A stretch of DNA of 28,580 nucleotides, from positions 1-28,580 of the IMG/VR virus record IMGVR_UViG_3300012204_000072. The stretch is one strand, 5' to 3'. The DNA is from a virus. The notes beneath the pieces were generated by a model, which worked only from the letters and a program-made list of their open reading frames with translations, had not been told where the DNA came from and ran no database searches. A program made the position numbers and the translations under genes. Below are positions 1 to 28,580 of this stretch, piece after piece. How positions within the stretch are numbered: the first letter of the stretch is position 1; each line of letters starts with the position of its first letter.

Positions 1-61
1 AATACCAAGGCCCGGCGGTATCCACCTCAAAATCGTGGTACCTGGCGAGAAGCGTGCTCAC
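1..61 (-). CDS. Partial unknown protein, N-terminus only (runs off left edge)
   Basis: A reading frame opens with GTG at 61 and runs off the left edge, giving a 20-residue start, MSTLLARYHDFEVDTAGPWY. The GTG overlaps the TGA of the preceding microprotein in a GTGA arrangement, as at several other junctions of this operon, which supports the start. Its place directly downstream of a recombinase-type ATPase and a nuclease suggests a replication protein, but the visible residues do not let me name a family. Confidence 0.5.
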   Translation of the reverse strand, partial: MSTLLARYHDFEVDTAGPWY

Positions 62-144
62 CGCCCACGCCCCCCGCCCAGCACCATGAAAACAGACGAC
101 AAGCTGAAGTAGATGACCCCAGTCAGCAGAAACAGAAACGTCAC
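58..144 (-). CDS. 28-aa single-span membrane microprotein
   Basis: A 28-codon frame starts with GTG at 144, overlapping the TGA of the ATPase gene (GTGA), and stops at 58, overlapping the next gene in the same way. The product is almost entirely hydrophobic (TFLFLLTGVIYFSLSSVFMV) and ends in a short Gly/Arg tail, so it should form one transmembrane helix with a basic end on one side. The double 4-nt coupling is the main evidence that it is translated. No function can be assigned. It resembles in design the other short membrane ORFs at 2859, 3179 and 3913. Confidence 0.55.
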   Translation of the reverse strand: MTFLFLLTGVIYFSLSSVFMVLGGGRGR

Positions 145-956
145 AGTGCCCATACCAGCTCCTTCTGTGCCTTCAACTCATGGATTTGACAAGTGGTAAA
201 ATCGGCGGCCATCCTGACCGGCGCCTGCGCCAAAGGATCCTGAGGCCCGAACCGGTTCTTCACCGCAGCCACAAACATCTCCCCGTCATTCGACGCCATC
301 GTCAAAATCAGAGACGGCAACTGACTAACCTTCCCCTGAATTGCGCTCCTCGGAGGAGCGCTCACAATCTCCTCACGGTTCTGCTCCGACGTATGGTGCA
401 ACACCAACACGCATGCCTTGGATTTTCTGGCCATGTAGTGCAGGTCCTTGCACGCCTGCCGCATCGCCTCAAACTCGTTACCAACCTCAACCTTGAGGTT
501 CATCAGATTGTCGACAACAATCAGGCCAGGCGGAGCTGATTCGATTTCCACCCACGCTTCCAGCGCGTTAGCAACATCCGCAATGGACGGCTCGCTAGGA
601 TCAAAAACAAAACGGACAGGCAGCCGGCCCACTTGACTACCGTATTCTTCCGCGAAAAGGCCATAACTGATCGTCTCCATAATCGACCCGACAGGATGCC
701 CGGTCACGGCAGCCGCCGTACGGGCAGCCATCGTGTCCTCATCAGAATCCGCAGAGACGTACAACGTGGGCACACCCATGCGAACCACAGCCACAACAGC
801 CGTATTGGTTTTACCAGCCCCCGGAGGTCCGGCCAACATCGCCAACTGGCCCCGCCTAAACTTCACCTTGTACCTACTGGTGGCCAGGCTCGGGAAAGGG
901 TCCGGAAGTTCAGCCGCTACACGCCCCCTGGCAGCCCGAAGGATAGGCACCGGCAC
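141..956 (-). CDS. RecA/DnaB-superfamily P-loop ATPase (RepA/AAA_25-like)
   Basis: A 271-aa ATPase. Walker A is GPPGAGKT (residues 43-50); Walker B is LIVVDN with the acidic residue at D149. A VLVLHHTSE segment (about 183-191) fits the sensor strand of RecA/DnaB-type cores, and the conserved VKNRFGP near residue 233 is typical of RepA/AAA_25-like phage ATPases. Phage members act as recombinase-like or helicase-like motors on DNA. The start is GTG at 956, two bases after the TAA of the upstream gene; an ATG at 958 is out of frame. It lies in a minus-strand operon with a Cas4-like nuclease, a pairing expected for phage recombination or replication. Whether it loads on single-stranded DNA or unwinds duplex cannot be told from sequence. 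Confidence 0.82.
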   Translation of the reverse strand: MPVPILRAARGRVAAELPDPFPSLATSRYKVKFRRGQLAMLAGPPGAGKTNTAVVAVVRMGVPTLYVSADSDEDTMAARTAAAVTGHPVGSIMETISYGLFAEEYGSQVGRLPVRFVFDPSEPSIADVANALEAWVEIESAPPGLIVVDNLMNLKVEVGNEFEAMRQACKDLHYMARKSKACVLVLHHTSEQNREEIVSAPPRSAIQGKVSQLPSLILTMASNDGEMFVAAVKNRFGPQDPLAQAPVRMAADFTTCQIHELKAQKELVWAL

Positions 957-958
957 AT

Positions 959-1357
959 TTAGCTACCCTTCTTCACATACTGGGGCTTGCAGCGGCGTGG
1001 GTTGTCCTTGGCCAGCGGGCAGAAGTGGCCCGCGTAGTCTGGCTTCTCGATGTATTTCATGGCGCCGTGAGAAACCCAGCCGCCGTTCTCCTGATGCCCG
1101 CACGTCCGGGGGGAGCTGTCGCCACTCTGCCCCGGGCTGTTGACTACGGTCGTGCCGGGCATGGCTTGGGCAATGGTTTGAACCACCCCCAGGGCCTCGC
1201 AGGCGGCCGCAATGTCCGGACCCTTACCCACCAGACCAGACAGCAGATATTCCAGCTCGTCAGCGTCCCTGGCCCGCACATTCGTCATACACGACTGGCC
1301 GGGGCCGTGCTTGATGGACACCTGCATTTTGTAATCGAGCACCGCAGCATCGGTCAT
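959..1357 (-). CDS. Conserved phage protein with C-terminal Cys/His cluster
   Basis: A 132-aa protein between the nuclease and the ATPase, starting with ATG at 1357 in an ATGA overlap with the nuclease C-part. The N-terminal two thirds (DADELEYLLSGLVGKGPDIAAACEALG) look helical. The C-terminal third carries Cys and His residues in the order CGHQ, H, HFCP, C within about residues 86-124, the layout of a small zinc-binding fold. Similar proteins, as I recall them, sit beside exonuclease and RecA-like genes in other actinophages, so a nucleic-acid-binding accessory role is plausible. I cannot name a family with certainty. Confidence 0.6.
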   Translation of the reverse strand: MTDAAVLDYKMQVSIKHGPGQSCMTNVRARDADELEYLLSGLVGKGPDIAAACEALGVVQTIAQAMPGTTVVNSPGQSGDSSPRTCGHQENGGWVSHGAMKYIEKPDYAGHFCPLAKDNPRRCKPQYVKKGS

Positions 1358-2025
1358 GACTCACCCTCATAATCTGGATCCATGTGTTGCATGCGGCCCC
1401 CGTAGGCCGCACAAAACTGGTTGAACGGGCACGCCTTGCAGCGGAACGTCACATGCGGCAGGTAGATTTGATGCTCGCGGGCAACGTCGAACCGGGTAAA
1501 CCACTTCTCCAACAGTTCCGGCTTGTACCGTCGCAGGTTCAGCATTTCCGATGGCCGGCCAGTGCGGGCCATCCAGTAGCAGCCAAACCTGACGTCCAGC
1601 CCGTGCTGTTTCATCAAACCAACCCGGTAAAACCCGAGCTGCATGTCCGACTCTGGCGACCTGGCCCCCGTCTTCAAATCGAGAATCACCGGTTCGTTAA
1701 TTTCCGGGACCACCATTACCCGGTCGACGTATCCCCGTAGTGGTATTCCGCCCACATCGACCGAGATTTCAACCTCAATGGCCGGTGTTCCCCCGCCCAG
1801 GTCCAAAACCCGCCAGCCTGAACGCTTCCGCCAATCGATCCACGACTGAACCATTTTGGGCCCGTTGGCGCGCCACCAGCCACCGTCCTCGCCCTGCGGT
1901 AGGGAGGCTTTGCGGCCACGGCCGGCAGCCGACCATTCTCTAGTCTTGGGGTGTTCTTCTACCTGCTCCAGCACTTCCGCCTCGAAGTGTTTGAGGAACA
2001 GGTCGGTTGCGGTTTGGGTGGTCAC
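1354..2025 (-). CDS. Cas4/RecB-like PD-(D/E)XK nuclease, C-terminal catalytic part
   Basis: A 223-aa polypeptide carrying the catalytic half of a Cas4/AddB/RecB-type exonuclease. Visible motifs are GYVDR (D101), VILDLKTG (D116-x-K118) and MQLGFY (Q129-x3-Y133), the DEK plus QxxxY signature. CKACPFNQFC (C196, C199, C205) gives the three clustered cysteines of a 4Fe-4S site. The family's N-terminal segment, with the first Cys and the GxxxH motif, is missing here but is present in the separate ORF at 2438-2644. Start is GTG at 2025, in a GTGA overlap with the intervening gene, so it is translationally coupled to it. The natural reading is one nuclease made of two chains, although a decayed gene is possible. 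Confidence 0.8.
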   Translation of the reverse strand: MTTQTATDLFLKHFEAEVLEQVEEHPKTREWSAAGRGRKASLPQGEDGGWWRANGPKMVQSWIDWRKRSGWRVLDLGGGTPAIEVEISVDVGGIPLRGYVDRVMVVPEINEPVILDLKTGARSPESDMQLGFYRVGLMKQHGLDVRFGCYWMARTGRPSEMLNLRRYKPELLEKWFTRFDVAREHQIYLPHVTFRCKACPFNQFCAAYGGRMQHMDPDYEGES

Positions 2026-2363
2026 TGGCGGAGTCCCGGAAAATCGCCCAGATCGAACCGTTGCGTGAAGGCTTTAATGTTTGGGGGCGCCAGGCCGCAG
2101 CAATCGTAGGCGTCAACGTCAACACCCAAGTCCTCCACCACCCACCACGCGCTGCCACCGAGGCGGAAAAAATACCGGTCAGACGGGCAGACAAGGCGTA
2201 CATACCTGGCCACCGGGCATCCCCGGGAATGTCCGGGGATGCCCTTGATCCCCATGGTTCCCAGATGATCGGCGATAGCTTCGGCACTACCCAAATCGTT
2301 AAGGGTTTTTAGGGCGGCCTTACAGCGGCCGGCGTATTCTTCCAGGGTTTCGGGCACAGTCAT
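2022..2363 (-). CDS. Conserved hypothetical protein interrupting the nuclease gene
   Basis: A 113-aa protein with a helical N-terminus (TLEEYAGRCKAALKTLNDLG), a helix-turn-like stretch SAEAIADHLGTMGI, and a GHSRGCPVARYVR segment with a conserved-looking Cys. Proteins of this type occur as free-standing small genes in actinobacterial phages and plasmids; the function is unknown. It sits exactly between the two halves of the Cas4-like nuclease and overlaps the C-terminal half by 4 nt. ATG at 2363 has a G-run directly against it; GTG at 2357 would give a better spacing from that GGGGG, so the start is uncertain by two codons. Confidence 0.65.
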   Translation of the reverse strand: MTVPETLEEYAGRCKAALKTLNDLGSAEAIADHLGTMGIKGIPGHSRGCPVARYVRLVCPSDRYFFRLGGSAWWVVEDLGVDVDAYDCCGLAPPNIKAFTQRFDLGDFPGLRQ

Positions 2364-2437
2364 CCCCCGATACTGTTTTTGGGAAAAAGCTCACCGGTCC
2401 CGGAGGACGGCAGGGAGCAAAGGGCCAAAGCCGAGGA

Positions 2438-2644
2438 CTAAACCCCGGCGGTCGCGAAGAGGCCGCGATCATGTTCCTCGCTGGCTGCGTGTGCGGCATG
2501 TCCGCCGATGTTCCACCAGGCGGGTTTTTCCGGAAGGCCAAGGATTCTTTTGAGCTGGTAGGCTTTGCCGCATGCTAGCCACTCTTTGAGAGCCGAGTAC
2601 GAGACGTGCGGCTTGGTGGCTTCGATAGCAACGGGGTCAGACAT
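2438..2644 (-). CDS. Cas4/RecB-like nuclease, N-terminal part
   Basis: A 68-aa ORF that reads as the isolated N-terminal segment of a PD-(D/E)XK nuclease. HVSYSALKEWLACGKAYQLK (residues 13-32) is the opening helix with the family Cys (C25) that normally joins a distal C-x2-C-x5-C to hold a 4Fe-4S cluster. GGHAAHAASE (47-56) is the GxxxH motif. It ends at TAG just where the homologous helix should continue. The missing catalytic part is encoded at 1354-2025. The start was set at ATG 2644 because GGAGGCGGAG lies just upstream; a longer frame to 2728 lacks this support. It is the first gene of the leftward operon. Confidence 0.7.
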   Translation of the reverse strand: MSDPVAIEATKPHVSYSALKEWLACGKAYQLKRILGLPEKPAWWNIGGHAAHAASEEHDRGLFATAGV

Positions 2645-2858
2645 AGCTCCGCCTCCGGATAGCCCTACTTGGGTTTTCCACCGGATGCGGCCCGGTGTTG
2701 CCGACTCATCAAGTTTGGGCCATGTCAAGGGGCCATGTGGACGGTTTGGCTAGACTGTGACACAGATCACATGTGCCAAAGTTGCGTCTTCGCCCGGCGG
2801 CTAGTGATAGAACCTAAGGTCAAGTGATCCCCGCCACCCGGAGAGGCAGCTTGAACGC
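2645..2858. promoter_or_regulatory. Divergent intergenic control region
   Basis: A 214-bp gap between the leftward nuclease operon and the rightward early genes, so promoters for both should lie here. On the minus strand a perfect TTGACA occurs (complement at 2723-2728), but no convincing -10 hexamer follows at 16-18 bp. The plus strand has no clear hexamer pair that I can defend. The main feature is the CRP-like palindrome at 2756-2771, flanked by TTTGGC and GCCAAA. Confidence 0.4.
2756..2771. promoter_or_regulatory. CRP/FNR-type palindrome, site 1
   Basis: TGTGACACAGATCACA matches the TGTGA-N6-TCACA consensus of Crp-family regulators exactly at all ten fixed positions. It lies about 110 bp upstream of the leftward operon start and 90 bp upstream of the rightward microprotein gene, flanked by an outer TTTGGC/GCCAAA repeat. 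Actinobacterial Crp/GlxR proteins bind this type of site. Binding by a host regulator is inferred. Confidence 0.5.
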
Positions 2859-3020
2859 ATGAGTCTTCACCGCCATCACACCCCCCGCAGGCAGGCCCTG
2901 ACAGTCCTCGCCGGCCTTGCCTTGGGCGCGCTGTGGATTGCCATCCTGGTCATCTACCTGACCGGGGGGGTTGAGCCACCAATGCCTATCGATAACCCTA
3001 AGACGGCCTACGTTCGGTAG
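2859..3020 (+). CDS. 53-aa single-span membrane microprotein
   Basis: ATG at 2859 opens a 53-codon frame. A basic, His-rich N-terminus (SLHRHHTPRRQ) is followed by a hydrophobic helix (ALTVLAGLALGALWIAILVI, about residues 13-32) and a short polar tail, the layout of a small inner-membrane protein. GGAGAGG lies about 13 nt upstream. The stop codon TAG (3018-3020) falls inside the right arm of a 14-bp hairpin terminator. It is the first plus-strand gene after the divergent control region. No family is recognised. Confidence 0.55.
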   Translation: MSLHRHHTPRRQALTVLAGLALGALWIAILVIYLTGGVEPPMPIDNPKTAYVR

Positions 3021-3030
3021 GCCGTCTTAG
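2998..3030. terminator. Hairpin terminator overlapping the 3' end of the microprotein gene
   Basis: Perfect 14-bp stem CTAAGACGGCCTAC (2998-3011) with GTAGGCCGTCTTAG (3017-3030) and a 5-nt loop. The stop codon of the preceding gene lies in the right arm. No U-tract follows, which is common for hairpin terminators in Actinobacteria. Confidence 0.6.
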
Positions 3031-3055
3031 CCCTGACATCAAGGGGATAAATCAT

Positions 3056-3087
3056 TGATGGGCGGGCCCCGTCAGGCCCGCCCATCA
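3056..3087. terminator. GC-rich hairpin, probable second terminator
   Basis: Perfect 13-bp stem TGATGGGCGGGCC (3056-3068) with GGCCCGCCCATCA (3075-3087) and loop CCGTCA. It lies 26 bp beyond the first hairpin. Neither strand has a strong U-run. The two hairpins together probably separate the first microprotein gene from the following cluster. Confidence 0.5.
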
Positions 3088-3111
3088 GACTAAAACTTAG
3101 TTAACTTGTTT

Positions 3112-3133
3112 GTCGACTTAAGTCTAAGTCGAC
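3112..3133. promoter_or_regulatory. Palindromic operator-like site in an AT-rich island
   Basis: A 9-bp inverted repeat GTCGACTTA (3112-3120) / TAAGTCGAC (3125-3133) with spacer AGTC, and a second nested palindrome GACTTAAGTC (3115-3124). It sits in an AT-rich patch (about 3088-3130) that contains further ACTTA-like half-sites, next to terminators and upstream of the early gene cluster. This is the expected place for a promoter with a repressor operator. The binding protein is unknown. Confidence 0.4.
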
Positions 3134-3163
3134 CATGGGATCTTGTCCCGAAAACGCCCGATT

Positions 3164-3179
3164 TGTGAGGCAGATCACG
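3164..3179. promoter_or_regulatory. CRP/FNR-type palindrome, site 2
   Basis: TGTGAGGCAGATCACG matches TGTGA-N6-TCACA at nine of ten fixed positions and shares CAGATCAC with site 1. It also contains the GAGG that can serve as Shine-Dalgarno for the GTG start at 3179, so a bound regulator would lie over the ribosome-binding region. The match may be partly coincidental for that reason. Confidence 0.35.
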
Positions 3180-3277
3180 TGCGCGCTGTGGTGATCATTT
3201 TTGAGGCTGTTGTAGCCCTGGGAGTTTTGTTCGGCATCGGTCTAATTGTTGCCCTGACATTCAGGTGGCGCCGATGA
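3179..3277 (+). CDS. 32-aa single-span membrane microprotein
   Basis: GTG at 3179 opens a 32-codon frame ending in TGA at 3277, which overlaps the ATG of the next gene (ATGA). The product is nearly all hydrophobic (VVIIFEAVVALGVLFGIGLI) and ends in FRWRR, giving one transmembrane helix with a basic cytoplasmic tail by the positive-inside rule. GAGG about 8 nt upstream can act as Shine-Dalgarno. No family is recognised. Translational coupling to the downstream gene argues that it is real. Confidence 0.5.
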   Translation: MRAVVIIFEAVVALGVLFGIGLIVALTFRWRR

Positions 3278-3516
3278 ACCCCGAGTACCGCAAGAACTGG
3301 TGGAAGACCAGCGACAAGGCCAAACTCCTGGCCAAGAAGAACAACGCGGCCAAGCGGGCCCAAGTCCGCCTTGCCAAGATCCATCCTGGCGACTACCTCA
3401 CTTTGCTGAACGAGGAACTGGCAAAAGACGGGCTACCGCCCATCACCCGGCCGACACCCAAACCAACCCGATCGGATGACGACGACGGAGGTAATGTCGG
3501 GTCTCATACACCCTGA
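3274..3516 (+). CDS. Small basic hypothetical protein
   Basis: An 80-aa protein starting at ATG 3274 in an ATGA overlap; GTG at 3265 would add three residues. The first 45 residues are helical and Lys/Arg-rich (KTSDKAKLLAKKNNAAKRAQ), followed by HPGDYLTLLNEELAKDGLPP and a Pro/Asp-rich tail with DDDD. Similar small basic proteins occur among early genes of actinophages, without known function. DNA or RNA binding is possible from charge alone. Confidence 0.65.
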   Translation: MNPEYRKNWWKTSDKAKLLAKKNNAAKRAQVRLAKIHPGDYLTLLNEELAKDGLPPITRPTPKPTRSDDDDGGNVGSHTP

Positions 3517-3556
3517 CGTTTCGCACTGTCACCCGCTGGTAACGGGAAGGCCGGAG

Positions 3557-3916
3557 ATGATCGCACTTGACGACGACTACGTCAGATCCGCCACGGGAGA
3601 CCTACAAACCGCCTACGCCCTCCACCTGACCGCCGAACACCTCAACATCACCGGAATCCAAGTCGTCCAGCCAGGGTGGTACCGGCTCAGGACAACCGAT
3701 CGCGGCCACATCGACCTGCACCGGATGCTCACCAACTGGCGACTACAGCTAAACGGTGACGACGCGCCCATCAGAGGCTACTGCTACAACGGCCCCAGTG
3801 GCCTCATGGAGGCCCTGGCGGCCGGCCAGGCATGGTCAGGTGAGGGTGACCCCGGCGGGCGATGGTACAGGGCCGTACACGGCGATGTTCGGCGCAAAGA
3901 ATACCTCAAGGGATGA
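3557..3916 (+). CDS. Hypothetical early protein
   Basis: A 119-aa protein, MIALDDDYVRSATGDLQTAY onward, of mixed alpha/beta character, with a central YRLRTTDRGHIDLHRMLTNW segment and a Gly-rich C-terminus. No known motif is visible. Start choice: ATG 3557 has GGAAGG 7 nt upstream and leaves a 40-nt gap after the previous gene. ATG 3494 would add 21 residues and overlap the previous gene, with a GGAGG placed too close. The TGA at 3916 overlaps the ATG of the next microprotein. Confidence 0.6.
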   Translation: MIALDDDYVRSATGDLQTAYALHLTAEHLNITGIQVVQPGWYRLRTTDRGHIDLHRMLTNWRLQLNGDDAPIRGYCYNGPSGLMEALAAGQAWSGEGDPGGRWYRAVHGDVRRKEYLKG

Positions 3917-4014
3917 TCATGTGGCTGAACCTCTTGGCTGTCCCTGTCCTCGTAGTCCTCGTACTCGCCCCAACCCTCCTGCTCATCCAACCACGAAAGG
4001 ACCACCCCGCATGA
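3913..4014 (+). CDS. 33-aa single-span membrane microprotein
   Basis: ATG at 3913 overlaps the upstream TGA (ATGA), and the TGA at 4014 overlaps the next ATG at 4011 in the same way. The product MIMWLNLLAVPVLVVLVLAP continues into TLLLIQPRKDHPA: one long hydrophobic helix with a basic C-terminal end. Double coupling is the main support. The function is unknown; the design matches the other membrane microproteins of this window. Confidence 0.55.
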   Translation: MIMWLNLLAVPVLVVLVLAPTLLLIQPRKDHPA

Positions 4015-4589
4015 CCGAGACCCAAGCCCCCCGGCCCTACACCCTGGCTGACGTAGCAATCCTCAACCACGACTTCCCCTACCCCCCCGGCACCAACGCC
4101 CAGATTCGCACCCGGCACATCTCCATCCACCAACCCGGTCTCCAACCCCGGTACTACCTCATCACCGAAGCAACCGAATACAAGGGGCCAGATGACAAGG
4201 TGGGCGTTGACATCACCTACGCCACGGTCACAGACCAGCACGGGCAGACCAAAGACAACCTCCAAGAGGGGACATGGCTCGGACTCGTGCAGGTCTCAAT
4301 GGACGGCCGCAACTATGCGGCCGTCCTTCAAAGGCTCCTGGACATCCTGAACGAAGACATCCCCACCCCGGCCGAAGCCCCAAGCCACCAGGAGTTTGCC
4401 CCCCTGCCCGACGAGCCCCCCTTGAAAGAATGGGATGGGGAAGACATGTCGGTACTCCCGGCCAGGCCCGCAGACGAAAACGACAAGACCCCCACGGCCG
4501 AGGGGCGCCCGTCAGACAGGCTTCACAACGAGCTGGACCAGCCGGCCGAGAAGCCTGTAGATGAGCATGCCACGGACCACATAATCTGA
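4011..4589 (+). CDS. Hypothetical protein with acidic disordered tail
   Basis: A 192-aa protein. Residues 1-110 look folded (YTLADVAILNHDFPYPPGTN, then beta-rich RHISIHQPGLQPRYYLITEA, then GLVQVSMDGRNYAAVLQRLL). From about residue 118 on it is Pro, Glu and Asp-rich and probably disordered (PADENDKTPTAEG). Start is ATG 4011, set by the ATGA overlap, with GAAAGGA about 11 nt upstream; a longer frame back to 3756 runs over two other genes and was not used. No family is recognised. Confidence 0.65.
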   Translation: MTETQAPRPYTLADVAILNHDFPYPPGTNAQIRTRHISIHQPGLQPRYYLITEATEYKGPDDKVGVDITYATVTDQHGQTKDNLQEGTWLGLVQVSMDGRNYAAVLQRLLDILNEDIPTPAEAPSHQEFAPLPDEPPLKEWDGEDMSVLPARPADENDKTPTAEGRPSDRLHNELDQPAEKPVDEHATDHII

Positions 4590-4590
4590 C

Positions 4591-4896
4591 ATGGCCAAGT
4601 TGGAATCAGCCAAGGACCGCCGCGTAGGCCCGATCTTCTACCCCCAAAGCGTGTCGGTTGGCGAATGCCGCCCGACCGGGCGGGAACCAACCATCGTCCT
4701 CTACTACGAGCTGGGGGAAGGCCGGGGACGCGCCTACGTCGTGGGCGACAATCTAGAGGACCTGGCGACACTGGCCGGCGTCCTGGTCCACCAAGGACAA
4801 AGAACGTTCGGGAAACTACGATTCCTTATGGCCCTCGACCAAGCCCTAGGCGAAGCCGAACTGAGGAACCCCTACCCGCCGGGGCCCGATGAATGA
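4591..4896 (+). CDS. Hypothetical early protein
   Basis: A 101-aa protein starting one base after the previous stop. It reads as a small alpha/beta domain: strands around RVGPIFYPQSVSVGE and TIVLYYELGEGRGRAYVVGD, then helices LEDLATLAGVLVHQGQ and LRFLMALDQALGEAE. No catalytic or metal-binding motif is visible. It is coupled to the next gene by an ATGA overlap at 4893-4896. Confidence 0.62.
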   Translation: MAKLESAKDRRVGPIFYPQSVSVGECRPTGREPTIVLYYELGEGRGRAYVVGDNLEDLATLAGVLVHQGQRTFGKLRFLMALDQALGEAELRNPYPPGPDE

Positions 4897-5147
4897 CCAC
4901 CAGACTAGAATGCCACACGTGCGCGGCCCTCCACGCCCGACTCTACCAAGACAAGACGCTGAAATCGCTGAAGAACAGACTAGCCAAGGTAGCTGTCGAT
5001 CGGGGGATGACGAAGAACCAAACCGTTATCAGCTACCTGCGTGGATGGCATCACAGGGGACACCGACCCACATTCGGGCAGCACCAGGAGTATCTAAATG
5101 GGGATGATCAACGATTGGGAGAGGCAGGCCAAGTGCCGCGACAGTGA
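4893..5147 (+). CDS. Small CxxC protein overlapping WhiB
   Basis: An 84-aa protein starting in an ATGA overlap. The N-terminus has LECHTCAALH (Cys at 7 and 10, His at 14), a possible half zinc site, then a basic helix (KTLKSLKNRLAKVAVDRG). Its 3' end overlaps the whiB gene by 50 nt in another frame, so the last 17 residues may not be constrained. A competing frame at 4889-5107 has poorer composition and lacks the coupled start. Function unknown. Confidence 0.55.
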   Translation: MTTRLECHTCAALHARLYQDKTLKSLKNRLAKVAVDRGMTKNQTVISYLRGWHHRGHRPTFGQHQEYLNGDDQRLGEAGQVPRQ

Positions 5148-5391
5148 CCCAGAGGAGCTATACGTCCCGGGCCACAAGCAGAACGACGCCAAACGCATCT
5201 GTAAGGGATGCCCAGTTCGGGCGGAATGCCTCGCCACCGCGCTAGACCGAGACGAAGAATTTGGTGTGTGGGGAGGCCAGACAGAACGCGAACGACGCGC
5301 AATGATCAAAAAGAACCCCAACGTCTCAAGCTGGTGGCAAATGTTTGAGGCAGCCCTATCGGCACAACGCGTTAGCCCCGGACTTGCATAA
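5098..5391 (+). CDS. WhiB-family Fe-S transcriptional regulator
   Basis: A 97-aa WhiB-like protein. Cysteines C13, C35, C38 and C44 give the C-Xn-C-X2-C-X5-C ligand set of the 4Fe-4S cluster, and GVWGG (56-60) followed by the basic QTERERR is the family turn and DNA-contacting tail. WhiB proteins act with the primary sigma factor (region 4) to change promoter choice; phage members such as mycobacteriophage TM4 WhiB interfere with host WhiB2 functions and superinfection. Start is ATG 5098 with GGAG 7 nt upstream. Its stop codon lies in the loop of a hairpin terminator. It probably controls phage early or lysogenic genes, or host genes; the target is not visible. Confidence 0.93.
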   Translation: MGMINDWERQAKCRDSDPEELYVPGHKQNDAKRICKGCPVRAECLATALDRDEEFGVWGGQTERERRAMIKKNPNVSSWWQMFEAALSAQRVSPGLA

Positions 5392-5408
5392 AGCTCCGGG
5401 GCTAACGC
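5369..5408. terminator. Hairpin terminator at the whiB 3' end
   Basis: Perfect 13-bp stem GCGTTAGCCCCGG (5369-5381) with CCGGGGCTAACGC (5396-5408) and a 14-nt loop that contains the whiB stop codon TAA (5389-5391). No U-tract follows. Probably ends or attenuates the transcript upstream of 5441. Confidence 0.6.
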
Positions 5409-5440
5409 CCTTAACCCCCCAAAAGAAAGGTTCGGCCAAC

Positions 5441-5773
5441 GTGGATCTACACTGGGCAGGTGGCGAAGAGCTGGAATCCGCCTTCATGGCAGAAGGCCCA
5501 ATCCGCTACGGACTCGCCCGCCAACACGACGACTGCCCCCACGGGCCCGGCTTCGTAATGACCATCCCCATACCGCCCCGACTCTGCCAGGCCATGGAAA
5601 TCGCCCCAGACGCGCGAGTCGCCATCGTCCTCCACAACGCAGACAACATGGCCGAAATGATCACCGCCCTCAACTTTATGGCAAACCGCGCCTTCGGCCG
5701 GGTGTCAATGATCGGCGCCCTCGACAGGGCAAGAGCAGGCTTGCGCGACGTGACAGGCGAACCCGTAGACTGA
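5441..5773 (+). CDS. Hypothetical protein
   Basis: A 110-aa protein starting at GTG 5441 with AGAAAGG about 10 nt upstream, beyond the whiB terminator. The core reads FVMTIPIPPRLCQAMEIAPD then ARVAIVLHNADNMAEMITAL, a compact alpha/beta pattern. It has an HDDCPHGPG segment (His/Cys) near residue 30, but no full metal site. ATG 5486 is an alternative start. The longer frame back to 5345 overlaps whiB and the terminator, and was not used. No family is recognised. Confidence 0.6.
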   Translation: MDLHWAGGEELESAFMAEGPIRYGLARQHDDCPHGPGFVMTIPIPPRLCQAMEIAPDARVAIVLHNADNMAEMITALNFMANRAFGRVSMIGALDRARAGLRDVTGEPVD

Positions 5774-5786
5774 GAGGAGGGGCATC

Positions 5787-6215
5787 ATGGACAGAAAAAG
5801 GCAGAGAGAATTTGTCCAAGCCGAATTTGAAAAATGGCTCAAAGGCGAATTCGGCAAATTCAAAGAACGATTCGCCTCGACGCAGCCAACAGACGAGCTA
5901 CTGACGGAGGTGCTGGCCCTCGCCTCCCAGTTCAACCTGAAGCCGGACGAAGCTGGCTATATCAACACCATCAACATGTCCCAAGCCGCCGTCTACGCAG
6001 GGTCCAAGCGTTTCTACATCCCCACCAGTGACCCGAAGGTGCTCCTCGCCGGATGGCAAATCCACGGACGAAACCTAGAAACCCGTAAGCCGGGGCGGAT
6101 GGATCTGCTGATGCCTGCGGAGACCATTGTCCTCGCGCAAACAGCCCTGCAAAGGCTGGAGGACCGGGTACCGGAGGGGTATACGCTCTTCCGGGCCTCG
6201 GATACAGACACGTGA
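5787..6215 (+). CDS. Hypothetical early protein, last gene before a strong terminator
   Basis: A 142-aa protein with a very strong Shine-Dalgarno (GAGGAGG) upstream of ATG 5787. The N-terminus is a charged helix (REFVQAEFEKWLKGEFGKFK), followed by a second helical part and a segment RKPGRMDLLMPAETIVLAQT. No motif I can name is present. It ends 31 bp before a perfect 18-bp terminator hairpin, so it is the final gene of the early transcript. The strong ribosome site suggests abundant product. Confidence 0.68.
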   Translation: MDRKRQREFVQAEFEKWLKGEFGKFKERFASTQPTDELLTEVLALASQFNLKPDEAGYINTINMSQAAVYAGSKRFYIPTSDPKVLLAGWQIHGRNLETRKPGRMDLLMPAETIVLAQTALQRLEDRVPEGYTLFRASDTDT

Positions 6216-6246
6216 ACAAGAGGTGGGCCGTAAACCCGGTAAGCAG

Positions 6247-6291
6247 AGAGGGGCCCCCTCAAGGCTGTTGAGCCCTTGAGGGGGCCCCTCT
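6247..6291. terminator. Strong hairpin terminator
   Basis: Perfect 18-bp stem AGAGGGGCCCCCTCAAGG (6247-6264) with its complement at 6274-6291 and a 9-nt loop. It lies just after the last early gene and before the integrase leader. No long U-run follows. Confidence 0.75.
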
Positions 6292-6490
6292 GTCATCCGC
6301 CACCACCAGATGCCGAGTCTACCCCCCACGTGACGCCCTGGCGGTCCCGGGTGGGGGGTATGTACACTGGCAACTGCGTTCGGGGGCCAAAACCCCCGAA
6401 CGGGCGCCACAAACGTCAATATGCCCAGGTCGGGGCCTTGATCAAAGGTATAGCCCACTACCTGCACAATGTTATAGACCCACCCAAAAC
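6292..6490. other. Integrase leader with two inverted repeats; candidate attP region
   Basis: No gene is seen here. Two inverted repeats occur: TACCCCCCAC (6320-6329) / GTGGGGGGTA (6351-6360) around a 21-nt centre, and CGTTCGGGGG (6377-6386) / CCCCCGAACG (6393-6402) around CCAAAA. Three TATAG/TATAC units follow at 6449, 6473 and 6495, spaced 24 and 22 bp. Phage attachment sites often lie next to the integrase with this kind of repeat content, but no core can be identified without the host sequence. Confidence 0.35.
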
Positions 6491-6491
6491 G

Positions 6492-6500
6492 TGCTATACT
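6492..6500 (+). promoter_or_regulatory. Extended -10 promoter candidate for the integrase
   Basis: TGCTATACT gives an extended TGn motif and a -10 hexamer (TATACT) with five of six consensus bases. The 17-bp-spaced -35 (TTATAG, 6472-6477) is weak, as extended -10 promoters allow. Transcription would begin near 6507, giving a leader of about 53 nt before ATG 6560. A second extended -10-like element TGTTATAGA lies at 6470-6478. Confidence 0.45.
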
Positions 6501-6559
6501 CAGACATGCTACCCCGCTGGCCAGGGCAGGCCAAACCATCCCGCCAGGAGGTAACGATC

Positions 6560-7747
6560 ATGAACCGGGCATCAGACAGCCCCACTGTCTACGACGCCAC
6601 ACGAACATTCCTCGACTACTGCACCGACCGGGGGCTGACCCGGCAAACCGTCGTGGACAAGAAGCGAACCCTAGACGCCCTGGTCAGGGCGGCCGGTGGC
6701 GACTGGCCAGTGACAGGACTAACCCGACAGCACTTCAACAAGGCAATGGACATTCTCAAGACCGGAGACAACCCGGAAGAGGCCAAGGCCCGCCGCCTGC
6801 TGAACCTGCCCGTCAGGAAAGCGCGGAGACTGGCGTCCCTTTCCATCGACAAGGGCACACTGAAGCAGTTTGCGTTGTACTGCCGGATTGAGGAATGGGT
6901 GGCGGCGAACTTCCTCCCGTTTATCGACATCGTTTCCTCATCCAAAACCCATGCCGACAACAACGGTCAGAGCACGGTCCGCGCCAAGCGGTCCGTGCCT
7001 GAGACTGATTGGTTCAAGCTACTTGAAGCCGCCAGTCAACAGCACGCGAGGGCCAGGGCCGCTGTCGCCTTGGCCATGTACACAGGTCGGCGGATTTCCG
7101 AGCTTGTGACTATGACGTGGGGCCAGTTTGATCTGACAGACGGTTCCTATTGGTACATCGCCAAGAAGGTTGGCAAGCGTCAACAGTTCGTGCTGGACCT
7201 GTCGGGGCTGGAGGAGCTGCAACGCTGGCACCAGTGGATGACCGACAACTACGGGCCGCCCCGGCCGGCCGATCCTGTGTTGCCGAAGAAGTTGGATCCC
7301 CGTGAGCCGTGGCCGGACAATGACATCAGGTATCGGGCGCATGCCGGGGAGTCGCAAGCTTGGCCTCTGGTACCGGACCAGTTCTGCAACCGTCACGCGA
7401 TCCTGAGGGATATCAAAATTGCCCTGAGGGCTATCGGCTGGGAAGATGCGGAGCTGGAGGGTGAGGGCGGTCACACGCTGCGCAGGGCCCATGGCCGGGT
7501 AGTGAACGCAAAGAAGGGCCTGGCGGCAGCTCAGCACTCCCTGGGGCACTCCAAGATGGCCACAACTGAGGGCTACCTGGACACGACGGAGGAGCGGGAA
7601 CGCAGCGCGACCGGGTTCAGGGGTCAGAGGGTGTTCACGTCTGGCCAGCCGGTTGAGCAGGAGCCTCGGGTGGATGAAGTGGCGGAGCCGGCAGCCGAGG
7701 CAACCAACATTGTCGATATGCAGGCGTGGAGGCGCAAGGCCATGTAA
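6560..7747 (+). CDS. int: Tyrosine-family site-specific integrase
   Basis: A 395-aa tyrosine recombinase that inserts and excises the phage genome at att sites. The catalytic set is visible: R178 in TGRRISEL, a beta-hairpin Lys near 206-207 (KKVGKRQQ), H305 and R308 in GGHTLRRAHG, H330 in LGHSKM, and the nucleophile Y339 in TEGYLD. The N-terminal half holds the SAM-like core-binding domain. AGGAGG 9 nt upstream fixes ATG 6560; the frame extends further 5' to 6491 without ribosome site support. The C-terminal tail after residue 345 is variable, as is usual. It lies between two hairpin-rich regions, and the RNA locus follows directly. Full length, apparently functional. Confidence 0.95.
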   Translation: MNRASDSPTVYDATRTFLDYCTDRGLTRQTVVDKKRTLDALVRAAGGDWPVTGLTRQHFNKAMDILKTGDNPEEAKARRLLNLPVRKARRLASLSIDKGTLKQFALYCRIEEWVAANFLPFIDIVSSSKTHADNNGQSTVRAKRSVPETDWFKLLEAASQQHARARAAVALAMYTGRRISELVTMTWGQFDLTDGSYWYIAKKVGKRQQFVLDLSGLEELQRWHQWMTDNYGPPRPADPVLPKKLDPREPWPDNDIRYRAHAGESQAWPLVPDQFCNRHAILRDIKIALRAIGWEDAELEGEGGHTLRRAHGRVVNAKKGLAAAQHSLGHSKMATTEGYLDTTEERERSATGFRGQRVFTSGQPVEQEPRVDEVAEPAAEATNIVDMQAWRRKAM

Positions 7748-7829
7748 CGTCTCCGTTGACCTCATCCGGGAAGCCCCGCCCCTTTCAGGAGTTTCCATAG
7801 CGTTCCCCAAAACCCGAAGGATGAGATCA

Positions 7830-7865
7830 GGTGCCCCGAGAGGGCCTACTCCCTCTCGGGGCACC
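7830..7865. terminator. Integrase terminator hairpin
   Basis: Perfect 15-bp stem with left arm GGTGCCCCGAGAGGG (7830-7844) and right arm at 7851-7865; loop CCTACT. It lies 83 bp after the integrase stop and is the likely end of the integrase transcript. Confidence 0.65.
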
Positions 7866-7935
7866 ACCACACCCCGAAAGATGGTAGTCTGGAGGTCCGG
7901 CTGATGGGATTGTCCCCTTTCCCTTCCTTCCCGGC

Positions 7936-7973
7936 CCCGGCCTTCGGTCTTTTGCCACGGACCGAAGGCCGGG
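7936..7973. terminator. Second hairpin downstream of the integrase
   Basis: Perfect 14-bp stem CCCGGCCTTCGGTC (7936-7949) with GACCGAAGGCCGGG (7960-7973) and a 10-nt loop beginning TTTT. It could be a backup terminator or part of an RNA. The bases between 7974 and 8081 hold no gene; a weak TTGAGA at 8055 and TAGGTT at 8073 are not a convincing promoter pair. Confidence 0.5.
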
Positions 7974-8081
7974 TGTGTTAGCGTTGCTGCTGTTGGGGCC
8001 CGGGGCGGATGCTGGAGAGTAGGCCCGTCCGTTCCGGAGCCCGCCCAAAGTTTTTTGAGACGTGAATATGGTTAGGTTATT

Positions 8082-8184
8082 GGCCTCGAACATGGTTGTT
8101 GTCCCCTTTTCCTGTCCACGTCGCCGCTGGCGGGCCCCTCTTCCGATGGGGTTAGGGGCCCAGGTTCGATTCCTGGCGAGGCCA
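8082..8184 (+). tRNA. tRNA-like sequence, aberrant (possible tRNA-Gly(UCC) or attP-derived 3' half)
   Basis: A perfect 7-bp acceptor stem GGCCTCG (8082-8088) / CGAGGCC (8177-8183) with discriminator A, and a perfect T-arm CCAGG-TTCGATT-CCTGG (8160-8176). A possible anticodon arm CCCCT-CTTCCGA-TGGGG (8135-8151) would read UCC (Gly) but has a U-U closing mismatch, and the variable region is 8 nt. The D-arm is not recognisable: about 46 nt separate acceptor and anticodon arm instead of about 19. It is either a degenerate or processed-unusually tRNA, or a tRNA 3' half captured at an attachment site near the integrase. It lies four bases from the tRNA-Leu gene. Confidence 0.4.
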
Positions 8185-8187
8185 CTT

Positions 8188-8291
8188 CCCCCCGTAGCCC
8201 AACTGGTAGAGGCGGCCGCCTTAAAAGCGGAACAAGACCCCATCAGGTTTCGACACCCGGGGTTGTGTCGGTTCAAATCCGACCGGGGGGA
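8188..8291 (+). tRNA. tRNA-Leu(UAA) with a very long variable arm
   Basis: Acceptor CCCCCCG (8188-8194) / CGGGGGG (8284-8290), discriminator A. The D-arm has a 3-bp stem GCC/GGC and the GG of the D-loop. Anticodon arm GCCGC-CTTAAAA-GCGGA has four pairs plus a G-A closure; anticodon UAA (8222-8224). T-arm is GTCGG-TTCAAAT-CCGAC (8267-8283). This is a class II tRNA, as leucine requires, but the variable region (8232-8266) is 35 nt, well above the usual 11-24. It folds as ACAA/TTGT and CCCC/GGGG with a GA bulge. UUA codons are rare in high-GC Actinobacteria, so a phage-borne copy could matter for translation. Confidence 0.78.
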
Positions 8292-8301
8292 CTTTCCGTC
8301 T

Positions 8302-8367
8302 TGTGGGCCACCTGGCAAGGCGGACCGGTTGAGGGGCCGGGCGTGTGAGGGGCATACAGGTGGCACA
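8302..8367 (+). ncRNA. Structured RNA candidate A (tRNA-sized, not a tRNA)
   Basis: An outer 8-bp stem GCCACCTG (8307-8314) / CAGGTGGC (8357-8364), extendable by TGT/ACA past a GG bulge, encloses two short hairpins: CCGG-TTGAGGGG-CCGG and GTGTG-AGGGG-CATAC (one G-U pair). The layout recalls a reduced cloverleaf, but there is no TTCNANN T-loop and no proper anticodon arm. It follows the tRNA-Leu gene by 10 nt. Function unknown. Confidence 0.4.
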
Positions 8368-8466
8368 AAAGCAGGACCGGGCGGGTAAGCGCACCTACCG
8401 TCGCCTCACGGCATGTAGCTAGTTACCTGCGTTACCTGGCCCTGTCGGCTCGCCCGGTCCCCTTTG
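8366..8466 (+). ncRNA. Structured RNA candidate B with nested long stems
   Basis: An outer 10-bp perfect stem GGACCGGGCG (8374-8383) / CGCCCGGTCC (8451-8460), with AAAG/CTTT beyond it. A second stem stacks directly inside it: GGTAAGCGC (8384-8392) / GCGTTACC (8429-8436), one bulge. Within that is a hairpin CCGT-CGCCTC-ACGG (8398-8411). A 9-nt direct repeat GTTACCTGC/GTTACCTGG lies at 8422-8439. The transcript would end at the terminator at 8488-8531. No tRNA signature and no credible ORF. A small phage regulatory RNA is the simplest reading. Confidence 0.45.
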
Positions 8467-8487
8467 TTCTTTCGCCTTGGGGGTAAT

Positions 8488-8531
8488 AAAAGAACAGCCC
8501 CCCGCCTCTCAGGGCGGGGGGCTGTTCTTTT
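8488..8531. terminator. Strong bidirectional intrinsic terminator
   Basis: Perfect 19-bp stem AAAAGAACAGCCCCCCGCC (8488-8506) with its complement at 8513-8531, loop TCTCAG, and U-rich ends on both strands. It ends the plus-strand RNA locus and the minus-strand late operon. The stop codon of the lysin-like gene (8509-8511, minus) lies in the loop. Confidence 0.9.
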
Positions 8532-9153
8532 TGTCTTCGATAAGCCATGCGGTGCGGGCATCCACCAGACCGGAAACGGGCAGATCGTTAGCCCGCTGAA
8601 AACCACGTATCCTGGACGCTAGCTCCCGGTCGAACCGGCCGTTGGTTTTGTGGCCGAAAAACTCTTGCACCGGCTTGACGTGCTGGCCGTATTCGCGTTG
8701 CCCGAAGGGTCGGCCGGGGAACCATGTGGGTGCGTTGGGGTCGCCTCCGGGGATGACTTCTAGTTTGCTGTAGCGGCGCCAGTAGTCCCGAACGTTGACC
8801 TTGTGTGCCCGGTTCTGTTCCTCGGCATGTTCCCCGCCCGGCTTGACCCACGCCCCCGGTGGGGGGTCCAGGGTCCACGGTAGGGGCCATTCGTCGGGCC
8901 CTAGGACGCCTGTGGCGGGTAGGCCGGCCAACTTTTGACATTCTGCTACCGCCCGCTGTGTGGGGCCGTCGTAGAGCCCTGTGGGCTGGTAGCGGGGCCG
9001 TCTGATGCGGGCCTTGTAGGCGAGTCCCCAGGTTTTGATGGCTGCCCGGTCGCGGAGGTCGTGTCGTCCGTCGTGGTACATGAGGGAGCCGTATTGGGTG
9101 GAGGCGTATTTGTGGCCCAGGGGGAGGGGCCAGGGTGGGTGGTCAGTCGACAT
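8509..9153 (-). CDS. Protein with two peptidoglycan-binding-like domains (lysin or tail component)
   Basis: A 214-aa protein with two PG_binding_1-type three-helix units. The first lies around residues 60-92 (LYDGPTQRAVAECQKLAGLP followed by a GxxGP turn). The second lies around 158-205 (VKPVQEFFGHKTNGRFDREL, then RIRGFQRANDLPVSG). No catalytic motif is clear in the linker, so it may anchor to cell walls rather than cut. It may work with the amidase at 17873-18598 or be a virion wall-binding protein. Start ATG 9153 lies inside the 3' end of the Zn-binding microprotein gene (11-nt overlap). It is the last gene of the late operon; its stop lies in the terminator loop. Confidence 0.75.
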   Translation of the reverse strand: MSTDHPPWPLPLGHKYASTQYGSLMYHDGRHDLRDRAAIKTWGLAYKARIRRPRYQPTGLYDGPTQRAVAECQKLAGLPATGVLGPDEWPLPWTLDPPPGAWVKPGGEHAEEQNRAHKVNVRDYWRRYSKLEVIPGGDPNAPTWFPGRPFGQREYGQHVKPVQEFFGHKTNGRFDRELASRIRGFQRANDLPVSGLVDARTAWLIEDKKNSPPP

Positions 9154-9268
9154 CTACCGCCCCACACTCCGGGCACACGTATACATCCCCAGGTCCGTCC
9201 TCGGAGACAAGCACCCACGGGTGCTTGTCTCCATCTAGAATTTTTGGATCACCGCAACAGATGGTCAT
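9143..9268 (-). CDS. 41-aa CC/CxxC zinc-binding microprotein
   Basis: ATG at 9268 shares a base with the TGA of the Tad2-like gene (TGATG) and the frame runs 41 codons to 9143, overlapping the next gene by 11 nt. It has CC at residues 4-5 and CPEC at 32-35, a four-Cys layout for one zinc ribbon. The middle of the gene (9203-9232) is an almost perfect 30-nt palindrome, coding GDKHPWVLVS on this strand. The coupling on both sides supports translation. Function unknown. Confidence 0.6.
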   Translation of the reverse strand: MTICCGDPKILDGDKHPWVLVSEDGPGDVYVCPECGAVDVD

Positions 9269-9483
9269 CAGACAACGGTCCAGTCCTCGGCAAGAAGGTC
9301 GCTCTGTGAGGCCACCCACGGCACCAGCTCTCCACCCACGGGCGAAATGTAGATGTAGGGTCGGGCCATCTTAGAATTCTCGTCGGGAACTTGGAGCGCC
9401 AGCCACTGGCCCTCACCGTTCCAACCTTGGCGGGCCACACGCCCGCCAGACCTAAGCACATCCAACGCCTGTCCGAAATTCAT
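9268..9483 (-). CDS. Tad2-like (DUF2829) protein, predicted cyclic-nucleotide sponge
   Basis: A 71-aa protein with the full DUF2829 pattern: NFGQALDVLRSGGRVARQGW at the start, a WNGxGQWLALQVP strand, RPYIYI, then LVPWVASQSDLLAEDW at the end. The family includes Tad2 (Thoeris anti-defence 2), which binds the TIR-derived signal gcADPR and in some members cyclic dinucleotides, blocking Thoeris or CBASS effectors. The start is ATG 9483, sharing a base with the TAA of the minor tail gene, with TGAGGA upstream; a longer frame to 9522 runs into the tail gene. The position directly behind a tail gene in the late operon is unusual for an anti-defence gene. Some DUF2829 members may have other ligands. 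Confidence 0.8.
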   Translation of the reverse strand: MNFGQALDVLRSGGRVARQGWNGEGQWLALQVPDENSKMARPYIYISPVGGELVPWVASQSDLLAEDWTVV

Positions 9484-11411
9484 TATACGGTCCTCAGTGT
9501 GAGAGTGATAACCCCGCCCCATTCGGCAAACTTCGGTGGAGGGGCTGTCTGCTGGAAAGACACCCGGTCGATCATAACCCGACTGGACGTGTTGGTCAGG
9601 AAGTCTTGGAACACAACCACATCCCCGGCCGTATCAATTTCCTCCAACGAAGCCAACCTGTTGAATGCGGACCCGGCCAGTTTTTGAATCTTGCCATTAC
9701 GGTCCGTTTCGGCGTCGAAACACCACAAGGGCAGTTGGATGATCCGCTGCCGAGGCATTCCGGGTAGGGCCTTGAGTTGGTAGCCGTATAGCTGGGCACC
9801 TATTGTCGTGGGGGACGTGTTGCGGGAGAGGAAGAATTTGATCGACACGAAGTCCTGGGGGCCGGTCGGGGCGGTAATCGAGCTGTCGTTGGTGCCGGGT
9901 GTCGCGTCGGTCGGGAACGAATTGGAGCCGGCGACACTATCGTACTGGTCCAGCATTTGGTAGGCCAGGGCCCCGTCAAGGACGGGGCCTCGTACGCGGA
10001 GGAATTTGTACAGTTTCGGTTCTAGTGTGTTGAACCTTATCCGGCTGGTTTGCAGGTAGCCCTGTAGGAACAGGTTAGCTGTGTCGGTTACGTAGGTGTT
10101 GGTGTTGGTGCCGAAGGCGATGTTGTCTGATTGTCCGATGTGGGCGACGGATAGGCAGTCGGTGGTGTCTCCAGGCATGACAAGATCAGTTGCGTACGCA
10201 AATCTGAGGGTATCGACTTCAATTGAAAGATCGATGCGGTAGAGACCGCTGTCTCCATCATTTCCACGACTGCACGTACACCACAAAAACCGGTCCCTAG
10301 CGGTCCAGGACCGCACAGGGCCATCGGTGGACCAAAGTAGCGGCCCATACGTCAAATCCCCATTAGTTTCAACACTGGCAACCCGTACACCTTTGTTGGT
10401 TCCGATACCGACGTAGCCACCCACATAGCCCATGGCAGAGTAAACGACCTCCCCGGAGGGAAGCTGGCAGGCGGTAGAACCTGCCACCAACGTAGGAAGG
10501 GCTCCGGTGTTGTCCAACACAAGTTTGATGATGCTGCCGCGTACTCCATTGTTACCCACCACATAGATAGCCGGGCCGGCCTCGGTAATACCGGTAAACA
10601 CCCAAGACGTGTCAGGGTCGGTGTAGGTGGCAGTCGGCAGAGCTACCGGCGGGGTACCGGGATGAGACTGAAGCTGATACACCACGTTGCCAACGGTCAG
10701 GATGAGCCGGTTCTTGACGTAGCCAATGTTGACAGTCTTAGTTGTGCTCACCGTGTACTGTTTGGTCCACGTCCAGGCGCCACCGGCCGTTGCCGGTATG
10801 GGCGCCGACCAAACCCCGTCCTTAGCTGCAATGTAGACGTAGGCCCCGTCAGTTGTGCAACCGCCAATGCTTGTGGATGGGGCCGTTCCGGGGGTGATCA
10901 CCGAGCCGGCCTGGATGGCGAAGAACGTGGTTCCATTGACCGCAAACACGGCATCGGTAGCATCCGGGTAGGTGAAGCCACACATGTTGACAATGGCCGG
11001 CAGGGTGGACACCCGGGCGGTCTTGACGGCGTTGAGCAGCTTAACCGAACCCTGGGTCCAAACGTCAACCCCGCGGGACTTCAAAAATCGGACCTGGTTA
11101 AACTCGTTCCGGGAGGTGAACACATTCAGTGCCTGGGGGTCTCCGTAGACCTGCCCGGCGCCACCATGGAATGACTGCTGGGATCTGATCCACCAGCCGG
11201 ATAGGGTTTGCTCGCCAGGGTTGTTCTGGTTGTCAAACTGGTTTTTCTGTACCGGGTTGGTTTCCCGCACAATGGGGTGTTGATGGGAGGCAGCCGATAG
11301 AAACGGCTGCCCCCCAATCGCATAGTCATATCCGAAGTCGGTGATGTTGAAAAGGGAACCTGTGCCCGCGTCGCGGGCGAGGCTGGCGGGAAGTTTGTTG
11401 GGTAGCTTCAT
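9483..11411 (-). CDS. Minor tail protein, beta-propeller-like
   Basis: A 642-aa protein. The N-terminal part contains the conserved block GEQTLSGWWIRSQQSFHGGAG and RGVDVWTQGSVKLLNA, which I recognise from minor tail proteins of actinophages. From about residue 130 to 450 the chain shows repeated blade-like units with Gly-Val and Trp motifs (AYVYIAAKDGVWSAPIPATA; NRLILTVGNVVYQLQSH), suggesting a beta-propeller. The C-terminus is beta-rich. It follows the tail fibre gene by 11 nt and is coupled to the Tad2-like gene. Role in host recognition or the tail tip is inferred. ATG 11411 is the start. Confidence 0.75.
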   Translation of the reverse strand: MKLPNKLPASLARDAGTGSLFNITDFGYDYAIGGQPFLSAASHQHPIVRETNPVQKNQFDNQNNPGEQTLSGWWIRSQQSFHGGAGQVYGDPQALNVFTSRNEFNQVRFLKSRGVDVWTQGSVKLLNAVKTARVSTLPAIVNMCGFTYPDATDAVFAVNGTTFFAIQAGSVITPGTAPSTSIGGCTTDGAYVYIAAKDGVWSAPIPATAGGAWTWTKQYTVSTTKTVNIGYVKNRLILTVGNVVYQLQSHPGTPPVALPTATYTDPDTSWVFTGITEAGPAIYVVGNNGVRGSIIKLVLDNTGALPTLVAGSTACQLPSGEVVYSAMGYVGGYVGIGTNKGVRVASVETNGDLTYGPLLWSTDGPVRSWTARDRFLWCTCSRGNDGDSGLYRIDLSIEVDTLRFAYATDLVMPGDTTDCLSVAHIGQSDNIAFGTNTNTYVTDTANLFLQGYLQTSRIRFNTLEPKLYKFLRVRGPVLDGALAYQMLDQYDSVAGSNSFPTDATPGTNDSSITAPTGPQDFVSIKFFLSRNTSPTTIGAQLYGYQLKALPGMPRQRIIQLPLWCFDAETDRNGKIQKLAGSAFNRLASLEEIDTAGDVVVFQDFLTNTSSRVMIDRVSFQQTAPPPKFAEWGGVITLTLRTV

Positions 11412-11422
11412 GGCCGGCGCCC

Positions 11423-12817
11423 CTACAGGTTGAGCGGGATAATGCCATTAATCCCAAAGGCCATCCCATTAGACCAGGTCCCGTAGACCTTAATGGAACC
11501 ATCGGTACCCACGGCAAGACCGATAACAGCGGAGCTGCCGGCCTGAACTGAGATGGGAATTTCGGTTGCCGGCCTATACCCGACTGGCAAGGTGGCGATT
11601 TGCGTACCTGGTGTGGTGGTGACTCCGGAAAGAACCTGGCCCACCAGTTGAACACTATTACCAGGCGACGGCACCTTCCTATATGACAGGTTTGGATATC
11701 CCGCGCCGCGGTTGGTGAAGTTGTTAGCCAGAGTGAGACCATGCCAAGTCTCGCCGGTGGTATTCACGTTGCCTGTGACGTTGATGTCGGCACCAGCCCC
11801 GATGTCCCCCGTTGCCGTGGTTGCGCCACTAATTGATGCGGCACCCGTGACAGTCAGAGCCCCTGTGGCCACAGCGCCCGTGAAGGTGCCCGCAACCCCA
11901 CTGACATTGCCGTCCTTGTCGACCTTGGCCAGGACCGTGTTGGACGAGTTTTTGCATTCAAGAAGGTTTCCGGTGTCACCGGAAACCGGCTTAGCAATCA
12001 AAATCCGGGAAGTCAGCCGACCGCTAGAATCAACCCACGTCCACACGGAATCGTCATCGCGGCGGAGCTGAAGCAGATCATACGTGTCGGCCGAATTTGC
12101 CTTCTTGACAATCAGCCCAGGCTTACCGGTCGCCTTAACCCAAAGCCGAGACGCCGACGTTGCGGCCAGGTGGGCCCTCGCCACATCAACCGACAGGTCA
12201 CCACGGTCAACATCCAGGGTGCCGTCCTCGTCAATGAGGACGGCATTGTTTTGGGCAGTGAACGTGGCGACAGGAACCGAGCGAGAAGCCTCATTGGCGG
12301 TGACCGTCATGGCCGTGGTTGAGGCGCTGGCCGGGGTTACGGACAATGTGGCGAACGGCTGGGTGATCTTAGCCGCAACCAGAGACGTGATGGCCGAGGA
12401 GGGAATGTTTGACAGGGTGTTACTGGCCGCATCAATGATCTTGTTCGTCAAAGTCTGCACAGTCGCAGTACCCACAACCGCAGACGGCCCACCCACCCCA
12501 TGGATATTCGAGCTGGCAGCAATGTGCGCCTGAGGTTCAGCAACATCCCGGGCCACCACCCCATGCACCACCACAGCCCCAGCACTATGAGACTGGGCAG
12601 ACGTGCCATCCTGGCCCCGGGTTACCGTCAAATTGCCCCCAGAGGGGGCCGTGACAGTCACAACCTCAACCGTGGCAGCCCCATAATCCAGAATCAAAGT
12701 ATACGGGTAGCTGACAGGCAGACCGGCGGTAGTGCCCAAACTGATGATGGTGTCACCGGCAGAGACAGGTGCCGATAGCGTGGTTTGGACGCTCGTGTTG
12801 CTGTAATTCCACGTCAT
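11423..12817 (-). CDS. Tail fibre or receptor-binding protein
   Basis: A 464-aa fibre-like protein. The N-terminus (residues 8-65) is a beta domain with VTVTAPSGGNLTVTRGQDGT and SAQSHSAGAVVVHG, an attachment module common in actinophage fibre proteins. The centre carries DGTLDV and DKDGNV turns and a repetitive Ala/Gly/Thr tract (GAVATGALTVTGAASISGAT), typical of a trimeric shaft. The C-terminus (LPVGYRPATEIPISVQ onward) resembles fibre-tip domains. Start ATG 12817, with GAGGTGA 8 nt upstream overlapping the previous stop. It follows the connector gene, as expected for a short tail module. Confidence 0.78.
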   Translation of the reverse strand: MTWNYSNTSVQTTLSAPVSAGDTIISLGTTAGLPVSYPYTLILDYGAATVEVVTVTAPSGGNLTVTRGQDGTSAQSHSAGAVVVHGVVARDVAEPQAHIAASSNIHGVGGPSAVVGTATVQTLTNKIIDAASNTLSNIPSSAITSLVAAKITQPFATLSVTPASASTTAMTVTANEASRSVPVATFTAQNNAVLIDEDGTLDVDRGDLSVDVARAHLAATSASRLWVKATGKPGLIVKKANSADTYDLLQLRRDDDSVWTWVDSSGRLTSRILIAKPVSGDTGNLLECKNSSNTVLAKVDKDGNVSGVAGTFTGAVATGALTVTGAASISGATTATGDIGAGADINVTGNVNTTGETWHGLTLANNFTNRGAGYPNLSYRKVPSPGNSVQLVGQVLSGVTTTPGTQIATLPVGYRPATEIPISVQAGSSAVIGLAVGTDGSIKVYGTWSNGMAFGINGIIPLNL

Positions 12818-12824
12818 TGTTCGG

Positions 12825-13721
12825 TCACCTCGTGAAATGCATTTGCGGCGGATGCCTCAACAGTTGGCCGTCCCGCTCGTCCTGAAGGCGGCGTTTAAAC
12901 AGGGCATCCAGATATTTGGCAATGTTGGTGGCAGACCCGGGCGGGGTGGTTTCAGCCTTAGCCACATTGACCACCGACTCTAGTGAGATCCGGGACGGTT
13001 CCACATAGCCGATGCAGCGGGCCGTAGCCCCCATCACAAACAGATCATGAACCTGATTGTCATAGCCGTAGGTCGACAGATCATCCGACTGGCCAAGTGT
13101 TGCCGGTGGATTCTTGACGTACTGGACCCTCAGCCGGTTAGCGCCAGGCCACGCGCCAGAGAACAACTCCAGCTCGACCGGATCACCAGCCCGCTTATTC
13201 TGCTTCCACCTACCCGCCTCAACCCACAGACCAGACGCCCCAGGGGCCAACCACTGTGCCTGCAAAACGTGATGGCAATCCGAAGGCATCACATAATTGG
13301 TCTTGACCGGAACCACCGTAAAGAATGCCTCGCCCACTGCGTACACGTCCGGGAAAACCTCGCGAATGACACCCCACAAGGCGTTACGGATACGCTGCCG
13401 GGGAAACAGCGGGTTGTTGACAACCTTCGCATTGGCTGAATGGGCCACCGCTTCGGTTTGCGACTGGGCCCTGCCCCATGGGGCGATAGTGACCGCCCCC
13501 GTGTTGGTGTCAACCATCGTCACATAGACAAGCTCGTCCTCGATCTCCACCAAGCCCGGGGAAACACTATTTTGGTCGGCCACATTGAACGTGGTGGCCA
13601 CGTCTGTGATAGAGCCAGTCAGCGACGTTTTAGATTCCTGCGACCTGACATAGCCGTGCAACACATCCGACACTTCATCTATAAGCTTGGTTAGGGTCAT
13701 TGGCCCTTCGCTGATAGCCAT
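12825..13721 (-). CDS. Head-tail connector/adaptor protein
   Basis: A 298-aa protein. Residues 10-85 (TLTKLIDEVSDVLHGYVRSQ, then FNVADQNSVSPGLVEIEDEL and TIAPWGRAQ) form a beta-rich module that I know from actinophage adaptor-like proteins. RQRIRNALWGVIREVFPDVY (about 109-128) begins the second domain, and the C-terminus is helical (SATNIAKYLDALFKRRLQDE). Its place between the capsid block and the tail fibre gene fits a head-completion or tail-tubular role. In a short-tailed phage it could be the gatekeeper adaptor. The exact equivalent in other systems was not tested. Confidence 0.65.
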   Translation of the reverse strand: MAISEGPMTLTKLIDEVSDVLHGYVRSQESKTSLTGSITDVATTFNVADQNSVSPGLVEIEDELVYVTMVDTNTGAVTIAPWGRAQSQTEAVAHSANAKVVNNPLFPRQRIRNALWGVIREVFPDVYAVGEAFFTVVPVKTNYVMPSDCHHVLQAQWLAPGASGLWVEAGRWKQNKRAGDPVELELFSGAWPGANRLRVQYVKNPPATLGQSDDLSTYGYDNQVHDLFVMGATARCIGYVEPSRISLESVVNVAKAETTPPGSATNIAKYLDALFKRRLQDERDGQLLRHPPQMHFTR

Positions 13722-13733
13722 AGGGCCTCCCCC

Positions 13734-14012
13734 CTAGTCCTCGGGCAGATGCGCCAGCGGCTTAGCCGCATTAAACGCCCGGCCATGCCAATTCGACTGG
13801 TCAAGCGCATACCTGACCGCCTGCGTAGTGGTGCCGCCCGGCTGAATACCCTGGGCCCTAGCTGCCCGGTAGGCGTCACATTCGCGCTCATTCTTCTTGT
13901 CTGCCGTATAGTCGTGTCCCCGCCAGGACTGGCAATAGCCGATGTGTAGGTTTTTGCGGCGAAGGCAGGCCCCGTAGGTGGGGCAGCCTTCGCCGCAGCT
14001 ACAGGTTGTCAC
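13734..14012 (-). CDS. Cys-rich small protein of the capsid block
   Basis: A 92-aa protein starting with GTG 14012 in a GTGA overlap. The N-terminus holds six Cys (CSCGEGCPTYGACLRRKNLH then IGYC, plus ERECDAYRAA), a small zinc-binding domain. The rest is helical with a GGTTTQAVRYALDQSN segment. Similar Cys-rich proteins lie near capsid genes in other actinophages; function unknown. Confidence 0.65.
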   Translation of the reverse strand: MTTCSCGEGCPTYGACLRRKNLHIGYCQSWRGHDYTADKKNERECDAYRAARAQGIQPGGTTTQAVRYALDQSNWHGRAFNAAKPLAHLPED

Positions 14013-14233
14013 TTCTTCTTCGCACCCTTGGTCTTGCCCAGCTTCTTATTGGCCTTAGCCTCGATTGCCGGCCGCTGGCCGGGTGGGGCATTGTGCTCCA
14101 ACCGTTTAGCCGCAATCGCATGGGCCTTATCAGGGATAGGAAACGAACCAGGTCCAGGGGCTTTGGAGGGAACAGCAAAGGCGCTCTTAGGGAGCGCCCT
14201 CCGCTGCTTGCTAGTTAGCCTAGCCATGGTCAC
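14009..14233 (-). CDS. Small basic protein with ALPKSAFAVP motif
   Basis: A 74-aa protein: LTSKQRRALPKSAFAVPSK, then FPIPDKAHAIAAKRLEHNAP and a Lys-rich tail (KKLGKTKGAKKK). The LPxxxFAxP...PIxDxxHAxxA pattern recurs in phage capsid-linked small proteins and in phage prohead-protease tails, but no protease domain is present here. GTG 14233 overlaps the upstream TGA (GTGA); ATG 14227 with AGGGG 9 nt upstream is an equally possible start. Confidence 0.65.
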   Translation of the reverse strand: MTMARLTSKQRRALPKSAFAVPSKAPGPGSFPIPDKAHAIAAKRLEHNAPPGQRPAIEAKANKKLGKTKGAKKK

Positions 14234-14379
14234 TTGCCCCTACGCTGAGCCCGGAGCGCCTTCTTCGCTGCCGCCTTCTTTGGTGCCGGGGTCGTAGCGA
14301 GCGCCTTTCGGGCGGCCATGGCCTTCGGGTTGTTCAGCTTGGTTCCGGGCGAGTTGGGGGGGAAACTGGAATCAGACAT
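14230..14379 (-). CDS. 49-aa Ala/Lys-rich basic protein
   Basis: ATG at 14379 with TGAGG 6 nt upstream opens a 49-codon frame to 14230. The N-terminus is polar (SDSSFPPNSPGTKLNNPKAM) and the C-terminus is an Ala/Lys/Arg repeat (PAPKKAAAKKALRAQRRGK), like a histone-tail peptide. Its stop overlaps the next gene start by 4 nt. DNA or capsid-interior binding is suggested only by charge. Confidence 0.6.
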   Translation of the reverse strand: MSDSSFPPNSPGTKLNNPKAMAARKALATTPAPKKAAAKKALRAQRRGK

Positions 14380-14387
14380 GGATGACC

Positions 14388-14585
14388 TCACAGATCCAGG
14401 GCCGCACGAACGAAACAGTCCTTCGCCTCAAGCAGCTTGCGTAGCCCGGCCGACAGCTCTGCGTTAAACGGCAGGTCGTCAACCATCTTGTGTGCTAGGC
14501 CGTGGAATCGCATGGAAAGAAGCTGAAGGTTCTCGGGAAGGTGGTCGTATTCGAAATAGCGAAGGATGGCGGGCTGGTCGCTCAT
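14388..14585 (-). CDS. Acb2/Tad1-hairpin-like protein, possible cyclic-nucleotide sponge
   Basis: A 65-aa helical hairpin: RYFEYDHLPENLQLLSMRFH, then GLAHKMVDDLPFNAELSAGL and RKLLEAKDCFVRAAL. The order FxYxHLP, a long helix, LPxxxE and a final LRKLLEAKDxxVRAA helix matches the small Acb2/Tad1-hairpin family (DUF7681-type). Its studied members are oligomeric proteins that bind cyclic oligonucleotides and block CBASS or Thoeris signalling. Many actinophages carry this version beside the capsid gene. Its activity as a sponge is not shown as far as I know, so the anti-defence role is inference. Start ATG 14585 with TAGGAG 8 nt upstream. Confidence 0.6.
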   Translation of the reverse strand: MSDQPAILRYFEYDHLPENLQLLSMRFHGLAHKMVDDLPFNAELSAGLRKLLEAKDCFVRAALDL

Positions 14586-14596
14586 TCGGGTGGCTC

Positions 14597-14845
14597 CTAG
14601 GTTATGTATGCGCCGTAGCCGGCATTAGTCAAAATCGTGACCTCACCGGCGGTCAGGTCGTATTCGTGGCCACCCAAATACACATGGTCATAAGCGTCAA
14701 GGTCGGCCTGATAGGGGTAGGTGGTGGCGGTGACCGTCGTTCCACTCACCAGAAGGGTTTGCCCCCGGGTCAGCTTGTAACGGCCAAACAGGGGGCTCGT
14801 GGTCCACAAGTTTTCCTCATACGTTGGCGTTTTGAGTCTCGGCAT
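14597..14845 (-). CDS. Small conserved capsid-downstream protein
   Basis: An 82-aa protein starting at ATG 14845, just after the hairpin that follows the capsid gene; the frame extends further 5' but through the terminator. Pattern LFGRYKLTRGQTLLVSGTTV ... DLDAYDHVYLGGHEYDLTAG ... LTNAGYGAYI is a beta-rich fold seen directly downstream of capsid genes in many actinophages. The GGHEY and AGY positions recur in those homologues as I remember them. Probably a head-completion or decoration-like protein; not proven. Confidence 0.65.
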   Translation of the reverse strand: MPRLKTPTYEENLWTTSPLFGRYKLTRGQTLLVSGTTVTATTYPYQADLDAYDHVYLGGHEYDLTAGEVTILTNAGYGAYIT

Positions 14846-14862
14846 GGGCACCCCCAGGAAAA

Positions 14863-14892
14863 CGGCTGGGGGCCCGTGTGGGCCCCCAGCCG
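14863..14892 (-). terminator. Post-capsid terminator/attenuator
   Basis: Perfect 13-bp stem CGGCTGGGGGCCC (14863-14875) with GGGCCCCCAGCCG (14880-14892), 4-nt loop. On the minus strand it is followed by TTTTCC, so it can end transcription coming from the major capsid gene. Such leaky hairpins raise capsid mRNA relative to downstream genes. Confidence 0.75.
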
Positions 14893-14917
14893 GTAAGCAC
14901 AAACCACACAGAAAGGC

Positions 14918-15892
14918 TTACGCCATCTGCGCGCTAAGAGTGCTAGAGGTTTCAATCCGAACAAGCGACTCTTCCCGGTACCGCGCCCAACCTGCCACGC
15001 CATACCACCCAATCGGGCGGAACCGGCTAAGCTTGTCAGTCACAGGACCGATATGGACGCCAAACTCCTCGGCCACGGCCTCAGCCACAGCCTGCTTGCC
15101 CATCATCACCGAACGGTAAACCGTCGCCGCCGTCACCCCAGGGTTAAACCCATCGACGGCAGTGAAAATGCGGGGGGTTTCGATGAACTGGGCACCCTCG
15201 AAGATGCCGATAGTGCCACCCCAAATGTTGCCGGCAGCCTGGTATTCGTGAGGGGTTCGCCATGCGGCATTGGAGGTCTGCTGACGAAGGTCAACCGACT
15301 GGTCCGGATGCACATAGCACAGGTAGTTGCCATCCACGCGGGGAATGGACTTGTTGTTACGGAGCTTAGCCACCGTGCCCCGGACAGTTCGACCAATCAG
15401 AAGGTCAGTCGACCTGACGGTGTTAGTGGCGCCAGAATTGTATGCAAAGCCGCCGTTGACCTCACGCCACACGTTGGTTCCGGCACGGGCAACATCACGG
15501 ACAATCGTGTCAACCGAGTCGAGCATGTTGAATGCGATGACGTCTGCGATGCCCGGGTCAACATCGGACAGGGAAAGCAGCCGAAGCTTGCGGGTGACCA
15601 GAGCAACGTTTCCGTACTCGTTGAGGGTCACAGTTACAGTGGACGTGCTGGGCACGGCCACACTGTCAGGATCAGTGGTCTCGGTAAGAGCGCCAGTGGC
15701 GGTCGCCATGTCGGCGTACAGGTTGAAAATAACCGAGCTGCCGGGCATAGTCTGCTGGACGGGCCGCTTGTCAACAGCGGCCCTCCACTGGGGCTGGCTA
15801 CGAAGGGCAAACTCAACCAGACGGTCATATGCCGCCTTGACAAGATTATTACCGAGGCTTGACCCTGAGGTATCAGTATAGGCGTTAGCCAT
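14918..15892 (-). CDS. Major capsid protein, N4-gp56-like (HK97 fold)
   Basis: A 324-aa capsid protein. The N-terminal arm (residues 1-45) leads into FNLYADMATATGALTETTDP, the E-loop/A-strand region. NEYGNVALVTRKLRLLSL (91-108) and a long spine helix (116-137) follow. DGNYLCYVHPDQSVDLR (187-203) and IWGGTIGIFEGAQFIETPR (223-241) are the P-domain blocks typical of N4-gp56-family capsid proteins. SVMMGKQAVAEAVAEEFG (about 262-279) completes the A-domain. It is preceded by a scaffold-like gene and followed by a transcript hairpin. Length suits a phage of moderate genome size. No separate prohead protease is seen in the window. Confidence 0.88.
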   Translation of the reverse strand: MANAYTDTSGSSLGNNLVKAAYDRLVEFALRSQPQWRAAVDKRPVQQTMPGSSVIFNLYADMATATGALTETTDPDSVAVPSTSTVTVTLNEYGNVALVTRKLRLLSLSDVDPGIADVIAFNMLDSVDTIVRDVARAGTNVWREVNGGFAYNSGATNTVRSTDLLIGRTVRGTVAKLRNNKSIPRVDGNYLCYVHPDQSVDLRQQTSNAAWRTPHEYQAAGNIWGGTIGIFEGAQFIETPRIFTAVDGFNPGVTAATVYRSVMMGKQAVAEAVAEEFGVHIGPVTDKLSRFRPIGWYGVAGWARYREESLVRIETSSTLSAQMA

Positions 15893-15925
15893 TTCTACTC
15901 ATCTCAAGGTGAAGAGATGACAGCT

Positions 15926-16474
15926 TTAACCCATGCCGACACCACCCCCGTGCGCTTGAATAAGCTTCACCAAGTCGTCGTGTTTAAGGTCCGGATCAAT
16001 GATCTTGCGGTACAGGTCTTCTGGCTTAGTCTTAGGGGCGGCAGCATTGTTGCTGGCCGCAGCCATTCGAGCCATAGCATTGATCGTGTCCACATACTGC
16101 TGATCCATGTCGCCAGGGTTGTTGTCGCCCGTGTCATCGCTGCCGTCGTCGTCCGGCGTCTGTGGGCTGGCCTGTGCGGGAAACAGATCGGCGTAGTCCT
16201 TAAGCCACGCTTCGATGGCTTCCGGGGTTGAGTCGACATTAGACGGGATCAGGGTTGCGAGTTTCGGATTGTGCTTCTTGCCGGCAAGGATCTCTTTCAG
16301 GCTGGTGGTCCGCTGTGCGGCCTCAGCCCTAGTCACCTTCTCCAACAGGTCGCGGTTTTCCTTCTCAAGCTGCTTAAGCCGGGCCCGCACCGGATCCTTA
16401 CCTTGCTGCTGGCCTTGCTGTTGCTGCTGCTGGCCTTGATCGTCGTCATCGTCGTCGAGCTGCCAAGTGGTCAA
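15926..16474 (-). CDS. Capsid scaffolding protein
   Basis: A 182-aa protein directly upstream of the capsid gene. It begins with an acidic run (WQLDDDDDDQG), then a Gln/Gly tract, a coiled-coil (RARLKQLEKENRDLLEKVTR), a Pro/Asp-rich acidic linker (TPDDDGSDDTGDNNPGDMDQ) and a helical C-terminal end (EDLYRKIIDPDLKHDDLVKL) that could bind capsid subunits. Composition and order are those of phage scaffolds. TTG 16474 (TTWQL) is my start, since further upstream residues lack sense as a leader. A frame to TTG 16516 or GTG 16510 is also open. Confidence 0.8.
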   Translation of the reverse strand: MTTWQLDDDDDDQGQQQQQQGQQQGKDPVRARLKQLEKENRDLLEKVTRAEAAQRTTSLKEILAGKKHNPKLATLIPSNVDSTPEAIEAWLKDYADLFPAQASPQTPDDDGSDDTGDNNPGDMDQQYVDTINAMARMAAASNNAAAPKTKPEDLYRKIIDPDLKHDDLVKLIQAHGGGVGMG

Positions 16475-16605
16475 ATTGATACACCCATTCGTAGTCAGAA
16501 TTGCGCGCACCCACAAACCGGCCCTGGGGACGGCTCGGTTTGGCTGTGCGCGGCTACCCGGTTAATACACACCATGTCCACGCGGGCCCGTGGGTGGTGG
16601 ATAGT

Positions 16606-16675
16606 GGCAGGTGGGGGACTCGAACCCCAAACTCCAGGTTATGAGCCTGGTGTGATACCGTTTCACTACACCTGC
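16606..16675 (-). tRNA. tRNA-Met(CAU)
   Basis: On the minus strand: acceptor GCAGGTG / CACCTGC (7 bp), U8-A9, D-arm GTGA-AACGGTA-TCAC, anticodon arm CCAGG-CTCATAA-CCTGG with anticodon CAU (complement at 16641-16643), and T-arm GGGG-TTCGAGT-CCCC with only four pairs. The T-stem is one pair short in this register; an alternative register gives five with a mismatch in the acceptor. CAU could be elongator Met or, if modified to lysidine, Ile. It sits between the 277-aa gene and the scaffold gene in the late operon, so it is probably cut out of the late mRNA. Confidence 0.85.
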
Positions 16676-16695
16676 AAACCAAAAGGGGACAACCT

Positions 16696-16842
16696 ATGAG
16701 ACGAAACAGACGCTACCTATACGCCATCCCGGATCTTCCAATTCTTATCTGGTACCGCTGGTTCCACTGCCGCCGACACGGACATTTGGTCAAGTTCAGT
16801 TCAAACGATCAGTGCATCAATTGCGGAAAGCGGGTCGGATGA
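16696..16842 (+). CDS. 48-aa plus-strand zinc-ribbon microprotein
   Basis: ATG 16696 has AAGGGG 8 nt upstream and the frame runs to TGA 16842, which overlaps the next ATG (ATGA). The product is basic and aromatic (RRNRRYLYAIPDLPILIWYR), then WFHCRRHGH and QCINCGKRVG, so Cys/His at four to six positions could hold one zinc. It points against the surrounding late operon, so it needs its own promoter, which I could not locate upstream of it within the tRNA-Met antisense region. Confidence 0.6.
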   Translation: MRRNRRYLYAIPDLPILIWYRWFHCRRHGHLVKFSSNDQCINCGKRVG

Positions 16843-17153
16843 AACATTGCTCGTGCGGCTTCTGGGCCGCCCGTGCCTGTGCATGGACTAAGCAAATGCG
16901 AATCTGCCACAACCCGGAAGCCAGGCATGTCGATGACACTACAGAGCGACAAGGATTCACCTGCCCGCACTGCGGGCGGACCTCATGCAATCCCATGGAT
17001 CCCAGGGAAAGCTACTGCGGAGCCTGCCACGACTGGACCGGACATCCTAGTAGGCTGCCGCAGGCTGAGCCAACTGAGACCGACCAGAAGTCACCTGACC
17101 CTGAGCAAACGTCCCACGCTCCTGAGCCGCCAACCGCCGCCGCTCCTCAATAG
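16839..17153 (+). CDS. Plus-strand double zinc-ribbon protein
   Basis: A 104-aa protein starting in an ATGA overlap. The first part is Cys-rich (MKHCSCGFWAARACAWTKQM then C). The second is the zinc ribbon FTCPHCGRTSCNPMDPRESY followed by CGACHDWTG, a form very common in small actinobacterial and actinophage proteins. These usually end near HDWTG; here the frame continues 36 residues in low-complexity Pro/Thr/Ala sequence that is antisense to the end of the 277-aa late gene (107-nt overlap). It is a two-gene moron-like unit with the preceding microprotein. Function unknown. Confidence 0.65.
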   Translation: MKHCSCGFWAARACAWTKQMRICHNPEARHVDDTTERQGFTCPHCGRTSCNPMDPRESYCGACHDWTGHPSRLPQAEPTETDQKSPDPEQTSHAPEPPTAAAPQ

Positions 17154-17880
17154 CGGCAGCATCATTTAGGAATAGCTCGTTTTCGGCCGCCGTCTGATCG
17201 TAAGAGCCGCCATAGATCCCAGATAGCAGGGAACCCTGACGGCCCAAGGTCACGGCGGCCTTTTCCTGCCTGGACAGCTCACTGTCGGCCACATACGACT
17301 GACGGGCCAACTGCTCAGCCCTGACCTGAGAAACGGTTCCACCTTCGGCCACGGCGGATCCTCCGATTTGTGTCGCCCTCGACACATTTTGCAGCAGTGG
17401 AAGGGCCCGGTTTTTGTCCAGGAAGTAGGCTGCCAGATGATCGGGCCGTATCCCGTACCAGTCGTAGAAGGTTTGCTGTGTGCCATCGTCGAGGCGATGG
17501 GCCGCGTCTACAGCCAGGTTCACCCGGGTATTGATTTCCTGCGGGCTGACATCAGAGCCGATCCATTCGGCGAAGTCTGACGACTGGTCAAAGAACCCAG
17601 AGGGCATACCGTTTGAGGCCATGATCTGCCGGTAGGCCGCCTCGGTGGACAGATAGTCCTGGGGGGAAAGGACCGCGAGGCCGTTTTTCCTTCGGATCTC
17701 ATTTCCTGCAAATCGCTGCTTGTACGCGTCCGTGTCTTGTAGCAGAAACGATATTGACTGCTGGTCGTAGCCATTGACCAGAAACCCGAGCACGTCACCG
17801 GCCAAGGATTCGAGCCCCCACTGTTGCAGCATCCCTATGAGTACCTGGTAGGCGTTTTGGGTTTCGGTCGTATCAGCCAC
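17047..17880 (-). CDS. Conserved phage structural/ejection-associated protein
   Basis: A 277-aa mostly helical protein. GLESLAGDVLGFLVNGYDQQ, then LQDTDAYKQRFAGNEIRRKN and LSPQDYLSTEAAYRQIMASN, is a family signature I have met in phage virion-region proteins of unknown role. The C-terminus is long and helical (ELSRQEKAAVTLGRQGSLLS, ENELFLNDAAAIEERRRLAA), fitting an extended or oligomeric protein. GTG 17880 overlaps the amidase stop by 8 nt. It follows the 1942-aa, 445-aa and 306-aa genes and the amidase, so it likely belongs to the internal/ejection protein set. Its 3' end overlaps the plus-strand zinc-ribbon gene. Confidence 0.6.
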   Translation of the reverse strand: MADTTETQNAYQVLIGMLQQWGLESLAGDVLGFLVNGYDQQSISFLLQDTDAYKQRFAGNEIRRKNGLAVLSPQDYLSTEAAYRQIMASNGMPSGFFDQSSDFAEWIGSDVSPQEINTRVNLAVDAAHRLDDGTQQTFYDWYGIRPDHLAAYFLDKNRALPLLQNVSRATQIGGSAVAEGGTVSQVRAEQLARQSYVADSELSRQEKAAVTLGRQGSLLSGIYGGSYDQTAAENELFLNDAAAIEERRRLAAQERGTFAQGQVTSGRSQLAQPAAAY

Positions 17881-18598
17881 TTGACACGCTGTCCACGGTT
17901 AGCGAAACCTTGTCACCAACCTTGACGCCGGCTGGGGCATTAACCTTCGCCTCAAGGTCTGTCAGCCGTTTGGCCACATTGTTTGCTACGGTCACCCGGT
18001 TACCCGCCGGGTCGTAGATGTCCTTGGCGTCCTGGCCCGTGAAAAGAGCCCACAGATAGCGCTCAAGGTTAAAAGCAAGCTTCGGGTCCATGTCGTCACC
18101 GTTCACAATTTCCGTTGCCCGATTAATGATGGCAGGCCGCTGACCCACGATAGGAGTCCCTGGACAATCGTAGTGTCCACCCCACGCAGCTCCGCCCATA
18201 CCATGCCAGCCAAGGCCGCTGCCGTAAGGGTCGTTCGTTGCAACCATCGGAACGCCGTACAACTGGTGGGCTTTGGCAAGGACTTGCGAACAAGATTCAA
18301 GTTGGTCAGCCGTGAGAAGTTGCCCATGATAGCCCTCATTCTCGATACTCAACCAGTGGGCATTGCCGGCAGCCTGACACCATGCCTTGTCGGCGGTGTC
18401 AACCATTTGGCGAAGCCGTCCACGCTTGGGGGCCAGAAAGTGGGAGCTGACCTGAGAGGCGGGGTTACGCTGCCACGATTCGGTGCCGGCCTCGGTGCCT
18501 TCCTGAATGTGCAGAACCACCCCCGCCACGTTACCCATGGCGTTAGAGGTTTTGTTGACGGTCGGCCCAATCCAGTCCGCGATGTCAGTCCAGATCAT
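17873..18598 (-). CDS. N-acetylmuramoyl-L-alanine amidase (Amidase_2/PGRP-like)
   Basis: A 241-aa wall hydrolase. GVVLHIQEG (H30) supplies the first zinc His, and GWHGMGGAAWGGHYDCPG (H132, H142, C145) the rest of the site with the CPG turn usual for Amidase_2 enzymes of actinophages. WLSIENEGYHG (82-92) is the conserved strand with the E before the active-site loop. It cleaves the amide between MurNAc and the stem peptide. The C-terminal part (about 175-241) has a coiled helix and a small beta end, probably for multimer or wall binding. Start ATG 18598 overlaps the upstream stop (ATGA); a longer frame to 18676 lies within the preceding gene. Its place among virion genes suggests entry as well as lysis. 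Confidence 0.87.
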   Translation of the reverse strand: MIWTDIADWIGPTVNKTSNAMGNVAGVVLHIQEGTEAGTESWQRNPASQVSSHFLAPKRGRLRQMVDTADKAWCQAAGNAHWLSIENEGYHGQLLTADQLESCSQVLAKAHQLYGVPMVATNDPYGSGLGWHGMGGAAWGGHYDCPGTPIVGQRPAIINRATEIVNGDDMDPKLAFNLERYLWALFTGQDAKDIYDPAGNRVTVANNVAKRLTDLEAKVNAPAGVKVGDKVSLTVDSVSSG

Positions 18599-19515
18599 CG
18601 GTAGATCCCCCAATCCCGCAGCACCCCAAGTGCTGTGGTTCTCACGGAGTCCTGGGCGTTTTTTGTCGTCAACCATCGGGAATCCTGGCGGAGTGAACGC
18701 TCAAAGTCGTACAGGGATTGTGCGGCCGGTTGACTGGATGGCCCATTTGAGGCCCCTAGCGTGGCCGTGGAGCCACTTTTAGCCCCCGGGGGTGGGGCAG
18801 TACTACCCTGCAAAGCCTTCTGAATGAGAGGATCAGTCAACTGGACCCCGGCCGCAGGCTTCTCCAAGATCGTGGCATAGGACTGGATATACGGGTCCGC
18901 CACCTGGCGGACCGTCATCCCCTCAGACAGTTGAGCGTTCAACCCCGGATACTTCGACATCGCCCAGTCCCGCAATTGGGTGGTCGCGTTGTCGATCGTG
19001 TACTCCCCGGCCACCATCTTCCGCACCCAACCGCCCACAGTTTCATCCGAGACCGCCAACCCATAATCGTTAGCCGCCTGGCGAATCTGCTGATCGAACA
19101 TGCCAGCCTGGCCCAGACTGCCACCCGGGCCCGTGTAGGCCAGATGATCGGCCAAAGCCTTACGAAGCTCGGCATCCGTCCAACCCCAATACAGGGAGGC
19201 ATGGGCAGCCCAATCCAGAAGGCCGGCATCCAAAGTCACCCCGAGCTGGGAGGCAAGGTTTCTGACCTTGACGGTTTCCTGCTCAACCTGCCTAGCTGCC
19301 GTCTGCGGATCCCGGGCCGCAAGTTCCGTCCAAGTCCGGACCGAACTATTGTGAGTCCTGAACCAGTTTGTTGACATAAACTCGGCCTGGAACCTGGCGG
19401 TAGACCACTGTTCCTTAGTGGCCCGGTCGATCAGGTTTTTAAGTTCCGGATCGGAGAAAAAGAAACTGGAAGCAAACCCGTACGATTGGGCCAGCTCGCC
19501 GGTAGAAAGAGCCAT
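18595..19515 (-). CDS. Conserved phage virion-region protein (306 aa)
   Basis: A 306-aa helical protein. The opening LAQSYGFASSFFFSDPELKN then TKEQWSTARFQAEFMSTNWF is a helical motif repeated in spirit later (TAARQVEQETVKVRNLASQL; ADHLAYTGPGGSLGQAGMFD; YTIDNATTQLRDWAMSKYPG). It has no catalytic motif. A Ser/Pro/Gly-rich linker (about 245-270) leads to a final short helix region. ATG 19515 shares a base with the preceding TGA. Together with its neighbours it looks like part of an internal protein or ejection complex. The function is inferred from position only. Confidence 0.6.
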   Translation of the reverse strand: MALSTGELAQSYGFASSFFFSDPELKNLIDRATKEQWSTARFQAEFMSTNWFRTHNSSVRTWTELAARDPQTAARQVEQETVKVRNLASQLGVTLDAGLLDWAAHASLYWGWTDAELRKALADHLAYTGPGGSLGQAGMFDQQIRQAANDYGLAVSDETVGGWVRKMVAGEYTIDNATTQLRDWAMSKYPGLNAQLSEGMTVRQVADPYIQSYATILEKPAAGVQLTDPLIQKALQGSTAPPPGAKSGSTATLGASNGPSSQPAAQSLYDFERSLRQDSRWLTTKNAQDSVRTTALGVLRDWGIYR

Positions 19516-20852
19516 CAGCCGCCACCCCCAACGCCGCTAGCCCCAAGCACCGCCATCATCGCCTGATAGTATTTCGTGGCCGCATTGTAGGAACCCTGCT
19601 CCCCGCCGAGATGGGCCCGAACCCAATTCGTCGCAATCTGAGAAGCCCCAGCCGGGTCACCAGCCGCATTGAAATAGGAATAGAACTGGTCAATCTCGGT
19701 CTGTGTCGGGTCCCGGCCAATTTCCTTCTGCGTTATGGATGTGAGCAGCATTTGGACCTCGGCCTTCGGGAAGCCGCCCCCGCCAGATCCACCACCTCCG
19801 CCGCCACCACCACGGCCACGGCCTCCACCACCGCCACCACGGCCACCGCCACCGCCACCGCCAGAGCCCTTCTTTTTCTTACGAGTCTCGGCAGTTGAAA
19901 GAGCGACAGCGGCAAGAGTGATATTCCTGCCGGCAGCCGTCATGCGGGCGGCAGTATCAACCACCTTCGACCAGTTACTAAACGTCGCATCGTCAGGAAG
20001 GCCAGTCTCGGCAATGCCCATAGCGTGCTGGTAGCTTTTAAGCTGCTCCGGTGTCCAGCCACCAATGGACGCCTTGGCATCGTCGGTGTTCATGAACATG
20101 TCGGCACTACCGGTAGTGCCAGGCCCAAACGGGGCGTTCGTCGCGTCCGAGCCGACAAAAACAAAATCGCCTGACCGAACATCTTGATCCGAACCCGGCA
20201 CCGCACCGGTGTTGAGGTTTTTGATTTTAGTGCCGGTCTGCGAGCCGGCCGGGGGGGTTTTCCCCCCGGCCGACTGCTTTTTGCCAACCGGATTACCTGC
20301 AGCGTCGACAACAACGTCTTGATGATAATCGACAACCCGTTTGCCGGCACTGTCCACCGATTCATGCTCGGTCGGGTCGGGGGCACGGTCAGCCTGAATA
20401 GCCTCCTCGGTGGCAGAATCAACCACATTATCCTTGGACCGTTTGGCGTACTTCTCCCGCAGATTTTGCCGCTTGTACGCCTCCGCCTGCTTCTGCTGCA
20501 ACACAGCATTGTATTGCCGGTCCCACGGGTCAGCCTGCAAGCTCAGAAGGAATTTGTCGGCGTCCTCAGACTTATCGGCATATCCCCTAGAATCTAGCTG
20601 CCACCTAAGGCGTATATCCGGCGGAACCTTATTGGCATTTGCGTTCGGGTCAACCGGACCTTGCAGGGGAATACCCGGCGTTGGCTGAGGTCCGGTCTTC
20701 GGCGGGGGCGTCCGACTAGGCGGCGCCGGCCTAGGCCCCTCCCAATCATGGTGTGGGGGTTGCGGGGTAACAGCCGGCTCGTCCCAATCGTGATGTGGAA
20801 GCTGGGGAATGATATCCGGGGCGGGGGGAGTGGTTTCATCCGGTTGTCGCAT
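19515..20852 (-). CDS. Virion-region protein with poly-Gly/Arg linker
   Basis: A 445-aa protein. Near the N-terminus the unit PHHDW-acidic-P occurs twice in a Pro-rich arm. Residues about 75-150 are charged helix (ADKFLLSLQADPWDRQYNAV). Residues 240-330 form a helical domain (TPEQLKSYQHAMGIAETGLP, WSKVVDTAARMTAAGRNITL). A roughly 35-residue, nearly pure Gly linker with five interspersed basic or polar residues follows. A C-terminal helical domain (EVQMLLTSITQKEIGRDPTQ ... NYFNAAGDP type helix) closes it. ATG 20852, AAGGGGG upstream. Possibly an internal virion protein that must thread or flex; unknown. Confidence 0.6.
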   Translation of the reverse strand: MRQPDETTPPAPDIIPQLPHHDWDEPAVTPQPPHHDWEGPRPAPPSRTPPPKTGPQPTPGIPLQGPVDPNANANKVPPDIRLRWQLDSRGYADKSEDADKFLLSLQADPWDRQYNAVLQQKQAEAYKRQNLREKYAKRSKDNVVDSATEEAIQADRAPDPTEHESVDSAGKRVVDYHQDVVVDAAGNPVGKKQSAGGKTPPAGSQTGTKIKNLNTGAVPGSDQDVRSGDFVFVGSDATNAPFGPGTTGSADMFMNTDDAKASIGGWTPEQLKSYQHAMGIAETGLPDDATFSNWSKVVDTAARMTAAGRNITLAAVALSTAETRKKKKGSGGGGGGGRGGGGGGRGRGGGGGGGGSGGGGFPKAEVQMLLTSITQKEIGRDPTQTEIDQFYSYFNAAGDPAGASQIATNWVRAHLGGEQGSYNAATKYYQAMMAVLGASGVGGGG

Positions 20853-20865
20853 CACCTACCCCCTT

Positions 20866-23800
20866 TCAGGCGGCCTTAAGAGTGGCGTCATTCGACAACC
20901 ACCGGTCATACAGGGCGGCAAAACCAAGGTTGCTGTCCTTGAGCCCGAACACAAAGCTGTTCCATTGCCGCTGCAACGGGGCCGCCTTCTTGCTGCTCAA
21001 GTCCTTGTAGCCGTACGAATCCATGTACGATTTGAAACCGTCCCGGGCATCCAGGTAGTCAATAAGGCCGCGAATATCGTCGCGGCCTTGAAGTCTGGTG
21101 TCCTGAACAATCTGCCGCATCTGACCAAGCCGGGACTCGATCTTTGACGAATCCGTGGTTGAATAGTCCTTAAACCAGGGCGAGATTTGAACGGCACCAT
21201 ACGGGTCGGTCCAATACTGGTGCTCCTGAAGCCACTGGGATTTAGCTGCCACCAAATCCTTGGCCCCCTTCTGCTGCAAACTGGTCAAACCCCGATCCAC
21301 CATATCCGCATGAATAGCGTCAGACAGTTGACCAAACTCAATCCAGCCCTGCCGACGCTGGGTATCGGCAATAGCCTGCTCCAGAGGCACAAGTTCCCGC
21401 TGATTCTTGCCTGAGCCGTACCGCAACGGAGTTGCCTTCTGCGCCTCATACACGGCCTTGTTGAAAACGCCCGCACCCTCCGAACCCTCAATGAGCGAGG
21501 CCAGATCGGGGAACTGCTCCATCAAATCGGCGTACTTCTTGTACGCCTGATCGGACTGAAGTGTCGCCGGAATACCCAAAGCGTTCTTGGTGACCGAAGT
21601 GGTCAGCCAAAAAAACTCGGGACCCATCGTGTTATAGAACTCTTCATCGGCCGAAGGGTCCCCCGGTTTACGGGGCTTACCCGCCAGCATATGGTAGTAG
21701 TCGACATACGGCTGATAGGGGCTGGTGAATTGGGCGGTTGAGCCCGCCCACCTAGACAAGAACCTGAGCCCCGCAATCTGCGCAGCCTTGCTCCTGGCCT
21801 CCTCAAAGGTGGGGGCGGCGCCCCGCTTACCCTGCGAAAAGTTGGTCATCTCCGTGGCGTAGATAGCCATCGCATAGTTTTCCGACTGCTGCGTGTCCCT
21901 CTCAAACAGCCAGTTATCCCACAAGTCTTTCCAGTTACGAACATTCCCCGGCACAGCCGAAAGGGCGCTGTTACTGCTCGGGCCGAAAGGCAAAATGAAC
22001 GTTTGAACAAACTTGTTAGACGCAAACTCGGGATGCGACAGGGCAAACTTGTTAGCCGGAATGGCCACCATCGGGCCGAACGTCGGCATGTCCAGGAACG
22101 TTTGCAGGTTACCCTTGTTGATGGTGATGTTCATCCGGGCGCCGTCAATGGTGGGCGTCCCAACAGGCAGGCGAAACACGATGTTCTTGCCGCTGGGCCG
22201 GTAGTTGTCAGGCAGGTCGGTTCGCTTGCCGGTTTGTGGGTCAAGCGTATACCAGCGTTCCTGCCCGTTCCGGATTTCCAGATGGGCGCCTTCGTTGTCC
22301 TGAACCATCCCGGCCCTATCGGGGGCAGACCACACAGCCCACACCCCACCGGCGCGGAACGGATTCTCCCGAAAAACAACACCCCACTTGGCCGCGCTGT
22401 CATACAAGGCCGAACCAAACGGCACCGCCAACCGCAAACCCTTAGCCAAATCAGACTGAGCCATCGAGTCATACAAGTACTTGCGCACATCCACAAGGGC
22501 CCGCTCGTGAGCCAGCCGCTCAACAGCATCCACATCGCTTTGGGTGAAAGCCTCACCCTTGGCCCACAGCCCACGTGACGCCACAAGCTGATCCCGGTAG
22601 TAGTTGAACCGGTCAGCCGCAAACGGATACCTAGCAAAATGGTCCAGCGGCATGTCAGAAATCTTGGAGAAAATCCCGTTAGTCCACTGCCGAATCTTTG
22701 CGCCGAAATATCCGCCACCCGTGGCGAAATCCAGAGAAGCCCCATGAACCTGCGGCATCGACGCCCGGTCCACAACCTGCTCCAAATCGGCAAACCTCAC
22801 CGAACCATCCAGGGTCTTACGCCTCAACTCGGCCGAAGCCGCCTGGCGGTCCACATTCACCGGAAGATACGTGTCGACCATCCCCGCCACTTGGGCAATA
22901 TGATTATAGTAGTCGCCAACGTAAGGGCCGAGCTGGGCCTGATAGGCCCGCCCGGCGTCCGTGTTATGCATCCAGGCCACAACATCGTTCATCGACTTGC
23001 CGCGCAAAAACTGCTGCGCCGCCCGGTCTGCCCCCAACTGCATAGCCGCCCGCTCCCAGGACGTTTCATAGCCCTTCATACTCGCGTCGACGTTTTGCCA
23101 CTGCTGACCGGACATCGCCATCAACCTGGCATGGTTGCGGTTAGAAACCCGATCCATCCAAGCGTCCGAGGTGCCCTTAGAAGAAACCTGCTTACGGAAA
23201 CGGTCACCATACTGGCCCTCAAACGCGCCCAAGACGTGAATGTAGTCATCTTCACCAGGCCCAGTGCGGATATCGTGACCAATCAGACCGGACGCCCGCA
23301 ACGGGCGTCCCTTCGTCTGCCCCCAATTAACATTCAACCGTTGACCCGAACCGGGCTTGAGGGCGTCCAAAACCTCATCACCCTTATACCGGGCCACCGA
23401 CAACGCCAAATTGCCATCAGGTTGAATGTAGGCGTGCAACAGGCGGGACGGCATCAACAGCTCGTCGGCATTAGCGTGGATAAACTGGTAGACGTCATCG
23501 AACCGCGAGAGATCTGCCGGGATCCTGGTCGTTGAACCAATGGTGAAGTGGGCGCCCGATGTGGCAACCGGTTCAACGCTCACCGGGGCTGTCGTGGTAG
23601 ACAGCGGCGGCTCCATGGCCGGAGCCGCCGGCTCAACGGCTGGAGCCGCCGGGGTTACCTGCCTGGGTTTGGCGCCGCTGGGGTAAACAACCCGTTCGAC
23701 TGCCTCATAGTCAAGCCTTCGGCCGGTAGAAAACTCGGTAATGGCGCGGCTAAAGTTGGCCTTAGTGGGCCGACCCGGGACGGTTATCCCGCCTTCACGA

Positions 23801-26694
23801 AGGCTCGCGGCAACCGTTTTGAGCTGGGCGACGGTCAGGCCCGCGAGGGCGGCCGTGGCTTCCTGCCGGGATCCGGCTTGACCAAGGTTTGCTATCGCCT
23901 GGGCAATCGGGTCAGAAGCTTCGGGAACGGCCGGTTTAAGGGTGGCGGCCGGGGGAACGGGTTTGGGTACGGAAATCTTGGGCGAAGCACCGGAGAAGGG
24001 GTCGACAAGGATCGGGCTTCCGGGCACACCCTGAGGCTTGTTTTTCCGTTCATCTATGGCTGTTTGGATCAGCGACTGCTGCCAGGCCGTTGACTGGTAG
24101 ACATCGCGGCCAGCATTAGACAGGGCCTCGTCGATGGCGTGTTTTTGAAGCTCGCCCTTGGATAGCCTACCGGACCGGTAGGCGTCATGAAGGGCCTGGT
24201 ATGCCTCGGGAAGAGTGCCCACCCCGCCGTGATCAAACAGCCGGCCAATGAACGCATCAACGGAAACCACACCATCAGCCAGGGCATGATCATAGGACTG
24301 ATAGCCTTTAGCCCCGAACGAATAGCCGCTGACCGCCGGATCAACCCCCGACTTTTGAAGCTCAGACCCGGCCGCTGGGGCTCGGTCGTCTACCTTCGCA
24401 ACCAAACCGGGCCGCTGACCACGCATAGCCAAACGGCCAGCCTTTTCCCGAGCCACCGCGTCACGAACAGCCTGGGGTGCGAGAACACCCCGGTTGATCA
24501 TGTTCCAGAAAGCATTCTTGGCCCCCTCGGTGGCGGCAGCCGCCACCCGATGGGACCCCATGACAGCCAGAGGCCCCCCAATTTCGTCAGAGTAAGTGCG
24601 CCAAATGTAGCCGGGACGCATGATGGCCGAGACTTTCCAAACCCCAATCACCAGCTCCGCCAGAGCCGTCGCAGCCTCTTTCGACTTCCAAATACCGTTT
24701 CCTAGGGGGCCCTTGTTTTTCCACCACAAGGCCGAATCGAGGGCGCCCCAGTCCTGCAAAATGTGGTTGTCCTCAAACTGCGACAACAGCGCCGGGGCAT
24801 TACCGGTCCCGGCTGTGGTTTGGTCCAAGGGAATGAGCGCAAGATTACCATCCTGATCGGGTAGACCGATGTGGCCATTAGGGTAGCTACCACGTTGAAC
24901 AGCCGCATCCAAGTCGTCAGCCAGCCCGGTAAGCGCCCGAGCCCGGTCGTCCAACCCCTGAACCGCATACTTCTGCGACAACCTACGAGCCTGATCCGAC
25001 AAGAAAACCCTGTTGTTACGAACAAACTGGCGATTGTAGGAACGGAACTGGTTGAGGTCCGACAAGAAGCTGTCTGTGATAGCCGCCGGGTCGATACCGT
25101 GAGCTGTCGCGTGAACCTTCAGAGCCGCATTCTCCGCATTACTCACTACGTTGAAACGGGAAGCTGCCGTAGACGCCCTAGCATATTGGGAAAGGAACTG
25201 GTCAACCTGATCGGCCGGCATACGAGACTGCAAAAGGTTGTTACGAAACACCCGCAACGAATCGGGGTTGTTCAGGTCCAGCATGCGCCCGCCACGGGAA
25301 GACGGAAGCAACGTCCGCACCATACTAGACACCGTGTAGTTGGAAAAAGGCAGAACCTTCCAATCACCCATGGCCGTGGTGGCGCCGTAGTTCAGGAACT
25401 GGTTGACCCCCACCCGCCACGTGCTCGACAAACGCAGCCTCGGAACCGCCTGGCCAGTCAGCAAACCACCAGCCTTGACACCCTCACCCAGCCGGCCATA
25501 GATACCATGGTCGGTGGCCATCGCATCAACAAACGCTTCCGTTTTGGTTTCCGCCACCGACTTCGCGGCATCATCCAAAACCTGATTACCAACACCATAA
25601 TTCTTGGCGGTCTGGCTGATGCTGTAGTTGGCGACCTTACTACCAACCGTGTCGGCAATGCGCGGAGCCTGCTTAGTCAGATCACCCCAAGCCTCGGCAT
25701 CCCCATACAAGGCCCGCCACGTCAAATTGTACAAATCAGGGTCGTTACGGGTGTCGAAAAGCAAGGCGGCCATGACGCCGCCATTGGTGTGGTTGTTGAA
25801 CAACGTTTTGCGGACCTGTTCCTCAGACTTTGCGTTACGAACAAAATCCGCAGTACGTTGAAAGGTTGCCGCCGACGTGAACTTTTGCCAATTGCCATCG
25901 CCGGTTAGTAGCTTGCTGGTTGCTGCCGCACCCATCTGCCCAGACCAGTATTTCAACTTACCGGCACGAGCTACCGCACCCACACCCCGGGTAGGATCAG
26001 CGATAAGCGTCACCATCGCATCCAAGCCGCCCGAGCTGGCCTTAAGAGCGAAATTGTCTTCGTACTGCTTCCGGCCCTTATCCGTCCGCGGATCCAAACC
26101 CTGGGCGCCCCGGGCCAGAAAACCAAGCCCCCACGGATCCATGCGCTTCCTAAACGCCGCATACTGCCCAGGATCCTGCGGGTTGTAGTCTGAACCCAAA
26201 GCACGGTCAAGCCACTGGCCAGCCGACACAGCCGAAAACATGTGAGCCTGACCGGCACTCACATACCGGGTGTCGTCATATGCCTGGCGCCACGTATCGC
26301 CCCGGAAAAAGTTGCTGAAGCCCTTGTTGAACGAATCGGCCAGGGTCAGGTCAAGCGTCCCAAATGGACGCTTGACCATCTCGTTAGTAGCCCACAGCGA
26401 CGTTTGGCCAATTTGACGGACAACCGGAATCTGCCCGATCCCGCCAAGGACGTGACCAGCCCCCGAAAAGATCTGCCCAACCCCATCCGAAAGACTCTTA
26501 CGGTCCTGCTGCGCCTGGAAAGTGTCACCCAACAGATTCATTGGGGTCATGGCAATATTCCACGCCGCACCTGCGGTTTTCATAAAACCCTGGGTTGCGG
26601 CCTTCGCCCCCTGGTCCCACACGCTCTTCCACAGATCAGACCAGTTAGTGTGCCAATTAGACCAGGTACTAGCGAGACCGTCAAAGAAACCCAT
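20866..26694 (-). CDS. Giant (1942-aa) internal virion/ejection-type protein
   Basis: The largest gene. The N-terminus has aromatic amphipathic helices (FFDGLASTWSNWHTNWSDLW) and a Gly-rich hydrophobic stretch (GQIFSGAGHVLGGIGQIPVV) that could insert in a membrane. Residues about 150-850 and 1150-1942 are helical. A Pro/Ala linker region (about 905-1060) encloses a SAP/HeH-like unit (LTVAQLKTVAASLREGGITV then PGRPTK). The region 1330-1480 has FKLPFG-like segments such as LRLAVPFGSALYDSAAKWGV. I see no polymerase, protease or glycosidase motif I would defend. Size, position and amphipathicity resemble internal ejection proteins of short-tailed phages. ATG 26694 is three bases from the previous stop. 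Confidence 0.65.
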   Translation of the reverse strand: MGFFDGLASTWSNWHTNWSDLWKSVWDQGAKAATQGFMKTAGAAWNIAMTPMNLLGDTFQAQQDRKSLSDGVGQIFSGAGHVLGGIGQIPVVRQIGQTSLWATNEMVKRPFGTLDLTLADSFNKGFSNFFRGDTWRQAYDDTRYVSAGQAHMFSAVSAGQWLDRALGSDYNPQDPGQYAAFRKRMDPWGLGFLARGAQGLDPRTDKGRKQYEDNFALKASSGGLDAMVTLIADPTRGVGAVARAGKLKYWSGQMGAAATSKLLTGDGNWQKFTSAATFQRTADFVRNAKSEEQVRKTLFNNHTNGGVMAALLFDTRNDPDLYNLTWRALYGDAEAWGDLTKQAPRIADTVGSKVANYSISQTAKNYGVGNQVLDDAAKSVAETKTEAFVDAMATDHGIYGRLGEGVKAGGLLTGQAVPRLRLSSTWRVGVNQFLNYGATTAMGDWKVLPFSNYTVSSMVRTLLPSSRGGRMLDLNNPDSLRVFRNNLLQSRMPADQVDQFLSQYARASTAASRFNVVSNAENAALKVHATAHGIDPAAITDSFLSDLNQFRSYNRQFVRNNRVFLSDQARRLSQKYAVQGLDDRARALTGLADDLDAAVQRGSYPNGHIGLPDQDGNLALIPLDQTTAGTGNAPALLSQFEDNHILQDWGALDSALWWKNKGPLGNGIWKSKEAATALAELVIGVWKVSAIMRPGYIWRTYSDEIGGPLAVMGSHRVAAAATEGAKNAFWNMINRGVLAPQAVRDAVAREKAGRLAMRGQRPGLVAKVDDRAPAAGSELQKSGVDPAVSGYSFGAKGYQSYDHALADGVVSVDAFIGRLFDHGGVGTLPEAYQALHDAYRSGRLSKGELQKHAIDEALSNAGRDVYQSTAWQQSLIQTAIDERKNKPQGVPGSPILVDPFSGASPKISVPKPVPPAATLKPAVPEASDPIAQAIANLGQAGSRQEATAALAGLTVAQLKTVAASLREGGITVPGRPTKANFSRAITEFSTGRRLDYEAVERVVYPSGAKPRQVTPAAPAVEPAAPAMEPPLSTTTAPVSVEPVATSGAHFTIGSTTRIPADLSRFDDVYQFIHANADELLMPSRLLHAYIQPDGNLALSVARYKGDEVLDALKPGSGQRLNVNWGQTKGRPLRASGLIGHDIRTGPGEDDYIHVLGAFEGQYGDRFRKQVSSKGTSDAWMDRVSNRNHARLMAMSGQQWQNVDASMKGYETSWERAAMQLGADRAAQQFLRGKSMNDVVAWMHNTDAGRAYQAQLGPYVGDYYNHIAQVAGMVDTYLPVNVDRQAASAELRRKTLDGSVRFADLEQVVDRASMPQVHGASLDFATGGGYFGAKIRQWTNGIFSKISDMPLDHFARYPFAADRFNYYRDQLVASRGLWAKGEAFTQSDVDAVERLAHERALVDVRKYLYDSMAQSDLAKGLRLAVPFGSALYDSAAKWGVVFRENPFRAGGVWAVWSAPDRAGMVQDNEGAHLEIRNGQERWYTLDPQTGKRTDLPDNYRPSGKNIVFRLPVGTPTIDGARMNITINKGNLQTFLDMPTFGPMVAIPANKFALSHPEFASNKFVQTFILPFGPSSNSALSAVPGNVRNWKDLWDNWLFERDTQQSENYAMAIYATEMTNFSQGKRGAAPTFEEARSKAAQIAGLRFLSRWAGSTAQFTSPYQPYVDYYHMLAGKPRKPGDPSADEEFYNTMGPEFFWLTTSVTKNALGIPATLQSDQAYKKYADLMEQFPDLASLIEGSEGAGVFNKAVYEAQKATPLRYGSGKNQRELVPLEQAIADTQRRQGWIEFGQLSDAIHADMVDRGLTSLQQKGAKDLVAAKSQWLQEHQYWTDPYGAVQISPWFKDYSTTDSSKIESRLGQMRQIVQDTRLQGRDDIRGLIDYLDARDGFKSYMDSYGYKDLSSKKAAPLQRQWNSFVFGLKDSNLGFAALYDRWLSNDATLKAA

Positions 26695-26696
26695 AT

Positions 26697-27167
26697 TTAA
26701 CCCGCCGCTCGAACCCTACGCACAAACTGCCGAAACGCAGTAGACGCCATCGGCATATTCGCCATCAACTCAAGCGTAGGAAGACTATTTCGCAAATACT
26801 GAATGGAACCCGCATCGCCCGGATCAACAGACGGCAACCCCAAAACATCCGAACCAGGACCAGCCCCAGAGTCAGCCCCCGCCGTCACCGGCTCACCAGG
26901 CCTCTGTGTCGGCGCGCCCAAACCCACCACGTGTGACAAGTCCGGGGCCGACACCATGTCCTGTGGGCGGGCCTGGGGGCCGGGAGCTGTGGCCATGGGG
27001 GCCGCCTGCTGGGCGGCCCTGAACGTCTGCTGTTCCCCATAGTCCGGGTTGGGTAGATCCCTGACGGGCTGGACCGGGCCACCATCGGTGCGACGTGACA
27101 GCTTGCCGGGGCCGCTAGCTGGGGCGGGGTGGGCCGGTGGGCGGTATCCGCCATGATTTTCTGCCAT
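26697..27167 (-). CDS. Conserved phage protein with disordered N-terminus
   Basis: A 156-aa protein. The first 110 residues are Pro/Gly/Ala-rich and likely disordered. The last 40 form a conserved helical tail, GSIQYLRNSLPTLELMANMP then ASTAFRQFVRRVRAAG, that I associate with a small actinophage family found near large virion genes. It may act as chaperone or adaptor for the 1942-aa protein that starts directly after it. ATG 27167. Confidence 0.62.
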   Translation of the reverse strand: MAENHGGYRPPAHPAPASGPGKLSRRTDGGPVQPVRDLPNPDYGEQQTFRAAQQAAPMATAPGPQARPQDMVSAPDLSHVVGLGAPTQRPGEPVTAGADSGAGPGSDVLGLPSVDPGDAGSIQYLRNSLPTLELMANMPMASTAFRQFVRRVRAAG

Positions 27168-27199
27168 TTTTGCCGCCGCTCCGGGGTCGAAGGGTTACG

Positions 27200-27457
27200 A
27201 TGCGCCTACCGGCACCTAGGGACAAGGGGATGGGACCAGTGTCTGTAATCCAAGGGGAAAAGAACCTCAGACGGGTCTTCAATGAACGGATAGCCGAACA
27301 CGCCGACCACCTCAGTCGACATCAGCCAGACACCAACGGAGTATGTAAGCGATGCGGCAGGCCGTGGACGTGCGAAGCGTTCGACGAGTACAGTGAGTCG
27401 CTGGCATACTGGAAACTGATGCTGAACGACCTAGACCGGCCAAAAGTCACGCAGTAA
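27200..27457 (+). CDS. Plus-strand small Cys-cluster protein
   Basis: An 85-aa protein facing against the late operon. GAAGGG lies 5 nt upstream of ATG 27200; ATG 27230 is an alternative. The core is EKNLRRVFNERIAEHADHLS followed by GVCKRCGRPWTCEAF: Cys at C-x2-C-x5-C with nearby His residues. This fits the common actinobacterial pattern H...G-C-xx-C-x3-P-x-C of small regulatory or Zn-binding proteins. It starts 33 bp from the divergent 156-aa gene and its end overlaps the 76-aa late gene tail-to-tail by 11 nt. Function unknown. Confidence 0.6.
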   Translation: MRLPAPRDKGMGPVSVIQGEKNLRRVFNERIAEHADHLSRHQPDTNGVCKRCGRPWTCEAFDEYSESLAYWKLMLNDLDRPKVTQ

Positions 27458-27677
27458 TCCGCTCCACGTCACGCAGAACACTATCGGCGAAATCCCGCCG
27501 GTCGTCCTTGAAAGCGATATGCGCCGCAATCGCATTGGACACCTCGTCACACGCCAGCCCAATAGTTCCAAGCATGTTGCTGAAACCCGCTACCGCGATA
27601 CCGGCAAGCCTGGCCCAGCTCCACGGAGCTGGGCCTAGCTCTTGTACTTCTTCCTCGTGGTCCTCAACTGCGGTCAC
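27447..27677 (-). CDS. 76-aa protein with one hydrophobic helix
   Basis: Starts at GTG 27677 in a GTGA overlap. An acidic N-terminus (VEDHEEEVQELGPAPW) precedes a hydrophobic helix (ARLAGIAVAGFSNMLGTIGL) and a helical charged end (FKDDRRDFADSVLRDVERIT). The layout recalls small actinophage proteins with a single membrane-interacting helix in the structural region. No function assigned. Its last codons overlap the plus-strand gene. Confidence 0.6.
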   Translation of the reverse strand: MTAVEDHEEEVQELGPAPWSWARLAGIAVAGFSNMLGTIGLACDEVSNAIAAHIAFKDDRRDFADSVLRDVERITA

Positions 27678-27754
27678 GTGCGGCTCACCTTATTCCCGGC
27701 GCCATTCGACGTACCCCGCGTGCCAGAACCCGGAGACTTGGTGCTCTTAGTCAT
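27674..27754 (-). CDS. 26-aa basic Ser/Thr/Gly-rich peptide
   Basis: ATG 27754 lies inside the end of the upstream gene (8-nt overlap) and the TGA at 27674 overlaps the following GTG start. The product is MTKSTKSPGSGTRGTSNGAG then NKVSRT, unstructured and basic. Only the tight coupling on both sides argues for translation. It may serve mainly to keep ribosomes moving between two genes. Confidence 0.4.
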   Translation of the reverse strand: MTKSTKSPGSGTRGTSNGAGNKVSRT

Positions 27755-27995
27755 CAGGCCCGACGTCGGGGGCTTCTCGTTGTGGTTGCCAGTCTTCTCG
27801 GGCGGCCGGACGGTTGCCCCGCCGGCCTTGGCGTTGCCCTGATGGGGGAGCTTCCGCACCGGGCGTTCGCTCAGGTTTGAGTTGACCATTTTTGTTGCCT
27901 CGCATCTTGGGCTTGATCCTGTTTTGCTTACGCGGCTGAACCGGTCGGGTAGGAGTCTCATCCTCCCAAGCATCAACCTTGTGCCAATCGGCCAT
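27747..27995 (-). CDS. 82-aa highly charged, probably disordered protein
   Basis: ATG 27995 shares a base with the upstream TGA (TGATG). After MADWHKVDAWEDETPTRP the chain is rich in Arg, Lys, Gln, Pro and Gly (QPRKQNRIKPKMRGNKNGQL, RQGRRGNRPAARE), with no hydrophobic core. It is probably disordered and could bind nucleic acid or a partner in the virion. No family recognised. Confidence 0.55.
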   Translation of the reverse strand: MADWHKVDAWEDETPTRPVQPRKQNRIKPKMRGNKNGQLKPERTPGAEAPPSGQRQGRRGNRPAAREDWQPQREAPDVGPDD

Positions 27996-28459
27996 CAGCG
28001 GGCCGTAATGCCGACCTGGAATGAGCAGGTTGCGGGGCCACCGGTGACCGTCCACGAAATGCGGAAAGAACCGCCAGACAAGACAACCGCACCAGCCGTA
28101 TGGCCCTGACCGACAGAAAGCTGAGCCACACCCACGGCGTTAAGAGCGGCGGTCGAAGCGATGGTGATCCAGTTGCCGTTAGCGTCCATCTGTTGAATGT
28201 TCACGGTAACGGTGGGGGTGGTGCCGCCAGTCAGGGCCGTCAAGTTGACACCCACAAAAGCGCGGGTAACCCCGGCAGGCCACGTCAAAGTACCCGTCTG
28301 GCTGGACGTTGTGCGGGCCGTGGTGGCTTCTGTGTAAACAGTTACCGGCGTGGGCTGAGTAACCGGCAGGGCGCTAGAAGGGGTGCCGGTCACGGAATCA
28401 GAAAGGTTACCGGAGCTGTCCGCGATCTGCACCACAGGGAATTTCGGAGCTGAAGCCAT
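27995..28459 (-). CDS. Beta-rich structural protein (head or tail decoration)
   Basis: A 154-aa protein, almost entirely beta-prone Thr/Val/Gly/Ala sequence: VTVYTEATTARTTSSQTGTL, VGVNLTALTGGTTPTVTVNI, then QQMDANGNWITIASTAALNA and GSFRISWTVTGGPATCSFQV. This pattern is common in phage decoration and tail proteins with jelly-roll or Ig-like folds. ATG 28459 has AGGA about 9 nt upstream. It is the first complete gene of the visible late operon. Confidence 0.6.
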   Translation of the reverse strand: MASAPKFPVVQIADSSGNLSDSVTGTPSSALPVTQPTPVTVYTEATTARTTSSQTGTLTWPAGVTRAFVGVNLTALTGGTTPTVTVNIQQMDANGNWITIASTAALNAVGVAQLSVGQGHTAGAVVLSGGSFRISWTVTGGPATCSFQVGITAR

Positions 28460-28477
28460 AAACGTTTCCTAGCTATT

Positions 28478-28580
28478 TCAGACGCGACGACGACGCATTG
28501 TGTAGGCGCTCATTGCCGGACTACCGGACGGATTCAAACCTGCCAGCATCACAGACAGATCGGGCCGGCCCCCGGGGGCC
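28478..28580 (-). CDS. Partial protein, C-terminal 33 residues (enters from right edge)
   Basis: An open frame enters from the right edge and stops at TGA (28478-28480). It reads GRPDLSVMLAGLNPSGSPAM then SAYTMRRRRV. The short basic tail and Pro/Gly-rich lead give no family. It is 18 bp upstream of the next late gene, so it belongs to the same transcript. Confidence 0.5.
   Translation of the reverse strand, partial: APGGRPDLSVMLAGLNPSGSPAMSAYTMRRRRV

Follow-up and report, generated by a model that had tools for sequence, protein, structure and literature searches.

Nucleases of the Fe-S "iron staple" type are important for recombination, for the replication of phages and for CRISPR adaptation, and those compared here hold the active site and the cluster in one chain. 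In crystallised Cas4 the cluster is bound by four cysteines, one from the N-terminal and three from the C-terminal part, and a conserved histidine has been proposed to bind the metal; the H80A mutant of SSO1391 is inactive, whereas changes of Cas4 cysteines abolish the cluster and not always the activity, and the mutants disagree on the cluster (PMC4176176). AdnA, AddB, Dna2 and ACE1 also carry their Fe-S nuclease domain in one polypeptide, with a helicase fused to it in the first three. In the Cas4-like group of the family PF12705, proteins of mycobacterial and Propionibacterium phages form a large clade (PMC5704561). The actinophage exonucleases of this kind (PF12705/phrog_1870), such as gp62 of mycobacteriophage Bxb1, gp37 of Propionibacterium phage Pacnes 2012-15 and the exonuclease of Cutibacterium phage CA1NRNZ, are encoded by one gene and consist of one chain.

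The DNA analysed here (the window) is an IMG/VR virus record of 28,580 bases. It contains a WhiB gene, a gene of the phage integrase family and phage structural and lysis genes, and the virus therefore likely has an actinobacterial host. Next to a DnaB-like helicase gene we find a nuclease of the same kind which is encoded by two genes with a third gene in between:

141..956, minus strand: DnaB-like helicase, conserved neighbour of the nuclease (phrog_243, E 7e-56)
959..1357, minus strand: 132-aa conserved neighbour of unknown function, overlapping the end of the C chain gene
1354..2025, minus strand: C chain, 223 aa, PD-(D/E)XK core with D101, D116-x-K118, Q129-xxx-Y133 and C196/C199/C205
2022..2025, minus strand: GTGA stop/start overlap leading from the 113-aa gene to the C chain (from the sequence)
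2022..2363, minus strand: inserted 113-aa gene of no known family with a coding signature, a later arrival between the nuclease genes
2364..2437, minus strand: 74-nt spacer from the stop of the N chain to the 113-aa ORF, missing in the two closest relatives
2438..2644, minus strand: N chain, 68 aa, helical cap with C25 and the motif I histidine (G47-G48-xxx-H52)
2652..2656, minus strand: GGAGG, Shine-Dalgarno-like, 5' of the N chain ATG (from the sequence)
5098-5391, plus strand: WhiB-like transcription factor gene, an actinophage marker (PF02467, E 4e-24)
6491-7747: integrase gene

A sequence-only reading of this DNA had taken the 68-aa and the catalytic ORF for two parts of one Cas4/RecB-like exonuclease. 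The residues on which it relied are all found where it had placed them, C25 and GxxxH (48-52) on the short ORF and the acidic, lysine, glutamine, tyrosine and cysteine residues on the catalytic one, and the three ORFs indeed follow each other in order with the second and third joined by GTGA. The RecB motifs are thus complete over two chains, with H52 on the N chain and D101, D116, K118, Q129 and Y133 on the C chain, and the four cysteines are divided as had been noticed, C25 on the N chain and C196, C199 and C205 on the C chain, so that the iron-staple pattern of one N-terminal and three C-terminal cysteines is present across the pair. The single-chain PF12705 relatives carry these motifs in one polypeptide; their distribution over two ORFs is a feature of the variant described here. 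The codon-position G+C of all three ORFs (about 0.63/0.48/0.68) has the signature of the other genes of the phage.

A comparison with full-length exonucleases had been suggested, and both halves turned out to match successive parts of the same profiles. In phrog_1870 (313 positions) the N half corresponds to positions 13-68 (E 2e-5) and the C half to 78-293 (E 3e-43), and in PF12705 (247 positions) they correspond to 1-50 and 69-246. As the halves match consecutive and non-overlapping parts of one profile, the split is more than chance. The C chain of the window scores 42.8 bits against PF12705 PDDEXK_1 (E 8e-11), above the curated cut-off of 22 bits, and the N chain alone is slightly under it with 19.7 bits (E 9e-4); the N chain also matches phrog_69 (E 7e-10). 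By these profile matches the nuclease is a member of the PF12705 Cas4-like group. The name Cas4, as used in the earlier reading, holds in this wider sense only: the RecB motifs, the one plus three cysteines and the fold are those of CRISPR Cas4 (TIGR00372, PF01930), but CRISPR Cas4 is one chain, and the nuclease here stays below the curated cut-offs for Cas4 proper, with 29.5 bits against 65 needed for TIGR00372 and 20.8 against 22.7 for PF01930. The single-chain exonucleases of Bxb1, Pacnes 2012-15 and CA1NRNZ share the motifs and four cysteines with the window and are about 30-34% identical to its C chain, and in the Cutibacterium and Propionibacterium phages a DnaB-like helicase lies downstream of the exonuclease as in the window. 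Relatives of the 132-aa neighbour were recognised by eye 3' of the nuclease in Planktophila phage F5 and in the two closest relatives of the window.

Among the relatives in the phage collection, those of mycobacteriophages and Cutibacterium phages included, one-gene forms predominate. The lowest E-value, however, was obtained with the Planktophila phages LanE43AprE7 and LanE43AprF5 (OX376640, OX376641), and here the nuclease is split where that of the window is. An N ORF of 61 aa runs into the C ORF, which is read in another frame, and no gene lies in between, in contrast to the 113-aa gene of the window. These are phages of Ca. Nanopelagicales; their records carry no annotation and the paper describing them does not mention an exonuclease (PMC10202952). 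Single-sequence scans of viral contigs with the C chain of the window or with the 113-aa protein gave no match, and alignment queries were needed. We therefore queried IMG/VR with alignments of C chains and of N chains and classified 234 loci, 193 split (155 distinct sequences, the two cultivated Planktophila phages included) and 41 fused, numbers which are not population frequencies because N chains from split genes made up part of the queries. The same split in related phages, as the earlier reading had proposed to look for, is thus found many times, in viruses of actinobacteria. For every C chain with enough upstream sequence an N chain was found, and contigs ending near the C chain still show the tail of an N chain. 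The N chains of the split genes have 61-72 aa and all splits break at one and the same loop. Our scan of bacterial and archaeal genome contigs returned no relative, which leaves a prophage form unseen rather than excluded. The open-access literature gave us no account of a split Cas4-like nuclease, most subscription papers being outside this search.

The junction between the chains is highly variable. Among the 155 distinct split sequences the genes overlap in 133, abut in 6 and are separated by an insert of at least 73 nt in 16. All three frame relations occur (frames 0, 1 and 2 at 15, 128 and 50 of the 193 loci), and the N chain ends with TAA, TGA or TAG. A start codon stands at the beginning of the C chain in 155 of 155 sequences (ATG 132, GTG 14, TTG 9), and a Shine-Dalgarno-like motif precedes it in 145 of them as compared to 37% of random positions, a contrast that is only descriptive as the sequences are related. 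Within a single group of 29 sequences with at least 85% identity the junction ranges from overlap to gaps of 73 and 83 nt. In the window the C chain starts 413 nt past the stop of the N chain and the two ORFs are in different frames.

These data bear on the possibility that a programmed frameshift or stop read-through yields one protein in the relatives and that the interrupted copy of the window is a broken version of it. In the clade of the Planktophila phages the C ORF always overlaps the N ORF slightly and has a frame of +1 relative to it, and in L164, one of the two closest relatives, and in the L131 group both chains share a frame interrupted by a single stop, as such a mechanism would have it. 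Over the whole set, however, the frame relation is not constant, no common slippery sequence was apparent in the 18 junctions viewed, inserts arise inside otherwise near-identical groups, and the window retains every key residue. Two independently translated genes account for the varied frames, stops, starts and gaps, which a programmed frameshift does not, and we rejected frameshifting or read-through as a general explanation; that it nevertheless underlies the arrangement seems quite improbable to us.

The closest relatives of the window, the viral contigs L244 (IMG/VR 3300049794_000002) and L164 (IMG/VR 3300037760_000081), are split at the same place and help to order the events. The C chain of L244 is 68% identical to that of the window, and its counterpart of the GTGA overlap is a TGATG which links the N chain directly to the C chain. 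In L164 three bases separate the two chains, and the N chain ends with LFATIGV-stop as compared to LFATAGV-stop in the window. The 113-aa protein was sought in both records and is absent. Since both relatives are split without an insert, in the lineage of the window the split came first and the 113-aa gene later, and the idea that the inserted gene had made the split is refuted. The same comparison speaks against decay, that is, an insertion which destroyed the nuclease gene of the window and left two remnants. The absence of the 113-aa gene from the two nearest relatives would fit this, but these are two genes even without it, and in the window the N chain has kept its stop context and its Shine-Dalgarno-like GGAGG and both chains have kept all key residues. 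We regard decay as very unlikely.

A removable intron or intein interrupting a single gene is the least probable of the alternatives, and we give it practically no credence. A coding stretch does separate the two halves of one protein, yet no Rfam intron family was found in the window at the gathering threshold, nor around the junction at E up to 1, where there were only sub-threshold chance matches, and the relatives have no element at this site and are still two genes. A simple intein is excluded because each of the three ORFs has a frame of its own, and the exonuclease domain accounts for the whole of the N chain, which likewise argues against an intein.

The space between the chains is occupied by at least seven unrelated small ORFs in different groups:

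113 aa: window
117-119 aa, SLT transglycosylase-like: L143 group (L143 2945-3298; L144 338-694; L147 and L149 3588-3947)
77-84 aa: L158 group
62 aa, acidic: L124 and L175 groups
about 54 aa: L235
35 aa, zinc-ribbon-like: L180 group
26 aa: L202

The SLT transglycosylase-like insert (AggPromo_Cterm, NCBIfam) overlaps both nuclease genes, an odd site for a cell-wall enzyme. The 113-aa protein has no family match in Pfam, PHROGs or NCBIfam, and its comparison with phages gave nothing convincing (best E 0.2). The sequence-only reading had considered it as a possible third partner of the nuclease. Its GTGA coupling to the C chain and its coding signature would fit a working subunit of a three-component enzyme; against this, the gene is absent in L244 and L164 and other groups have unrelated proteins at the same spot, such as the SLT transglycosylase-like and zinc-ribbon-like ORFs. 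The claim is therefore left without support: as the split predates the 113-aa gene, the nuclease probably does not need the inserted protein as a partner, and we consider a three-component enzyme hardly probable. As other groups hold unrelated proteins there, the site between the chains rather suggests a tolerated landing place for small genes.

For an analysis of conservation we used 36 split representatives with less than 85% identity. C25, G47, G48, H52, E56 and D59 on the N chain and E84, D101, D116, K118, Q129, Y133, C196, C199 and C205 on the C chain are invariant in all 36. The N chain has a median within-group dN/dS of about 0.05 and the C chain one of about 0.1, and judged by these ratios both chains are under purifying selection in the split clade. 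For the copy of the window the evidence of selection is weaker than for the clade, since the values for the window against L164 (0.21 for the N chain, 0.40 for the C chain) were obtained at a dS of about 1.3, near saturation. With 155 distinct splits, retained key residues and purifying selection on both chains, the earlier view that the set is maintained rather than decayed is borne out. As far as sequence comparison reaches, we have two genes with a common break point which keep the catalytic residues and the four cysteines across the chains.

In trees built from the joined sequences, four to five changes are needed to explain the split state. A single split origin for all sequences is rejected (AU p 1e-5 and 6e-6), while the window pair and the large aquatic clade as one group are not rejected (p 0.32). 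One group of L135, L246, L247, L254 and L184 is disfavoured (p 0.012), this grouping having been chosen once the tree was known. Repeated splits of the gene at one site and renewed fusion of split pairs would both account for this; the wider family is fused, which would favour repeated splitting. L246, L247, L257, L135, L254, L255 and L184 are separate split lineages outside the large aquatic clade; the C chain lineages L135, L254 and L184 are known from one or few contigs.

It had been proposed to ask by structure modelling whether the two pieces can form the nuclease core. As the chains of L164 share a frame, reading the TGA as a residue gives a continuous chain (N-W-P-C), which scores 56.6 bits against PF12705. 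Its AlphaFold2 model (80 sequences) is confident (pLDDT 92.3, pTM 0.88), and the lone deep dip of the pLDDT, to 57, is found at residues 61-70, which are the junction between the helices 38-60 and 73-90. The model has the fold of complete Fe-S nuclease domains: residues 1-278 match the nuclease domain of AdnA with a Z of 16.5 (3.2-3.3 A over 224-228 residues), followed by ACE1 (15.9), AddB (15.2), Dna2 (13.5) and Cas4 (12.5 to 7.7). The C chain of the window predicted alone has a pLDDT of 87.3, which drops at 21-50 and again near the cysteine-rich end, and reaches a Z of 9.3 against AdnA and 7.5 against ACE1; the difference to the joined model is a consistency check and no measurement because the compared proteins differ. 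With the chains tethered and taken from a relative of the window, the model speaks for the compatibility of the two pieces and not for the association of free chains.

Taken together, we think it probable that the locus encodes an obligate two-chain Cas4-like nuclease of the PF12705 group, whose separately translated polypeptides assemble into one enzyme. From the two-subunit enzyme of the sequence-only reading the two maintained chains that share the metal and cysteine residues find support, while assembly and activity are inferred. The N chain, a helical cap which by homology to Cas4 would supply the motif I histidine and the first cysteine, would dock onto the C chain with the catalytic core and the last three cysteines, and only the pair would possess a complete metal site and four-cysteine Fe-S site. 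The break presumably sits in a flexible loop between the last helix of the N chain and the first helix of the C chain. Coupled translation via the overlapping stop and start could keep both chains in step, and the 113-aa gene as a later arrival may have borrowed this coupling. Going by the annotation of the one-chain relatives, the enzyme could be an exonuclease that serves the replication or recombination of the phage alongside the DnaB-like helicase. More speculatively, and in our opinion rather unlikely, the N chain might be a dissociable activation subunit, with the nuclease switched on only when the chains close the shared Fe-S cluster and metal site. If true, this would let the phage control a DNA-degrading enzyme through its assembly or redox state, and it would explain the repeated appearance of the split state in the tree.

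In the two-gene form a separate small chain carries the histidine of the active site together with one of the predicted cluster cysteines, and adding or withholding this chain would probe the roles of the N-terminal cap and of the Fe-S cluster. This is open to experiment as two cultivated phages have the two-gene form. In annotation, the halves would be named as a truncated exonuclease and a hypothetical protein.

Some other features of the window were observed. Directly 3' of the integrase gene Rfam reports a tRNA at 8188-8291 on the plus strand (49.7 bits over 104 bases), for which, unlike Rfam, ARAGORN gives no call; an attachment site and an interrupted tRNA are both conceivable here. A tRNA-Met (CAT) gene lies among the structural genes (16606-16675, minus strand), and a lone ORF of 1942 aa (20866-26694, minus strand) takes up a fifth of the contig.
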